Origin: Prevotella sp. E15-22
GTDB lineage: Bacteria > Bacteroidota > Bacteroidia > Bacteroidales > Bacteroidaceae
Reading direction: 5' to 3'
DNA length: 64,000 nucleotides
Assembly: GCF_023204875.1 (NCBI RefSeq)
Contig: NZ_CP096247.1
Location: forward strand, 1,736,001 to 1,800,000
Part shown: in pieces, positions 1 through 64,000 of the stretch
Layout of the letters: each line of letters begins with the position of its first letter
Numbering within the stretch: the stretch's first letter is position 1
Notes under the pieces: model-generated
What the model saw: the letters and a program-made list of their open reading frames with translations, nothing else
What the model was told of the DNA's origin: nothing
Databases searched by the model: none
Made by a program: the position numbers and the translations under genes

Positions 1-995
1 AGTCCCGGCATTCCAAAGATTCCTGTGAGATTATCGTAACGTCCACCACCAGAGATAGACCCCATTGGTGTGTCGAGTGCCTTCACCTCGAAGATAGCAC
101 CAGTATAGTAGCTTAAACCGCGCGCTAGTGTCAAATCAAGCTGAATCTCATTATTAAGTGTAGTCAGGAATCCAAGAATATAACGAGTTTCCTCAACGCC
201 CTTCAAGCCAGTCTCGCTTGAGGCGAGTACCTCAGCAATAATGTTAAGTTTTTCTTCGTTAGTACCTTCTAACATGATGATTGGTTGCAGTTTCTCTATC
301 TGCTCGTCGGTAAGTCCGTCTTCACGCAATTCAGCATTAACATTGTCTATTCCAATCTTATCGAGTTTGTCGATAGCAACTGTAATATCCACAATCTTAT
401 CAGCAGCGCCAATCACCTCAGCAATACCAGTTAGAATCTTGCGGTTGTTAATCTTAATTTGAACGCGAACACCAAAACGAGAGAAAACAGTATCAACAAT
501 CTGCATCAGTTCCACCTCGTTAAGCAAAGAGTCCGAACCTACTACATCACCATCAAACTGGTAGAATTCACGGTAGCGCCCCTTCTGAGGACGATCGGCA
601 CGCCACACAGGTTGAACCTGATAACGCTTAAAGGGCAACTGCAGTTCATCACGGTGCATCACCACATAGCGGGCAAAAGGCACAGTGAGATCATAGCGCA
701 GACCTTTCTCGCAAATCTTAGAAGCCAAACGAAGCGTGTTACGCTCGGTTAGTTCGCTATCATCAATCTTCGACAGGTAGTCACCAGAATTCAGAATCTT
801 GAAAAGAAGCTTGTCACCCTCCTCGCCATACTTACCCATCAAGGTTTGAAGGGTTTCCTGAGCAGGCGTTTCGATCTGCTGGAATCCGTAGAGCTCGTAC
901 ACACTACGGATGGTATTAAAAATATAGTTGCGCTTGGCCATCTCTACAGGGCCGAAGTCGCGAGTTCCTTTGGGAATACTTGGTTTATTTGCCAT
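1..995 (-). CDS. hisS: Histidine--tRNA ligase (partial, 3' end outside window)
   Basis: Class II aminoacyl-tRNA synthetase that charges tRNA-His in the cytoplasm. The first ~331 codons are present; the C-terminal anticodon-binding part lies beyond base 1. The N-terminus reads [16 protein letters not shown], typical of HisRS. Motif 2 ([12 protein letters not shown]) and the histidine-A motif ([11 protein letters not shown]), followed by GGGRYDNL, are visible. The ATG at 995 directly abuts the purA stop at 996, so it is almost certainly co-transcribed with purA. The partial state is only the window edge, not a broken gene. Confidence 0.97.
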
Positions 996-2273
<1,278 letters not shown>

Positions 2274-2762
2274 TTATTCTTTAGTTTTCTTGTTTCTTCT
2301 AGTTATTGCCGATTGACATGTCGAACAGATACCATATATATAGAGCGAAAAACCATCCTTACGGAAACGCTTCAAATGTGTCTGGTCGACTACCTGTGTT
2401 ATTTCCGGAACCTTTACCTCCGTCACTTTGCCACATACCGTACATATTTGGTGGCAATGTCCCGTGCCTGCATAGCACGATTCATACTTAGTAGTTCCTT
2501 GGAAGCGATGACGGATAACCAATCGTAGTTCTAGGAACAAATTTAGCGTATTATAAAGAGTAGCACGAGAAACGGGAAACTTGTAATCTGCTGCCAATTT
2601 CTCCCCAAGTTCATCAAGAGTAAAGTGTCCATCTATACTATAGACAGCCCGCAGGATAGCATACCGTTCGGGCGTCTTACGATGATTGCTCATCTCCATA
2701 TAATTATCTAGAATGCGCTCTGCAGCCATGCGCACACTATCTTTTTTTTCACTCGTCTTCAT
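2274..2762 (-). CDS. Fur-family transcriptional repressor
   Basis: A 162-aa metal-dependent regulator with the family layout: an N-terminal winged helix (ILRAVYSIDGHFTLDELGEKL) and a C-terminal dimerisation domain with two CxxC pairs (CTVCGKV near residue 117 and CSTCQ near 148) that bind structural zinc. The HCHQIC segment also belongs to the metal site. Fur, PerR and Zur functions cannot be separated from sequence alone. Divergence from E. coli Fur is substantial and no Fur box was recognised nearby. It leads the fur-purA-hisS run from a promoter only a few bases upstream of its ATG. Confidence 0.9.
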   Translation of the reverse strand: MKTSEKKDSVRMAAERILDNYMEMSNHRKTPERYAILRAVYSIDGHFTLDELGEKLAADYKFPVSRATLYNTLNLFLELRLVIRHRFQGTTKYESCYAGTGHCHQICTVCGKVTEVKVPEITQVVDQTHLKRFRKDGFSLYIYGICSTCQSAITRRNKKTKE

Positions 2763-2772
2763 AAACCGAGGG

Positions 2773-2804
2773 CAAAGTTACAACTTTCGCGCGAGAAATA
2801 GAAA
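2773..2804 (-). promoter_or_regulatory. Bacteroidetes-type promoter of the fur-purA-hisS run
   Basis: On the minus strand the -7 box TAACTTTG (2780-2773) matches TAnnTTTG. The -33 position holds TTTC (2804-2801), one mismatch from TTTG, with a 20-base spacer. The -7 box ends only 10 bases before the fur ATG, so the leader would be a few bases long. Confidence 0.6.
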
Positions 2805-2865
2805 TAATCAGGAATAAAAAAAACAAAAAATGAGAAACAATTATTGTTTCTTGCATACATATGCG

Positions 2866-4854
2866 CTACTTTCTAATCTTCTTTATTAAACTATATGCCT
2901 GATAAAGCCCCATTTCACCAGCTTTACTCAAATCCTGAACTGCTTCCATTTCATGCTTCAGATACAACTGGCAAAGTCCACGATTAAAATATGCTTCAGC
3001 CAAATACGGTTCGAACTCAAGAGCCTTTGTAAAATCAGCAATAGCATTTTGATAGTCGGCATGTTGGGCTTCAAAAACGCCACGATTATACAAAAGATAA
3101 GGATGCTTTGGAGAATATCTAAGTGCCAAATTCAAATCTTCCCTCACACTAACCTCCTTCAATTCAATCATCTGTCCTTGAGACGCAAGGACCTGATTAA
3201 TACGAGACTGACATACTGCACGTTGCCAGAGAGCTAGCACAGATGTAGAATCTTCATGAAGATAGGTTGTCAAATCGTCAATTGCATAATCATAATCCTG
3301 AATAATAGAAAAGGCAATAGCTCTATACATTAAGGAAATAATGGCCTTTGACGTGTTTTTTGCACTATTTATGGCCAAAGTAAGAGAATCGACATATGCA
3401 AAATATGACTTAGAGTGTTCTTCGTCTAGCGATGTTTGCTGATAAGTGATGTAAATTTTTCGTAAATGTGACTGCTCGTTTATTTGTTCCACCAATTTAT
3501 CATAAGCATGATCGGATCGAACCTCACTATGTTGTTGCTCAAACGAAAGAACAAACATCGGCATAAACTCAAAATCAACCTTATGATCCTGCACACGTCC
3601 ACGATAATCACTGGAGTATTCCCTCTCTGGTTCCTGTTCGTCCTCCATCACCAACTGGTTATACTTCTCCATATCAGCATCGCTACGCTTACGAATCTGA
3701 TTGGGATTCAACCGAGGCTGCGTACCATATAAATGCTTATAAAGACGTGCCTTATAAACTGTAAATTCATCAGCTTCAGCCAATTTTACCTTTCCCAAAC
3801 GTCGATAGCAAGCAGCACGAAACTCCAATCCCGTCCAGAAATTTGGATATTCGTCAATCACCTTTGAATAATCACGGATAGCAGCCTCTAAATCACCAGT
3901 TTTATCCAATAGTACTGCACGGTTAAATAATGCCATCATGTTGTCTGGCTCCAGACGAAGTACAAAGTCAAAGTCTGTGATAGCCCTATTGTCATCGCCT
4001 ACTTGTGCACGCAATAGTCCACGATTGTAATGACCCAAAAAGTTATTAGGTTCCAGGTCAAGCGCCATATCATAGTCACTCATGGCGCCACGCAGATTAT
4101 TACAATTATAGCGGGCTAAAGCACGATTGATATAACAACCAGCATGTCTTGGCATCAAATGAATAGCTTGGTTCAATTGAACCTCTGCACTATCCCACTC
4201 TTCTCTTGACAAACTGATGATACTACGTGCTGCCCACGTCTGCCCATCAAATGGATCCATTGACAAACTTTTCTTTAACGCCTCATCTGCCTTCGTCGTA
4301 TCTTTCTGCTGCAAATATACATCTGCACGCATATTCCATGCTTTTGAGAACTGGCTCCATCTGCGCTGAATGGTATCCAACTCGGCTAGCGCCTTTTCAA
4401 AGTCTTTATTCTGAATACGACAGAGCACGCGGTTATTCCAGAATCCTCTGTTTTCAGGATCATATCGTAAGGCTGTAGTATAGTCGTCTATAGCATCAGA
4501 ATACTTCTCTTGTTGAATGCGCGCCAGTCCTCGCAGCTCATAAGAACTGACTACATACGGATTTCGACGAATAGCCTCACTACAATCATATTCTGCTCCA
4601 GAAAAATCATCAAGATAATATTTAGCCACACCTCTATAAAACCATGGTTCATAGAGATATGGCTTAGCAGAAATTGCTTGATTAAAGTAACGAATGGACA
4701 AAACAAAGTCCTCAAAATATAAAGCAGAGCGTCCTATCGTTACCAAATGGTCTGTATTATACTGGGCTTTAAGAGGAAGGAACAATAAAAGATAAAAAAG
4801 TAAAATATTACTCCTCTTTATATCCCTCTTCAGCAAAGGACATATTCCATTCAT
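2866..4854 (-). CDS. Exported TPR-repeat protein
   Basis: A 662-aa protein built of tetratricopeptide repeats. A hydrophobic signal-like segment (ILLFYLLLFLPLKAQ, about residues 16-30) is followed by one TPR block up to about residue 370 (repeated patterns such as AEYDCSEAIRRNPY, ALRYDPENRGFWNNR, ALDLEPNNFLGHYNRG). A charged linker comes next, then a second TPR block from about 500 to the end. TPR arrays bind other proteins; no enzyme domain is visible. It sits 48 bases after def in the same direction. Function unknown; probably periplasmic or membrane-associated scaffold. Confidence 0.85.
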   Translation of the reverse strand: MNGICPLLKRDIKRSNILLFYLLLFLPLKAQYNTDHLVTIGRSALYFEDFVLSIRYFNQAISAKPYLYEPWFYRGVAKYYLDDFSGAEYDCSEAIRRNPYVVSSYELRGLARIQQEKYSDAIDDYTTALRYDPENRGFWNNRVLCRIQNKDFEKALAELDTIQRRWSQFSKAWNMRADVYLQQKDTTKADEALKKSLSMDPFDGQTWAARSIISLSREEWDSAEVQLNQAIHLMPRHAGCYINRALARYNCNNLRGAMSDYDMALDLEPNNFLGHYNRGLLRAQVGDDNRAITDFDFVLRLEPDNMMALFNRAVLLDKTGDLEAAIRDYSKVIDEYPNFWTGLEFRAACYRRLGKVKLAEADEFTVYKARLYKHLYGTQPRLNPNQIRKRSDADMEKYNQLVMEDEQEPEREYSSDYRGRVQDHKVDFEFMPMFVLSFEQQHSEVRSDHAYDKLVEQINEQSHLRKIYITYQQTSLDEEHSKSYFAYVDSLTLAINSAKNTSKAIISLMYRAIAFSIIQDYDYAIDDLTTYLHEDSTSVLALWQRAVCQSRINQVLASQGQMIELKEVSVREDLNLALRYSPKHPYLLYNRGVFEAQHADYQNAIADFTKALEFEPYLAEAYFNRGLCQLYLKHEMEAVQDLSKAGEMGLYQAYSLIKKIRK

Positions 4855-4902
4855 AATACCTCTTTTACTTTTTTATCTTTTATTTCTATGTTTCCCTCTC
4901 AA

Positions 4903-5463
4903 CTATCGTCTTACAGGCTTTGTTTTATAACCACAACGATAGCGTCCCAGCGTTAAAGACTTTAGTTTACTTTTAATCAACTGGCGACGCAAAGGCGAAA
5001 CACGGTCAATAAACATCTTGCCATCCAAGTGATCGAACTCATGCTGCATCACTCGAGCCAGATATCCTTCTATCCATTCATCATGTGCCTCAAAGTTCTC
5101 ATCCATCCATTGTACACGAATTCTCGCGGGACGAGTCACTTTCTCATGTATAGCAGGCAGCGACAAACAGCCTTCTTCCGAAGTGGTAGTTGAAGTCTCG
5201 TCATATTCTACGATATGCGCATTAATATATACCTTACGGAAATCTTTATACTCAGGCATGTCTTCTGCCAATGGATCCAGATCAATCACCACCAAACGAA
5301 TGTCACGGCCTATCTGTGGTGCTGCAAGTCCGATGCCTTCCGATTGGAAAAGCGTCTCCCACATATCACTAATGAGCTGTTTTAATTCCGGATAGTCAGG
5401 TGTGATATCTTCTGCCACCTTACGGAGTACTGGCTGGCCATAAATATAAATAGGTAAAATCAT
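4903..5463 (-). CDS. def: Peptide deformylase
   Basis: Removes the formyl group from N-terminal formyl-methionine of new proteins. All three family motifs are intact: GIGLAAPQ (residues 43-50), EGCLS (97-101, metal-binding Cys) and HEFDH (141-145, metal-binding His and catalytic Glu). Its length of 186 aa is normal. It lies 16 bases downstream of ruvX. The partner enzyme Fmt is also in this window, at 62.2-63.2 kb. Confidence 0.97.
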
Positions 5464-5479
5464 ATATACTTATATCAAT

Positions 5480-5899
5480 TTAAAACAATTTCTTAGAACG
5501 CAGATAGTCTTCCAAAATAATGGTCGCACTTATCTCATCTACCAGTCCTTTATTCTGGCGAGCTTTCTTACCTATACCACTGTCTATCATTACCTTGTGA
5601 GCCAAAACAGATGTAAATCGTTCGTCAAAGTAATCAATAGGGATATTGGGCATAGCCTTGCGCCATCGGTTCACAAATTGCTGAACACGCGCAAGATTCT
5701 CGCTTGGTTCGCCATTAGGCTGGCGTGGTTCTCCAATAACAATTCGTTCTACAGGTTCGCGAGCAATATAAGCTTTGAGCCAATCAAAAAGCTCTGATGT
5801 AGAAACAGTCGCCAATCCACCCGCAATAAGTTGCAGTGGATCAGTGACTGCTAAGCCTGTTCTTTTACGACCGTAGTCGATGGAAAGTATTCTTGCCAA
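5480..5899 (-). CDS. ruvX: RuvX/YqgF-type Holliday junction resolvase-like protein
   Basis: RNase H-fold nuclease of the YqgF family, linked to 16S rRNA 5' maturation or junction resolution. The N-terminal catalytic motif ILSIDYGRKRTGLAVTD and the later DERFTS and GLVDEISATIILEDYL motifs are present. I place the start at TTG 5899, giving 139 aa, the usual length (about 138). A longer in-frame reading to 6013 would run over the C-terminus of the SPOR gene and adds residues not seen in the family. The gene starts 10 bases after the SPOR stop. Confidence 0.88.
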   Translation of the reverse strand: MARILSIDYGRKRTGLAVTDPLQLIAGGLATVSTSELFDWLKAYIAREPVERIVIGEPRQPNGEPSENLARVQQFVNRWRKAMPNIPIDYFDERFTSVLAHKVMIDSGIGKKARQNKGLVDEISATIILEDYLRSKKLF

Positions 5900-5909
5900 T
5901 GATTTAAAG

Positions 5910-6407
5910 TTATCGTGTATAGAACAACAACCAAGCGTCCTGATAAGTGGCACGCAACTGGTCGCGGCTCTGAACAGCATCAGCCTTACTATCAAAAGTT
6001 GATGCAATGACACGATACATGTTACGATCGTCGTTCTTTACGATTTGTGCACTATAGCCAGCGTTCTTCAGACGCTGCTGAAGTCCCTCTGCGTTTGCAA
6101 TCACTGAGAATGATCCAACAACAACGCTGTAATTCTTAAGACCAGCGCCATTCACAACAGACACACGCTCCTGACGTACAGTTACGTTATCCATATTGTC
6201 AACTACCTGAGTTTGGTTAGCGGGTTTTGTTACCACTGGGGTTACCACAGGAGTCTCAGCCACCTGCTGAACAGGAGCTTCCACCTGCTGAGCAGCCTGG
6301 GCCTGAGCCTTTTCATAGGCTTTCTTATAAGCACTCTCACTTGACTTACATCCAGTGAATACCATTGCGAGGCAAAGGCCTGCACACAAAACGATGTTCT
6401 TTTTCAT
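5910..6407 (-). CDS. SPOR-domain lipoprotein
   Basis: A 165-aa lipoprotein: signal with lipobox VFTGC (Cys about residue 20), a Gln/Val/Pro-rich linker (AQAAQQVEAPVQQVAETPV), and a C-terminal SPOR domain from about residue 92 (NYSVVVGSFSVIANAEGLQQ ... YRVIASTF). SPOR domains bind denuded glycan strands at division sites, so a role at the septum or in cell-wall remodelling is likely. It is the first gene of a minus-strand run SPOR-ruvX-def-TPR. Confidence 0.88.
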   Translation of the reverse strand: MKKNIVLCAGLCLAMVFTGCKSSESAYKKAYEKAQAQAAQQVEAPVQQVAETPVVTPVVTKPANQTQVVDNMDNVTVRQERVSVVNGAGLKNYSVVVGSFSVIANAEGLQQRLKNAGYSAQIVKNDDRNMYRVIASTFDSKADAVQSRDQLRATYQDAWLLFYTR

Positions 6408-6568
6408 AAATAGTCAGTTTATTTACTTACCGTATAAATTTGGTGCGAAGTTACAAAATATCAATGAAAAACGGAATAAAATAGTGACTAAACTTTGTTA
6501 AATAGGTCAAATATGTTCATTTTAGCAAAAAAAACGCCACTTTTTTATTCTTCTTACCAAATAATTCG

Positions 6569-6576
6569 TATATTTG
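6569..6576 (+). promoter_or_regulatory. Possible -7 box upstream of the YtxH gene
   Basis: TATATTTG matches TAnnTTTG and lies 41 bases before the ATG at 6618. Only a T-rich stretch, not a clear TTTG, is found at the -33 distance. The 210-base gap here also separates the divergent SPOR gene. Confidence 0.4.
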
Positions 6577-6617
6577 CTGTCGATAAGAATATTTTTTTAA
6601 TAAAAACATTTAAGACT

Positions 6618-6827
6618 ATGAAAGGTTTAGGTTATGTAGGTGCATTCCTTGGTGGTGCACTGGCTGGTGCAGCCATTGGTATCCTTATTGCTCCCGACAA
6701 AGGCAGCAACACCCGTGAGAAACTGTCAAACACCGTTGACGAATTTTTGAAGAAGCATAATATCAAACTGAAGCGCAAAGACGTAGGCGACTTAGTTGAC
6801 GATTTAGAGAATCTGGCCGACGAATAA
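6618..6827 (+). CDS. YtxH-domain small membrane protein
   Basis: A 69-aa protein with a Gly/Ala-rich membrane helix (YVGAFLGGALAGAAIGILIA) followed by the YtxH hallmark APDKGSNTREKL. YtxH proteins in Gram-positives are general-stress proteins of unknown mechanism. I chose the ATG at 6618 because the longer reading from 6495 runs through an AT-rich promoter-like region. It heads a three-gene plus-strand group. Confidence 0.85.
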   Translation: MKGLGYVGAFLGGALAGAAIGILIAPDKGSNTREKLSNTVDEFLKKHNIKLKRKDVGDLVDDLENLADE

Positions 6828-6841
6828 ACAAATCAAGCATC

Positions 6842-7189
6842 ATGCTATCGAGCGACAAAAACGTTGAGACCCTCTCGCAACTCATAGAGATGGTCAAGCA
6901 CAACTTTGAACTGCGCAAGGAATATGCCAAATTGGATATTGTTGAGAAGGTAGTACGCTTGCTCACAATGTTCGCACTAGCTCTTATAGTCATTATCCTC
7001 ATTTCGGCTATTCTGCTTTTCACATCAGCAGCCATCGCAGTCTGGTTGTCGCAATACATGGCGCTCCACCAATCACTGTTGTTAGTTGCAGGATTCTATC
7101 TTCTGATGCTAATCATAGGCTATACGATGCGTTCGTCCTGGATTGAGCGTCCCCTTGTCACATTTCTGTCAAAGCTATTATTGAACTAG
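6842..7189 (+). CDS. Holin-X/phage-holin-family-like membrane protein
   Basis: A 115-aa protein with two membrane segments (about residues 38-66 and 72-92), with a short turn (SQYMALHQ) between them, and a charged N-terminal helix. This layout matches the putative Actinobacteriophage holin-X / YqjE-type family that travels with YtxH proteins. No phage genes are nearby, so the 'holin' name should not be read as lysis. Starts 14 bases after the YtxH stop. Confidence 0.7.
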   Translation: MLSSDKNVETLSQLIEMVKHNFELRKEYAKLDIVEKVVRLLTMFALALIVIILISAILLFTSAAIAVWLSQYMALHQSLLLVAGFYLLMLIIGYTMRSSWIERPLVTFLSKLLLN

Positions 7190-7200
7190 AGATCGAAATT

Positions 7201-7464
7201 ATGGCCAAAAAGAGAAGAACAAAGCCCTATCATTCTTTAGAAGAAATACAGATGCGCAAGGAACAACTCAATGAGGTCATTGAGTTAGAAGACCAAGAAT
7301 TGAAGCGCTTGTGGGAACAACTGACTGAGGAGGAGAAAGAGATGTCTCGCGGCGAGCAAATTGCAAGATTCATTAAATATGGAATCATGGCTTACGATGG
7401 TTTCATGACGTTTCACAAGTTGAAGCGCAACTACGGTAACATTCTCAACATCTTCCGCAGATAA
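7201..7464 (+). CDS. Small charged hypothetical protein
   Basis: An 87-aa soluble protein, very rich in Lys, Arg and Glu, that likely forms a coiled-coil helix (about residues 14-50), with a hydrophobic stretch in its C-terminal half (ARFIKYGIMAYDGFMTFHKL). It is third in the YtxH / holin-X-like group, 11 bases after its neighbour. I do not recognise a domain; the constant company of YtxH suggests a shared envelope-stress role, which is inference. Confidence 0.7.
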   Translation: MAKKRRTKPYHSLEEIQMRKEQLNEVIELEDQELKRLWEQLTEEEKEMSRGEQIARFIKYGIMAYDGFMTFHKLKRNYGNILNIFRR

Positions 7465-7474
7465 AAAGAATTTG

Positions 7475-7528
7475 TATTTTAAAAAACAATATAGGCACGT
7501 TACCTTTTGGAAAACGTGCCTATATTGT
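7475..7528 (-). terminator. Intrinsic terminator of the MBL hydrolase gene
   Basis: A perfect 15-bp stem (7486-7500 with 7514-7528) with a 13-base loop. On the minus strand the hairpin is followed by six T residues (7486-7481). The loop-distal arm covers the stop codon of the MBL gene (7520). In the plus direction no T-run follows, so it may serve only as a weak stop for the YtxH group. Confidence 0.75.
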
Positions 7529-8281
7529 AAGTTGCAAACCGTCGTACGCCAGTTCAACACCTTGAGGTAGTTTATCGTTCACTTCACGATGAAGTCCAAT
7601 ATCATGACACATATGCGTTAATAAGGTACGCTTGGCCCCCACTCTTCTGGCAAACGCCAATGCATCATCAACCAATTGATGCGAATGATGGGGTTTGTCA
7701 AAGCGTAGAGCATTAACCACCAGCACTTCGACACCAGAAAGTAGTGCCAATTGAGTGTCATCGATAGTCTTCATGTCAGTAATATATGCAAAGTGACCAA
7801 AACGATAACCAAGGATTGGCAACTTACCGTGCATCACTTCAATCGGCATCACCTCAATATCACCAATAGTAAAAGCATATCCGGCATGTATTTCGTTAAG
7901 TTCGATTCTAGGCACACCAGGATAGCGATTCTCTGCAAAACAATAGGGCAACATCTGTAGCATTCCCTCTTTGGCTATGGGGTCGGCATATACATTAATC
8001 TGACCGAACTGGCAATAAGGACGGATATCATCCATCCCGCCAACATGATCATAGTGAGAATGCGTAACGAGAATGCCATCAATTTTTCGAAAAGGCTGTG
8101 GAAGAATTTGCTCGCGAAAATCAGGTCCGACATCCACCAGCAATCGAGTGTCCTCTGTCTCCACAAGAATAGAGCAGCGCAAGCGTCGATCTTTAGGATC
8201 CATACTTCTGCACACGTTGCATTGACAGCCTATAACGGGCACGCCACATGAAGTTCCTGTGCCAAGAAACGTTATTTTCAT
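7520..8281 (-). CDS. MBL-fold metallo-hydrolase (PhnP-like)
   Basis: A 253-aa metallo-beta-lactamase-fold enzyme with an N-terminal LGTGTSCGVPVIGCQCNVC motif and the metal site THSHYDHVGG (HxHxDH, about residues 75-84). Later His ligands lie in LTHMCHD. It resembles the PhnP / cyclic phosphodiesterase group common in Bacteroidetes; the substrate is not predictable. Its start overlaps the murB stop by four bases (ATGA), implying translational coupling. Confidence 0.85.
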   Translation of the reverse strand: MKITFLGTGTSCGVPVIGCQCNVCRSMDPKDRRLRCSILVETEDTRLLVDVGPDFREQILPQPFRKIDGILVTHSHYDHVGGMDDIRPYCQFGQINVYADPIAKEGMLQMLPYCFAENRYPGVPRIELNEIHAGYAFTIGDIEVMPIEVMHGKLPILGYRFGHFAYITDMKTIDDTQLALLSGVEVLVVNALRFDKPHHSHQLVDDALAFARRVGAKRTLLTHMCHDIGLHREVNDKLPQGVELAYDGLQLTI

Positions 8282-9294
8282 ATAATGTTTACCTCTGGTT
8301 CAATCTGTATATCGAAGCGATGTTTCACATCCTGTCGAACGGCTTCACATAGATTAACGATATCCATACCTGTGGCACCGCCACGGTTCACCAGAACCAA
8401 TGCCTGATTGCAATGGACACCTGCCTTGCCCAGACTGCGTCCCTTCCATCCACATTGGTCTATCAGCCATCCTGCAGGAATCTTCTCGTGGTTTTCATCA
8501 ATATAATAATGAGGCATTTGGGGATATTGATCCAACAAACGCTCATATTGCTCGCGACATACAATGGGATTCATGAAGAAACTGCCGGCATTACCTTCTA
8601 CTTTGGGGTCAGGTAGTTTCTTTTGGCGGATATCGATAATGACCTCACGCAACTGCTGGGCAGTGGGGGCTGAAATACCTCTGCGTTCCAATTCCAAACG
8701 TATATTACCATAGTCAAGCTGAGGCTCAAAAGTCTTTTTTAACCTATATGTCACATGTGTCACCAGATACTGGTTTTTCCATTCGCCTTTAAATTTGCTC
8801 TGCCGATAGCCATACTGACAATCGGTATTAGAGAATACCTGACAACTGCCATCACACAAGCTCACAACTTCGACCTTGTCTATCAAATCGGAAGCCTCGG
8901 CACCATAGGCACCAATATTCTGTACAGCCGAAGCGCCCACCTCACCAGGTATCAAAGAGAGGTTCTCTGCGCCATACCATCCATGCTCTACACACATGGC
9001 AACGACATCGTCCCATACTTCGCCACTACCCACTCGCAGCAACAAATTGTCATCGTTCTCGGCCACTACCTCATAACCTTTAATCACCGAATGAACCACC
9101 ATACCCTCATAGTCTTTGGTTAACAGCAGGTTACTACCGCCACCAACAATCAGCAGGGGAACGTTCTGTCCCTTCAGCATCTGTGCCAGTTCCTTGGCTT
9201 CGGAAACCGAAGCATATTCAATAAAAGTGTGACAGCACACATCAATACCAAAAGTATTGTGTGCCAACAGGCTATAATTATGTTGAACAGTCAT
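8278..9294 (-). CDS. murB: UDP-N-acetylmuramate dehydrogenase
   Basis: FAD enzyme that reduces UDP-GlcNAc-enolpyruvate to UDP-MurNAc in peptidoglycan synthesis. Type I MurB features are visible: NTFGID near the start, the FAD motif LLIVGGGSNLLL, NLSLIPGEVGASAVQNIGAY, the RQKKLPDP motif and the catalytic Ser in GNAGSFFMNP. Length 338 aa, as in E. coli type I. The start shares one base with the stop of the upstream lipoprotein gene. Confidence 0.96.
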   Translation of the reverse strand: MTVQHNYSLLAHNTFGIDVCCHTFIEYASVSEAKELAQMLKGQNVPLLIVGGGSNLLLTKDYEGMVVHSVIKGYEVVAENDDNLLLRVGSGEVWDDVVAMCVEHGWYGAENLSLIPGEVGASAVQNIGAYGAEASDLIDKVEVVSLCDGSCQVFSNTDCQYGYRQSKFKGEWKNQYLVTHVTYRLKKTFEPQLDYGNIRLELERRGISAPTAQQLREVIIDIRQKKLPDPKVEGNAGSFFMNPIVCREQYERLLDQYPQMPHYYIDENHEKIPAGWLIDQCGWKGRSLGKAGVHCNQALVLVNRGGATGMDIVNLCEAVRQDVKHRFDIQIEPEVNII

Positions 9295-10139
9295 TATTCA
9301 CTCAGTTTAGTAAGTTTCCATTTATCATGCTGATGATGGAAGGTTAGCATCACCTCCTGTCCATTAGATATACCACGAATCACAAAAATTTTGTCGTCGG
9401 CCGATGTTTTTCGTTTACCATAGATAATATTATATATGGTGTCGCGTGGCAGTTCGGGTGCAAAAGCTTCCCAAAAATCTGGCGTAATAACACCTTCCAT
9501 TTGGCTAAACTCGTCATCTGGATCAGGCCCCACAAACTGAATCTCCTCGTTCAGACTCTGGTGTTGAAATATCGAGTCTGACGCGAACCTACGATAGAAC
9601 GCCAGGAAAGAGGCATTAGGATTCAGCGAAAGGGTCTGTTTGCGAATCTCATCCAATTTCCATTGACCGTTCTTCTTGCGAAAAACATACTGATTAACAA
9701 AAGCCTGCGACAGAAATATCTTCTCTACTGTAACCTCTTCCACAGGAACCTCCTTGGCTTGATTCATCTGTTCTTCGTTATCAAAAATCAGGGTATATTC
9801 CTCTTGGTGCATAAAGAAGTGGTCTGTGTGCCAGTCTTTGCTCTGCAATGTATCAGTCTTGGCATTAGAGCGAACCAACAAAGGAAAGCAAATGCGCTCT
9901 TTTTGCAATCGTTTGTTCGATGCAAAATTAAAAAAGAAGTCATCAAAAAACTCCTCAGCTGCCTTAGGCATGGGTTCCTCTGATATTAACTCATCCGTTT
10001 CGTCGGCCGTTGGATCATCATCCACCATTCCGATGCTGTCAGTATCGTCCGTTCCCCCATTGTTTTCTGCCAATGAATTCTGCTTGCATCCCTGTAAAAA
10101 GCAAGCAACAACCACACAGAACAAAAAGAATCTATTCAT
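9294..10139 (-). CDS. DUF4348 lipoprotein
   Basis: A 281-aa lipoprotein: signal FFLFCVVVACFLQGC with the lipid Cys about residue 18, an acidic low-complexity linker (residues ~25-60) and a compact domain that matches my memory of DUF4348, found mostly in Bacteroidales. No catalytic motif is seen. It leads the lipoprotein-murB-MBL run. Function unknown. Confidence 0.78.
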   Translation of the reverse strand: MNRFFLFCVVVACFLQGCKQNSLAENNGGTDDTDSIGMVDDDPTADETDELISEEPMPKAAEEFFDDFFFNFASNKRLQKERICFPLLVRSNAKTDTLQSKDWHTDHFFMHQEEYTLIFDNEEQMNQAKEVPVEEVTVEKIFLSQAFVNQYVFRKKNGQWKLDEIRKQTLSLNPNASFLAFYRRFASDSIFQHQSLNEEIQFVGPDPDDEFSQMEGVITPDFWEAFAPELPRDTIYNIIYGKRKTSADDKIFVIRGISNGQEVMLTFHHQHDKWKLTKLSE

Positions 10140-10192
10140 ACAAATATGAAATAATCAACACGTTTTCTATGCACCACTCTCAATTTGTGGTG

Positions 10193-10225
10193 CAAAGTTA
10201 CAAATAAATCTGCAATCAAGATAAA
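10193..10225 (-). promoter_or_regulatory. Promoter of the DUF4348-murB-MBL run
   Basis: On the minus strand TAACTTTG (10200-10193) is a full -7 match. TTTA (10225-10222) stands at the -33 position with a 21-base spacer (one mismatch). Confidence 0.55.
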
Positions 10226-10239
10226 TTATTAACCAAAAA

Positions 10240-10271
10240 TTTGCACGATTAAAAAAAAATGAGTACTTTTG
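10240..10271 (+). promoter_or_regulatory. Promoter of the tRNA-Arg/tRNA-Val pair
   Basis: TTTG (10240-10243), 20-base spacer, TACTTTTG (10264-10271): an exact match to the Bacteroidetes housekeeping consensus. It lies 20 bases before the tRNA-Arg 5' end. Confidence 0.85.
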
Positions 10272-10291
10272 CACCCGCAAACAAACGAAGG

Positions 10292-10365
10292 GGACCCGTA
10301 GCTTAGCTGAATAGAGCGTCAGATTCCGGTTCTGAAGGTCAAGGGTTTGAATCCCTTCGGGTTCA
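10292..10365 (+). tRNA. tRNA-Arg (anticodon CCG)
   Basis: 74 bases forming a full cloverleaf: a 7-bp acceptor stem (GGACCCG with CGGGTTC, one G-U), D-arm GCTTAGCTGAATAGAGC, a 5-bp anticodon stem TCAGA/TCTGA around the loop TTCCGGT, and T-arm AAGGG-TTTGAAT-CCCTT. The CCG anticodon reads CGG arginine codons. CCA is not encoded directly after the discriminator A. Confidence 0.95.
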
Positions 10366-10371
10366 CACTAT

Positions 10372-10449
10372 AGGAGCATAGCTCAGTTGGTTTAGAGCGC
10401 TTCAGTCACATTGAAGAGGTCTTGGGTTCGAGTCCCAATGTTCCTACCA
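10372..10449 (+). tRNA. tRNA-Val (anticodon CAC)
   Basis: Full cloverleaf with acceptor AGGAGCA/TGTTCCT, anticodon stem CTTCA/TGAAG around the loop GTCACAT (anticodon CAC, reads GTG), and T-arm TTGGG-TTCGAGT-CCCAA. ACCA follows the acceptor stem, so CCA appears encoded (10447-10449). It lies six bases after tRNA-Arg, in the same transcript. Confidence 0.93.
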
Positions 10450-10454
10450 CCAGT

Positions 10455-10488
10455 AAGACAGGACAAATGTCCTGTCTTTTATTTTTTC
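10455..10488 (+). terminator. Terminator of the tRNA pair
   Basis: A perfect 10-bp stem (10455-10464 with 10469-10478), AAAT loop, followed by a T-rich run. Starts six bases after the tRNA-Val end. Confidence 0.88.
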
Positions 10489-10637
10489 CACATCACACAA
10501 CAGTTTCTTATCTGAATAACATATCACCGAAAAACAATATATTTTGTGCATGTAAACGACATACATACCATTACTAAACATCATAGAAATACTTCGGAAA
10601 TATATTGGTATGATTTTCGGGAGCAGAAACAATTAAA

Positions 10638-10681
10638 TAAAAAAGAATCGGACGAGTCATAAACTAATGACACGTCCGATT
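10638..10681 (-). terminator. Terminator of rpsP
   Basis: On the minus strand a 9-bp stem (AATCGGACG/CGTCCGATT, 10681-10673 with 10654-10646) with an 18-base loop is followed by a T-rich tract. Between this and the tRNA terminator (10489-10637) I see no gene or repeat. Confidence 0.85.
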
Positions 10682-10716
10682 GTTGGTTTGTAACGACTGA
10701 ATCGTTAGGATGCAAA

Positions 10717-11247
10717 TTATGCCTCTGCGGGAGCCTCCTCTGTAGCAGCCTCTGCCTCAGCAGGAGCTTCTACTTCAGCAGCTGCAGCAGCAGCCTTCTT
10801 ATCTGCTACCTTCTTAGCAATTGCTTCGTTAACCTTCTTCTCTTCAGCCAGAGCCTTTGCCTCAGCATCCTTCTTGGCCTTAGCGACCTCAGCAGCTACC
10901 TTCTCAAGACCCTTCTGCTTGTCAGCCTTCCATGCATCAAACTTCTTCTGTGCAGTAGCCTCATCGAAAGCGCCCTTCTTTACGCCACCCTTAAGGTGCT
11001 TCATAAGATAAACGCCCTCATTGCTGAGGATGTTGCGAACAGTGTCTGTGGGCTGTGCGCCGCACTCTACCCAGTACAATGCACGGTCGAAATTCAAGTC
11101 TACCGTGGCGGGATTGGTGTTAGGATTGTAAGAACCAATCTTCTCAGTGAAACGACCATCACGTGGTGCACGAGCGTCGGCGATTACGATGCTGTAGAAA
11201 GCATAGCTCTTACGGCCACCGCGCTGCAATCTGATTTTTGTTGCCAT
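10717..11247 (-). CDS. rpsP: 30S ribosomal protein S16 with long Ala/Glu/Lys tail
   Basis: The N-terminal ~80 residues are canonical S16 ([33 protein letters not shown]). The protein is 176 aa, about twice the length of E. coli S16. The extra part (from about residue 95) is a charged helical segment ending in an Ala/Glu-rich tail ([20 protein letters not shown]). Such extensions are usual in Bacteroidetes S16. Single-gene unit with its own promoter and terminator. S16 binds 16S rRNA in the 30S body. Confidence 0.96.
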
Positions 11248-11314
11248 GTTTTTTTAATGTTTTGTTTGTTGTTAAAAAATTGAATTTCATGCTCCCAACT
11301 CGTGGAAGCGGCCG

Positions 11315-11346
11315 CAAAATTACTCATTTTTAAGCAGTTGAACAAA
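11315..11346 (-). promoter_or_regulatory. Promoter of rpsP
   Basis: On the minus strand TTTG (11346-11343), 20-base spacer, TAATTTTG (11322-11315): full consensus match. This leaves a leader of about 60 bases before the rpsP ATG, A-rich with repeated AACAA words. Confidence 0.85.
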
Positions 11347-11386
11347 TTTTTCCACACTTTTCTGTCGTTTTTTAGAGTTTTTTGTG

Positions 11387-11394
11387 TAATTTTG
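11387..11394 (+). promoter_or_regulatory. -7 box directly before the GT2 gene
   Basis: TAATTTTG is a full TAnnTTTG match ending eight bases before the ATG at 11403. No clean TTTG lies at the -33 distance (TCTG at 11361-11364 is closest). If used, the transcript is leaderless or nearly so. Confidence 0.5.
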
Positions 11395-11402
11395 GACCTG
11401 AA

Positions 11403-12326
11403 ATGAAGCATCAACTATCTATTCTCATACCTATATACAATAACGACTGCCGTGAGCAAGTGGAAGCCCTGAGCACTCAGGCGCAGGCTATCAAGAACCT
11501 GGAGTTCGAGATTGTAGTGGCCGACGACGGGTCGGACGAAGGACTGTTGCGGACCGTGACTAACAGACCTGAGCCATCAACAGACTTCTCGCAGACATGG
11601 CAGCATCTGCCCGGTGTACGTTATATCCGCCGCAAGCATAACGTAGGACGCGCCGCCATCCGCAATTTTCTGGCACGCGAGGCTCGCTACGAATGGTTAT
11701 TGTTTATGGATGGCGACATGTCCATCCCTAGTAACAATTTTGTAAAGCAATGGGTTGAGGCCAACACCGGCCAGCTAGCCTATGGCGGCTACATTGTAGG
11801 CAGCGGCGAGTCGTCTTCACTACGATATCTGTATGAGAAGCAATGCGAACCGATGCATCGCGCCGAAGAGCGCAGGAAGCGTCCGTTTCAGCATTTTCAC
11901 ACCTGCAATTTCATGATTCAAAGAGAGTTAATGCTGTCACACCCGTTCGACGAGCGTTTTCGTCATTATGGCTACGAAGACGTACTCTTTGGTAAGCAAC
12001 TACGGGCGGCAGGCGTCAGCATATGTCACATTGACAATCCCGCGGGATTCTTCGACTTCGAAGATAATGCCCACTTTGTCAGCAAGACAGAAGAAGGCTT
12101 ACGCACTCTTAACGAATTCAGAACCGATCTGCGCGGCTACTCGCAAATGCTAACTTTTGTTGATGGCATTCACGTGGGAATAGTAAAATGGATTTTTATT
12201 TTATGGCACAGATTATTTGGCGAAGCAGAACGTCGGAATCTATGTGGAAAGAGGCCCTCTCTCAAGCTTTTCAAACTCTATAGGTTAGGATATTTCCTAA
12301 CAATAGAAAGAAAGAACGATAAGTAA
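11403..12326 (+). CDS. Family 2 glycosyltransferase
   Basis: A 307-aa GT-A fold enzyme: LSILIPIYNN at the N-terminus, VVADDGSDEG for nucleotide binding, then RAAIRNFLA and FMDGDMSIP (the DxD motif near residue 115) and GYEDVLFGKQL, in the position of the usual [E/D]D base. It would transfer a sugar from a nucleotide-sugar donor; the acceptor is unknown. I use the ATG at 11403 because the longer reading from 11382 runs into the promoter box. Stands alone between rpsP and rhamnose mutarotase. Confidence 0.88.
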   Translation: MKHQLSILIPIYNNDCREQVEALSTQAQAIKNLEFEIVVADDGSDEGLLRTVTNRPEPSTDFSQTWQHLPGVRYIRRKHNVGRAAIRNFLAREARYEWLLFMDGDMSIPSNNFVKQWVEANTGQLAYGGYIVGSGESSSLRYLYEKQCEPMHRAEERRKRPFQHFHTCNFMIQRELMLSHPFDERFRHYGYEDVLFGKQLRAAGVSICHIDNPAGFFDFEDNAHFVSKTEEGLRTLNEFRTDLRGYSQMLTFVDGIHVGIVKWIFILWHRLFGEAERRNLCGKRPSLKLFKLYRLGYFLTIERKNDK

Positions 12327-12367
12327 CACTTAACAATATAACAGAAACTAAAACACTCAAAAAAGAA

Positions 12368-12685
12368 ATGAAAAGATTTGCATTCAAAATGTTTCTAAAA
12401 CCGGGTTGCGAGGCCGAATACGAAAGACGACACGCTGCCATATGGCCTGAGTTAAAACAGATGATTAAGGAACAGGGAGTGGGAAACTACAGTATTTACT
12501 GGGACAAAGACACAAATATTCTCTTTGCATATCAAGAATGTTCAAAAGAGACCAGCTCGCAAGATACGGAAAACATTGACCCCATTACACAGCGATGGTG
12601 GGACATGATGGCCGACATTATGGAAGTGAATGCCGACAATTCGCCTGTCACCATCCCCCTACCCGAGTTGTTTCATATGGACTGA
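12368..12685 (+). CDS. rhaM: L-rhamnose mutarotase
   Basis: A 105-aa dimeric alpha/beta barrel protein that interconverts alpha- and beta-L-rhamnose. Tyr18 and His22 (the RRHAAIWPEL segment) stand at the positions of the known active-site residues, and the WW pair near 77-78 is present. No other rhamnose catabolic gene is in the window, so the gene is isolated. It follows the GT2 gene by 41 bases and may share its transcript. Confidence 0.9.
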   Translation: MKRFAFKMFLKPGCEAEYERRHAAIWPELKQMIKEQGVGNYSIYWDKDTNILFAYQECSKETSSQDTENIDPITQRWWDMMADIMEVNADNSPVTIPLPELFHMD

Positions 12686-12708
12686 GAGTCGGACAACATA
12701 ACAGCAGA

Positions 12709-13554
12709 CTAGACCGTCTGCCTCACCAAACCATCCAGAGGGCCGCGCAGTATCTTTCCCACTGTGTAGCCTTCTGATTTTAAGGCCTCAAGAAACTGAC
12801 TCTGATAATAATATGCAATACTGCCCAATGCAGATACTGGAAGGTCACGACGACCGTATGGGTCAACGTTATAGCGAAGAAAATCGCGGAAGTTCTCAAC
12901 AACAAGCGCCTCAATCAATGGTTCGTCCACGTGGGCGTGGATAAACTCCGACAAAGAAGCAAGCCAACGATTGGCTAGAGGCTGACGATAAACACGGTCA
13001 ACAACCTGTGCAAGATTCATGCCGATGTAAGCCTCAAAATCAGAAAGAATAGTATGAGGCAAGCGGTCCTTATAGAGGGCGTTGAGAAAGCGAATACCAA
13101 GCACGGCTCCGCTGCCCTCGTCGCCCAGAACATACCCCATGGGTGGCGTATTTTTCACAATACGCTGCCCATCGAACAGGCATGAGTTAGCGCCCGTTCC
13201 TAGTATACAAGCAATACCCTCACTATGACCACATAGAGCAATAGCGGCTCCTAACAAATCGCTATGAGCATCTATCTGCTTTGCTTCTGGGAAAGCTTCG
13301 CTAAGTAACCGTACAATCTTTTCCTCCAATTCAGGACGCACGCCACTACCATAAAAGGAAACCTTGAGAGACGAGAATTCTGAAACAGAACAATGAGAAT
13401 ATAGCTGTGGAAGCAATTCATCACACAAAATGGCACGAATAGTGTCATCGTCTTGATGAAAGGGATTAATACCCTGCGTTTTTATGCGTAATCCATCCAA
13501 GTCCCATTCAGTCTTGGTACTACCACTGTCAGCTATCAGAATGTGTTGTTTCAT
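12709..13554 (-). CDS. BadF/BadG-type ATPase, N-acetylglucosamine-kinase-like
   Basis: A 281-aa sugar-kinase/hsp70-fold protein. The phosphate-1 motif ILIADSGSTKTEWDL opens the protein. IACILGTGANSCLFDG (phosphate-2) and GYVLGDEGSGAVLG follow, as in eukaryotic-type GlcNAc kinases and their Bacteroidetes relatives. Likely salvages amino sugars from wall turnover, which fits the coupled MltF-like transglycosylase upstream (4-base overlap, ATGA). The exact substrate is inference. Confidence 0.85.
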   Translation of the reverse strand: MKQHILIADSGSTKTEWDLDGLRIKTQGINPFHQDDDTIRAILCDELLPQLYSHCSVSEFSSLKVSFYGSGVRPELEEKIVRLLSEAFPEAKQIDAHSDLLGAAIALCGHSEGIACILGTGANSCLFDGQRIVKNTPPMGYVLGDEGSGAVLGIRFLNALYKDRLPHTILSDFEAYIGMNLAQVVDRVYRQPLANRWLASLSEFIHAHVDEPLIEALVVENFRDFLRYNVDPYGRRDLPVSALGSIAYYYQSQFLEALKSEGYTVGKILRGPLDGLVRQTV

Positions 13555-14606
13555 CTTGCAGATTTTCTATATTTCATATATCTTTGTCGAATATGGTCAA
13601 CATATTCTACTGTTTCTTGTCCGCGCATATAGCCTGCATGTACCAACGTGTCGCGATAGTAACGAGGCAAATTCAATTTTAAGACGTAGGGTTTCACCTG
13701 ATCCCATACCTGCGGATTCTTCCCATCGCGTTGAGCCAAACGCATAGCGTCTCGTACATGTTGCAAACCACCATTATAAGATGCTAAAACAAAGTTCTCG
13801 CGTTCATAACGATCATGAATGTCACTTAGTTCTCCATCAAGTTCTTTAATATAACGTGTGGCAGCCTCAATACTTTTCTCGGGATTATGCATATCGGTAC
13901 GCGAAAGACCAAGATGGTCGGCCGTACCTGGCATAATCTGCATGAGGCCTTTTGCTCCAGCCCACGACTGTGCTTGTGGGTCAAAAGTAGACTCCTGATA
14001 ACATTGGGAAGCTAACAAGCGCCAATCCCAACCAATACTTTTACAATAAGTACGGAAATAACTGTCATAGTGTGAAATAACGCCACGACTAAGCATTGGC
14101 GCATAAACTCTACGACGAACTAAAGGCCGTAAGAACATCTGCCGTTCTTCCTTTTTCACTTCGTCAAGCAAAGCGGGGCGATACCATTGACGTATGGCTG
14201 CAGTCAAGAGAGGTTTACCCTTACCTATTACCCATCCTGGCATAGAATGATTAGTGGTATCAATAGACATTAATATCACATCGCCATCACCAGCAGCCAG
14301 ACGAGTTTTAAGTTCAGCACTGTCACGACAAACCTCTATACGAAGACGGACACCAATCTCTGTGGCAAACCTTTCACCCAGCAAATACTGTGTGCCCAAA
14401 AGTTGACCACGATAGGTATAATAGGTATCAGGACCTGAAAGAGTCAAGCCTATCAATTCGCCCGCTTGTTGGATGGCTGCCAAATCGAATTCTGCAGTAT
14501 CGGAAATCTGCTGCTGATTAGCCCAAGGTGGCGTTACAATATCCTGCCGCTGTGTACAAGACGCCAACAACAGAAGAAATAGCATAAATATACTTAAGTG
14601 TTTCAA
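13551..14606 (-). CDS. MltF-like membrane-bound lytic transglycosylase
   Basis: A 351-aa lipoprotein (lipobox LLASC, Cys 17). The N-terminal half resembles a periplasmic solute-binding domain (about 40-155). The C-terminal half is an SLT lysozyme-like domain with the catalytic Glu in CYQESTFDPQA and the GAKGLMQIMPGTA motif. It cleaves peptidoglycan glycan strands in the periplasm. E. coli MltF is about 518 aa; this short form is common in Bacteroidetes. Coupled to the GlcNAc-kinase-like gene, suggesting wall recycling. Confidence 0.9.
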   Translation of the reverse strand: MKHLSIFMLFLLLLASCTQRQDIVTPPWANQQQISDTAEFDLAAIQQAGELIGLTLSGPDTYYTYRGQLLGTQYLLGERFATEIGVRLRIEVCRDSAELKTRLAAGDGDVILMSIDTTNHSMPGWVIGKGKPLLTAAIRQWYRPALLDEVKKEERQMFLRPLVRRRVYAPMLSRGVISHYDSYFRTYCKSIGWDWRLLASQCYQESTFDPQAQSWAGAKGLMQIMPGTADHLGLSRTDMHNPEKSIEAATRYIKELDGELSDIHDRYERENFVLASYNGGLQHVRDAMRLAQRDGKNPQVWDQVKPYVLKLNLPRYYRDTLVHAGYMRGQETVEYVDHIRQRYMKYRKSAR

Positions 14607-14641
14607 AAAAATCAGAATTTTCGTGCAAAAGTAAGCATTTT

Positions 14642-14673
14642 ATTGGAAATTAAAGAAAAAAACCGTAATTTTG
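14642..14673 (+). promoter_or_regulatory. Promoter of the his operon
   Basis: TAATTTTG (14666-14673) is a full -7 match. ATTG (14642-14645) stands at -33 with a 20-base spacer. The leader to hisG is about 25 bases, too short for a classical His-codon attenuator. Confidence 0.7.
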
Positions 14674-14702
14674 CACACGTTTTACACGAAAAAAATTAGA
14701 TT

Positions 14703-15554
14703 ATGCTTAGAATCGCAGTTCAGTCAAAAGGTCGTCTGTTCGACGACACGATGCAGTTGCTCAATGAGGCCGACATCAAAGTGAGTGCCAGTAAGAGAAC
14801 TCTGCTGGTTGAATCCAGCAACTTTCCTTTAGAGGTTCTTTACTTGCGCGATGACGATATTCCACAGAGTGTGGCCTCTGGAGTGGCAGACATAGGTGTG
14901 GTTGGCGAGAACGAATTCATGGAGAAGGGCGCTGAGGCAGAAATAGTCTCACGTCTAGGATTCAGTCGCTGCCGCCTGTCACTGGCCCTTCCAAAAGACA
15001 TTGATTACAAAGGACTGGAATGGTTTGAAGGAAAAACCATTGCCACCTCGTATCCCGTCATTCTTAAAAAGTTCCTCGACGAGCATCATATCCATGCTGA
15101 GATTCATGTAATCACCGGTAGTGTAGAGATTAGCCCAGGTATCGGTCTGGCAGACGCAATCTTCGACATTGTAAGCAGTGGCTCAACATTAGTGAGCAAC
15201 AATCTGCGCGAGGTGGAGGTTGTTATGAAGAGCGAAGCTCTGTTAATTGGTTATCCTGGCATGAGCAAAGAGAAAAAGGATCTTTTGAACCAAATGCTGT
15301 TTCGTTTTGCAGCTGTTCGCGAGGCCGAAGACAAAAAGTACGTACGCATGAACGTACCCAAGGCACGCATGCAGGAGATTATCAACGTTCTGCCTGGACT
15401 GAAGAGTCCAACAATCATCCCCTTGGCAGACGAGGAATGGTGCTCCGTTCACACGGTACTCGACCAGAAACGATTCTGGGAGATTATCGGTCAATTAAAA
15501 GAATTAGGTGCTCAGGGCATTCTTGTAACCCCCATCGAGAAAATGATCCTGTAA
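14703..15554 (+). CDS. hisG: ATP phosphoribosyltransferase (long form)
   Basis: First committed step of histidine synthesis: joins ATP and PRPP. The 283 aa match the long HisG form with a C-terminal ACT-like regulatory domain, so it should work without HisZ and be feedback-inhibited by histidine. N-terminal MLRIAVQSKGRL, the SGVADIGVVGENE segment and the PRPP-loop-like EISPGIGLADAIFDIVSSG are present. First gene of hisGDC. Confidence 0.97.
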   Translation: MLRIAVQSKGRLFDDTMQLLNEADIKVSASKRTLLVESSNFPLEVLYLRDDDIPQSVASGVADIGVVGENEFMEKGAEAEIVSRLGFSRCRLSLALPKDIDYKGLEWFEGKTIATSYPVILKKFLDEHHIHAEIHVITGSVEISPGIGLADAIFDIVSSGSTLVSNNLREVEVVMKSEALLIGYPGMSKEKKDLLNQMLFRFAAVREAEDKKYVRMNVPKARMQEIINVLPGLKSPTIIPLADEEWCSVHTVLDQKRFWEIIGQLKELGAQGILVTPIEKMIL

Positions 15555-15594
15555 TAAGGGGAATAATGAATAGTGAATAATTGATACCGCTATC

Positions 15595-16884
15595 ATGAAA
15601 ATTATAAAAAGACCCCGACAGGAAGATTGGGCCGAGATATGTCAACGTCCACATCTTGACATCACGCAACTGATGAGCACTGTGAATACTGTGCTTTGCG
15701 ATATCAAAACACGTGGTGACAAGGCTGTGTATGAATATGAAGAGCGTTTTGACCATGTTGTACTCAATTCACTGTCAGTTACTGAAAGTGAGATTGATGA
15801 GGCCGAAACGCTAGTAAGCAAAGAATTGAAAGATGCCATTGCACTGGCTCACGAAAACATCTATCAATTTCATGCTGCTCAAAAGTTTGAAGGTCAGAAG
15901 ATAAAAACTCGCCCTGGAGTTGAATGTTGGCAAAAAAGTGTACCCATTGAAAAAGTTGGTCTCTATATACCCGGCGGAACAGCTCCACTCTTTTCTACTG
16001 TATTAATGCTGGCTACACCAGCTAAAATTGCTGGTTGCAAGGAGATTGTACTTTGTACGCCTCCCAATCGCGAGGGCAAGGTGAATCCAGCAATTCTTGT
16101 GGCAGCCCGTACGGCTGGTGTCAGTAAGATTTTCAAAGCCGGTGGTGTACAGGCTATTGGTGCAATGGCATACGGAACAGAATCTGTGCCCAAGGTATTC
16201 AAAATCTTTGGACCGGGCAACCAATATGTAATGGCAGCTAAGCAACAAGTATCATTGGGTGATGTTGCTATCGACATGCCTGCTGGCCCAAGTGAGGTAT
16301 GCGTACTGGCTGATGAAACCGCTAACGCTGTATTCGTGGCTGCTGACCTACTGTCACAAGCAGAACATGGTGTTGACTCACAAGTGCTATTCGTTACTAC
16401 CTCTGAAAAAATGCTCAACAAGGTAATCGATGAGACTAACCGACAGTTGAATTTGTTGCCACGTAGGGAAATGGCGAAGAAATCTTTAGACAATAGTCGA
16501 TTTGTCCTAGTAGAATCAGCAGGCGAAATGATGGCACTCTCTAACGCGTATGCACCAGAACATCTTATAATACAAACAGCCAACTACCAAGAGATGGCAG
16601 AGAAGGTGGTGAACGCAGGCAGCGTATTCTTAGGACAATATGCATGTGAAAGTGCTGGCGACTATGCAAGCGGCACTAACCACACATTGCCGACGCATGG
16701 TTATGCTACTGCCTACAGCGGCGTGAACCTGGACAGCTATTGTCGCAAGGTCACATTCCAGCATCTCACTGAAGAAGGCATTCGTGAGATAGGCCCTGCA
16801 GTAGAACTTATGGCAGCAGCCGAGCAACTAGATGCACACAAAAACGCTATGACGGTGAGAATCCAAGAGATTGCCTCTAAATAG
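15595..16884 (+). CDS. hisD: Histidinol dehydrogenase
   Basis: Zinc and NAD enzyme that oxidises histidinol to histidine in two steps. Recognisable segments: YIPGGTAPLFSTVLM, GVQAIGAMAYG, GPGNQYVMAAKQ, DMPAGPSEV, DLLSQAEHGVDSQ (Zn ligands Gln/His) and the C-terminal NHTLPTHGYA. Length 429 aa, normal. It lies 40 bases after hisG. Confidence 0.98.
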   Translation: MKIIKRPRQEDWAEICQRPHLDITQLMSTVNTVLCDIKTRGDKAVYEYEERFDHVVLNSLSVTESEIDEAETLVSKELKDAIALAHENIYQFHAAQKFEGQKIKTRPGVECWQKSVPIEKVGLYIPGGTAPLFSTVLMLATPAKIAGCKEIVLCTPPNREGKVNPAILVAARTAGVSKIFKAGGVQAIGAMAYGTESVPKVFKIFGPGNQYVMAAKQQVSLGDVAIDMPAGPSEVCVLADETANAVFVAADLLSQAEHGVDSQVLFVTTSEKMLNKVIDETNRQLNLLPRREMAKKSLDNSRFVLVESAGEMMALSNAYAPEHLIIQTANYQEMAEKVVNAGSVFLGQYACESAGDYASGTNHTLPTHGYATAYSGVNLDSYCRKVTFQHLTEEGIREIGPAVELMAAAEQLDAHKNAMTVRIQEIASK

Positions 16885-16921
16885 ACATGTTTGCCACAAA
16901 TAGACATAGACATTTATCCCT

Positions 16922-17959
16922 ATGAAGCCTTTAGAACAATTAGTTAGAAAAAACATATGGAACCTGGCTCCCTATAGTTGCGCTCGCAACGAATTTTCAG
17001 GAGTCAATGCAACTGTATTCCTTGATGCCAACGAGAATCCGTATGGCAATCAACTGAACCGTTATCCCGATCCAATGCAGATGGAGTTGAAGCAAAAGAT
17101 TGAGGAGGTTAAAGGAATTCCAGCCAATTATACATTTCTTGGCAATGGCAGCGACGAAGCTATCGATTTGGTATATCGTTGTTTCTGCGAACCAAAGGAA
17201 GACAACGTCGTAGCCATCGAACCAACCTACGGCATGTATAAGGTATGTGCAGACATCAACGATGTGGAATATAGACCGGTTTTATTAGACGAAAATTATC
17301 AGATAACGGCAGAAAAGTTGCTGGCCGCATGCGATGATTATACAAAGGTTATCTGGATATGTAGTCCAAACAACCCCACTGGTAATGATCTCCACCGCGA
17401 AGAAATAGTAAAGTTACTCGAGTCATTTGACGGAATAGTCATTGTTGACGAAGCATATAGCGACTTCTCAAAATTGCGTCCCTTACGCTATGAGTTACCT
17501 CGCTACCCCAACCTCATTGTGCTCAACACACTGAGCAAGGCATGGGCATCGGCTGCTATTCGCTTAGGTATGGCATTTGCATCGCCTGAGATTATCGATA
17601 TCTTCAACAAAGTGAAGTATCCCTACAACGTGAACTATCTAACTCAACAGCAAGCCATCAAAGTGCTTAGTGACCCATATGAGGTGGATCGCTGGATTCA
17701 GCTCATTCTTCAGGAACGCGTACGTATGCAAGAGGCTTTCAGTCTGCTGCCTTTATGCGAGAAAGTTTATCCAACAGACGCCAACTTCTTCCTTGCTAAA
17801 GTAACGGATGCCCAAAGCATCTATGACTATTTGGTGAAACAAGGTATCATCGTTCGCAACCGCACGCGTGTTCAGCTATGCAAAAACTGCCTGCGCGTCA
17901 CCATTGGCACACGCAACGAAAACAATGAACTTATTGGTGCTCTTCGCCAGTTTAAGTAA
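16922..17959 (+). CDS. hisC: Histidinol-phosphate aminotransferase
   Basis: PLP fold-type I transaminase that makes histidinol phosphate. [10 protein letters not shown] near the start, [18 protein letters not shown] and the PLP-lysine segment [14 protein letters not shown] are all present; 345 aa. It lies 37 bases after hisD. In many Bacteroidales hisB follows hisC; here a SpoU methylase gene follows instead. Confidence 0.97.
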
Positions 17960-17998
17960 GTATGTATTTTACTCATCAAACGATTCGTGTTATCACGT

Positions 17999-18733
17999 AT
18001 GATAAGCAAAAACAATTTAAAGTTTGTTCATCAGCTGGAGCAAAAGAAATATCGTCGCAAAGAAGGACTGTTCGTTGCCGAAGGTCCCAAGGTGGTAGGC
18101 GATCTAATGACTGCGGGGTTTAATCCCCGCATGCTCTTTGCTGTTGAAGAATGGATAAAAAAGGAACTAACAGGATGTGTTCAGGAAGTAACCGACGATG
18201 AATTACGCAAATTAAGTTTTCTGCAACATCCACAGCAAGTGTTAGGGGTATTTGAAATTCCTGAAAGCAAGACATGCAAATCCATCTCGGAAGATGAATT
18301 GTATTTAGCTCTTGACGGAGTGCAGGACCCAGGTAACCTTGGAACAATCATCCGTTTGGCTGACTGGTTCGGTATCAATACTATTTTCTGTTCAGAGGAT
18401 ACTGCCGACGTATGGAATCCCAAAGTAATTCAGGCCACAATGGGTAGTATTGCACGAGTCGAAGTAGTATACACGAATTTGAAGCAACTAATAAAACAAA
18501 CAAATCTGCCCGTATATGGAACTTTGCTTGATGGGAAAGACATTTACGCACAAGAGTTAACTGAGCATGGTATCATTGTGATGGGTAACGAGGGTAATGG
18601 CATTTCACCCGAAATTCGTCAACTGATAACAAACAAGTTACTTATACCCAAATTTCAAGAAGGTCCAGAGAGTTTAAACGTTGCCATTGCCACGGCTATC
18701 ACATGCTCTGAGTTTAAACGTAGAATACGATAA
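17999..18733 (+). CDS. TrmH/SpoU-family RNA 2'-O-methyltransferase
   Basis: A SAM-dependent RNA ribose methylase with a knotted SPOUT fold. An N-terminal substrate-binding domain (KKYRRKEGLFVAEGPKVVGD) precedes the SpoU domain with LDGVQDPGNLGTIIRLADWF, IVMGNEGNGIS and PESLNVAIATAI. I use the ATG at 17999 (244 aa), not the GTG at 17987. Exact rRNA target not predictable. It follows hisC by 39 bases. Confidence 0.9.
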   Translation: MISKNNLKFVHQLEQKKYRRKEGLFVAEGPKVVGDLMTAGFNPRMLFAVEEWIKKELTGCVQEVTDDELRKLSFLQHPQQVLGVFEIPESKTCKSISEDELYLALDGVQDPGNLGTIIRLADWFGINTIFCSEDTADVWNPKVIQATMGSIARVEVVYTNLKQLIKQTNLPVYGTLLDGKDIYAQELTEHGIIVMGNEGNGISPEIRQLITNKLLIPKFQEGPESLNVAIATAITCSEFKRRIR

Positions 18734-18760
18734 GGACGAATCACATCTGCAATATCAATA

Positions 18761-19273
18761 TTACGCTAACACATGCTGCATCACTAATGCATCATGATAA
18801 CGTATGCCATCGAAAAGCCAGTCTTTGAGGTGCGCTGATATCTGATAGTTCAATCGACGAAAGAGTTGTAATGAGTTCTCATTGTCAACAGGGATAACTG
18901 CATATATCTGATGAAGGTGTAAGGTGTTCAATGCATATTCCTGCAACTTAAGTACAGCCTCTCGTGCATATCCTTGATGACGATATTCACGCATCACAAC
19001 AAGTCCTAACTCTGCCCTACAATTCTTTGGGTCAAATGACATAAGGTCGGCAAGACCGACTACCTTATTCTCCTCGTTCTCAATTACCAATCTTACTTGT
19101 TTATCAGTATAAATGTCAGATGTTGTTTCTGATAAGAACGAATGTAGAACGTAACGTGAATAAGGCACGTTTGTTACCCCCACCCCCCACAACTCGTCAT
19201 CATTCTCTATGCGATAAAGCAAATCGAGATCTTCGGGTTCAATAGCTCGTAATGTAATTATGGACGTACTCAT
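18761..19273 (-). CDS. GNAT-family N-acetyltransferase
   Basis: A 170-aa acetyltransferase of the SpeG/RimJ-like group: N-terminal ITLRAIEPEDLDLLYRIEND, and acetyl-CoA motif A ELGLVVMREYRHQGYAREA with the usual R-x-x-G-x-A pattern. Its start overlaps the upstream glycosyltransferase stop by four bases. Substrate unknown (polyamine, sugar amine or protein N-terminus possible). Confidence 0.88.
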   Translation of the reverse strand: MSTSIITLRAIEPEDLDLLYRIENDDELWGVGVTNVPYSRYVLHSFLSETTSDIYTDKQVRLVIENEENKVVGLADLMSFDPKNCRAELGLVVMREYRHQGYAREAVLKLQEYALNTLHLHQIYAVIPVDNENSLQLFRRLNYQISAHLKDWLFDGIRYHDALVMQHVLA

Positions 19274-20385
19274 TTGATAATCTCTTTTGGAGTGATAATC
19301 ATGTGATTCTTGCTACTATAAGTTCCCAAGATGCATCCTGCATTTTCTTTGGCTAAGCGAATAATATCTTCATAAGAAAGTGTGTCAGCATCGTAAACAA
19401 TGCATACGTTATTCTTATCCACAAAGTCCTTTTTATAGCTTAGTCCCTTGCGCGTAAGTATTTCCTCGCACGACTTTTTCATTGCCGAGCCACCTTTTAA
19501 TACATAAATCGGAGATACGACTCGATTAACAAGTCCCATGTATTTCCGGAGGCGCCAATTGGCCATCATAGCCAGAGCCATCATGGCACGGAAATATATA
19601 GCCAACTTAATTGGCAGTGTGACTAGAAAAGTCAGGTGTCCATAATGTTTTCGAAAAAAAATCAGCATGGCTTGATAGAAAACATGGACATAACGGTAAC
19701 TAGTCTTCTGGGTCGATTCACCTTTATAATGAACAACATTAGCAGGAACATACCAGTTCTCATAACCACCCTTTAATAGTCGATATGAGAGATCTATATC
19801 CTCGCCATACATAAAGAAATCTTCATCCAAGAAACCCACATTATTCAATGCCTCACGACGAAGCATAAAAAAAGCGCCACTAATGACATCAATCCGTCCA
19901 GGCTCATTCCACGAAAGATGACTCATGTAATAATGTTGAGTAAAACCTAACATTTTAAGTAGCGAGACAAAGGGGGTTGGAAGACCTCTACGAGATTCGC
20001 GTGCCACCGTTCCATCAGCATTGTGCATCATAACACCTGAACCACCAGCTTTGGGATGCTCATCCATAAAGTCAACAACCATCTTCAAACAATCCTCGCC
20101 AACAAATGTATCGGGATTCAATAAAAGTACATATTCACCTTTACTCTGGCGTATCGCGAGGTTATTAGCCTTGGCAAAACCACCATTATGATTACATTCT
20201 ATGAGATTTATCTGTGAACCAAAACGTTGCTTAAGATAGTCAACAGATCCATCTGCCGAATGATTGTCAACAACAAAAATCTCGCAATCCATATCACAAG
20301 TGGCCTTCTGAACACTATATATACATTGCTCAATATAATGACAGACGTTATAGTTAACAATAACAACTGAAAGTTTCATATTCAT
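19270..20385 (-). CDS. Family 2 glycosyltransferase with C-terminal membrane region
   Basis: A 371-aa GT2 enzyme, rhamnosyltransferase-like: LSVVIVNYNV, FVVDNHSADGS, LLNPDTFVGED (metal site) and FFMYGEDIDLSYRL. A hydrophobic segment around 240-270 (LTFLVTLPIKLAIYFRAMMAL) suggests membrane association. The last ~70 residues (SCEEILTRKGLSYKKD...) form an additional domain I do not recognise. Probably makes a surface polysaccharide or glycolipid. Coupled by 4-base overlaps on both sides. Confidence 0.87.
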   Translation of the reverse strand: MNMKLSVVIVNYNVCHYIEQCIYSVQKATCDMDCEIFVVDNHSADGSVDYLKQRFGSQINLIECNHNGGFAKANNLAIRQSKGEYVLLLNPDTFVGEDCLKMVVDFMDEHPKAGGSGVMMHNADGTVARESRRGLPTPFVSLLKMLGFTQHYYMSHLSWNEPGRIDVISGAFFMLRREALNNVGFLDEDFFMYGEDIDLSYRLLKGGYENWYVPANVVHYKGESTQKTSYRYVHVFYQAMLIFFRKHYGHLTFLVTLPIKLAIYFRAMMALAMMANWRLRKYMGLVNRVVSPIYVLKGGSAMKKSCEEILTRKGLSYKKDFVDKNNVCIVYDADTLSYEDIIRLAKENAGCILGTYSSKNHMIITPKEIIK

Positions 20386-20864
20386 TTCTCCTCGTTTTCT
20401 TCTGTTTTATCTGTCATATTCTCAGATTCCTCTACAATGATTTCTTCTGTTATTTCTGATTCACAACGGTCTGAAGTAGGCAGAATGAAAACCATTGAGA
20501 GAAGAGTAATAACGGCCAGATAACCATATGCAGGCTCAAAAGCATAGAAATAATATAATAAGGTATTGGTCATTAAAGGTACACCCAACAAAAGAATACG
20601 AACGATACCCCATTTAAGCAAAGACATCGGGTTACTAACCAATTCATTATGAATCATTCGAAACCTAAACAAGCGTAGTGCAAAGGGTATTTGACCTAAT
20701 GTAACAAGAATCATTACCATTTGAATAGTATAATTCCGAATAGCAGAAGTATCTGAGAGCCATGCTAAGTCAATCTCTAGAAACTCGCCTGACACATATA
20801 CCAAACCGGCTAATGCCAAGAAAAAACAATAAACGATAAGAAGTATATTTCTAATTCTTTTCAT
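20382..20864 (-). CDS. Hypothetical four-helix membrane protein
   Basis: 160 aa with about four hydrophobic segments (residues 7-24, 47-65, 85-107, 112-130) and a very acidic C-terminal tail (ESEITEEIIVEESEN) expected in the cytoplasm. No family recognised. It lies between recR and a GT2 gene in a coupled minus-strand run, so it may take part in the same surface-glycan or membrane function, but this is weak inference. Confidence 0.7.
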   Translation of the reverse strand: MKRIRNILLIVYCFFLALAGLVYVSGEFLEIDLAWLSDTSAIRNYTIQMVMILVTLGQIPFALRLFRFRMIHNELVSNPMSLLKWGIVRILLLGVPLMTNTLLYYFYAFEPAYGYLAVITLLSMVFILPTSDRCESEITEEIIVEESENMTDKTEENEEK

Positions 20865-20876
20865 ATTTATAGTTTA

Positions 20877-21488
20877 TTATTGTTCAAAGGGTACACGATT
20901 CTGAATGGAGCGTCCTAATGTCACTTCATCAGTATATTCCAATTCATTGCCCACTGCAATACCCCTTGCTATGATACTCACCTTTACATCGTAGTCAGCA
21001 AGTTTGCGAAAGATATAGAAGTTAGTTGTATCACCTTCCATTGTAGAACTTAAGGCTAGAATAACCTCTTTTACATCTCCTTCTGAAACACGCTGTACCA
21101 ACGAACCAATCTCTAAGTCAGAAGGACCAATACCGTCCATCGGCGATATAAGTCCTCCTAATACATGATACAGTCCATTGAACTGTTGGGTATTCTCAAC
21201 CGCCATTACATCCTGAATATTCTCAACTACGCATATAGTGGAAACATCACGACGTTCGTCTGAACAAATTGGGCAAATATCTTGATCACTAATGTTGTGA
21301 CATACGCGACAGAACTTTACCTCTTTTTTCAACCTATCAAGCGATTCAGTAAAACGCGAAACCTCCTCGTGCTCCATACGCAACATGTAGAGCACAAGTC
21401 TTAAAGCTGTCTTGCGTCCGATACCAGGCAGTTTAGAAAACTCTTGAACAGCCGATTCCAATAGTCGTGAAGGATATTGCTGTATCAT
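20877..21488 (-). CDS. recR: Recombination mediator RecR
   Basis: A 203-aa ring-forming protein that, with RecO, loads RecA at gaps. Helix-hairpin-helix [18 protein letters not shown], four-Cys zinc finger [16 protein letters not shown] (about 58-73) and a Toprim domain ([13 protein letters not shown] ... [12 protein letters not shown]) are intact. The start overlaps the ABC-F stop by four bases. Confidence 0.97.
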
Positions 21489-23290
21489 GCTAACTCACTT
21501 AATTCCAACCAGCGCATAGATTTCTCATCAAGTTCATCGTTCAGCACTGGCAGTCGTTTACTCATCTCTGTTATCTGATCAACACTGAGCATTCCAGTAC
21601 TCAATGCGTCTTCTATTCTCTTCTTCTCATCTTCCAAGAGTGTGATGTCCTTCTCTAATTGCTCAAACTCACGTTTCTCTTTGAAAGTCATCTTCACCTT
21701 CTCTCTGACAGTCTTGGTAGGTTTTGTATCTTTATCAACCTTTAACTCACCTGCTTCTTTGGGAAGCAAAGCCTGCCATTCACGATACTGTGTATAGTTA
21801 CCTGGAAAATCCTTTATCACACCATCACCCTTGAACACCATGAGATGGTCCACCACCTTATCCATGAAATAGCGATCATGGCTAACAACAATAACACATC
21901 CAGGGAAATCCTGCAGGTATTCCTCTAGAATCTGCAAAGTAACAATATCGAGATCGTTTGTCGGCTCGTCAAGAACAAGAAAGTTTGGATTCTGCATCAA
22001 AACGGTGCAAAGATATAGCTTACGTTTCTCGCCGCCCGAGAGTTTATATACATAGTTATGCTGTTGTTCTGGCGTAAAAAGAAAGTGCTGAAGGAACTGA
22101 CTAGCTGAAAGGTGTTTACCGCCACCCATGTCGATATACTCAGCAATGTCACGCACCACATCAATAACTTTTGTCTGCTCATCGAACTTCAATCCTTCCT
22201 GAGAAAAATAGCCAAAACGGACTGTTTCGCCTACTACAATCTTTCCACTATCAGGCTGAGCCTCACCGAGCAACATTTTAAGGAAAGTGGATTTACCTGT
22301 ACCATTATTACCAACGATTCCCATTTTCTCAAAACGCGAGAAGTTGTAATAGAAATCCTTCATGATACAGAGTTCACCGTTTGAACCGTGATCACCACTA
22401 TCTGACAAAGGAAAAGACTTAGAGATATACTGGCACTCAAATATCTTACTTCCAATATATACATTAGAAGCTTTCAAACGTACAGCTCTCTCTTCTATCC
22501 TACTCTTGGCCACACGCTCCAAATCGTAAAAAGCATCCTCGCGATATTTAGCTTTATGACCACGAGCCTGAGGCATACGACGCATCCATTCCAACTCTGT
22601 ACGATAAAGATTATTAGCACGAGCAATCTCGGCACGGCGGTTATCTATGCGTTCCTGACGCTTTTCCAGATAATAAGAGTAATTGCCCCTATATGTATAG
22701 ATGGTACGATCGTCAAGTTCCAAAATCACCGAGCATACTCGATCCAAGAAATAACGATCATGTGTAACCATCAATAACGTCTTGTTTCCACGATTCAAAA
22801 AACCTTCCAGCCATTCAATCATCTCAAGATCCAAATGGTTGGTTGGCTCATCCAAGATCAACAAATCGGGTTCTGTAATCAAAACATTTGCCAGCGCCAC
22901 ACGCTTTTGCTGTCCTCCACTGAGTTGACACATAGGTTGACTCAAATCACGAATCTTCAACTGAGTCAGAATCTGTTTTGCCTTCAGGATTTTCTCCTCA
23001 TTGCCTTGATGATTAAAACAAGCATCGAGCACAGAATCATTGGGCTGAAAAGCAGGAGTCTGTTCAAGAAACCCTACTTTCAGGTCACGGCGAAAGATTA
23101 TCTCCCCACTATCATACCCTTCTTTGCCAGACAGGATAGACAACAACGTAGACTTACCCGTTCCATTCTTGGCGATAAGTCCCACACGCTGACGCTCTGC
23201 AATAGAGAATGAGATATTCTCGAACAAAACCGTTGAGCCAAACGACTTTGTAAGGTTCTGCACATCTAAATATGGTATCTCTTTTGCCAT
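21485..23290 (-). CDS. ABC-F family ATPase (Uup-like)
   Basis: A 601-aa soluble protein with two ABC domains and no membrane segments, the ABC-F layout. Walker [10 protein letters not shown] and GNNGTGKST, signatures LSGGQQKR and LSGGEKRK, Walker [14 protein letters not shown] and [15 protein letters not shown]-terminal coiled coil (from about 530) resembles Uup. ABC-F proteins act on the ribosome. A second ABC-F gene lies at 42.6-44.5 kb. Confidence 0.93.
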
Positions 23291-23327
23291 TCCTAAAAAA
23301 TACGATTGAATGTCTTTACAGGAATCC

Positions 23328-23927
23328 CTATTTCAACGACTTATTAATCTCATCAATATAGTTAAGCACCTCATCACGACCGCGAGCCTTCTCGGACGAA
23401 GTAACAAAATAGGGAGGCATCTCTTCCCATGTTTCCAGCATCTTCTGAACATATGCATTAACATTGGCCTTCACTTTACCTTCCGACAACTTGTCGGCCT
23501 TGGTAAAGACAATAGCAAAGGGAATAGACGAGACACCCAGCCAATTGATAAATTCCAGATCGATATTCTGAGCCTCATGGCGGATATCTACTAGCACGAA
23601 AACATTCACCAATTGCTCACGACCAAGAATATAGCCACGTATCATCTGGTCGAGTTTAGCCACCTCGCTCTTTGATCGCTTGGCAAAGCCATAACCTGGT
23701 AAGTCTACCAAATACCATTCGCGATTCATTAGAAAATGATTAATAAGGAGCGTCTTACCAGGAGTAGATGATGTCTTTGCCAATTTCTTATTGCGAGACA
23801 ACATGTTAATCAAGCTCGACTTTCCCACATTCGACCTTCCAATAAAAGCGTACTCTGGCTTATTGTCTTTCGGACACATTCCAACATTAGGCGACGACAA
23901 TGTGAATTCTGCAGTTTTAATATCCAT
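23328..23927 (-). CDS. engB: Ribosome biogenesis GTPase EngB/YsxC
   Basis: A 199-aa essential GTPase for 50S assembly. G1 [15 protein letters not shown]2 Thr in SSTPGKT, G3 DLPGYG and G4 TKADK are visible. The normal length is about 195-210. It lies 37 bases upstream of the ABC-F start, in the same direction. Confidence 0.96.
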
Positions 23928-23990
23928 TCAGTAATATGATTTGACGGGAACTATTAACTATATATGAAACAGTACACTGAATAAAAAGAC

Positions 23991-24028
23991 AAAAAAGGGG
24001 CGACTCGCTTGTTTAGTTCGACGCCCCC
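23991..24028 (-). terminator. Terminator of DUF4293 gene
   Basis: On the minus strand GGGGCG (24027-24022) pairs with CGCCCC (24002-23997), followed by six T residues (23996-23991). It separates the bamD-omega-DUF4293 run from engB. Confidence 0.75.
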
Positions 24029-24040
24029 TATTTGATTCAA

Positions 24041-24388
24041 TTATCTTATTCTATCAAGCGATCGGACAAGTTTCTCGTCTTTAATGATTCGCTTTCTAGC
24101 AACAAAAGTCAGCAATACTGCAGCCAAAGGCATAGCATGATACCAATCTATCGTAGGCTGTTTTACTGCCAAGATAATATAATACGCTACACCCATCAGC
24201 ATGAGAACCAAACACCATGTAGATTGTGCTGGACGATTTTTAAACAAGAGAATACATCTCAAAGTAACTGCCATCATTATACAAGACAGCCCATTAAAAA
24301 TCCACTCATCCGCACGTCCAACAAAGAGTCCTACAACCAGCAATATTAACGCAAGTAGTAGGTAAACGGTTTGTATGCGCTGTATCAT
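24041..24388 (-). CDS. DUF4293 membrane protein
   Basis: 115 aa, opening with MIQRIQTVYLLLALILL, the signature start of DUF4293. Four short hydrophobic segments, 4-TM topology. The family is confined to Bacteroidetes and its function is unknown. The start overlaps the omega gene stop by four bases. Confidence 0.88.
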   Translation of the reverse strand: MIQRIQTVYLLLALILLVVGLFVGRADEWIFNGLSCIMMAVTLRCILLFKNRPAQSTWCLVLMLMGVAYYIILAVKQPTIDWYHAMPLAAVLLTFVARKRIIKDEKLVRSLDRIR

Positions 24389-24723
24389 GCCTCTGCGGTC
24401 TGAGCGTCCTTAGCAGGGTCGCGCCAGTATACTTTTCCTTCAATGAACTCCTGAGTAGCCAGCAGCGAGGGCTTTGGCAGTTTCTCATAGTAACGTGAGA
24501 TTTCAATCTGCTCACGGTTCTCGAACACCTCTTCCAAAGCATCATTATAAGAAGCAAACTCAGCCAGTTTCTTTGACAGGTCTTCTTTAATCTGCACTGA
24601 AATCTGATTGGCACGCTTAGCGATGATGGATACGCTCTCGTAGATATTTCCTGTCTCATCGCAGAGATCCATAATGTTGCGGGTTACGGTATTTACCGGT
24701 GCTTTTGATTTCTTGTAATCCAT
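24385..24723 (-). CDS. rpoZ: RNA polymerase omega (Rpb6-like) subunit
   Basis: A 112-aa protein of the Bacteroidetes Rpb6/omega type: MDYKKSKAPVNTVTRN opening, then YESVSIIAKRANQI (the conserved ARRAxQL-like helix of omega), and a charged second half. It promotes assembly of beta' into RNA polymerase. Lies 41 bases after bamD. Confidence 0.88.
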   Translation of the reverse strand: MDYKKSKAPVNTVTRNIMDLCDETGNIYESVSIIAKRANQISVQIKEDLSKKLAEFASYNDALEEVFENREQIEISRYYEKLPKPSLLATQEFIEGKVYWRDPAKDAQTAEA

Positions 24724-24764
24724 GTTTTTCTATAAATTATTCAAATGATGTTATTTTATTCTAT

Positions 24765-25592
24765 TTAATCTTTCACAACTTTCTTGCACTTAACTATATA
24801 CTTCTCTGCAGTTGCCCTGTCTTTCGACTCAGGAAACTCATTGATAAAGCCATAGCACTCGTCCTCGGCGTCACGATAGCGTTCCAACTTCTTATCCTCA
24901 GTGGAATTCTCGGCCAATTCAAACTTACTCTTCATAATCAAGGCAGTAAACTCCTCACGCCATCTCATATAAGGATAGTTCTTAAGAGCATTTTGAGCGA
25001 CAATGATACAAGAAGAATAATTGCTTTCGGTGCTTGAAGAAATATTTCCAAAGTATCCACCCAAATTGTAATAGAGTTGAGCTGACAGCAACTCCTTCAT
25101 CACAAGTTTATCCTGTAATTCAAAAAGACGATCTTGTGCATTCTGATACAGTGAAGAATTGGGGAAATAATCCAAGAACTGCTGATAAGCATTGATGGCA
25201 CCAATTGTTGGAGTCTGATCCAAACGAGGTTCCGGAGCACTCTGATAGAGCGACTGGCCAACATAATACATAGCACGCTCTGCATAGATGCCACGAGGGT
25301 ACGACTGAAAATATTTTCGGAATGTTGCTGCAGCACTCTCATAATCCGCATTCATGAACTGCGACATGGCAAGCATGTATAACGACTCCTCCGCTTCATC
25401 CGTGCCTTTTTTTGTAGTAATGAGATCCTGCAACAATATTTCAGCTCGACTGAATTGCCCCTGCGCAAAACACTGCTTGGCATATTCATATCGATAATCT
25501 AAATCCGAACTCTTAAAAACCCTATTAAATTCGCTAGCACAACCCGTCAAGACGAGTGCGAACGAAACTATGATAATGAGTTTAATTTTCAT
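24765..25592 (-). CDS. bamD: Outer membrane assembly lipoprotein BamD
   Basis: A 275-aa lipoprotein of the beta-barrel assembly machine. Signal with lipobox VLTGC (Cys 18), then about five TPR-like repeats (YEYAKQCFAQGQFSRAEILL, MSQFMNADYESAAATFRKY, IYAERAMYYVGQSLYQ). Length and repeats match Bacteroidetes BamD/YfiO. First gene of the bamD-omega-DUF4293 run. Confidence 0.93.
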   Translation of the reverse strand: MKIKLIIIVSFALVLTGCASEFNRVFKSSDLDYRYEYAKQCFAQGQFSRAEILLQDLITTKKGTDEAEESLYMLAMSQFMNADYESAAATFRKYFQSYPRGIYAERAMYYVGQSLYQSAPEPRLDQTPTIGAINAYQQFLDYFPNSSLYQNAQDRLFELQDKLVMKELLSAQLYYNLGGYFGNISSSTESNYSSCIIVAQNALKNYPYMRWREEFTALIMKSKFELAENSTEDKKLERYRDAEDECYGFINEFPESKDRATAEKYIVKCKKVVKD

Positions 25593-25611
25593 TTTACTAA
25601 TATTTGGACTG

Positions 25612-25643
25612 CAAAATTACTCATTTTTCTTTAAACATACAAG
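25612..25643 (-). promoter_or_regulatory. Promoter of bamD
   Basis: On the minus strand TAATTTTG (25619-25612) is a full -7 match. CTTG (25643-25640) is one mismatch from TTTG with a 20-base spacer. Divergent from uvrB. Confidence 0.6.
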
Positions 25644-25693
25644 AGATTATATATTTTTTAACCGCTGATTATACAGATTTCACAGAATATTAG

Positions 25694-25701
25694 TACCTTT
25701 G
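25694..25701 (+). promoter_or_regulatory. -7 box directly before uvrB
   Basis: TACCTTTG, a full match, ends 11 bases before the uvrB ATG. No clean -33 TTTG was found. The resulting leader would be about five bases. Confidence 0.55.
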
Positions 25702-25712
25702 CCCCAAAATTT

Positions 25713-27734
25713 ATGAATTTTAAACTTACTTCAAAATACAAGCCCACGGGCGACCAGCCCGAAGCCATCCGCCAACTAACGGATGGTATTAATCGTGGCG
25801 ACAGAGCTCAAGTGCTACTAGGTGTCACTGGTTCTGGAAAGACATTTACGATGGCTAACGTGATTGCCAACGTAAACAAGCCCACCCTGATATTAAGTCA
25901 TAACAAGACGTTGGCAGCCCAACTTTACGACGAGATGCGCGGTTTCTTTCCCGACAACGCTGTAGAATATTATGTAAGTTATTACGACTACTACCAACCA
26001 GAAGCGTATCTACCATCAAGCGACACATACATAGAAAAAGACCTGGCTATCAACGAAGAAATAGATCGACTTCGGCTTTCAGCAGTAAGCAGCTTATTAT
26101 CAGGACGAAAAGATGTTGTTGTTGTATCATCGGTTTCATGCATATACGGCATGGGAAGTCCCAATGCACTTTCTGAAAATGTCATTGAGATTCGCCAAGG
26201 TCAAAATATTGACCGTAATGCTTTGTTAAGAAAGTTAGTTCAATCACTTTATGTTCGCAATGATCTTAATTTGGAGCGAGGAAACTTTCGAGTGAAAGGT
26301 GATACGATTGACATCTACATGGCCTACAACAACATTATTCTGCGCGTCACCTTTTGGGACGACGAGATTGATGCAATAGAAGAACTCGACCCCATCACCA
26401 TGTATCGCACTGGTCGATACGCCGAATACAGAATATATCCGGCCAACCTTTTCATGACCACACAAGAACAGACAAATCAAGCCATCCATGATATTCAGGA
26501 CGATCTGGTGAAACAAGTGGCTTTCTTTGAAGAATTAGGCGATGGCATCAAGGCACAGCGTATCAAAGAGCGTGTGGAATACGATATGGAGATGATCAAA
26601 GAGCTAGGGCATTGCTCGGGCATTGAGAACTACTCACGCTATTTTGACGGGCGAAAACCAGGCGAACGCCCATACTGCCTACTAGATTTCTTCCCAGATG
26701 ACTATCTGCTGTTTATTGACGAGAGTCACGTAAGCGTACCGCAAATTGGTGCTATGTACGGTGGCGACAGAGCTCGCAAAACCAACCTCGTAGAATATGG
26801 ATTCCGCCTGCCTGCTGCCTTTGACAACCGTCCTCTAACTTTCGATGAATTTCAGAAGGAAGTAAAGCAAGTAGTCTATGTCAGTGCAACTCCTGCCGAT
26901 TTTGAATTAGAAGAAGCGGAGGGCGTCGTTGTCGAGCAAGTCATCCGTCCTACAGGCCTTCTAGACCCAGAAATAGAGGTACGGCCAAGCGAACATCAGA
27001 TTGATGACCTATTAGAAGAGATTCGCATACGTATTGAACGTCAAGAGCGCGTGCTTGTAACCACCCTTACCAAACGTATGGCCGAAGAGTTGTCTGAGTT
27101 CCTGCTGAACCACAACATCCAAACAGCCTATATTCACAGCGATGTAGCCACACTTGATCGTGTCCAGATTCTGGAGAAACTACGCAAGGGCGAATATGAT
27201 GTATTGGTAGGCGTCAATTTGCTTCGTGAGGGTCTCGACCTTCCAGAAGTATCACTCGTTGCCATTCTCGACGCCGACAAGGAAGGTTTCCTCCGTTCAC
27301 GCCGTTCGTTAGTACAAACTGCAGGCCGTGCCGCCCGTAATGTCAATGGTCGCGTCATCATGTATGCTGACACCATTACCCATTCAATGCAGGAAACGAT
27401 TGACGAGACGAACCGTCGAAGAATCAAGCAATTGCGCTACAACGAGGAACATCACATCACACCAAAACAGATTATCAAGACACTGAACAGTTCGTTGAGC
27501 AGAGATGACCGTCCGGACGTGAAGGAACTGAAGACTGCCATTGGCGGAAAACAAGTGGAAGCGAAGATTGCAGCCGACCCAATAGAGCTTCAGATGACAC
27601 GTCCGCAACTGGAAAAGCTTATTGCCGAGACTACACGTCGCATGAAGGAAGCCGCCAAGCAGATGGACTTTATGCAAGCTGCTCAGTATCGCGACGAAAT
27701 TATACGAATGCAAAAGGAGTTGGAATTAAAGTAA
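25713..27734 (+). CDS. uvrB: UvrABC excinuclease subunit B
   Basis: DNA damage-verifying helicase-like subunit of nucleotide excision repair. Walker A GVTGSGKTFTMANV, the beta-hairpin region YYVSYYDYYQPEAYLPSSDT, the DEXH-like box FIDESHVS, motif V/VI VGVNLLREGLDLPEV and QTAGRAARN, and a C-terminal UVR motif (KEAAKQMDFMQAAQYRDEI) that contacts UvrC. Length 673 aa, normal. Confidence 0.98.
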   Translation: MNFKLTSKYKPTGDQPEAIRQLTDGINRGDRAQVLLGVTGSGKTFTMANVIANVNKPTLILSHNKTLAAQLYDEMRGFFPDNAVEYYVSYYDYYQPEAYLPSSDTYIEKDLAINEEIDRLRLSAVSSLLSGRKDVVVVSSVSCIYGMGSPNALSENVIEIRQGQNIDRNALLRKLVQSLYVRNDLNLERGNFRVKGDTIDIYMAYNNIILRVTFWDDEIDAIEELDPITMYRTGRYAEYRIYPANLFMTTQEQTNQAIHDIQDDLVKQVAFFEELGDGIKAQRIKERVEYDMEMIKELGHCSGIENYSRYFDGRKPGERPYCLLDFFPDDYLLFIDESHVSVPQIGAMYGGDRARKTNLVEYGFRLPAAFDNRPLTFDEFQKEVKQVVYVSATPADFELEEAEGVVVEQVIRPTGLLDPEIEVRPSEHQIDDLLEEIRIRIERQERVLVTTLTKRMAEELSEFLLNHNIQTAYIHSDVATLDRVQILEKLRKGEYDVLVGVNLLREGLDLPEVSLVAILDADKEGFLRSRRSLVQTAGRAARNVNGRVIMYADTITHSMQETIDETNRRRIKQLRYNEEHHITPKQIIKTLNSSLSRDDRPDVKELKTAIGGKQVEAKIAADPIELQMTRPQLEKLIAETTRRMKEAAKQMDFMQAAQYRDEIIRMQKELELK

Positions 27735-27757
27735 TCCCAACTCCCTTTTGTATTTTT
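27716..27757 (+). terminator. Terminator of uvrB
   Basis: GGAGTTGG (27716-27723) pairs with CCAACTCC (27737-27744), then CTTTTGTATTTTT. The hairpin spans the uvrB stop codon. Confidence 0.7.
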
Positions 27758-27779
27758 CATTCTATGCAATTATAATCAT

Positions 27780-28778
27780 TCACTCATTTATTGCTCCGCA
27801 ATGTGGGCAAACACCTTTGTGATATAACTTTTCTCCACATCGCCCACAGAAATAGGCTGCCCTACTCTTATGCACGTACTGGCGAATGGCCAGATAAGCA
27901 TAAAGAATTAAAAGCGGATAACCAATATAATACAAGGTGGAAATGCTGAAAACAACGTAGTTAATAGCACAGACACCCATAAGGCCAAGACCATAGAGTA
28001 TCGTCTCGCCCAACGACAAATGGCGACGAATGTCATCGACAGCCGCAAGGGAAATAAGTAGGAGCCCCCAAACCGACACGATGAAAACACTGAGATGCAA
28101 CGGAGCTGCAAAGGGGTTAAGTGTGGGATGATAATAATAATGACGCCACGAATCGGGAGCAGCGAGTTGAATGGTGCTGTAGAACACGGCAGACGCTGCG
28201 ACGAAAAGAGCCAGGAGCGTAGGATAGAACGACGGAATATCATTAAAATGCACAATCTTGGCATTACGACGCGTCAATGCCCAAATCGTATAGATAGCCG
28301 CCACAACGGCCCAGAATGCCAACATCAGCAGCAAGTGGGTGTCAGAGAAAAAATCTATGAACTGAGAAATGGGGTTATCGGGTGCCACGCCAGGCAACAT
28401 TTCTTTCTCGCGTATCCATCCAATAGTCATCTGATCGCGTGCCACCTGAACCCACACGGAATCCACCGTATCAGAAGGAAGAGTCATGATATCAGCCACC
28501 ACCAAACGGTCGTCATGATAGACGGCAATCGTGTCAACCAGCATCTCGCTGAGCAACTCTGATGGCTGCTGAACAATGAGTCGCAAAGAGTCTGCCGTCA
28601 CCATGAAATTATAGTTCTGTGTATAATGGTGAGTGGTATAGAACGATATGGAGTCCATCTGTTCTTCCGTCACAATCCAGGCATCTGACGTCTCCGGATT
28701 CTGATGATAACAGCTGTTCAGCATCAGAATCATCATACTGAGGAAGCAAAGATAGAACTTATTCATTGGCATAGACAT
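27780..28778 (-). CDS. Zinc-ribbon membrane lipoprotein, hypothetical
   Basis: A 332-aa protein: lipobox-like LMLNSC near residue 23, an extracytoplasmic domain of about 110 residues (SH3-like feel around VWVQVARDQMTIGWIREKEML), five hydrophobic segments between about 140 and 305, and a C-terminal zinc ribbon FCGRCGEKLYHKGVCPHCG. ATGs at 28778, 28772 and 28766 are all possible. It overlaps the U32 gene by 20 bases. Function unknown; the CxxC pairs echo the zinc ribbons of the kinase cluster upstream. Confidence 0.75.
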   Translation of the reverse strand: MSMPMNKFYLCFLSMMILMLNSCYHQNPETSDAWIVTEEQMDSISFYTTHHYTQNYNFMVTADSLRLIVQQPSELLSEMLVDTIAVYHDDRLVVADIMTLPSDTVDSVWVQVARDQMTIGWIREKEMLPGVAPDNPISQFIDFFSDTHLLLMLAFWAVVAAIYTIWALTRRNAKIVHFNDIPSFYPTLLALFVAASAVFYSTIQLAAPDSWRHYYYHPTLNPFAAPLHLSVFIVSVWGLLLISLAAVDDIRRHLSLGETILYGLGLMGVCAINYVVFSISTLYYIGYPLLILYAYLAIRQYVHKSRAAYFCGRCGEKLYHKGVCPHCGAINE

Positions 28779-30558
28779 TCATTTGACAACGTTTACAATC
28801 GAACTCTAAACGGAACGTACGTCCATCCCCCAACCGAAGCGACAGGGGTTCCTTCCATTCGGGTCGGCGTCCGCCATTCTTCACGCAGAACCCCAACGAA
28901 TAGCGCAGGCAATGGCGGCACTGCATGATGGGGCCTTGCTGAGGACGAATCTCATAGGCATTGCCAGCAGAAACATTGAGCTGTTCATAGAACTGACGTG
29001 CCTGCTTGTTGGACACATTATACAGATAAGGGAAATCATATGTCTGCGCATCGCAAGTGGCACACTTACGGGGCGTTAGCATGGGCTTTTGATGATACGA
29101 ATCCTGCAAGGCAACAACCTGACGGCGCAAATCGGCCAGCAAACTGCTTGGAATAAAGAAGTTAAAATCGGCAGGGATGTCCACCTCAGAGCATTCATAG
29201 GGTGTGCCGCCAAGTTTCGTCAGCTGACGATTAATATTCTCGCGTGGGTCTTTCTGTGCCTCCTGATGCTCGGCCACGATACAAGCCTCAACATCGTTCA
29301 TCCGCAACGAAAAGCCAGCATGTGTGGCACGTATAGACATTTTGACAGGAACCTTACGTTCGGCACTAGACTTTGCAAGCAGTCGTTCCATCTCCTGGTC
29401 ATTATTACGATAAAGACGCAAGCCCGGACGCAGGTTTTCGGGCATCTTCAATGGGAAAAGCCGATTGCCCTCTACCCTATTCACACGGAAGCCCTCTAGC
29501 TCACGATTATCGTTTACGAAGCAGAGGCCATCGCCATTACTGAACGAAGCCACACCCGCCACATTAAAAGAGTGTCCGCGAAGTTCCTTCACAGTGCCAA
29601 CAAACTCACCCATAGCCTTCGGAGTATCAAAAGAAGCAATATTGGGTTGTCGTCCGTTGAGGAAATAGGTTGTGTAGCCGCGATTAAAAGTCTTGCGCAA
29701 ATCGGGCTTAAACGTATAAGAACAATGACCTTTCGACGCGCGTTCGTAAGCCGAAGCATGTCGGCGGATATAGTCGTTGAGCAGCTCGCTATAGGCTGCT
29801 GTGACGTTTTTCACATAAGTAACATCCTTCAGTCGCCCCTCAATCTTAAAGCTTACAGCGCCAGCCTCGATGAGTTCGCCTAAATGTTCACTCTGGTTCA
29901 TATCCTTGAGTGATAGGAAATAACGCTGACGATCGAGCACTTCGCCGTCGGCATCAAGCAAATCAAACTTCATGCGACAGAACTGGGCGCAAGCGCCACG
30001 ATTGGCACTGCGACCGAAACAATGTTGCGAGGCATAGCAAAGTCCGCTATAGCTGACACAAAGAGCGCCGTGGACAAAGACTTCGAGCTCAGTTTCAGGA
30101 ACTTCACGATGGATATCGGCAATCTCATTGGCCGATAGTTCGCGAGCCAAAACAACACGCGCGAAGCCAAGAGAACTGAGCCAACGCACCTTCTGCGGTG
30201 TGCGATTGTCAGTCTGCGTACTGGCATGAACGGTGAGACCTATCTCCTGAGCCATCTGCATCACACCCATGTCCTGCACAAGAACAGCATCGACCTCAGC
30301 ATCTTTTAATTGCTGAAGCAGCAATCGCGTATCCTCCAGTTCGTTGTCAAAGACTATTGTATTAACAGTGACATAGACTTTTGCGCCAAAACGATGGGCA
30401 TATTGACAGAGAGAGCGGATGTCGTCGACACTGTTTCCCACTGCCGCACGCGCCCCAAAGCGCTGCGCACCTATATACACGGCATCGGCCCCATGATCAA
30501 TGGCAGCCATACCGCACTCCAGATTTTTGGCTGGAGCCAGCAGTTCAAGTTGTCTCAT
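28759..30558 (-). CDS. U32-family peptidase / RlhA-type 23S rRNA hydroxylation protein
   Basis: A 599-aa U32 protein: MRQLELLAPAKNLECGMAAI opening, GADAVYIGAQRFGARA, the family motif ELEVFVHGALCVSYSGLCY, and Cys residues for an iron-sulphur cluster (CFGRSANRGACAQFCR). The inserted DUF3656 region and a Cys-rich C-terminal part follow. The closest known role is RlhA, which hydroxylates C2501 of 23S rRNA in E. coli; collagenase-like peptidase activity is doubtful. Overlaps metA stop by four bases. Confidence 0.85.
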   Translation of the reverse strand: MRQLELLAPAKNLECGMAAIDHGADAVYIGAQRFGARAAVGNSVDDIRSLCQYAHRFGAKVYVTVNTIVFDNELEDTRLLLQQLKDAEVDAVLVQDMGVMQMAQEIGLTVHASTQTDNRTPQKVRWLSSLGFARVVLARELSANEIADIHREVPETELEVFVHGALCVSYSGLCYASQHCFGRSANRGACAQFCRMKFDLLDADGEVLDRQRYFLSLKDMNQSEHLGELIEAGAVSFKIEGRLKDVTYVKNVTAAYSELLNDYIRRHASAYERASKGHCSYTFKPDLRKTFNRGYTTYFLNGRQPNIASFDTPKAMGEFVGTVKELRGHSFNVAGVASFSNGDGLCFVNDNRELEGFRVNRVEGNRLFPLKMPENLRPGLRLYRNNDQEMERLLAKSSAERKVPVKMSIRATHAGFSLRMNDVEACIVAEHQEAQKDPRENINRQLTKLGGTPYECSEVDIPADFNFFIPSSLLADLRRQVVALQDSYHQKPMLTPRKCATCDAQTYDFPYLYNVSNKQARQFYEQLNVSAGNAYEIRPQQGPIMQCRHCLRYSLGFCVKNGGRRPEWKEPLSLRLGDGRTFRLEFDCKRCQMNVYANE

Positions 30559-31472
30559 CCGATCTTTGTAATATCGTAAGGCGTCTCCTGATAGACGTAA
30601 TAGTTAATCCAGTTACTATAAAAGAGGTTGGCATGAGCACGCCATGTGACCATTGGTGGCTGCTGAGGGTCGTCATTCCGATAATAATTGAGAGGCATCT
30701 CTACATCATCGCGCACACCAAAATCGCGTTTATACTCTGTATCGAGCGTATTAGGCGCATATTCCAAATGACCAGTGATAAAGAACTCACGTCCCTGGCG
30801 ACCCATGACAATGCTGACACCACTGTCCTCCGACTCGGCAATGAGCTGAAGTTCCGGATGAGTGAGGATATCTTCCTTCCTCACCTCAGTATGACGGCTA
30901 TGTGGCATCATAAACTTATCATCGAATCCACGGAAAATGGGCATTTTGGGGTCTAAAGTGTGTTGTTCGAAAATGCCGAACATTTTCTTGTCCAGAGGAT
31001 ATTTGGGCACACCATAATAATGATAAAGACCTGCCTGAGCAGCCCAGCAGATATACAAAGTACTCGTCACATGAGTGCGAGCCCAGTCGAATATATCCAC
31101 AATCTCATCCCAATAGGTCACCTTCTCATAGTCCATCGTCTCAACGGGTGCACCGGTAACTATCATGCCATCAAACTTCTCATTGCGCATCGACTCAAAG
31201 TCGCGATAAAACATCATCATATGCTCAATGGGCGTATTCTTTGGTGTATGACTCTTCAGCTTCATGAAGTTAATATCCATCTGAAGCGGCGTGTTCGACA
31301 ACAAACGAACCAAATCTGTCTCTGTAGTAATCTTCAGAGGCATCAAATTCAAAATAACAATGCGCAAAGGACGAATATCCTGTGCATGAGCCCGCGAGTT
31401 ATCCATCACAAAGATATTCTCATTTTTCAGAATATCTATCGCAGGCAATCTGTCTGGTAATCTTAAAGGCAT
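30555..31472 (-). CDS. metA: Homoserine O-acyltransferase (MetA type, predicted acetyltransferase)
   Basis: Activates homoserine for methionine synthesis. Catalytic Cys142 (ICWAAQAGLYHYYG), His235 and Glu237 (FITGHLEYAP) are in the family positions; 305 aa. Residue 111 is Glu (GAPVETM). In characterised MetA enzymes Glu111 goes with acetyl-CoA and Gly111 with succinyl-CoA, so this is predicted to be homoserine O-acetyltransferase. Lies nine bases after the PP2C gene. Confidence 0.93.
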   Translation of the reverse strand: MPLRLPDRLPAIDILKNENIFVMDNSRAHAQDIRPLRIVILNLMPLKITTETDLVRLLSNTPLQMDINFMKLKSHTPKNTPIEHMMMFYRDFESMRNEKFDGMIVTGAPVETMDYEKVTYWDEIVDIFDWARTHVTSTLYICWAAQAGLYHYYGVPKYPLDKKMFGIFEQHTLDPKMPIFRGFDDKFMMPHSRHTEVRKEDILTHPELQLIAESEDSGVSIVMGRQGREFFITGHLEYAPNTLDTEYKRDFGVRDDVEMPLNYYRNDDPQQPPMVTWRAHANLFYSNWINYYVYQETPYDITKIG

Positions 31473-31481
31473 TAAAACTTA

Positions 31482-32231
31482 TTATTCTTCTACATGAACT
31501 ACAATCACCGACACATTATCAAAGCCACCAGCATCCTCGGCCATCTGGCATAGTGTTTCAGCATCACATCCATCCATCATTCGCTGACAGATGATGTCGT
31601 CACTAATCATATCTGTGAGTCCATCGCTACAAATGAGTAGCTTATCGCCCACCTCTATCTTTTCTGTAATTTTCTCTATATCAATATAGCAATCTTTGCA
31701 TCCGCCACCAATACAATTCACAATCTGACTGGAGTGTTCCTTCAGACCTAAGACCTGACTCAGCGAGTGGTCTGTGGTAAGCTGTCGCAGTTCACCTTTA
31801 TGAAGCAGATAAAGACGGCTATCGCCACAATTCATCCAATAATACTCACCTGCCAGATAGGCCAGAGCAACCACAGTAGTGCCCATATCGGAATAGGCTG
31901 GATTGGCAAGTCCGCGTGAGTTAATCTCAAGACTAATGCTCATCAGCCATTTCCGGATAGAAGAAGCAAACTCATCGGCTGGCAGATTATTAGGCAAATC
32001 ACCAAAGAAATAGCGCAGGCTATGAAGCACCTCAGAACTCGCCACTTCGCCACATTTATGACCGCCCATGCCATCGGCCAAGGCCAATATCAGGCGCTCT
32101 GAACTAGTAAGATCAATGGTTTTACTTTCAACAGCATCACGAATGAAATCGTGATCAAGCATAATCATATCCTCGTTGTTGGCTCGTACGCAACCAACCC
32201 TACTTGATGCAGTAATATAAAAATGTGCCAT
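31482..32231 (-). CDS. PP2C-family protein phosphatase
   Basis: A 249-aa Ser/Thr phosphatase: GCVRANNEDM (metal Asp/Glu), ALADGMGGHKCGEVAS (motif with metal Asp53 and Gly), NCGDSRLYLL, DHSLSQ, LLICSDGLTDM and FDNVSVIVV. All metal ligands of the PP2C core are present, no membrane or sensor domain. Eight bases after the FHA gene in the kinase cluster, so it probably reverses the phosphorylation made by the kinase at 36.2-39.4 kb (inference from context). Confidence 0.93.
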   Translation of the reverse strand: MAHFYITASSRVGCVRANNEDMIMLDHDFIRDAVESKTIDLTSSERLILALADGMGGHKCGEVASSEVLHSLRYFFGDLPNNLPADEFASSIRKWLMSISLEINSRGLANPAYSDMGTTVVALAYLAGEYYWMNCGDSRLYLLHKGELRQLTTDHSLSQVLGLKEHSSQIVNCIGGGCKDCYIDIEKITEKIEVGDKLLICSDGLTDMISDDIICQRMMDGCDAETLCQMAEDAGGFDNVSVIVVHVEE

Positions 32232-32239
32232 ATGATGAT

Positions 32240-32836
32240 TTAATTAATACTTACTTTCAATACAACATTGGCCAAAGTCACAATGTCACCATTCTTAAGC
32301 GACATTTCGACATCAGGCTGTAACTTATGATCATTCAACTTTGTTCCATTTGAGGAATGCTTGTCAACGATATGCCATCCTGTCTCGGGATAGAACATCA
32401 GCTGCGCATGCACTCCCGACATGTATTTCTGCTGTTGGAAGAATTGCACATAAGGTCCCTGACGTCTTCCAATCACGCCTCCATTGATGCCAATGATGCG
32501 GATGCCAAGCGAATCATTGTAGAGCAATAATTGCGGAGGCATTCCGCCACGCTGTGAATGCGAAGCATTGACTGGTCTGTTTCCCGTGGTATTAAGATAG
32601 CGCTGAGAACTAGATAGGAATCCCTGAGACATGCCCATAGACATAGAGACACTGATACTATTTGAGCCTCTACGCTGATAGTCGTCGGCCGAGAGCATCA
32701 GTCCGCCACACGATGTGCAGCGACGTCCCATTCCCACACGTCCACATTTCTCGCAATAGGTCAGCATCTGACCACATTGGTCACAGTAATGGGAATCGTC
32801 ATCTATTTCTTCTTTGCAGTTTGGACAAATAATCAT
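32240..32836 (-). CDS. Zinc-ribbon and FHA-domain protein
   Basis: A 198-aa adaptor. N-terminal Cys-rich region (CPNC ... CDQC at 4-21, then CEKC ... CTSC at 28-43) forms two zinc ribbons. A Ser/Met-rich linker follows (55-105), then an FHA domain: GRR (123-125), S-x-V-H (140-143) and SSNGTKLN (161-168), the residues that hold phospho-threonine. It should read phospho-Thr on partner proteins, most obviously the repeat ladder of the linked kinase. Overlaps the AAA gene by four bases. Confidence 0.92.
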   Translation of the reverse strand: MIICPNCKEEIDDDSHYCDQCGQMLTYCEKCGRVGMGRRCTSCGGLMLSADDYQRRGSNSISVSMSMGMSQGFLSSSQRYLNTTGNRPVNASHSQRGGMPPQLLLYNDSLGIRIIGINGGVIGRRQGPYVQFFQQQKYMSGVHAQLMFYPETGWHIVDKHSSNGTKLNDHKLQPDVEMSLKNGDIVTLANVVLKVSIN

Positions 32837-35800
32837 CTTTCTTTAATATCTTCTGGAAGTATTAACTGATATGTTTCTTTCGTCACCTGATCGGGGGGCA
32901 ACTCGGCTACACGGACAGACAACTGCTGTATCGTCTCGTCAAGCATGTTACGAATCTCACGAGCATTTCCGAAAGTCTCGTCCTTGGTACTCAACATCCT
33001 ACAGATAACATCGAGTGCCTTGAACTCCGCTGTAGGCGACAGGACATACTGCTCTTTCTCGGCCATTTTCTTGAAAATTGCCAACAGTTCATCCGCATTG
33101 TAATCCTCAATATGAAGCTTGTGAGTGAAACGACTGGCTAGTCCTGCGTTCATCGTCAAGAACTCATCCATCTTATCCTGATAGCCGGCAGCGATAACCA
33201 CAAACTTACCACGGTCGTCCTCCATGCGCTTCATCAGCGTGTCTATGGCTTCCTTGCCATACTGGTCGTTTTGATCAGAAAGTGTATATGCCTCATCGAT
33301 GAACAGGATGCCACCCATCGCTTTGTCGCACATTGCATTGACAATCTTAGGTGTCTCACCCATATACTTTCCTATCAGCGTTGCCCTACTTGCCTCAACG
33401 ACATTGGCGGTTGGCAACACCTCAATAGCTTGCAGCACCTCGCCCATCTTACGGGCAATGGTTGTCTTACCCGTTCCAGGATTACCCGTCAGGATAAAGT
33501 TCATACTCATTTGTTGAACACTACCTGCTCCCATAGCCGCACGTTGTTTAATAAACATGCTTTGTACAGCCAGACGGCGAATGGCATTCTTGACCGAACG
33601 CATACCGATGAACTCTTCCAGTTCCTTGAGAACCTCGTCCAGCGAGCGTGCAGGTCCAGCATTGCCTTGAGCAGTAGGCAGATCCTCCACCTTGAAGCGA
33701 TACATATCATTCAGTTCAAAGCCGTTAGCCTCGTCATCGCACACCTGAACGCCAGGTTGATTCATCTCCTTCACCAGTCGCTGACTCTGTCGCTCCACTG
33801 TCTGGTCGAAGATTCTACGAGCCTCACGCGCATTGCCAAAGTTCTTGTCACGACGCAAATAGAGTTGTTCAAACAATCGATGAACAGCAGTTTTCATCTC
33901 GTCATCAACAACAAAGTTCTTTGCTGTAGACATATTTACAAAGATCTGCGTCAACTCATCTGCAGTATAATCCTCGAAATGGATAGTCTGCGTAAACCTA
34001 CTCTTCAGGCCCGGGTTCGAGTCGATGAAGTCGTGCATATTGTCTGTATAGCCAGCCACAATACATATAAACTTGCCGCGATCGTCCTCCAGACGCTTCA
34101 ACAGAGTGTCAATGGCTTCAGCGCCGAAAGTATCGTTATCACCCGACTTCAAGGTGTATGCCTCATCAATAAAGAGTACGCCACCCATAGCCGAGTCAAT
34201 CAACTGGTTGGTCTTGATGGCAGTCTGTCCTGCGAAGCCTGCTACCAACTTCGAACGGTCAGCCTCGACCAATTGTCCACGCGAAAGGATGCCCAATGTC
34301 TTGAAAACATCGGCCATGATGCGAGCAACGGTAGTCTTACCGGTACCTGGATTACCCGTAAACACATAGTGTTTTCCCTGGAAAGTATTTGTCTCGCCAC
34401 GCTTGATTTGAAGAGTCAGGAAAGCAGTCAAGTTAGAAACCTCCTTCTTAACCGACTCCAATCCCACCATACCATCAAACTTCTTCAGACATTCTGAGCA
34501 ATCGACAGCCTGCGGAGCCTCATACGGGATATCCTCGGTGATGAAAGTCATTAATTCGTCGTTACTCATTTGAGACACATCACCTGTTTGCAATCTGCGA
34601 GCCTGACGCTTACATATCTCATCAAACAGAGAGCGCATCGTGCGTCCGTTAGCAAAATCCTTATCGCGTGTGTTATACAGTTCCTTAATCTGCTTACGAA
34701 CCAACTCCTCTGCCTCGGGCGAGAACTTATATTTCTTGCCTCCCAGAAACACCATCAAGATCTGATAGAGCTCGTCTGGGTTATAATCCTCCAAATTTAG
34801 GAAATAGTTAAAGCGGCTACGCATTCCCGGATTGATACGGAATAGATTATCCATTTCCATACGATAGCCCGCAGCAATAACCACGAACTTACCACGGTCG
34901 TCCTCCATGCGCTTCATCAGAGTCTCCAAGGCCTGAGCTCCTTGTGCATCGCGGTCGCCCGCCTGACTGACAGGTGCCAGAGTATAAGCCTCATCGACAA
35001 AAAGGATGCCGCCCATAGCCTTGTCACACAGTTGGTTAACCAATTTAGGTGTTTCGCCCTGATACGGAGACACCATCTTTGAACGATCCACCTCGACCAC
35101 ATGACCTGAGTCCAGATAGCCGATGGCCGCTAAGATCTCGCCCAACTTACGAGCAATGGTTGTCTTACCCGTTCCAGGATTACCCGTCAAGACAATGTGC
35201 ATAGACATCTTTTGATACTCACCCAATCCACGTTCGGCACGTTGCATGTCGTTTTGTACGGAATAAGCCATTTCCTTCACAGCTTGTTTCACGTCGTTCA
35301 TGCCGATGAACGTATCAAGGTCGCTCAAGATCTGATCCAGAGTTCTCTCCTCGGGCACATATCCCCTGATATCCTCACACTCCACTATCGAGTCTTTAGC
35401 ACCTCTACTGATGAAAGAAGTGAAGATGTCCTCAGCCGTTTTCATGGCCAAGTGAGCATTACCAAAGGTCTCGTCCTTAATCTTTATCTGATATTTGAAG
35501 TAGCGAGTCAATTGCTTGTCAGCCTCCTCTGAGAACGTTGTAAGACTATACTTCGTGCGCAGCTGTAGCTTGGCGATGTCACACAGTTCCTGACAATTAG
35601 GTGTGGGCAGGTGGAACATGTACTTAAAGCGGTTCTTAACGGCAGGGTTATTCTCGAGGAACTCCTCAAAACCCTTAGGCAAACCTGCCATCATGACAAT
35701 AGGATTGCCCTCCCACTTGTCCATTTCCACAAATAACTTGTCCAATGGATTCACCTGATTAGAATACTTGTCAGGTAGCAGTTTCTGAACATTATCAAAG

Positions 35801-36183
35801 AAGAGGATGCCGTTTCGAGCCTTCTTGATATTCTCGTCCCACTGATCAACGAAACGCTGATAGTCCACAGCGTCAACCATCGTCAGTTTTGGTTTTTCCA
35901 GAATCTTATGCTGATAGAAATAATCACGTATAATCTCTGCAAGAGCCGTCTTTCCCGTACCAGTCTCGCCCATGATGATGGCATTAAGAGAGAGACGTAT
36001 GGTAGAGATATCCTTACGTGTGCGCAAATAAGCATAGGTATCGACAACGGTCTTCAACTGAGTCTTTACATCCTTCAGTCCAACCAACTTGTCGAGTACA
36101 TGCTGCGACACCAAAGGCTGACCGCACCATTTGCAGAACTTGGCGCTGTTCCTATTTTCCTTATGACAGATTTCGCAAATCAT
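32833..36183 (-). CDS. Four-module CbxX/CfqX-type AAA ATPase with N-terminal zinc ribbon
   Basis: A 1116-aa protein: zinc ribbon CEIC ... CKWC (3-20), then four AAA modules. Walker A near 72-79 (GETGTGKT), 334-341, 610-617 and about 900-907 (GNPGTGKT in the last three). Walker B is LFVDEAYTL / LFIDEAYTL in modules 2-4 but LFFDN in module 1, so the first lacks the catalytic Glu. Family relatives include CbbX (Rubisco activase), SpoVK and EccA of ESX secretion. Probably remodels a protein substrate, with recruitment by the linked kinase/FHA pair (inference). Confidence 0.92.
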   Translation of the reverse strand: MICEICHKENRNSAKFCKWCGQPLVSQHVLDKLVGLKDVKTQLKTVVDTYAYLRTRKDISTIRLSLNAIIMGETGTGKTALAEIIRDYFYQHKILEKPKLTMVDAVDYQRFVDQWDENIKKARNGILFFDNVQKLLPDKYSNQVNPLDKLFVEMDKWEGNPIVMMAGLPKGFEEFLENNPAVKNRFKYMFHLPTPNCQELCDIAKLQLRTKYSLTTFSEEADKQLTRYFKYQIKIKDETFGNAHLAMKTAEDIFTSFISRGAKDSIVECEDIRGYVPEERTLDQILSDLDTFIGMNDVKQAVKEMAYSVQNDMQRAERGLGEYQKMSMHIVLTGNPGTGKTTIARKLGEILAAIGYLDSGHVVEVDRSKMVSPYQGETPKLVNQLCDKAMGGILFVDEAYTLAPVSQAGDRDAQGAQALETLMKRMEDDRGKFVVIAAGYRMEMDNLFRINPGMRSRFNYFLNLEDYNPDELYQILMVFLGGKKYKFSPEAEELVRKQIKELYNTRDKDFANGRTMRSLFDEICKRQARRLQTGDVSQMSNDELMTFITEDIPYEAPQAVDCSECLKKFDGMVGLESVKKEVSNLTAFLTLQIKRGETNTFQGKHYVFTGNPGTGKTTVARIMADVFKTLGILSRGQLVEADRSKLVAGFAGQTAIKTNQLIDSAMGGVLFIDEAYTLKSGDNDTFGAEAIDTLLKRLEDDRGKFICIVAGYTDNMHDFIDSNPGLKSRFTQTIHFEDYTADELTQIFVNMSTAKNFVVDDEMKTAVHRLFEQLYLRRDKNFGNAREARRIFDQTVERQSQRLVKEMNQPGVQVCDDEANGFELNDMYRFKVEDLPTAQGNAGPARSLDEVLKELEEFIGMRSVKNAIRRLAVQSMFIKQRAAMGAGSVQQMSMNFILTGNPGTGKTTIARKMGEVLQAIEVLPTANVVEASRATLIGKYMGETPKIVNAMCDKAMGGILFIDEAYTLSDQNDQYGKEAIDTLMKRMEDDRGKFVVIAAGYQDKMDEFLTMNAGLASRFTHKLHIEDYNADELLAIFKKMAEKEQYVLSPTAEFKALDVICRMLSTKDETFGNAREIRNMLDETIQQLSVRVAELPPDQVTKETYQLILPEDIKER

Positions 36184-36221
36184 TTTATACTCTCAGATGT
36201 TTTATGAGTACTTGCCGTTTT

Positions 36222-39200
36222 TTATTTCCAGCCAACAATGAGTGGACTGAACAAACACAACTCGAAAATCATGACGAAAGCCAACAGCGACCACAAGATA
36301 TAGTGGATCACCGATTCGCCAGACAAAGAGTTGATATGGTCTTCAATTTCGTCGAGCACGCTGAAATGCGTAGCTTTATAACGTTGCGACTTCGTTTTAA
36401 ATGCGAAATACAGCGGTTCAAGCAGAGTGGTTTTAATATCCTGCTGAGCCAAAGCCTCGTTAACGAACTTCTTATCTAGTTTCTGATCACGACTAAAGTC
36501 GGTCAACTTAGCCACTGCCACATACACCCCAGTAAAGGCGAGTACGGCAAGATGGAACAGACTGGGGAAATGACTGTTTACATAATTCAGTCCGTAATAA
36601 GGCAAATATGCTGTGAGTAAGCCTAAGCCACCCAGAATCAGCGAGAAGAAAGCACCGATACCTTTGAAATAAGAACGTGCAGCCACGATGACACCCGTCA
36701 TACCGCCCAAGGGCAGGATGATACACATGATATGGTGGCGGAAGATGTATGTTCGGTCGTCCAGTCCAAAGATGAGAACCATCAATGCCCAAAGTCCACT
36801 GAGCACGAAGAACGACATGCGACAAATCTCCTCGCGATAATGAGCCGTGCGCCATTCCACACGTACCTGATCAATACGGTCTTCCGTCTCGGTTATAGCC
36901 TTCTTATAGCGGCGGTAGAAGTTCTGCTGAGGATCAAGTTCTCCCAGCGCCTTCACCCATTCGGCCAGTTCTTGTTCATAGCTATATTCCTCGTCGAAAT
37001 ACTGAGAAGGATCCTCGTGATAGAACACCGACATCCATTGCATCAACGACCCCGTACGAATCTCCGTACGAATCTGCGGCATCTTCTTCGAGTCCAGATT
37101 TCTTCCGTCGGTCAGCATAGTGCCGTTCTGCAGATAGTAGACAGGCTTGTTGCCTAAGATACAGCAGAAACGATATAGCGCTGTATGAAGGTCGTAGGCT
37201 CCCAATCGCTCACGGTTTTCCTCCGACATCAAGTCAAAGCACCTTCCAGCTTCGCTAACCAGCGAGTCCCAGCCATACTGACGGGCATAGAAAACGAATC
37301 GTCCGTTGGGGTCGGTATATTCCACCATCAGGTCGGCCAGTTCCTCCTCCGACATGCGTTGACACTTTATCAAGTCGTGAGCCAGTAAAGCTCCAATCTT
37401 CTCGGGTGTCGAAGCCTCTTTCAGGTCGTAGGCAGCGAAAGGCTCAATAGAATAGAGCACCTTGTAAGCCAACGACATGGAGAACGGTTGTTTCTCCGTG
37501 AGCAGTCGAACCTTTTCACAGATGGTCAGATCCTCGTGAGAATAAAGCCACGACAGCAGTCGACCGTCACACAAAGCATGCCAATCGTCCTCACGCACAT
37601 CCTCGTAGCCAAACGAATGAACGATTTCCTCGACCGACGACGACGGCAGATGTGCAATAAAGGGGATATTAGCATCGAGCTCGAATATCATTCTGAGCAC
37701 AGCCACTTTCGGATCCAGTGCACCATCGAAGTACTTACGCAAGCGCTTCACGTCGCCAATGCCGCGAGCCTCGAGCCACAGGAAGAGCGAATCGTTGGGA
37801 TTCATCAGCATGATGGCATACTTCTCCTGATAGGTGAGCAGCGACATTGCGATAGCCATCACGTCCTCACACTCCTCATTGCTCACGTCGCGATAGTTCA
37901 TCGTGGGCTCCATCGCATAGCAGCTGGCGTGCAAGCCCGCATGCTGGTCGTTAGGATACTTCTTCTCGACGATATCCTTAACGATGGTCGACATCTTCAC
38001 GTTGCCACTCTGCTCCAGCCACTGGATGATACGACCATTATAAAGATAGTTCATGCCCAACTGCTCGTTGTCAAGCAGCAAGGGCACCAACTCATGTACG
38101 TTCTCAGCAATCAAGTTACGCTCGGGATCCACCACGAAGCTCTTATAGCGCAGGAAGGGCGATGATATATCGACAGCCACGTCCTCACCTTTAAACCAGC
38201 GCTCCACCTCGTCATATCCCCAGCGCGTCTGCTGGTTTACGGAGGTCAGACCCTGAACAATCTGCTTCACCCTGTCGGGCAATTCATTCAAGCGCGGCAG
38301 ACGGCCCTCGTTCTTCTGCTTCATCATGGTGCGCTCGTTGGTACTCATAGGACTCTCGCCCAACCAGAGTGCGAACAGCGTCATACCCAGTGAATAGAAG
38401 TCGGCAGCATATGTAATCTCCACCACGCCGTCGATCACATCGGTATACATCTCAGGCGCAGCATAGATAGGCGTACGCGCCTGCGTTGTGCGGAACGACT
38501 TTCCTGGTGCGTCCTGCAGAGAAGAAATACCAAAGTCGCCCAGCACCAGTTCCTTCTGATCTTCGTCACGGAAGAAATAGTTGGTGGGCTTAACGTCCTT
38601 GTGCAGCACATAACTCTTATGACAGTAGGCCAATGCGGCAGCAGCCTGCAGGGCCAAACGGCGGAAGCGGTTGAAATCGCCATGAAGTTTCACATCCTTC
38701 AGCGTACCACCCTTCAGATACTCCATCAACTCGTACTGACGGTTCTTACCGTCGACATACGTTCTGCCATAATCAATGAGGTTGACAATCATCTCGAAAT
38801 CGAACGAGCGGACAACCTGCATGAGTTTCTTGTTGATATCGAAGTTGGGGTAATAGAGTTTGAGCACGTATTCCTTGCCATCCTTTTTAACCAGGAACAC
38901 CTGCGCCTCACCCGTATTCTCGCTAAGTACAGAAGTCTGTTCGTATTCAATGCCGCGAAGATTGAACACGGTAGGAGCGTCAATGGGATCGTTCGAGATG
39001 TCGGTATTAGGACGCATCGTTGTTTCGCCGCCACCACTATAGGCCATTGTCCTATCGCTATCATTGCTGCCATAGGCCATGGTCTTGTCGCTATCATCAT
39101 CATCGTTCATGATGGTGGTACGTTCGCCATCCATGATAGTAGTGCGCTCGCCATCCATGATAGTGGTGCGTTCGCCGTCCATGATAGTGGTGCGTTCGCC

Positions 39201-39380
39201 GTCCATGATAGTAGTGCGTTCGCCATCCATGATAGTGGTGCGTTCGCCGTCCATGATAGTAGTGCGTTCGCCATCCATGATAGTGGTGCGTTCGCCGTCC
39301 ATAATGGTGGTCTTATCGAGGTCGTCAGACAAATCGCTGTCTCCGCCCATTATCGTCGTTTTTTCGAGATCGTCTGCCAT
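36222..39380 (-). CDS. Membrane Ser/Thr protein kinase with TTIMDGER repeat ladder
   Basis: A 1052-aa Hanks-type kinase. Residues 8-91 carry ten TTIM motifs, eight as perfect TTIMDGER repeats (24-87), then KTMAY, RTMAY and ETTM. The kinase domain (~145-400) has Lys174 (YVLKLY), HKDVKPTN (260-267), DFG (282-284) and AAPE (307-310), so it should be active. A classical Gly-rich loop is not obvious. A long helical region follows, then about five membrane segments from ~870 to the end. The repeats look like autophosphorylation and FHA-docking sites. Starts two bases after the zinc-ribbon gene stop. Confidence 0.93.
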   Translation of the reverse strand: MADDLEKTTIMGGDSDLSDDLDKTTIMDGERTTIMDGERTTIMDGERTTIMDGERTTIMDGERTTIMDGERTTIMDGERTTIMDGERTTIMNDDDDSDKTMAYGSNDSDRTMAYSGGGETTMRPNTDISNDPIDAPTVFNLRGIEYEQTSVLSENTGEAQVFLVKKDGKEYVLKLYYPNFDINKKLMQVVRSFDFEMIVNLIDYGRTYVDGKNRQYELMEYLKGGTLKDVKLHGDFNRFRRLALQAAAALAYCHKSYVLHKDVKPTNYFFRDEDQKELVLGDFGISSLQDAPGKSFRTTQARTPIYAAPEMYTDVIDGVVEITYAADFYSLGMTLFALWLGESPMSTNERTMMKQKNEGRLPRLNELPDRVKQIVQGLTSVNQQTRWGYDEVERWFKGEDVAVDISSPFLRYKSFVVDPERNLIAENVHELVPLLLDNEQLGMNYLYNGRIIQWLEQSGNVKMSTIVKDIVEKKYPNDQHAGLHASCYAMEPTMNYRDVSNEECEDVMAIAMSLLTYQEKYAIMLMNPNDSLFLWLEARGIGDVKRLRKYFDGALDPKVAVLRMIFELDANIPFIAHLPSSSVEEIVHSFGYEDVREDDWHALCDGRLLSWLYSHEDLTICEKVRLLTEKQPFSMSLAYKVLYSIEPFAAYDLKEASTPEKIGALLAHDLIKCQRMSEEELADLMVEYTDPNGRFVFYARQYGWDSLVSEAGRCFDLMSEENRERLGAYDLHTALYRFCCILGNKPVYYLQNGTMLTDGRNLDSKKMPQIRTEIRTGSLMQWMSVFYHEDPSQYFDEEYSYEQELAEWVKALGELDPQQNFYRRYKKAITETEDRIDQVRVEWRTAHYREEICRMSFFVLSGLWALMVLIFGLDDRTYIFRHHIMCIILPLGGMTGVIVAARSYFKGIGAFFSLILGGLGLLTAYLPYYGLNYVNSHFPSLFHLAVLAFTGVYVAVAKLTDFSRDQKLDKKFVNEALAQQDIKTTLLEPLYFAFKTKSQRYKATHFSVLDEIEDHINSLSGESVIHYILWSLLAFVMIFELCLFSPLIVGWK
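39121..39312 (-). repeat. Eight tandem 24-bp units coding TTIMDGER
   Basis: Eight contiguous 24-base units inside the kinase gene. Units differ only at third codon positions (ACC/ACT, GAT/GAC, GAA/GAG, ATC/ATT), so the peptide is perfectly kept while the DNA drifts. In-frame coding repeat with no spacers, hence not CRISPR. Confidence 0.97.
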
Positions 39381-39382
39381 TA

Positions 39383-40306
39383 TTACTTATCGTCCTTGAT
39401 TTCTTGTTTCGAATTATGTCCCAGGATGACCCATGTGCCACCCATCTGAGGCTTAGCGCATCCACAGGGACTGGAGTGAAGCGCCTGCTTATAGTTGCAT
39501 TTCCATGCCAGACGCACACCAGCAGGCTTCTGCGCCATGGCGAAGTTGCGCACCTTAGCGGGCGATTGATGTGGCGGAATGGTCATGCGACTGAGCAGCT
39601 CGGCCAACTGGTCCAGCTTCTTCTGCTTAGCCTCCTGCAATTCCTCCTTGGTGACGCGCTTTTTGTGAGGAGCAGGAATCTCGGGAAACTCCTCGCCCTC
39701 GTCCTCGGCCAGCAGTCGGAGCACACGCTCGCGAAGTCCGTGAAGGTCGTCGCCACGCTCCTTGTCCTGCACCGTCTCGTAGGGCAGCTGCATCTGCAGT
39801 TCGTTGTATTCGTGCGAGAGCGACATCAGCTCCTTGTATTCGGGCAGCTGACGCATCTCGGCCAGAATAGCCTTAGCTTCGGCCGTGAGGGGCTGTCCAC
39901 ACTGTTTGCAGAAAGAGAAGTCGTTCAGTGTATGACAGGCCGGACACACGATGCCGCCACGAGGCATGCCGCACTGCGGACAATAGCCATCGTTGATATT
40001 AAAGTCGGCACCACAGAAAGAGCAAACGTCCTGACGGATGTAGTGGTGACACACCTCACAGTAATCAGCGTCGGGGTCAATCTCGCTACCACAGTTAGGA
40101 CATGTAGCCATATGCAGTGGTTCGCCACACGACGCACAGAACTGAGCCTCGGGCTCGTTCACGGTGCCGCATTTAGGACACACCACACCATTGGCAGCAT
40201 CGTCTTGCATCATCATCTGCTGCTGCATCATGGGTTGTTCGCGCTGCATCTGCAGTTCGCGTTCCCTTTGTATCTGGTCTGAAAACACGGGTCTTTCTTC
40301 TGTCAT
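39383..40306 (-). CDS. Four-zinc-ribbon protein
   Basis: A 307-aa soluble protein. A Gln/Met-rich start (MQREQPMMQQQMMMQ) is followed by four zinc ribbons in series between about 42 and 142: CPKC/CASC, CPNC/CEVC, CSFC/CPQC and CPAC/CKQC. Next is a charged helical part, then a C-terminal stretch with HSSPCGCAKPQMGGTWV. No enzyme motif. First gene of the kinase cluster, just after a consensus promoter. Likely an assembly or adaptor protein for the module. Confidence 0.85.
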   Translation of the reverse strand: MTEERPVFSDQIQRERELQMQREQPMMQQQMMMQDDAANGVVCPKCGTVNEPEAQFCASCGEPLHMATCPNCGSEIDPDADYCEVCHHYIRQDVCSFCGADFNINDGYCPQCGMPRGGIVCPACHTLNDFSFCKQCGQPLTAEAKAILAEMRQLPEYKELMSLSHEYNELQMQLPYETVQDKERGDDLHGLRERVLRLLAEDEGEEFPEIPAPHKKRVTKEELQEAKQKKLDQLAELLSRMTIPPHQSPAKVRNFAMAQKPAGVRLAWKCNYKQALHSSPCGCAKPQMGGTWVILGHNSKQEIKDDK

Positions 40307-40337
40307 TTTCGGTTAATCATTGATGAAATTAATGCTG

Positions 40338-40369
40338 CAAAGATACAAATTGTTTGTGATATCTGCAAA
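40338..40369 (-). promoter_or_regulatory. Promoter of the zinc-ribbon/kinase/AAA/FHA/PP2C cluster
   Basis: On the minus strand TTTG (40369-40366), 20-base spacer, TATCTTTG (40345-40338): exact consensus. It lies 31 bases before the first ATG. No other consensus promoter was recognised before metA, so metA, the U32 gene and the last lipoprotein may depend on it. Confidence 0.85.
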
Positions 40370-40407
40370 TAATCACATAAAAAACTTTCGTTCAGTTATT
40401 TATTTTC

Positions 40408-40458
40408 AAAGAAAAGCCCGCAAACAGGCTGACTGCGAGGAGTCAACCTGCCTACGGG
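40408..40458 (-). terminator. Terminator of the M13 peptidase gene
   Basis: On the minus strand an 18-bp stem (several G-U pairs; 40458-40441 with 40434-40417) with a six-base loop, followed by CTTTTCTTTG. Faces the promoter of the kinase cluster, isolating the two minus-strand units. Confidence 0.85.
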
Positions 40459-40489
40459 TATTTCATTTTTCCTTAACAGAACCGGGTGC

Positions 40490-42529
40490 TTACCAGAGAG
40501 GCAGACGCTGGTCCTTGGGGATGAACATCTTGTCGCCCTCCTTCACGCCGAAGGCCTCGTACCACGCATCGATATGAGGCAGTGCGCCATTGACGCGCCA
40601 GCGGCCCAGCGAGTGAGGATCGCTCTTGGTGCGGTTGCGGATTTCGGCCTCGGTGATATTACCAGCCCACACGCCAGCATAAGCCAGGAAGAAGCGCTGG
40701 TCGGCGGTGAGTCCGTCGATGACGGGCAGCGGATTGTTCTTTGTAGCGTTCTTATAAGCAGCATAGGCCACCATCAGACCGCCGTGGTCGGCCAGGTTCT
40801 CGCCCAGTGTCAGTCTTCCGTTAGCGTTGAGGTCGGGCAGCACCTTGATGGCCGAGAAGAAGTCGGCATACTTGTCGGTGCGTGTCTTAAACTGCTCACC
40901 GTCGGAAGCGGCCCACCAGTCGTGCATATTGCCGTCCTTATCGAACTGACGACCCTGATCGTCGAAGCCGTGGGTCATCTCGTGACCGATAACCACGCCG
41001 ATGGCACCATAGTTGAAAGCATCGTCGGCCTCCATATCGAAGAAGGGACGCTGCAGGATGCCGGCAGGGAAGCAGATCTCGTTGGTGGTGGGGTTATAGT
41101 AGGCGTTCACCGTCTGAGGATTCATATACCAGTCGTCGTTGTCAACGGGCTTGCCAGCGGTGTGCTCAATCTCGTAGTCGTTCCAGAACTTGCGGCAGGC
41201 CAGCATATTCTCGTAGTACGACTTCTTGGGGTCGATCTCAAGCTTTGTCATGTCGATCCACTTGTCGGGATAGCCCACCTTCACATAGAACGTGTTCAAC
41301 TTCAACAGGGCGTTCACCTTTGTCGAGTCAGACATCCAGTCCTGTGCAGCAATGCGCTCGCCAAGGGCAATCTGCAGGTTCTTGATGAGCTTCGTCATGC
41401 GCTCCTTGGCAGCAGCGGGGAAGTACTTCTCAACATAGATGCGACCCAGGGCCTGACCCATCTGAGCCTCCACCTGACTGGTGGCACGGCGCCATGCAGG
41501 ATGATCCTGCTTGCGACCCGACATCACCTTGCCGAAGAACTCGAAGTTGGCCTCGCGAACGGCGTTGTTCAAGCAGCCCGTAGAGCTCATGATGACGCTC
41601 CACTCCATCACGTCGCGATAGGTGGCGGGCTTCATCGTGGCCAGAATCTTGTTGGCGCCCTCCATGAAGGCAGGCTGACCAACAACCATCTCCTGCATAA
41701 ACTCGCTCTTCAGTCCCTGGGCGTTCATCACCTGCTCCAACTTCAGGTTGGGATACTTCTCGGTAAACTCCTTCAGGGTCATCTTGTTGTAGTTGGCCTG
41801 AGGGTCGCGAAGCTCGGTGCGACTCTTCGAAATCTTGGCCAGAGCCAGCTCCAGGGCAAAGATGTTCTTCATCTTCTTCGTGGCAGCAGCCTTACTGAAG
41901 CCATAAACCTGAAACATCCTGACAATGTGCTTCTTATACTCGTTACGAATCTTGGTAGTGGCCTCGTCGTTCTCGAGGTAATAGTCCTTCATGCCGAGGG
42001 TCAAACCGCCCTGCTGAACGTTTAGGATATTCTGCGTAGCGTTCTTCTCGTCGGCACCCATGCCGGCACCATAGAACTCGGTGTTGCCATACTTGGCCAT
42101 CTCCAGCTGGATGGCAAACAGCTGCTTCATGGTCTTGGCCTGCTCGAGGGCCTTCAAACGGGCCACAACGGGCTGGATGCCCTCCTTCTCGCGGCGCACA
42201 GAGTCCATGGCCAACTTATAGAGGTCGGACAGTTTCTGCTCGATGCTTCCCTTGGCATAAGTGTTGTTCAGCAGTTCGCTCAGGATGCCGTTGATGCGTT
42301 TGTTATTCTCCTCGCCCAGACGGTCGAAAGAGCCGTAGCGCGAATAGGCGGCTGGCAGGGGGTTCTGCTTCATCCATCCGCCACAGGCGTACTCATAGAA
42401 ATCGTCGGCGGGCTTCACTGATGTGTCCAGATCACCCTTTGAAAGGCCCGAACCCAATGGCTTCTGAGCCATGGTTCCAAGCGACATTGATGTCAATGCC
42501 ATAACAGTAAAAAATGTTTTGAGTTTCAT
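40490..42529 (-). CDS. M13-family zinc metallopeptidase (PepO/neprilysin-like)
   Basis: A 679-aa exported endopeptidase (gluzincin). Signal MKLKTFFTVMALTSMSLGTMAQ; the substrate-binding motif NAYYNP (about 475-480), zinc site IGHEMTHGFDDQG (HExxH about 516-520), GENLADHGG (third ligand Glu) and a C-terminal ending in RLPLW, as M13 enzymes end in CxVW-like motifs. I use the ATG at 42529; a TTG start at 42550 would add seven residues before the signal. 28 bases after the ABC-F stop, so probably co-transcribed. Confidence 0.94.
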   Translation of the reverse strand: MKLKTFFTVMALTSMSLGTMAQKPLGSGLSKGDLDTSVKPADDFYEYACGGWMKQNPLPAAYSRYGSFDRLGEENNKRINGILSELLNNTYAKGSIEQKLSDLYKLAMDSVRREKEGIQPVVARLKALEQAKTMKQLFAIQLEMAKYGNTEFYGAGMGADEKNATQNILNVQQGGLTLGMKDYYLENDEATTKIRNEYKKHIVRMFQVYGFSKAAATKKMKNIFALELALAKISKSRTELRDPQANYNKMTLKEFTEKYPNLKLEQVMNAQGLKSEFMQEMVVGQPAFMEGANKILATMKPATYRDVMEWSVIMSSTGCLNNAVREANFEFFGKVMSGRKQDHPAWRRATSQVEAQMGQALGRIYVEKYFPAAAKERMTKLIKNLQIALGERIAAQDWMSDSTKVNALLKLNTFYVKVGYPDKWIDMTKLEIDPKKSYYENMLACRKFWNDYEIEHTAGKPVDNDDWYMNPQTVNAYYNPTTNEICFPAGILQRPFFDMEADDAFNYGAIGVVIGHEMTHGFDDQGRQFDKDGNMHDWWAASDGEQFKTRTDKYADFFSAIKVLPDLNANGRLTLGENLADHGGLMVAYAAYKNATKNNPLPVIDGLTADQRFFLAYAGVWAGNITEAEIRNRTKSDPHSLGRWRVNGALPHIDAWYEAFGVKEGDKMFIPKDQRLPLW

Positions 42530-42557
42530 TGTATGATTTGTGTTGCACAAAAATTGA

Positions 42558-44543
<1,986 letters not shown>

Positions 44544-44573
44544 ATTCGCTTTCTCTGTCTTTCAAATACGATG

Positions 44574-44605
44574 CAAAGGTACAAAAAATTTCTGAAATAT
44601 GCAAA
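44574..44605 (-). promoter_or_regulatory. Promoter of the ABC-F gene
   Basis: On the minus strand TTTG (44605-44602), 20-base spacer, TACCTTTG (44581-44574): exact consensus, leader about 25 bases. Confidence 0.85.
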
Positions 44606-44695
44606 TTTTAGGGCGAACATGGGGCCCTTTTTACACAAAAACATCACATACGCGCGAAATAAACATCACACATCCACTCCCTCACCCTCACATTT

Positions 44696-44882
44696 GCCAC
44701 AATGTAACAATATAACATTATAACATTAAGCACATTTCAAGGTGTCAGACACAGATACCCTGCATCATTATGCTAAATTATTATATATATTATAATATAT
44801 ATAATAATTTAACTGATAATACACCAACACCCGCAACTCCTTAGTGTGATACTGTTATACTGTTACAATGTTACACTGTGGC
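44696..44882. repeat. Nested inverted repeat with 38-bp central palindrome
   Basis: Outer arms 44696-44727 and 44851-44882 match 27 of 32 positions as inverted repeats. Between them lies the perfect palindrome 44774-44811, all A/T. The left arm also has short direct words ATAACATT repeated in tandem. Not followed by a T-run in either direction, so not a simple terminator. Confidence 0.85.
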
Positions 44883-44927
44883 ATTTTCACTTCTTTGCAA
44901 ATTTTTACGCAAAAACAGTCGCCCATT

Positions 44928-44959
44928 TTTGGATAGTTCAAAATAATTCCGTACCTTTG
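44928..44959 (+). promoter_or_regulatory. Promoter of mazG
   Basis: TTTG (44928-44931), 20-base spacer, TACCTTTG (44952-44959): exact consensus, about 30-base leader. Confidence 0.85.
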
Positions 44960-44994
44960 CAGTATCATATTCGCAACATTTTTTAAACGCAAGA

Positions 44995-45861
44995 ATGCAT
45001 ACAAGAGAAGAACAGATGAAGGCCTTCGGACGCCTGTTGGACGTGCTGGACCAACTGAGAGAGAAATGTCCGTGGGACAAGAAGCAGACCAACGAGAGCC
45101 TGAGGCCGAACACCATCGAGGAGACCTTTGAGCTCTGCGACGCGCTGGGTCGCGACGACCAGCACGAAATCATGAAGGAACTGGGCGACGTGCTGATGCA
45201 TGTGTGCTTCTATGCCAAGATCGGTGCGGAGAAGGGCGAGTTCGACATGGCCGACGTGCTGAACCGACAGGCCGACAAACTCATCTTCCGACACCCGCAC
45301 ATCTATCACCCCTCGCAGGTGGGTGCTCCCGAACCGAAACCGCTGCCCTACGGCGAGGACAACAGCGAGCGCGAGTTTGCCAACGCCAAGACCTCGGAGC
45401 AGGTGCTGCAGAACTGGGAGCAGATAAAACTGAAGGAGAAGGACGGCAACAAGAGTGTCCTCTCGGGCGTGCCCGCCGCCCTACCCTCGCTCATCAAGGC
45501 CTACCGCATTCAGGACAAGGCGCGCAACGTGGGGTTCGACTGGCAGAAACGCGAGGATGTATGGCAGAAGGTGCACGAGGAACTGGGCGAGTTGGAGGCA
45601 GAACTGGCGCGAGAGGACAAGGAGCGGTCGACCGACGAGCTGGGCGACTTCCTCTTCTCGGTGATCAACGCCGCCCGTCTCTATCACCTCAACCCCGACA
45701 ATGCCCTGGAGCGCACCAACCGCAAGTTCATCAGTCGCTTCAACTATATCGAGGAGCACTCTATCAAGGCCGGAAAGCCGCTCACCGAGATGTCGCTCGA
45801 GGAGATGGACGCCCTCTGGAACGAGGCTAAGCGCTTCGAGAAAAACTGCGAAAAAGAATAA
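44995..45861 (+). CDS. mazG: Nucleoside triphosphate pyrophosphohydrolase MazG
   Basis: A 288-aa all-alpha NTP-PPase with two MazG repeats. CPWDKKQTNESLRPNTIEE, with EETFELCDAL and ELGDVLMHVCFYA (metal-binding Glu/Asp), and a second repeat EELGELEAELAREDKERSTD with DELGDFLFSVINAARL. It hydrolyses NTPs to NMP and pyrophosphate, cleaning the pool or lowering ppGpp. G/C-rich codon use. Confidence 0.95.
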   Translation: MHTREEQMKAFGRLLDVLDQLREKCPWDKKQTNESLRPNTIEETFELCDALGRDDQHEIMKELGDVLMHVCFYAKIGAEKGEFDMADVLNRQADKLIFRHPHIYHPSQVGAPEPKPLPYGEDNSEREFANAKTSEQVLQNWEQIKLKEKDGNKSVLSGVPAALPSLIKAYRIQDKARNVGFDWQKREDVWQKVHEELGELEAELAREDKERSTDELGDFLFSVINAARLYHLNPDNALERTNRKFISRFNYIEEHSIKAGKPLTEMSLEEMDALWNEAKRFEKNCEKE

Positions 45862-45895
45862 CATTAATCAATATAACTTAGAACTACCTGAAAAG

Positions 45896-46558
45896 ATGAA
45901 AAAACTACTTTTTCCTATCATCGCACTGGCACTGCTGACGGCCTGTAAGGGCGGCAACCAGCAACAAACCGCTGACAACAACGACGAACAAGAGATAGAG
46001 TATGCCTATCGTGACTCGACCATCTATGGCTTCTGTGGCGAGGGCTCGGCCATGAACACGCTGCAACTGATCACCGACACGGGCGACACCATCAACGTGA
46101 GCGTCACCAGGGCGCGCGACATGGACAAGGTGTTCGGCGGCTATGCCGTGGGCGACGAGTTGGCCATCCTCGTCAACAAGGACACCACGGAGGCTACAAT
46201 GGTGATAAACAAAAGCATGCTGCACGGCGAATGGATCATGCCGAACCCCATCGACGGCAGCTCGGAAACGGGCATCCGCATCCTGCGCGGCGGACTGGCC
46301 GAGAGCATCGAGCAGAGCAGCATCGTATATAAGTCGTGGCGCATCATCAACGGACAGATGCAGGTGCAGGCCACGCGCGAGGACGGCATCGACATGGAGG
46401 AGTATATGCTGTTCAACTTCGTAAAACTGACGCCCGACTCGCTGGTGATCCGCGACGAGGATGACACTTACGAATATACGCATCCAACGCCCGACGACGA
46501 CGAATTGGAGGATGGCGTGAACTACGACTCGGGCGACGAAAGTGATTATAAAATTTAA
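45896..46558 (+). CDS. Hypothetical lipoprotein
   Basis: A 220-aa lipoprotein: MKKLLFPIIALALLTAC, lipid Cys 17, then an acidic Gln-rich linker and a beta-rich domain (STIYGFCGEGSAMNTLQLIT). The C-terminal tail is highly acidic (PDDDELEDGVNYDSGDES). I use the ATG at 45896, 34 bases after mazG; the longer frame-open stretch from 45701 overlaps mazG and is not coding. A lipocalin-like domain is possible from the beta pattern but not established. Confidence 0.75.
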   Translation: MKKLLFPIIALALLTACKGGNQQQTADNNDEQEIEYAYRDSTIYGFCGEGSAMNTLQLITDTGDTINVSVTRARDMDKVFGGYAVGDELAILVNKDTTEATMVINKSMLHGEWIMPNPIDGSSETGIRILRGGLAESIEQSSIVYKSWRIINGQMQVQATREDGIDMEEYMLFNFVKLTPDSLVIRDEDDTYEYTHPTPDDDELEDGVNYDSGDESDYKI

Positions 46559-46578
46559 GACAAAACGGACCACAATTA

Positions 46579-47496
46579 ATGGAACCATTTCGCGTACATA
46601 TCCTGGGCTGCGGAAGTGCCCTGCCCACCACTCGCCACCTGCCGTCAATGCAGGTCGTGGAGTGTCGCGGCAAACTGTTTATGGTGGACTGCGGCGAGGG
46701 GGCGCAACTGCAACTGCGACGCTCGCAACTGTCGTTCGAGAAGGTGGGTCACATCTTCATCTCGCATCTTCACGGCGACCACTGCTTCGGACTCATCGGA
46801 CTGCTCTCTACCTTCGGACTGCTGGGGCGTACGGCCACTATCCATGTGCATGCACCGGCCGAGATGGAGCCTATGCTCAAGGCGCAGTTGGACCTTTTCT
46901 TCAACTACGACATCGGCTATAAGATTGAGTTCCATGCCGTCGACACCACCAAGCATCAGGTTATCTACGAAGACCGCTCGCTCAGTGTCGAGTCCATCCC
47001 ATTGGACCACCGCATGCCCTGCGCTGGCTTCCTCTTCCGCGAAAAACCCACACTGCCTCACATCCGTCGCGAGATGATTGACATGTACGGCATCCCCGTG
47101 TCGCAAATCAACAACATCAAGGCCGGACAGGGCTACACGTTGCCCGACGGTACCGAGATTCCGCACGAACGACTGGTGACGCCTGCCGACAAGCCGCGCT
47201 CCTATGCCTACTGCTCGGACACGCGCTACATGCCTCGTCTGCACGAGATGCTCGAGGGCATCAGCACGCTCTATCACGAGAGCACCTACGCCAACGACAA
47301 AGAAGACGGAGCTCAGAAATACTTCCACAGCACGGCTCGACAGGCGGCCACGGTGGCTCGCGACGCCCACGTGGGCAAGCTGCTGCTGGGCCACTTCAGC
47401 GCTCGATATACAGACGAGAATATCCTGCTGAACGAGGCTAAGGAGGTGTTCGAAAACGCTTATCTCACGGCCGAAATGAAGGTTTTCGACGTGTAA
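46579..47496 (+). CDS. rnz: Ribonuclease Z
   Basis: A 305-aa MBL-fold endonuclease that cuts the 3' trailer of tRNA precursors lacking CCA. LGCGSALPTT opening, metal site ISHLHGDHCFGL (HxHxDH, about 61-66), the LDHRMPCAGFLF segment, and HESTYANDKED with a C-terminal LLGHFSARYTDE. All ligands present. Lies 20 bases after the lipoprotein gene. It would be needed for tRNAs without encoded CCA such as the tRNA-Arg in this window. Confidence 0.94.
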   Translation: MEPFRVHILGCGSALPTTRHLPSMQVVECRGKLFMVDCGEGAQLQLRRSQLSFEKVGHIFISHLHGDHCFGLIGLLSTFGLLGRTATIHVHAPAEMEPMLKAQLDLFFNYDIGYKIEFHAVDTTKHQVIYEDRSLSVESIPLDHRMPCAGFLFREKPTLPHIRREMIDMYGIPVSQINNIKAGQGYTLPDGTEIPHERLVTPADKPRSYAYCSDTRYMPRLHEMLEGISTLYHESTYANDKEDGAQKYFHSTARQAATVARDAHVGKLLLGHFSARYTDENILLNEAKEVFENAYLTAEMKVFDV

Positions 47497-47517
47497 TCTG
47501 AAAAAACAGGGAAAATA

Positions 47518-47549
47518 TTTGGAGGTTTCAAGGATTTTCTATATCTTTG
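47518..47549 (+). promoter_or_regulatory. Promoter of the small CTD protein and L,D-transpeptidase
   Basis: TTTG (47518-47521), 20-base spacer, TATCTTTG (47542-47549): exact consensus, ATG 27 bases further on. Confidence 0.85.
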
Positions 47550-47576
47550 CCACCAAATAGAATAAAGGAAACGCTT

Positions 47577-47894
47577 ATGCAAAAGAAACTACTCATAATA
47601 GCCGCCGCCATGCTAATCGGAATGGGTGTTCAGGCCTATGCTGCCACGAACACGGTTACCGAACTGGGCATCGCCGAGCAAGTTGAGGAGAACGCCCCCA
47701 CTATAAAAATCCAGAACAAGAGCGTAACCGTACAAGATGCCCAAGGCATGACACTTGAAATCATGTCGCTCACGGGCAAGGCCATTGCAGCCTACAAAAT
47801 CGAAGGACCTTCACAGCGCATTGAACTCAACCTGGCCAAAGGATGTTACATTCTGAAAGTTGGAAAAACAGTACGCAAGGTCACATTGCGTTAA
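47577..47894 (+). CDS. Small exported protein resembling a T9SS type A sorting domain
   Basis: A 105-aa protein: signal peptide KKLLIIAAAMLIGMGVQAYA, about 25 linker residues, then a ~60-residue domain with the pattern of C-terminal sorting domains (LEIMSLTGKAIAAYKI ... LNLAKGCYILKVGKTVRKV). Nothing else is attached, so there is no cargo domain. Its last 52 bases overlap the start of the L,D-transpeptidase gene in another frame. Use of type IX secretion is inference; the domain could also be a free beta-sandwich. Confidence 0.75.
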   Translation: MQKKLLIIAAAMLIGMGVQAYAATNTVTELGIAEQVEENAPTIKIQNKSVTVQDAQGMTLEIMSLTGKAIAAYKIEGPSQRIELNLAKGCYILKVGKTVRKVTLR

Positions 47895-49441
47895 CCCTCT
47901 TTTTCGGACTACTCGTGCTGGGCACTCTGAATGCGTGCTTCTGGCATCGTGTGTCGCCCGAAGAAGAAGCCCTATACAACAAACGACAGCAATTACTTTC
48001 TGACAGTTTGCCCGCTGCACAACAATGGCTGCAGGCGTTTGCCGCGTCTCATCGTGACTCGGTGCAAACCGACAAGAAGGTGAATCAATACTACAAGGAC
48101 AACGGCCATTGGTTCTGGTTGTCCGAAGATACGGCTTTCATGGCGAAGGCCGACGAAATAACGGATTTTCTTGAGAAGCAAGCACACGAGATGGGCTTTT
48201 CTGCCCAGGCTTTCCATATCGACGATATCAGGACGAACATCCGAATGCTGCGCCAAATGGATTTCGACTCTACGCATGTGAGTGCTGTCGAGACGATGGC
48301 GCTTCTGGAATGGCAACTCTCCAGGGCCTTCTTGCGCTATGCTCAGGGGCAGCGCTATGGATTTACGAATCCTCACCGGATGCTCAACCGCTTGGATGCA
48401 CGCAAGGAGGGAGGCTTCCGTATCATCTACGACATCGACATCGAGAAGGCCGACGACAACTTCCTGACCACGGCTCTGGGGCATGCGGGCGATAAGCATC
48501 CCGCAGACTATCTGAAAAAGGCGGAGACCGATCATCCAGTATATGCACAACTGAAACGGGAACTAGCCAACGACTCTACTGGCACGAACCGTCAACGCAT
48601 CCTTTGCAATATGGAGCGTCTGCGCTGGCGACACGTTCAGCAGATTAACCCTAACGAGAAGCACATCTTCGTGAACATCGCTGCACAACAGCTGTGGGCC
48701 ATCTGCCCAGACAGCGTACTGTCAATGCGCATCTGCTGTGGCGCGTGGAAGACGAAAACGCCTCTGCTGGAAAGCAACATCAGCTATATCCAGTTTAATC
48801 CAGAATGGAACATCCCTGCCTCTATCCTGCGTGATGAGGTGAGCGCACATGCGGGCGACTCGGCCTACTTTGCTCGTAACGACTATTTCATCGTGAACCG
48901 CAACACGGGCGACACTATCAGTCCGAAGCTAATCACCAGCAGTCAACTGAAAAGTGGTGCCTATAGGGTGGCTCAGCGCAGCGGCAAGCACAACTCGTTG
49001 GGACGAATCATCTTCCGGTTCAAGAATCAGTTTGATGTCTATCTGCACGACACCAACAACCACAACGCCTTCAACGCCGACCGACGCACCATCTCGCACG
49101 GGTGCGTGCGCGTGCAGCGCCCGTTCAACTTATTACTCTTTGTGCTCAACGACCCTGATGAATGGATGCTCGATAAGATCCGACTCTCCATTGATATGAA
49201 ACCTGAGACGGAACGAGGCATCAAATATCTGAAAGAACATAACGAAGAACACAGCGAAGAGCCCATACGACTCACTCAACTGGCCTACGTAAAGCCAAAC
49301 ATTCCGCTGTCTATAGACTATTACACTTATTATCCTAACCCAGAAACAGGAGAGTTTGAAACCTGGCCCGATCGCTATGAATACGATAACCAGATTATCA
49401 AAGCTATTAAACCATTCCTGCCGATAAACGTCCATCAATAA
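47843..49441 (+). CDS. L,D-transpeptidase (YcbB-like)
   Basis: A 532-aa envelope enzyme that makes 3-3 cross-links in peptidoglycan or attaches proteins to it. Signal segment ALTLFFGLLVLGTLNAC with a lipobox (Cys about 32), an N-terminal scaffold region, and the YkuD catalytic domain with HDTNNHNAF and SHGCVRVQRP (His and Cys of the active site). The ATG at 47843 lies inside the preceding small gene (52-base overlap); no later ATG keeps the signal segment, so I accept the overlap. Confidence 0.9.
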   Translation: MLHSESWKNSTQGHIALTLFFGLLVLGTLNACFWHRVSPEEEALYNKRQQLLSDSLPAAQQWLQAFAASHRDSVQTDKKVNQYYKDNGHWFWLSEDTAFMAKADEITDFLEKQAHEMGFSAQAFHIDDIRTNIRMLRQMDFDSTHVSAVETMALLEWQLSRAFLRYAQGQRYGFTNPHRMLNRLDARKEGGFRIIYDIDIEKADDNFLTTALGHAGDKHPADYLKKAETDHPVYAQLKRELANDSTGTNRQRILCNMERLRWRHVQQINPNEKHIFVNIAAQQLWAICPDSVLSMRICCGAWKTKTPLLESNISYIQFNPEWNIPASILRDEVSAHAGDSAYFARNDYFIVNRNTGDTISPKLITSSQLKSGAYRVAQRSGKHNSLGRIIFRFKNQFDVYLHDTNNHNAFNADRRTISHGCVRVQRPFNLLLFVLNDPDEWMLDKIRLSIDMKPETERGIKYLKEHNEEHSEEPIRLTQLAYVKPNIPLSIDYYTYYPNPETGEFETWPDRYEYDNQIIKAIKPFLPINVHQ

Positions 49442-49444
49442 GAG

Positions 49445-49996
49445 ATGCAACAGCATGACGACGAGCATTTAAAGGAGCTCATCAAGAATCAGACCACGCG
49501 AAGACGAGGATTCGAAATGATGGTCAGACAATACAGCGAACAGTTGTATTGGCAGGTGCGTCGCATCGTACTGACTCACGAAGACAGTAATGATGTATTG
49601 CAAAACGCATTTATGAAAGCATGGACATCGCTCGACACCTTCAAAGGCGACTCAAAGCTGTCCACATGGCTCTCACGAATTGCCATCAACGAGGCTCTCG
49701 ACTTTACACGCAAACAGAAGAACCATCCTCTGCAAAGCACAGACGACGAGGAACTCGGACTGGCCAACCAACTGATGGCCGACAACTATTTCGACGGAGA
49801 CGAAACGGAGGCTCAACTGCAAGAAGCCATCGCACAACTGCCGGATGTCCAGAAAACAGTTTTCATGCTACGCTACTACGACGAAATGAAATATAGCGAG
49901 ATTAGCAAGATTCTGGGAACATCGGAAGGAGGCCTGAAAGCATCCTATCACATAGCCGTGAAAAAAATCTCCGAATTTTTTAAGCATAATGATTAA
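49445..49996 (+). CDS. ECF-type RNA polymerase sigma factor
   Basis: 183 aa with sigma region 2 (YSEQLYWQVRRIVLTHEDSN ... VLQNAFMKAWTSLDTF, WLSRIAINEALDF) and region 4 (LPDVQKTVFMLRYYDEMKYS, EISKILGTSEGGLKASYHIA helix-turn-helix). It starts three bases after the L,D-transpeptidase stop, and is followed by a single-pass membrane protein likely to be its anti-sigma factor. Confidence 0.93.
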   Translation: MQQHDDEHLKELIKNQTTRRRGFEMMVRQYSEQLYWQVRRIVLTHEDSNDVLQNAFMKAWTSLDTFKGDSKLSTWLSRIAINEALDFTRKQKNHPLQSTDDEELGLANQLMADNYFDGDETEAQLQEAIAQLPDVQKTVFMLRYYDEMKYSEISKILGTSEGGLKASYHIAVKKISEFFKHND

Positions 49997-50040
49997 ACCA
50001 TTTATACACGTAATCGTCTAAACAATAAAAGATTAAGGAT

Positions 50041-50457
50041 ATGATGAACGAAGAAGTATTGATAAACAGCAAAATGGGCAAGAGGAACCCGTTCACGGTG
50101 TCCCAAGGCTACTTCGATCAGCTGACCGAGCAAATCATGAAGAATATTCCCGAGGATAACATTCAGGACAATAGCGAGGAGAATATTCAGACAGCCCGCA
50201 TACAGCAGATGAAGCCAGCTAAGAAGGCCATCATGCGCACCCTCAGACCATTATTCTATGCTGCCGCATGCACATGCATTGCTGTCTTCGGTATCGCTGC
50301 CTATAATCACCTTAATAAGCAAGCAACCGACACACAGCAGCTACAGAGTAACATCGTCACCGTTCATAGCTATAGCGACTCATACATCGAGGAAGCTACC
50401 GACTATGCTATGCTCGACAACGACGACATCTACGCAAGTCTCTTGGCAGACATGTAA
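50041..50457 (+). CDS. Putative membrane anti-sigma factor
   Basis: 138 aa, one membrane helix (about 70-90, LRPLFYAAACTCIAVFGIAA). The N-terminal cytoplasmic part carries NPFTVSQGYFDQL, the short 'NPF-x-V-x-x-GYF' motif common in Bacteroidetes proteins encoded next to ECF sigma genes. The extracytoplasmic tail is short and acidic. Role as anti-sigma is inferred from position and topology. Confidence 0.7.
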   Translation: MMNEEVLINSKMGKRNPFTVSQGYFDQLTEQIMKNIPEDNIQDNSEENIQTARIQQMKPAKKAIMRTLRPLFYAAACTCIAVFGIAAYNHLNKQATDTQQLQSNIVTVHSYSDSYIEEATDYAMLDNDDIYASLLADM

Positions 50458-50519
50458 TACACCTATCTTCAATAGAGTAAAAATATACATCTGTCAGCAG
50501 ACACGAAAAAAGAAAAAGT

Positions 50520-51041
50520 ATGAAGAACAGACTAATCTATCTCCTCGTTTCATTCATGTTCACACTGAACATGAACGCACAAGATCAGCAGAAATTCTCA
50601 CCAGAGAAGTTTGATGCTGAACTGCATGAATTCATCACCTCGCAAGCAAAACTGACACCGCAAGAGGCTACGAAATTCTTCCCTATCTACAAGGAGATGC
50701 AAGGAAAGCAACGCGCCATCTATGAAAAACAGCGCATTCTAGGCATGCAGCGCCCTCACGACGAGAGTTCATGCCTAAAGGCTATCCGCGAGCGTGATGC
50801 GATTGATTTGGAACTGAAGCGTATTCAACAGAACTACCACGAGAAATTCCTGGAAATCATGCCTGCCTCAAAACTCTATGCGGTGCTGCAAGCTGAGGAC
50901 CGATTCCATCGTCGAATGTTACGTCGCTTCAATCGAACCAACACACAGATTCCACAGATGAACCAGCAGAATCACAATCAGAATCAAAGATGGAATAATT
51001 GGCCTGGTGCTGGTGGTAATCGTCAGGGAAACCAAAGGTGA
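50520..51041 (+). CDS. Small exported Spy/CpxP-like protein
   Basis: 173 aa with a signal peptide (LIYLLVSFMFTLNMNA), then a helical region with LTPQEATKFFPIYKEMQ, similar in feel to LTxxQ-type periplasmic chaperones (Spy/CpxP), and an Asn/Gln-rich C-terminus (MNQQNHNQNQRWNNWPG). Third gene of the sigma / anti-sigma unit. A stress-sensing or chaperone role is inference. Confidence 0.7.
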   Translation: MKNRLIYLLVSFMFTLNMNAQDQQKFSPEKFDAELHEFITSQAKLTPQEATKFFPIYKEMQGKQRAIYEKQRILGMQRPHDESSCLKAIRERDAIDLELKRIQQNYHEKFLEIMPASKLYAVLQAEDRFHRRMLRRFNRTNTQIPQMNQQNHNQNQRWNNWPGAGGNRQGNQR

Positions 51042-51050
51042 GACAAGTAA

Positions 51051-51503
51051 TCAGAAGTGAGGCAGGTTCTTCACTTCATCATCTCGCTTCAGAAGCGTTG
51101 ACACCGCAACAGGTTTAGATAAAGGATGCCAATATGAGTCAAAGGTCTGAGTGACCAACTCATATTGGTTTCTTTTTGTTTGATATCTACGATGCAAAAC
51201 AATGACCAAAGAGGTATCTTTCGCCACCACCTTCATACTCAGCATACTCGTCTCGTTCAACATAATTGCCAACGAGTCATCGGAAAGAAACGTCATCTCA
51301 GACTCACCTCCCAAAGAATTATCTACAGCAGCCCTCATCTTTGCATCCATAAAATCAACCATATCAAGGCGGTTATTCAATGACAAATAGGGAACCAATG
51401 AATCTGGCATCAGTTTCAAGGCATCGCGAACACTCAAATCACTTTGCTGAGCCATACAAAAAGTGGGCAAAAAAAAGGTGACTGCTAAAAGGAACTTCTT
51501 CAT
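51051..51503 (-). CDS. DUF3256 exported protein
   Basis: 150 aa, signal KKFLLAVTFFLPTFCMAQ, then VRDALKLMPDSLVPYLSLNN and RLDMVDFMDAKM, which match my memory of DUF3256 in Bacteroidales. That family is usually nearer 200 aa, so this copy may lack the last part. It is the last gene of the ileS run and its stop lies ten bases from the converging gene. Confidence 0.72.
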   Translation of the reverse strand: MKKFLLAVTFFLPTFCMAQQSDLSVRDALKLMPDSLVPYLSLNNRLDMVDFMDAKMRAAVDNSLGGESEMTFLSDDSLAIMLNETSMLSMKVVAKDTSLVIVLHRRYQTKRNQYELVTQTFDSYWHPLSKPVAVSTLLKRDDEVKNLPHF

Positions 51504-51508
51504 AACTA

Positions 51509-52225
51509 TTATTTCGATAATTGCATCATCATTACGGCCGAGAGACCTGCCGTCTCTGTACGCAACCTACTCTTACCTAAATCTACAGAGATGAAACCTG
51601 CATCAACAGCCATCTTTACTTCATCAATTGAGAAATCACCCTCAGGACCAATCAGGACCAAAGCATCCTCAGCTGCCCCACCCTTACGAAGCTCATCGAA
51701 AAGGTTCACACGAGGCACTTCATTATAGCAATGGGCAATATAGCGACGACCCTCACGATGCTCATTAATAAATGTTTTGAAAGCCGTGAGGTCATTTAAA
51801 CGAGGCATGTAAGCCTTACGACTCTGCTTTACTGCTGAAACAGCAATTTTCTCGATACGAGGCAACTTTAGCGAACGGCGCTCAGAGAACTGACAATCCA
51901 AAAACGACAACTCATCGATACCCACTTCAACGGCTTTCTCTGTCATCCACTCAATGCGCTCCATCAACTTTGTAGGCGCAATAGCCAAATGAACGTAGCC
52001 CTGCCACTGACGTTCTTGTGGCAATATCTCAACGATATCATAAAGACAGCGTTTCTGCGTAGCTAAGGTCACCTTAGCCTTGTAGAACGATCCTTCACCG
52101 TCCATCAGCATCATCTCGTCGCCTGCCGTCAGGCGAAGCACACGAACAGCATGAACCGCCTCATCATCGGGCAGTTCATGTATATTCTGTGCGTTAGGAA
52201 CAAAGAAATATCTCGTTTCCTTCAT
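51509..52225 (-). CDS. rsmE: 16S rRNA m3U1498 methyltransferase
   Basis: A 238-aa SPOUT methylase. N-terminal PUA-like part (HAVRVLRLTAGDEMMLMDGE), then AIAPTKLMERIEWMTEKAVE, LIGPEGDFSIDEV and the knot motif VDLGKSRLRTETAGLSAV. Five bases upstream of DUF3256. Confidence 0.95.
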   Translation of the reverse strand: MKETRYFFVPNAQNIHELPDDEAVHAVRVLRLTAGDEMMLMDGEGSFYKAKVTLATQKRCLYDIVEILPQERQWQGYVHLAIAPTKLMERIEWMTEKAVEVGIDELSFLDCQFSERRSLKLPRIEKIAVSAVKQSRKAYMPRLNDLTAFKTFINEHREGRRYIAHCYNEVPRVNLFDELRKGGAAEDALVLIGPEGDFSIDEVKMAVDAGFISVDLGKSRLRTETAGLSAVMMMQLSK

Positions 52226-52269
52226 GTCTTAATTTTCTTTCCTCAGTTATTCCAAAATAGTTTTTCTGC

Positions 52270-53574
52270 TTACTTCTTTTCCGGATTGAATACTAGCATA
52301 AATGCAACGCCTACGACCAAAGCAAAACCAGCAAAGATAAACCAGCATGTTTGCCAATCGCCTTCCAAGAAACCGCCTTCCCATTGGCAATATTTATTCA
52401 CAATTTCACCTGCAGCCAACGTTCCAACAGTTGCTCCTAAGCCATTGGTCATCATCATGAACAATCCCTGAGCCGACGCCTTAATAGAAGGTTCACATTC
52501 CTGATCAACAAAGATGCCACCTGAAACATTGAAGAAATCAAAGGCTACACCGTAAACGATACATGACAATACAAAGAAGATAACTCCGGGCATTGCGGGA
52601 TCGCCAACGCCAAAGAAACCAAAACGGAACACCCATGCAAACATAGACATAAGCATTACCACCTTGATACCAAATCGCTTCAAGAAGAAAGGAATCATAA
52701 GAATACAAAGTGCCTCACTAATCTGTGAGATAGACGTCAACAACGTTGCATTGTTGGCAGCAAAAGTATCTGCAAACTCAGGAATGCCCTTAAAACTGGT
52801 AATAAAGGGACCTGCATAACCATTAGTTACCTGCAAGCACATACCAAGCAAGGCAGAGAATATGAAAAACATGGCCATCTGCTTGCGTTTGAAAAGCTTG
52901 AATGCATTAAGTCCTAATGTTTCCATCAGTGATACTTTCTGTTCACGTTTTTCAATCTTACACTCAGGCAATGAGAAGCAATATGCACAAAGCACAAGGC
53001 TCAGTAAACCAGAGACAAAGAACTGCATATAGGTATATTGGAACTTATGTGCATTGTCTGTTAAAGTAAAACCGAAACAATCATCAAAGTAAGCACAGTT
53101 GACGAACCACATGGTGACAATGAAGCCAACAGTTCCCAACACACGGATTGGTGGGAAGTCACGGACTGTATCCATACCATTCTTCTTAAGAATACAGAAT
53201 GCTGATGTATTAGACAATGCTATAGTTGGCATAAAGAACGCAACACTCAATGTATAAAGCAGAATAAACGTTGACTTATCCTGCAACTCGTTGCCAAAAC
53301 CAGCTTGCATGCCCATCCACCAGCAACTCAACATGAAACCACCGGCTAGCAAATGGCATAATCCCAACAAACGTTGTGGCTGAATATACTTATCGGCAAC
53401 AATACCCATGAGTGTAGGCATAAAGATACTCACAATGCCCTGTATGGCATAAAACCATGAAATCTTATCACCTAAACCGGCAACACCAAGATAGTTACCC
53501 ATACAAGTGAGGTAAGCACCCCATACAGCGAACTCCAAGAAGTTCATTACTGCCAAACGAACTTTGATATCCAT
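52270..53574 (-). CDS. Nucleoside:H+ symporter-like MFS permease
   Basis: A 434-aa, 12-helix transporter of the NHS/NupG group: NFLEFAVWGAYLTCMGNYL near the start, IMPTLMGIVADKYI-type loop 2-3, and GGIFVDQECEPSIKASAQGL in the later half. Would import nucleosides or a related small molecule across the inner membrane. Ligand not certain. Confidence 0.85.
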   Translation of the reverse strand: MDIKVRLAVMNFLEFAVWGAYLTCMGNYLGVAGLGDKISWFYAIQGIVSIFMPTLMGIVADKYIQPQRLLGLCHLLAGGFMLSCWWMGMQAGFGNELQDKSTFILLYTLSVAFFMPTIALSNTSAFCILKKNGMDTVRDFPPIRVLGTVGFIVTMWFVNCAYFDDCFGFTLTDNAHKFQYTYMQFFVSGLLSLVLCAYCFSLPECKIEKREQKVSLMETLGLNAFKLFKRKQMAMFFIFSALLGMCLQVTNGYAGPFITSFKGIPEFADTFAANNATLLTSISQISEALCILMIPFFLKRFGIKVVMLMSMFAWVFRFGFFGVGDPAMPGVIFFVLSCIVYGVAFDFFNVSGGIFVDQECEPSIKASAQGLFMMMTNGLGATVGTLAAGEIVNKYCQWEGGFLEGDWQTCWFIFAGFALVVGVAFMLVFNPEKK

Positions 53575-53592
53575 AATCTAAAGGTTTTAGTT

Positions 53593-53808
53593 CTACTTTA
53601 TCATTATATCGTTGTGGAAGGCACGAAGCCAACCATTCTCATCTTTCTTCAACACAATGTCTCCACCAATCCACTCAGTATGTTCCAACTCATGAGTTAG
53701 CAGATAATAATCTTTCACCACACCGTCCTCCAGTTCAACGACGCATAATTCGAGGGCTGAGCCGTTCTCTGTCAATACCTGGTGCGACGCTATCCTTCTG
53801 TTTCTCAT
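53593..53808 (-). CDS. Small hypothetical protein overlapping DUF4296 gene
   Basis: A 71-aa ORF (start ATG 53808, MRNRRIASHQVLTENGSALE). It has a compact beta-rich feel with HELEHTEWIGGDIVLKKDE. It overlaps the end of the DUF4296 gene by 74 bases in another frame. The frame could be extended to 53838, which would enlarge the overlap. No family recognised; supported by good codon structure outside the overlap and by position between two genes 160 bases apart. Confidence 0.65.
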   Translation of the reverse strand: MRNRRIASHQVLTENGSALELCVVELEDGVVKDYYLLTHELEHTEWIGGDIVLKKDENGWLRAFHNDIMIK

Positions 53809-54628
53809 CGTTACTTTCATCAAACAACATATTCTCAACTTCTTGCTTCTCTTCTTGTTTCTTGTGGAACCTGATAAACTGAATATTACTCAAGAAAAGT
53901 AATCTTGTAGTCGTGGTTCTATGACTTCCATCACCAAGATAGAAGAAGCCTTTGATAGATTCAATCTGATGGTCATTAAACTCTGGTATGCGAAGTTGAT
54001 TAATACCTCCACCCGAGAATCTAATGTTCCTACTGATAATTGTATCGTTATCGTATGACACTGACACATAAAGAACACCCTCACGCACACCATCTTGATA
54101 CATATAGTCTGAAACAAACTGCATCAGGAAACTGTCGCCCATTTTAAAGGTGCTATCCACAGCAACCTTAAAGTCCCATCTGTTATACGGAGGTAATGGC
54201 ATCATTGCCAAAGACGTACGATCAGACCAGATATTTGCCGTATCACCATTTGCATTCAAGGACGCATATTTTCCAATCTCACCCTCTGTGGCACCCAACA
54301 ACAAAGCCTGCTCTTCCAAACGTTCAGCAACATGCTCATAGATATCAACGAAACGATCAGCACGTTTATAATAATAAACAAGCGAAGAATCAAACTCTGA
54401 TTTCGTATATCCATATTTTTGAAGCACAGCCTCTATATAGAGAGCTTGTCGATAATTGGTCTCCTCATAAGGACCACCATCTTGCTCTGCCATCGCCCTA
54501 GCCAAGTGATAGTCAACAAGAATATCCTCCATATCATCAGGCTGAATAAACTCACTTGGCGTACCTGGTTTGCAGGCACCCATCAGCAAGGTTACACCTA
54601 TTATTATAATACCCCAGAGTTTATTCAC
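53735..54628 (-). CDS. DUF4296 lipoprotein
   Basis: A 297-aa protein: lipobox LLMGAC (Cys 19), then FIQPDDMEDILVDYHLARAM, the start of DUF4296, with the helical YIEAVLQKYGYTKSEFDSSL. The C-terminal half is beta-rich and ends in a charged tail (EKQEVENMLFDESNDEKQKD). Commonly encoded directly next to lspA in Bacteroidales; function unknown. One base after the lspA stop. Confidence 0.85.
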   Translation of the reverse strand: MNKLWGIIIIGVTLLMGACKPGTPSEFIQPDDMEDILVDYHLARAMAEQDGGPYEETNYRQALYIEAVLQKYGYTKSEFDSSLVYYYKRADRFVDIYEHVAERLEEQALLLGATEGEIGKYASLNANGDTANIWSDRTSLAMMPLPPYNRWDFKVAVDSTFKMGDSFLMQFVSDYMYQDGVREGVLYVSVSYDNDTIISRNIRFSGGGINQLRIPEFNDHQIESIKGFFYLGDGSHRTTTTRLLFLSNIQFIRFHKKQEEKQEVENMLFDESNDEKQKDSVAPGIDRERLSPRIMRR

Positions 54629-54629
54629 T

Positions 54630-55250
54630 TTATTCTGCAGAAGTAGTGTGAACGTTCTTTGACAAAAGATTATTCAAATCATTTCTGTAAACAAGCAACA
54701 ACAAAATAACACCAATTGTAATAGCTGCATCAGCAATATTCCATATGAAGGTAAAAGGTAGTTCAAACATATCGACTACACGACCCTCAAGGAATCCTGC
54801 ATAATGTCCTTCACCAGCAAAGCCCACGAACTGACTAACATCAAAACCTGTTGAGGCGCTAAAGCAAAGGCCATAGAACAAACAATCAATAAGGTTACCT
54901 GCAGCGCCAGCCAGAATCAACGCCAGCGTGAGGAAAAAGCCCTTTCGAACGGGCTCCACACGTTTATTAAGTTTCCATAAATAATAGCCTACAAATCCTA
55001 TGGCTATCATTCTAAACAATGTGAGAAACACTTTACTGCCAAAGAGTTGCATTCCGCCCGCAGCCCCGTTATTCTCTAGGAACGTCATACGAAACCAGGT
55101 GATATTGAATGCATCCCACTGGATTACCGTTTCTCCGATACTCATATTAGTCTTAACCCAGATCTTAACAATCTGGTCGACCAATAGAATGATGGCGATG
55201 ACAACCATCGCCATCTTTCCATTAGAAATCTGCACTTTCGTGTTGCTCAC
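54630..55250 (-). CDS. lspA: Lipoprotein signal peptidase
   Basis: A 206-aa inner-membrane aspartyl protease that removes signal peptides from diacylated prolipoproteins. Four membrane helices; the catalytic Asp residues are in GNLIDCLFYG and WNIADAAITIG. The many lipoproteins in this window are its substrates. Longer than E. coli LspA (164 aa) by loop insertions usual in Bacteroidetes. Overlaps the DksA-like gene by four bases. Confidence 0.95.
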   Translation of the reverse strand: MSNTKVQISNGKMAMVVIAIILLVDQIVKIWVKTNMSIGETVIQWDAFNITWFRMTFLENNGAAGGMQLFGSKVFLTLFRMIAIGFVGYYLWKLNKRVEPVRKGFFLTLALILAGAAGNLIDCLFYGLCFSASTGFDVSQFVGFAGEGHYAGFLEGRVVDMFELPFTFIWNIADAAITIGVILLLLVYRNDLNNLLSKNVHTTSAE

Positions 55251-55633
55251 TTCAATTTCTTTTCCAATTGTTTTGACTCAACACTTAGCGTAGCATGAGG
55301 CACAGCACGCAGGCGCTCTGCAGGAATTAATTTTCCTGTGATACGATCAATGCCATAAGTTTTATTCTCAATGCGCACTAAAGCAGCCTTCAATCCTTGA
55401 ATAAACTTCTGCTGACGAGCTGCAAACTGAATCAGATCCTCTTTTGATTGTGTTGCACTACCCTCCTCTAATGCCTTATAGGTGGGTGATGTGTCGTCCA
55501 CATCGTTAGAATCCTGATTAGTCAACGAAGCCATCATCAGGTCGTAGTCACGTTTTGCCAAGGCCAACTTCTCGTTAATTATCTGGCGGAACTCCTCGAG
55601 TTCCTCGTCAGTGTAGCGTGTCTTCTCCGCCAT
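55247..55633 (-). CDS. TraR/DksA-family regulator without zinc cysteines
   Basis: 128 aa: an N-terminal helical hairpin (about 5-75) with ...LMMASLTNQDSNDVDDTSPT, the acidic tip region, and a C-terminal globular part IENKTYGIDRITGKLIPAER, which is the DksA signature. Where DksA has CxxC pairs this protein has none; it contains no Cys at all. Acts on RNA polymerase's secondary channel in known relatives. Between ileS and lspA, a standard Bacteroidales neighbourhood. Confidence 0.85.
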   Translation of the reverse strand: MAEKTRYTDEELEEFRQIINEKLALAKRDYDLMMASLTNQDSNDVDDTSPTYKALEEGSATQSKEDLIQFAARQQKFIQGLKAALVRIENKTYGIDRITGKLIPAERLRAVPHATLSVESKQLEKKLK

Positions 55634-55638
55634 AAGTC

Positions 55639-58600
55639 TTAAGATTTAGTAATATTGATATTTAGTTTAAATTCATCAAATTCAACAGTCTGACCCTCAT
55701 TATTTTCAAGTTTAATATCATCGGCCAGTACCTGACGGGCAATATAGTCACCAAAAGCCTCAACAGCCTTAGTTGCTGCTTCATTAGGTTCTATCTGAAC
55801 ACAGATGCGGTCGGTAATCTCCAGACCACTCTTTTTACGGATGTTCTGAATACGATTCACTAACTCTCGAGCCATACCCTCATTACGAAGGTCGTCAGTC
55901 AAAGTAATGTCAAGGGCCACAGTAAGATTACCCTCGTTGCCTACCAGCCATCCGGGAATATCTTCACTGATGATATCAACGTCTACAGCCTCAACGGTAA
56001 GGTCTTGACCTTCCACATTGATTCCAATAGAACCTTCCATCTCTAGTTGAGCAATCTGTTCCTGAGTAAGCGCATCCATCTGTGCGGCAACGCCTTTCAT
56101 CAGTTTACCAAACTTCTTACCCATCGTACGGAAGTTGCACTTTACCTTCTTAACCAGAATACCCTGACCTTCAACGAATTTCACATCTTTAACGTTTACT
56201 TCCTGAAGGAAGATATCCTTCACGCTCTCAATGGCCATTCGCTGAGCTTCATCCACAGGAGGAATCATCAGTGTCTGTAAAGGCTGCTTCACTTTGATAC
56301 TTTCCTTTCGACGCAGAGCCAACACAATAGTTGTGATGCGCTGAGCAATCTCCATACGCTGTTCCAAATCGGCATTTACTAGTGACAGATTAGCAACAGG
56401 GAATTTCTCCAAGTGCACGCTATCCATCTCGCCACCCATATCATTGTAGATACGATCAGCAAAGAAAGGTGCAAACGGAGCGAGCAACTTAGACACTGTC
56501 ATCAAGCACTCGTACAATGTCTGATAGGCAGCCAACTTATCCTCATCCATCTCTTTACCCCAGAAACGCTTCTTATTCAGTCGCACATACCAGTTGGAGA
56601 GATCTTCATCTACAAACTTATCGATGAGTCGTCCTGCACGCGTGGGGTCAAATCCGTTCATTTCCTCTTCAACGCCCTTTACCAGCGAGTTCAGACAAGA
56701 GAGAATCCAACGATCGAATTCTGGACGCTTCTCAACAGGAATTTGAGGAGCCTTCGGATCAAAGTCGTCCACATTGGCATACATAGCGAAGAGTGAGTAA
56801 GTATTATACAATGTTCCGAAGAACTTACGACTAATCTCAACCACACCCTCTGGATCAAACTTCAAATTATCCCAAGGTTCAGAATTGGTAACCATATAGA
56901 AGCGAACGGCATCAGAACCATACTTCTCTATCATCTCGAAGGGATTAATCACGTTGCCCACATGCTTCGACATCTTATTACCTTTCGCATCGAGCACGAG
57001 ACCCGTAGAAATCACGTTCTTGAAAGCTACAGAGTCAAAAATCATTGTTGCAATTGCATGCAAAGTGAAGAACCATCCACGAGTCTGGTCAACGCCCTCG
57101 TTGATAAAATCAGCAGGGAATGCTTTATTGTCTTCAATAAGTTCACGATTCTCGAAAGGATAGTGAATCTGTGCATACGGCATAGAGCCAGAGTCGAACC
57201 ATACGTCAATCAGGTCACTCTCGCGCTTCATGGGCTTGCCACTCTCGCTTACCAATATAATATAGTCGACATATGGACGATGAAGATCAATCTTGTCATA
57301 GTTCTCCTTCGACATATCACCAGGAACGAAGCCCTTATCCTTCAACGGGTTAGACTTCATTACACCAGCAGCAACGGCCTTTTCTATTTCCGAATAGAGT
57401 TCCTCCAAACTGCCGATACATTTTTCTTCGCCATCTTCACTACGCCAGATAGGCAGAGGTGTGCCCCAGAAACGACTACGCGACAAGTTCCAGTCATTCA
57501 AATTCTCAAGCCAGTTACCAAAGCGTCCAGTACCTGTAGACTCAGGATGCCAACCAATGGTGGTATTCAACTGGCTCATGCGCTCCTTACAAGCCGAACT
57601 TTTAATGAACCAAGAATCCAAGGGGTAATAGAGCACTGGTTTGTCCGTACGCCAGCAGTGAGGATAATTATGTACATGCTTTTCAATCTTGAAAGCCTTA
57701 CCTTCAGCCTTAAGATCCATGCAGATAGAGATATCAAGTGTCTCATCTTTATCAGTTAGCTGATCATCGTATGCGTTCTTCACATAACGACCAGCATACT
57801 TACTCCACTTCTCAATATCAACATACTTGTTCACAAAGTCCGCATCAAGATCATCAATGACAAAATACTTACCCTGCAGGTCAACCACAGGACGCTCATT
57901 GCCTTTCTTGTCGATAAGAACAATAGGACCAATACCAGCTTTCTTTGCAACAAAAGCATCGTCGGCACCAAAATTAGGCGCAATATGCACAATACCCGCA
58001 CCATCCTCCGTTGTCACATAATCGCCAGGAATCACCTTAAAGGCATCACCCATTGGCTTAATCATGGGAAGAAGTTGCTCATACTCCATACCAACCAATC
58101 CGGTTCCTTTATAGTGAGCCACCACACGGTAAGGCAAGAACTTCTCACCTTTTTTATATTCAGGCATCTCGCCACCGTCGGTAATCTCAGCTGCAGTATC
58201 GAAGTAAGCAGCCACGCGAGCCTCAGCCATTACCACCGTAATCTTCTCGGCAGTATAAGGATTATAGGTCTCAATAGCCACATAGTCGATTTTCGGACCT
58301 ACACAGAGAGCGCTATTGGCAGCCAATGTCCAAGGAGTTGTTGTCCACGCCATGAAATACGGTGTACCCCACTTCTTGGCGAACTCCTCAAACTCAGGAT
58401 GCTCATCACTCAATTTCACCTTAAACAAAGCAGTGCAAGTTGTATCTTTCACGTCGCGATAGCAACCAGGTTGGTTCAACTCGTGTGAAGACAAGCCTGT
58501 TCCTGCGGCAGGACTATAAGGCTGAATGGTGTAGCCTTTATAGAGCAAACCCTTATTATAGAACTGCTTTAACAGATACCAAAGGGTCTCAATATACTTG

Positions 58601-59079
58601 TTATCGTAAGTAATATAAGGATTATCGAGATCTACAAAATAGCCCATGCGCTCAGTAAGTTCACGCCATTCTGCTGTAAACTTCATCACATTCTCACGGC
58701 ACTTCTTATTGTAGTCCTCTGTCGAGATATATTTCTCGCTTTCTTTATTATCAATATCAGCCTTTGTGATACCAAGTTCCTTCTCCACGCCCAATTCCAC
58801 GGGAAGTCCATGAGTATCCCAACCAGCCTTACGCTTCACTTGGAAGCCCTGCATAGTCTTATAGCGGTTGAAGGTATCCTTCAACGAACGACCTAGCACG
58901 TGGTGAATACCTGGATGACCATTGGCCGATGGAGGTCCCTCAAAGAACACGAATTGAGGGCATCCCTCGCGTTCTTCAATGCTGCGATGAAAGATATCCT
59001 CCTTCATCCATTTCTCCAAAATCTCGTTATTCACCTGCGTCAGGTTCAAGCCGTTATGTTCGGCAAATCTCTTAGCCAT
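55639..59079 (-). CDS. ileS: Isoleucine--tRNA ligase, IleRS2-like with GIHH signature
   Basis: Class I synthetase, 1146 aa. The signature near residue 57 reads GHPGIHHVLGRSLKD, i.e. G-x-H-H instead of H-x-G-H. KMSKH stands for KMSKS. CP1 editing domain (TTTPWTLAANSALCVGP, EDGAGIVHIAPNFGADD) is intact. There is no C-terminal zinc finger. These are marks of type 2 IleRS, which tolerates mupirocin; the swapped GxHH form has been linked to very high resistance. First gene of an eight-gene minus-strand run. Confidence 0.96.
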   Translation of the reverse strand: MAKRFAEHNGLNLTQVNNEILEKWMKEDIFHRSIEEREGCPQFVFFEGPPSANGHPGIHHVLGRSLKDTFNRYKTMQGFQVKRKAGWDTHGLPVELGVEKELGITKADIDNKESEKYISTEDYNKKCRENVMKFTAEWRELTERMGYFVDLDNPYITYDNKYIETLWYLLKQFYNKGLLYKGYTIQPYSPAAGTGLSSHELNQPGCYRDVKDTTCTALFKVKLSDEHPEFEEFAKKWGTPYFMAWTTTPWTLAANSALCVGPKIDYVAIETYNPYTAEKITVVMAEARVAAYFDTAAEITDGGEMPEYKKGEKFLPYRVVAHYKGTGLVGMEYEQLLPMIKPMGDAFKVIPGDYVTTEDGAGIVHIAPNFGADDAFVAKKAGIGPIVLIDKKGNERPVVDLQGKYFVIDDLDADFVNKYVDIEKWSKYAGRYVKNAYDDQLTDKDETLDISICMDLKAEGKAFKIEKHVHNYPHCWRTDKPVLYYPLDSWFIKSSACKERMSQLNTTIGWHPESTGTGRFGNWLENLNDWNLSRSRFWGTPLPIWRSEDGEEKCIGSLEELYSEIEKAVAAGVMKSNPLKDKGFVPGDMSKENYDKIDLHRPYVDYIILVSESGKPMKRESDLIDVWFDSGSMPYAQIHYPFENRELIEDNKAFPADFINEGVDQTRGWFFTLHAIATMIFDSVAFKNVISTGLVLDAKGNKMSKHVGNVINPFEMIEKYGSDAVRFYMVTNSEPWDNLKFDPEGVVEISRKFFGTLYNTYSLFAMYANVDDFDPKAPQIPVEKRPEFDRWILSCLNSLVKGVEEEMNGFDPTRAGRLIDKFVDEDLSNWYVRLNKKRFWGKEMDEDKLAAYQTLYECLMTVSKLLAPFAPFFADRIYNDMGGEMDSVHLEKFPVANLSLVNADLEQRMEIAQRITTIVLALRRKESIKVKQPLQTLMIPPVDEAQRMAIESVKDIFLQEVNVKDVKFVEGQGILVKKVKCNFRTMGKKFGKLMKGVAAQMDALTQEQIAQLEMEGSIGINVEGQDLTVEAVDVDIISEDIPGWLVGNEGNLTVALDITLTDDLRNEGMARELVNRIQNIRKKSGLEITDRICVQIEPNEAATKAVEAFGDYIARQVLADDIKLENNEGQTVEFDEFKLNINITKS

Positions 59080-59111
59080 ATATTATAAGTACTTATTTTA
59101 TTTTTGACGTG

Positions 59112-59143
59112 CAAAGGTACGAAAATATTTTGTAACAACCAAA
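59112..59143 (-). promoter_or_regulatory. Promoter of the ileS run
   Basis: On the minus strand TTTG (59143-59140), 20-base spacer, TACCTTTG (59119-59112): exact consensus. Its -33 element sits inside the spacer of the divergent uxuA promoter. Confidence 0.85.
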
Positions 59144-59159
59144 TTTTTCACTATCTTTG
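59129..59159 (+). promoter_or_regulatory. Promoter of uxuA
   Basis: TTTG (59129-59132), 19-base spacer, TATCTTTG (59152-59159): exact consensus, interlocked with the ileS promoter over 15 bases. Confidence 0.85.
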
Positions 59160-59195
59160 CACGCAATTTGAAATTCTAACTTAAAAAAGATAAAA

Positions 59196-60449
59196 ATGGA
59201 AAGAACATGGAGATGGTTTGGCAAGAAAGACAAGATTACTCTTGCACAACTGAGACAAATAGGTGTTGAGGGTATTGTAACCGCCCTGCACGATGTGCCT
59301 CTAGGTGAAGTTTGGACACGTGAGAAGATTCACGATTTGAAGACTTACATCGAGAGCTACGGCATGCGTTGGAGCGTAGTAGAGTCGTTGCCCGTTGTAG
59401 AAACAATCAAATACGGCGGTCCTGATCGCGACCACCAGATAGAGGTATACAAGGAGAGTCTGCGCAATCTGGCAGCCGAAGGCATTCACTGCATCTGCTA
59501 CAACTTTATGCCAGTGCTCGACTGGGCTCGTACAGACCTGTTCCACGACAACCCCAATGGTGCAACCAACCTGTACTTCAACTATGCCGAATTTGCTTAT
59601 TTCGACATTTATATTCTGAAGCGTCCAGGCGCTCGCGAGGAGTGGGAGAAGTTCCAGTTCCCCGAGGGTTGGGGCAAAGGTCGTAGTGTTATCGCTGAGT
59701 GCGACGAGTTGGCTAAGACCATGACTCCCGAGAAAGACCACAAGTTGGTTGAGAATATCGTAATCAAGACTCAGGGTTTTGTTAGCGGTAACTTCAGCGA
59801 GAACGACGAGGCTCCTGTACAAAAGTTCCGCGAGTTCCTCGATTTGTATAAGGGCATCGACAAGGCTAAGTTACGCGCCAACATGAAGTACTTCCTCGAA
59901 GCTATCATGCCCGTATGCGAGGAGTGCAACATGAACATGTGTGTTCACCCCGACGATCCCCCAATCGAGATTCTTGGCTTGCCACGCATCGTACGTACCG
60001 AGGAGGATATCCAGTGGTTCCTCGATGCTGTGCCCAACAAGCATAATGGTCTGACATTCTGTGCTGGTTCACTCTCTGCCGGAGCATACAATAATGTGGT
60101 TGAGTTGGCCAAGAAGTTTGCCTCTCGCACTCACTTCGTACACCTGCGTTCATGCCACATATTCCCCAATGGCGATTTCACCGAAGCCAGTCACCTTGGC
60201 GGTCGTGCCGACCTGATCGAGCTGTGTCGTATCTTCGAGCAAGAGAATCCTGCTCTGCCCATGCGTGTGGACCATGGTATGACCTTTACCGATGAGCCTG
60301 GCGGAATTATGGACGAGAGCAGCCACGGTCACAATGCTGGCTACACCCTACTCGGCCGCATGTTCGCCCTTGGTCAAGTACAGGGCATCCTTGCTACCGT
60401 TGACCGCGAACTTGGCATTGAGTACAAGCAACCAGGATTCTTCGATTAA
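59196..60449 (+). CDS. uxuA: Mannonate dehydratase
   Basis: Dehydrates D-mannonate to 2-keto-3-deoxygluconate in glucuronate breakdown. 417 aa. MERTWRWFGKKDKITL opening, VWTREKIHDLK, CNMNMCVHPDDPP (metal-binding Cys/His), FVHLRSCHIFPNG and RVDHGMTF near the end. No uxuB or kdgK is present in the window, so the gene stands alone between its promoter and terminator. Codons look optimised. Confidence 0.96.
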   Translation: MERTWRWFGKKDKITLAQLRQIGVEGIVTALHDVPLGEVWTREKIHDLKTYIESYGMRWSVVESLPVVETIKYGGPDRDHQIEVYKESLRNLAAEGIHCICYNFMPVLDWARTDLFHDNPNGATNLYFNYAEFAYFDIYILKRPGAREEWEKFQFPEGWGKGRSVIAECDELAKTMTPEKDHKLVENIVIKTQGFVSGNFSENDEAPVQKFREFLDLYKGIDKAKLRANMKYFLEAIMPVCEECNMNMCVHPDDPPIEILGLPRIVRTEEDIQWFLDAVPNKHNGLTFCAGSLSAGAYNNVVELAKKFASRTHFVHLRSCHIFPNGDFTEASHLGGRADLIELCRIFEQENPALPMRVDHGMTFTDEPGGIMDESSHGHNAGYTLLGRMFALGQVQGILATVDRELGIEYKQPGFFD

Positions 60450-60472
60450 AGCCAATCATAACAACGCAATAT

Positions 60473-60511
60473 CGGGCAGGTCAAACAACATGACTTGCCC
60501 GTTATTATATT
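60473..60511 (+). terminator. Terminator of uxuA
   Basis: An 11-bp stem (60473-60483 with 60491-60501, one G-U) with a seven-base loop, followed by TTATTATATT. Between it and the sigma promoter (60512-60593) nothing else is seen. Confidence 0.8.
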
Positions 60512-60593
60512 AAGGATTTAACACAAAAAGAAAAAATTTATCTGCTAGACAACAATTATTTTGATAGTAAAAAGTAAAAAAACGAACGAAATA

Positions 60594-60625
60594 TTTGGTC
60601 GTTAGAATTAATTTACTTATTTTTG
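60594..60625 (+). promoter_or_regulatory. Promoter of the second ECF sigma gene
   Basis: TTTG (60594-60597), 20-base spacer, TATTTTTG (60618-60625): exact consensus, leader of about 80 bases, AT-rich. Confidence 0.85.
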
Positions 60626-60712
60626 CACCCGATAATTCAATTAAATAACTCGTAAAACCAAAAATTATTGCCTATCGAAACAAATTTTACTTCATAAAAA
60701 ATTGGTACATAT

Positions 60713-61312
60713 ATGAAGAAATTTGAAGGAGTGACCGACGAAGCGTTGGCTCTGCTCTACGTTCAAGGCAACAATCGTGCGTTCGATGAGTTATTGAATC
60801 GCAGTCAGACCAAGTTGTTTACCTACATCATGTTCGTGGTTCACGATCATGACGTTGCTGACGACATTTTCCAGGAAACGTTTGTCAAAGCCATCACCAA
60901 GTTGCAACAGGGACAGTACACCGACTCTGGCAAGTTTCAGTTTTGGTTAACGCGTATTGCGCATAATTGTATTATGGATTGGTATCGCACCCAACAAGCC
61001 AACCATATCGTTGAAGTCAACAAGGACAACGACCTACAAAACCTGAAGAGCGCCTCAGTAATGGACATCTGTCGCGAAACAGAGATGGTCAATGAGCAAA
61101 TACTTCGCGATATCAAGAAGATGGTCGACGTATTGCCAGCCACCCAGCGCGAGGTGGTGTATATGCGCTATTATCAGCAACTATCGTTCAAGGAGATTGC
61201 AGAACTCACCGGTGTCAGCATCAACACATCACTGGGACGCATGCGCTACGCTCTCATCAATTTGCGTCGCATGGCCAAGGAGAATCAGATTGAGTTGGCC
61301 CTTTGCGGATAA
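60713..61312 (+). CDS. ECF-type RNA polymerase sigma factor
   Basis: 199 aa. Region 2: LLNRSQTKLFTYIMFVVHDH, DVADDIFQETFVKAITKL and FWLTRIAHNCIMDWYR; region 4: LPATQREVVYMRYYQQLSFK, EIAELTGVSINTSLGRMRYA. Unlike the one at 49.4 kb no anti-sigma gene follows; its transcript ends in the shared terminator. It has a housekeeping-type promoter, so basal expression is likely. Its trigger is unknown. Confidence 0.93.
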   Translation: MKKFEGVTDEALALLYVQGNNRAFDELLNRSQTKLFTYIMFVVHDHDVADDIFQETFVKAITKLQQGQYTDSGKFQFWLTRIAHNCIMDWYRTQQANHIVEVNKDNDLQNLKSASVMDICRETEMVNEQILRDIKKMVDVLPATQREVVYMRYYQQLSFKEIAELTGVSINTSLGRMRYALINLRRMAKENQIELALCG

Positions 61313-61331
61313 ACAAGTATTTCTGATAAAC

Positions 61332-61364
61332 AAAAAAGCTCTGTAAGATTACAGAGCTTTTAAT
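61332..61364. terminator. Bidirectional terminator (ECF sigma / rpe)
   Basis: A perfect 12-bp stem, 61335-61346 with 61349-61360, two-base loop, A-run on the left and T-run on the right, so it works in both directions. The right arm covers the rpe stop codon (61349-61351). Confidence 0.85.
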
Positions 61365-61996
61365 TCTTTAATAACTTTCTCCGGATCTGGCGCCTTGAAC
61401 ACGTAACTGCCACTCACCAGAACGTCACAGCCTGCCTCTACCAACCGCGGAGCCGTCGAGCCCTGCACACCGCCATCAACTTCGATAAGTGCTTTTGAGC
61501 CGCTCTCAATAATAAGTTGGCGCAAACGCTTCACCTTTTGGATAGTATTTTCAATAAACTTTTGACCTCCAAAGCCGGGGTTTACACTCATCAAAAGTAC
61601 CATATCCACATCGCAAATGATATCTTGAAGCACACTAACTGGAGTGGATGGATTCAGTGTAACACCTGCCTTCATGCCAGCTTGATGAATCTCCTGCACG
61701 GTACGATGCAAATGCGTACAAGCCTCTGCATGCACATTCATCATCATAGCGCCAAGTCGAGCCGTTTGCAGAATATACTGCTCAGGGTGTACAATCATGA
61801 AATGAACATCAAGTGGTTTCTGGCATTTGCTGGCTACAGCCTCGAGCACAGGAAAACCAAATGAGATGTTAGGTACAAATACTCCGTCCATCACATCCAG
61901 ATGCAACCAATCGGCCTCTGAACGATTAATCATATCAATATCGCGGTCCAGATGTAAAAAGTCGGCCGCTAAAAGAGAAGGTGAAACAATCGTCAT
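61349..61996 (-). CDS. rpe: Ribulose-phosphate 3-epimerase
   Basis: A 215-aa TIM-barrel enzyme of the pentose-phosphate pathway. IVSPSLLAADFLHL, HLDVMDGVFVPNISFG (metal His/Asp), HFMIVHPEQY, MSVNPGFGGQKF and EVDGGVQGS are all intact. Last gene of the ClC-fmt-small ORF-rpe run, 12 bases after the 37-aa ORF. Confidence 0.97.
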   Translation of the reverse strand: MTIVSPSLLAADFLHLDRDIDMINRSEADWLHLDVMDGVFVPNISFGFPVLEAVASKCQKPLDVHFMIVHPEQYILQTARLGAMMMNVHAEACTHLHRTVQEIHQAGMKAGVTLNPSTPVSVLQDIICDVDMVLLMSVNPGFGGQKFIENTIQKVKRLRQLIIESGSKALIEVDGGVQGSTAPRLVEAGCDVLVSGSYVFKAPDPEKVIKELKAL

Positions 61997-62008
61997 TTTC
62001 CTTTTTCT

Positions 62009-62122
62009 TTAATTCATGCAAAAGACCTGCTGATTCTCCACATTAAAACTGTAGGCAATCTTTTTAATCAGTTCAATGGTCTTTTTACTGGGAGTCATTT
62101 CTTCATGTGTAAAAATCTGCAT
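62009..62122 (-). CDS. 37-aa conserved-looking small protein
   Basis: ATG at 62122, 37 codons, stop at 62009. The peptide starts MQIFTHEEMTPSKKTI and ends QQVFCMN. It lies 12 bases before the rpe start and fits the operon spacing of its neighbours. I have a memory, not checked, of similar short Bacteroidales peptides with the THEEMTPS core. Probably helical; function unknown. Confidence 0.6.
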   Translation of the reverse strand: MQIFTHEEMTPSKKTIELIKKIAYSFNVENQQVFCMN

Positions 62123-62182
62123 AGGCACTTTCTTTTATCAGTTGTTACATATAAGTAACGCAATGCCCACACATTTATTATA

Positions 62183-63151
62183 TCAGATAGCAGAATATTT
62201 TTCTATTTCTTTCATTCCATTAAGGAAAGCCTGTGCATCCATACGCTTTTTGCCTGCTAACTGAAGCTCATCTATTCGAAGCCAACAGTCTTCACATGCA
62301 ACAAAAAGATGCTTGCGGTCTGCACGGAGTGCCCCCACCCTGCTGTTATCAACCTCGTCGGTAGTCTTTGTCGTACTGAAAATCTTGAGCACCGTATCAT
62401 GCCCTTCCGCATCGCGTAGTGTTGTCCATGCCCCAGGATAAGGCGATAAACCTCGCACAAAGTCGTATGTCTTTTTGGCCGACTGATGCCAGTCTATCTG
62501 ACAAGTCTCCTTAAATATCTTAGGAGCAGGCTTCAAATTATCGATCTCCTCTTGCGGTATGCTCTCCGGTTTTCCATCAGCAGCAACGATGGCATCCAGC
62601 GTCTCTAAACAGATTTCCGCTCCTAAGTGCATCAAGCCGTCGTACACATACTCCACATTAGCATCATCAGGAATTGGGAAGTGTTTCTTCATAATGATGC
62701 AACCTGTATCGATATCGTGGTCCAGGAAGAACGTTGTCACGCCCGTCTCCGTTTCGCCATTGATAACCGCCCAGTTGATTGGAGCCGCACCACGATACTG
62801 AGGCAAGAGTGCCGCATGCACGTTGAAGGTGCCATACTCAGGCATAGACCACACCACCTCTGGCAACATGCGGAAGGCCACCACCACCTGAAGGTTCGCA
62901 TGATATGAGCGAAGTTCCTCAACGAACTCCAGGTCTTTCATCTTTACCGGTTGTAACACTGGTAAGTTGTGAGATAACGCAAACTTTTTCACCTCCGAGG
63001 GCTGAAGTTCGTTTTGATGACGCCCCACAGGTTTATCCGGCTGAGTAACCACTGCCACCACATTATAATTATTATCAACAAGAGCTTTTAGGGTCTCCAC
63101 CGCAAACTCTGGCGTGCCCATGAAAATTATTCTAAGATCTTCTTTCTTCAT
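62183..63151 (-). CDS. fmt: Methionyl-tRNA formyltransferase
   Basis: Formylates Met-tRNA for translation initiation. LRIIFMGTPEFAVETLKALV opening, VHAALLPQYRGAAPINWAV (catalytic His region), FFLDHDIDTG (catalytic Asp), and the C-terminal OB-like tRNA-binding part. I use the ATG at 63151 (MKKEDLR, 322 aa); an in-frame ATG at 63166 is also possible. About 20 bases after the ClC stop. Confidence 0.96.
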   Translation of the reverse strand: MKKEDLRIIFMGTPEFAVETLKALVDNNYNVVAVVTQPDKPVGRHQNELQPSEVKKFALSHNLPVLQPVKMKDLEFVEELRSYHANLQVVVAFRMLPEVVWSMPEYGTFNVHAALLPQYRGAAPINWAVINGETETGVTTFFLDHDIDTGCIIMKKHFPIPDDANVEYVYDGLMHLGAEICLETLDAIVAADGKPESIPQEEIDNLKPAPKIFKETCQIDWHQSAKKTYDFVRGLSPYPGAWTTLRDAEGHDTVLKIFSTTKTTDEVDNSRVGALRADRKHLFVACEDCWLRIDELQLAGKKRMDAQAFLNGMKEIEKYSAI

Positions 63152-63172
63152 TTCTTCACAAATCATTTATCA

Positions 63173-64000
63173 TCAGTCCTCACTAAGGTCAGCCACCATC
63201 TTGCGGTATTGTGTATAAACACGTCGGCGCGAGATATAGCCTTTCAGGTGATTCTCCTGATCGAGCACCGGCAGCCACGAAGCCTGCGTATTCTCAAATG
63301 TCTTCATCACCTCAGCCATCGGAATATTATCGCTCAGAACAGCCTTCGGTTCCTGCATCAGTTGTCCTGCCCTGAAATGATGATAGAGTTCTGTACGGAA
63401 CACTATATTTCTAATCTTAGCGATATCAATCTCTCCCAATAAGTTGCCAGCACCATCCACCACCGGAATCACACGACTGCGCGACTGACTGATTTTCCTC
63501 ACAATGTCAGCCAATTCCGTATCGGGCTCTGCCGTCAGGTAATCGCGATCAATCACACTATCCATCTGCATCAGCGTCAGCACCGCATGGTCTGTATGGT
63601 GCGTAATCAGTTTACCCTGCTTAGCCAATCGAGAACTGTAGATACTATGCGGTTCAAAGAGGATAATCGTAAGATATGAACATATGCTCACAATCATCAG
63701 AGGCAGAAAAAGATCATAGCCACCGGTCAACTCTGCAATGAGGAAGATTCCAGTAAGTGGTGCATGCATCACGCCCGACATCACGCCCGCCATACCCATC
63801 AATGCAAAGTTTTTCTCGGGTAAGAACGTACCCACCTCATACATATTCCATATACGTGAGAAGAAAAAACCACTAAAGCAACCTATGAACAGCGAAGGTG
63901 CGAACGTACCACCACAACCGCCACCACCATTCGTGGCCGATGTGGCAAAGACCTTGGTCAGCAAAACCAAAGCGATATATACGAGTAGCATATCCGTATG
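63173..64000 (-). CDS. ClC-family chloride channel/antiporter with CBS pair (partial, 5' end outside window)
   Basis: The C-terminal ~275 residues of a ClC protein. The anion-path motif GGGGCGGTFAPSLFIGC and a later GVMSGVMHAPLTGIFLIAEL helix are clear. They are followed by two CBS domains (about 63.2-63.6 kb; MDSVIDRDYLTAEPDTELAD and LMQEPKAVLSDNIPMAEV) that sense nucleotides in relatives. The start lies beyond base 64000. Channel versus H+/Cl- exchange cannot be told from this part. Confidence 0.92.
   Translation of the reverse strand, partial: HTDMLLVYIALVLLTKVFATSATNGGGGCGGTFAPSLFIGCFSGFFFSRIWNMYEVGTFLPEKNFALMGMAGVMSGVMHAPLTGIFLIAELTGGYDLFLPLMIVSICSYLTIILFEPHSIYSSRLAKQGKLITHHTDHAVLTLMQMDSVIDRDYLTAEPDTELADIVRKISQSRSRVIPVVDGAGNLLGEIDIAKIRNIVFRTELYHHFRAGQLMQEPKAVLSDNIPMAEVMKTFENTQASWLPVLDQENHLKGYISRRRVYTQYRKMVADLSED

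Follow-up and report, generated by a model that had tools for sequence, protein, structure and literature searches.

What might a bacterium do with a membrane kinase, an FHA protein, a PP2C phosphatase, a multi-module AAA ATPase and a zinc-ribbon protein encoded side by side? This question is raised by five open reading frames (ORFs) of Prevotella sp. E15-22, located in the 64,000-nucleotide stretch of contig NZ_CP096247.1 that was analysed here (hereafter, the window). In transcription order, the genes encode the zinc-ribbon protein (ZR), the kinase (KIN), the ATPase (AAA), the FHA protein and the phosphatase (PPC); all five are on the minus strand, with intergenic gaps of 2, 38, -4 and 8 bases. 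Pfam recognizes Pkinase (1.1e-28), FHA (5.2e-12) and PP2C_2 (1e-12), and zinc ribbons are found in three of the five products (ZR, FHA and AAA), because AAA also opens with a CxxC..CxxC ribbon in addition to the DZR stretches of the other two. An initial annotation of this DNA had described a five-gene run with gaps from -4 to 38, had named the products as kinase, FHA, PP2C, 1116-aa AAA and four-zinc-ribbon proteins with ribbons in three of them, and had noted that no secretion structural genes are present here; ORF positions, Pfam matches and the neighborhood ORFs, among which no secretion gene was recognized, agree on each point. Among the matches listed in the open full-text literature, there is no account of such a five-gene make-up.

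Features of the five-gene unit, in window coordinates
Feature	Position	Strand	Basis or detail
Terminator-like stem-loop, upstream of ZR	40417..40458	-	Pattern match only
Promoter-like TTTG-N20-TATCTTTG, 31 nt upstream of ZR	40338..40369	-	Pattern match
ZR, 307 aa	39383..40306	-	ORF, Pfam
KIN, membrane Ser/Thr kinase, 1052 aa	36222..39380	-	ORF, Pfam
KIN N-tail with threonine ladder	38940..39380	-	Repeat array and motif counts
24-bp tandem array, 8.5 copies, in KIN N-tail	39108-39311	-	Encodes eight DGERTTIM units
KIN kinase domain, residues 160-392	38205..38903	-	Pfam Pkinase
KIN post-kinase soluble region, residues 396-850	36831..38195	-	No Pfam or PDB sequence relative
KIN five TM-like segments, residues 855-1039	36264..36818	-	Hydropathy scan
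AAA, 1116 aa; zinc ribbon at the N-terminus, then four CbbX/SpoVK-type modules	32833..36183	-	ORF, Pfam
AAA module 1, residues 30-262	35398..36096	-	Walker A intact; Walker B FFDN (Asn131 replaces Glu)
AAA modules 2-4, residues 285-1112	32848..35331	-	Walker A GNPGTGKT; Walker B DE
FHA protein, 198 aa	32240..32836	-	ORF, Pfam
PPC, PP2C phosphatase, 249 aa	31482..32231	-	ORF, Pfam

The five genes are one inherited unit that is also found in distant bacteria. All five occur in the order ZR-KIN-AAA-FHA-PPC, with gaps below 1000, at 79 of 84 distinct KIN loci, a count that leaves out repeats of other loci (L017, L018, L019, L024) as well as L092-L096 and L112-L122, each of which was inspected individually. 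The remaining five loci comprise two with KIN alone, one without PPC and two truncated by contig ends; KIN is apart from the other four genes in L009 (the same as L024) and L011, and a transporter-like ORF takes the place of the absent PPC in L022. In distant loci of the same phylum (L012, L013, L092, L093, L094, L096, L121), the gene order is kept away from PepO and MetA, and no match to MetA, PepO, U32 or DZR332 was found. Because the order is kept both in the 79 loci and in unrelated contexts, the unit is more than a chance association; the initial annotation had staked its reading on the five genes staying together, and they do. An extra gene is found inside the unit in some of the distant loci. 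The names PepO, ABCF, U32, MazG, UvrB and DZR332 were given by eye to flanking ORFs, which served as tblastn queries; family-library checks of the flanking ORFs extend only to MetA and a weak zinc ribbon of DZR332. The full promoter pattern, assigned on the Bacteroidales-type consensus, precedes ZR in 52 of 78 loci but none of the other genes (KIN 0/81, AAA 0/81, FHA 0/80, PPC 0/79). What stands of the earlier reading, then, is a co-inherited writer, reader, eraser, AAA and zinc-ribbon unit with a single promoter pattern in front. The distance matrices of the five proteins also correlate (0.78-0.88 within Prevotella, 0.85-0.95 overall), but common descent explains this, and it was not counted as evidence.

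Within the genus, the presence of the unit is patchy: KIN is found in 81 of 200 genomes, and its co-occurrence with FHA is 80/1/1/118 (both, KIN only, FHA only, neither), the two discordant genomes resembling loci broken by contig ends. In G366, KIN and the AAA-FHA-PPC set are on different contigs, so this genome retains both parts although they are separated (ZR was not found in the two stretches inspected). The AAA query matches 121 of the 200 genomes, a figure that takes in single-module CbbX-type proteins and so is no measure of co-occurrence with KIN. Patchiness of this kind, together with a precise empty site (PepO adjoins MetA in L097, L098 and L100-L103, six genomes that lack a KIN match), is what might be expected of a defence or conflict system whose assembly senses infection or stress and whose AAA or kinase strikes host targets. 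In one related locus (L114), AAA, ZR, an FHA protein and a KIN whose kinase is degenerate are paired with a DUF4062 protein, which has a weak AAA_16 match that falls short of the cut-off; L115 looks like L114, and at the domain level PADLOC finds KIN similar to the MAD6 and PD-T4-6 kinases. However, MetA comes after PPC in 75 of 79 loci, a pattern more in keeping with vertical inheritance and loss than with a defence island of changing content; at a threshold of E 1e-20, neither 50,697 phage records nor 72,556 plasmid records contain a match to KIN, and its profile has none in a viral contig scan; and PADLOC matches neither ZR, FHA and PPC nor the DUF4062 proteins of related loci. A defence role is, in our judgement, unlikely. 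A mobile element was rejected on the same phage, plasmid and viral contig results, and a known anti-phage system because PADLOC gives partial kinase and AAA domain matches without one at the system level. AAA matches on plasmids are all below 60% identity, and 85 of the 129 records are in Sinorhizobium and Streptomyces. Two papers on conflict systems, PMC7159879 among them, deal with systems other than this one.

The catalytic and binding residues of the unit are strongly conserved. KIN, which gives the genome's sole Pkinase match above the Pfam cut-off, has catalytic K174, D262 and D282 in 89 of 89 aligned proteins. Its post-kinase region has a best PDB sequence match of only E 0.051, and the hydropathy scan finds five TM-like segments in 42 of the 89 kinases, four in 37, three in 7 and six in 3. 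Some relatives end in an envelope domain (PG_binding_1, 7.5e-17, in L091; SH3_3, 5.4e-11, in L013); in L094 the last TM-like segment of the kinase is followed by a basic tail, which argues for a C-terminus inside the cell. Alignments of the other proteins cover those above length limits (AAA 85, FHA 84, PPC 84, ZR 86). The FHA protein combines a double zinc ribbon (Pfam, 3.6e-07) with an FHA domain at residues 121-188, in which G123 R124, S140, H143 and N163 G164 are kept in 84 of 84, as are Asp53, 137, 203 and 238 of PPC. In ZR, four DZR stretches (zinc ribbons at residues 43-136; eight CxxC knuckles in sequence) are followed by a helical-looking middle region and a C-terminal element, W-x-C-x(6)-H-x(2)-P-x(2)-C-x(5)-GG-x-W. 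The Cys residues from C69 to C136, plus C270, H277, C283 and W292, are kept in all 86 aligned ZR proteins, 14 of which have an incomplete first ribbon or none. For AAA, Pfam recognizes four AAA stretches and three CbbX-type lids (AAA_lid_6). Modules 2, 3 and 4 each have the Walker-B DE in 85 of 85 aligned proteins of at least 1000 aa, and module 1 has Asn in all 85. This Asn is also present in six of nine further loci; L113 and L014 keep Glu and L122 has Asp, so an inactive first module is not universal.

New here is that the N-tails of KIN are threonine ladders in which a short motif is enriched far above shuffles. The motif [DE]xT[ILMV][RK] occurs 141 times in 89 KIN tails, compared with a shuffle mean of 2.7 and maximum of 8 (300 shuffles); it is present in 79 of the 89 tails and absent from 10, whereas the kinase bodies contain 8 matches in 83,446 residues. 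The count omits the very divergent L014, where no exact motif is seen by eye. A looser form, [DE][KRSAT]T[TILMVFN], occurs 211 times in the 89 tails (17.1 in shuffles; 14 tails lack it) and 47 times in the kinase bodies. The exact motif is also found in 12 of 16 database kinases, several of which are kin of the fetched loci (P0121 is the protein of L096, and others are closely related to L092 and L094). The TTIMDGER ladder of the initial annotation is present, but it is only one lineage's version, and [DE]xT[ILMV][RK] is the commonest form: the window's tail has a single exact site, ETTMR, and its other units fit only the looser pattern, while relatives have differently amplified ladders (DKTLKPD, SGTQRP, QKTAVAP, QQGTAIP). 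Partner proteins share the tag. The exact motif is found on 16 of 87 ZR N-tails, compared with 0.78 expected and a maximum of 4 (500 shuffles), in a set that holds fragments or doubtful start codons (L040, L048, L054, L061, L085). FHA C-termini end in it in one distant lineage (L092, L093, L094, L096, then also L121), and it is absent from the inspected Prevotella FHA C-termini and from L012, L013, L091 and L113. Neither ZR nor FHA of the window has a terminal tag. Judged from these tails, the motif suggests a mutual scaffold and not only a docking tail on the kinase.

Such tails might also belong to an ordinary signalling cassette, with distant kinase substrates, a ladder that is a disordered, drifting repeat without a docking role, and an AAA carried along as a general chaperone. 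Simple repeats expand easily, the tails of related Prevotella are non-independent observations, and KIN, with the only above-cut-off Pkinase match in the genome, could have many substrates. Yet threonine ladders that share one motif, at counts well beyond those of shuffles, recur in another class of the same phylum, and partner tails repeat the motif. The window's array points in the same direction, in that its units differ at five sites, all synonymous (10 differences to the consensus, 0 nonsynonymous), although this is only suggestive because divergence itself sets the array edges. This account, too, appears unlikely.

The gene unit, its conservation, its catalytic residues and its motif enrichment are what the analysis shows. 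The reading that we prefer, which is plausible if not quite probable, is a membrane phospho-threonine scaffold written by the kinase, read by FHA and erased by PP2C, which would recruit its own AAA remodeller. We infer its topology, cue, phosphorylation, binding, assembly, recruitment and client. KIN would be an inner-membrane protein whose N-tail and kinase domain are cytosolic and whose C-terminus is probably outside, where some relatives bear a domain of the peptidoglycan-binding or SH3 type. An envelope cue would prompt KIN to phosphorylate threonines of its own ladder and the same short motif on partner tails (the ZR N-tail and, in some lineages, the FHA C-terminus). The FHA protein would bind the phosphorylated sites at many points, and KIN, FHA and ZR are proposed thereby to gather into a membrane-anchored assembly or condensate, which zinc ribbons perhaps also hold together. 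The CbbX-type AAA with its several modules would be recruited by the assembly; its first module, which usually lacks the catalytic Glu, may be an anchor or regulator while later modules act on a client protein. Removal of the marks by PP2C would dissolve the assembly. A bolder version, offered tentatively and rather doubtful, is a secretion-independent phospho-threonine polymer: KIN, FHA and ZR would share a short Thr tag on flexible ends, and the membrane kinase could cross-link them via FHA domains. The resulting assembly or condensate would load and control a dedicated three-to-five-module AAA, as an envelope-response organelle, ancient and patchily distributed in the phylum, that has not been described before. 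If the scaffold is real, bacteria would have in it a compact write-read-erase-act phospho-threonine circuit in which repeat ladders show where the reader is likely to dock, and whose operon also encodes the output, the AAA machine. Because this genome has no second Pkinase match above cut-off, the circuit would be open to study by single deletions, and both the building of an assembly by phospho-threonine/FHA multivalency without a secretion system and the role of multi-module CbbX-type ATPases become testable.

Several known systems share parts of this make-up. PknB-type PASTA kinases are envelope-linked Ser/Thr kinases with FHA partners, like KIN; unlike them, KIN has its ladder at the N-terminus, ahead of the kinase domain, and a dedicated AAA, and it has no PASTA match in Pfam and scores 58.3 bits against 450 with NF033483. 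Kinase, PP2C and vWA triads of the TerY-P type also have a kinase and PP2C with zinc ribbons, whereas FHA and a multi-module AAA are in the vWA's place here; the five proteins have no vWA match in Pfam (for AAA, among the best 25 of 81 families). An actinobacterial linkage similar to such triads appears in the excerpted text of PMC7159879.

Closer resemblances raise the alternative that the unit regulates protein secretion as a counterpart of type VI PpkA-Fha-PppA or type VII EccA, acting on a machine encoded elsewhere. AAA passes the model cut-offs for SpoVK, EccA and CbbX (with EccA TIGR03922, four stretches together score 696.7 bits against 466.65), the PDB chains nearest to it are CbbX and EccA1 (with a match to 9lur), and the one inspected Streptomyces plasmid relative lies about 4 kb from eccC. 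The module and lid family is thus common to Prevotella AAA and EccA, SpoVK and CbbX, but related AAA chains have three to five tandem modules, an N-terminal zinc ribbon and a first module usually with Asn in Walker B. EccA has one ATPase module and is found in an ESX locus, and the Rubisco activase CbbX is linked to Rubisco; no ESX gene was recognized in the inspected flanks, no Rubisco gene among the window's flanking ORFs or beside AAA in inspected loci, and no structural secretion gene in inspected stretches. The trio of kinase, FHA and PP2C activities is shared with type VI; however, the sheath family PF05591 has no match in the genome (E. coli control positive), on which a type VI link was rejected, the FHA protein scores 25.2 bits against a cut-off of 120.25 for the type VI TagH/VI_FHA model TIGR03354, and KIN and PPC have no secretion model among the matches listed. 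Regulation of secretion therefore seems quite improbable.

Type VI PpkA-Fha-PppA is nevertheless an instructive parallel to the preferred scaffold, since it too places a membrane kinase, an FHA reader and a PP2C eraser in one unit. In the excerpted texts of two reports, PpkA-Fha condensates recruit type VI parts in Acidovorax (PMC12607579) and Fha binds phospho-TssL (PMC3953482), so that kinase-FHA assemblies recruit a machine there, as is proposed here. Unlike PpkA-Fha-PppA, the Prevotella unit includes an AAA and a zinc-ribbon adaptor, and its kinase bears a threonine ladder.

The unit of zinc-ribbon protein (ZR), membrane kinase (KIN), four-module ATPase (AAA), FHA protein and PP2C phosphatase (PPC) is real, old and patchy. 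ORF re-reading and Pfam bore out the strand, spacing and domains of the five ORFs in the initial annotation. Its proposed check that the genes stay together was run on neighbourhoods: ZR-KIN-AAA-FHA-PPC stand in order, with gaps below 1000, in 79 of 84 distinct KIN loci. The five exceptions are two with KIN alone (L009, L011), one with a transporter-like ORF at the expected PPC place (L022) and two in which the contig ends inside the locus (L014, L016). Among loci read later, all five genes are in order in L092, L093, L094, L096, L118, L121 and L122, the last with a KIN of 549 aa and further genes in between; L113 and L116 start inside or at KIN and carry AAA-FHA-PPC, and the L095 stretch stops after KIN. 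An extra ORF lies within the unit in L093, L095 and L012.

A KIN C-region match occurs in 81/200 genomes of the genus (24/86 among better genomes) and in 4/295 of the order, the host included; a profile matches 7/395 genomes of the phylum, and another 7/294 in the class of a distant match. A genome-contig scan gave nine KIN relatives, the named contigs being Prevotella or Prevotellaceae MAGs, some labelled rumen or deer. FHA is likewise found in 81/200 genomes of the genus and co-occurs with KIN in 80; the discordant genomes (G433, KIN only; G334, FHA only) look like loci broken at contig ends.

The host genome is a single contig of 3,335,334 bases (completeness 99.95%). KIN is its only Pkinase match over the cut-off, with one further match below; PP2C_2 and FHA each match twice, and all three AAA_lid_6 matches fall within the unit's AAA. 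The membrane-like protein at window 27780-28778 is not part of the unit, because genomes lacking the five genes retain it.

MetA, a family-checked neighbour, follows PPC within 1 kb in 75/79 loci, and PepO (named by eye, as are U32, DZR332 and ABCF) precedes ZR within 1 kb in 56/79. MetA, PepO, U32 and DZR332 have no match at E 1e-3 in L012, L013, L092, L093, L094, L096, L121 or L122, and gene order there is therefore not a by-product of the MetA/PepO neighbourhood. In six of 12 MetA-flanking stretches sampled from genomes without a KIN match (L097, L098, L100, L101, L102, L103), PepO and MetA adjoin, 60-242 bases apart; the unit has thus been gained or lost as a block. Another gene occupies the site in L108, ABCF adjoins MetA in L107, and no PepO was seen in stretches L099, L104, L105 and L106. 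The motif TTTG-N18-22-TAnnTTTG, which we take to be the Bacteroidales promoter consensus, stands no more than 200 nt upstream of ZR in 52/78 loci; the same scan found none before KIN (0/81), AAA (0/81), FHA (0/80) or PPC (0/79). MetA starts 9 bases after PPC in the window, so read-through into MetA is possible. The post-PPC genes of L012 and L013 may be accessory.

Features located in the host genome and in related loci
Feature	Location	Observation
Second host PP2C	L109:7507-8406	Outside unit
Second host FHA protein	L002:1237-1767 (genome place 1971503)	N-terminal zinc ribbon of different kind
Membrane-like protein	window 27780-28778	Weak C-terminal zinc-ribbon match; downstream of MetA and U32
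AAA-FHA-PPC-MetA, genome G366	L112:4938-10677	KIN alone on another contig (L024); no ZR found in either stretch
Post-PPC genes, two distant loci	L012:16931-18396; L013:17310-18873	Shared C-terminal stretch by eye; DUF1963 protein in L012
DUF1963 protein	L114:274-960	
DUF4062-paired related loci	L114:986-13616; L115:916-14999	Two CbbX-type AAA, ZR, degenerate-motif KIN homologue, FHA
Adjoining CbbX-type AAA	L117:6100-12349	1368 aa and 350 aa; no kinase or FHA match within stretch

The K, HxD and DFG residues of KIN are kept in 89/89. Region 396-850, without a Pfam or PDB relative, is conserved as far as another class. By hydropathy the window's KIN has five TM-like segments; among 89 kinases there are five in 42, four in 37, three in 7 and six in 3. 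The C-terminus is probably outside, because PG_binding_1 (L091), SH3_3 (L013) and a GxWxG stretch recognised by eye (L012, L093, L095 and database kinase P0124) lie beyond these segments.

Threonine makes up 10.9% of the tail before the kinase domain versus 4.5% of the rest of KIN. In 89 tails the motif [DE]xT[ILMV][RK] was counted 141 times versus a shuffle mean of 2.7 (maximum 8; 300 shuffles), counts that are not independent events since Prevotella tails are related; the motif is absent in exact form from 10/89 tails and is present 8 times in 83,446 residues of kinase bodies. The ladder of repeats in the window itself fits a looser form, [DE][KRSAT]T[TILMVFN], which occurs 211 times in tails versus 17.1 in shuffles (14/89 tails without; 47 in bodies). 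Different repeat units are amplified in several lineages, and the independent evidence for the ladder is that it recurs both in another class and among dissimilar ladders. The exact motif also appears on ZR N-tails (16/87 versus 0.78, maximum 4; 500 shuffles) and forms the last stretch of FHA in L092, L093, L094 and L096; of three further FHA ends, L121 has it, L122 a near variant, and L113 lacks it. Two other FHA matches and all eight in AAA lie inside domains of related sequences, and PPC has one match.

AAA modules 2-4 carry Walker-B DE in 85/85, with Walker A, sensor and Arg-finger positions almost invariant (n=85). Module 1 largely keeps Walker A, and Asn replaces its Walker-B Glu in 85/85 and in six of nine further loci (L112, L114, L115, L116, L118, L121); L122 has Asp, and L113 and L014 keep Glu. 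Modules number five in L093, L094 and L096 and three in L122.

Parts of the unit are reused elsewhere, as the make-up of L114 and L115 indicates. L114 carries a DUF4062 protein (Pfam was run on this locus only), two AAA proteins, ZR, an FHA protein with a zinc ribbon and a homologue of KIN whose kinase match is weak; L115 resembles it by BLAST, with a TPMD-type tail repeat on its KIN homologue. The two are possibly a separate conflict-type system.

As far as searched, the five-gene unit is undescribed: no paper on the set was found among the matches listed in the open-access literature. Two conflict-system papers (PMC7159879, PMC12419801) describe other systems, and PMC12607579 and PMC3953482 hold kinase-FHA precedents in type VI. 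Chances are about even that KIN writes, FHA reads and PP2C erases a scaffold that would recruit AAA. The unit would resemble the type VI pathway and other kinase-FHA-PP2C scaffolds in how it works, but it departs from type VI PpkA-Fha-PppA on two of the three criteria compared.
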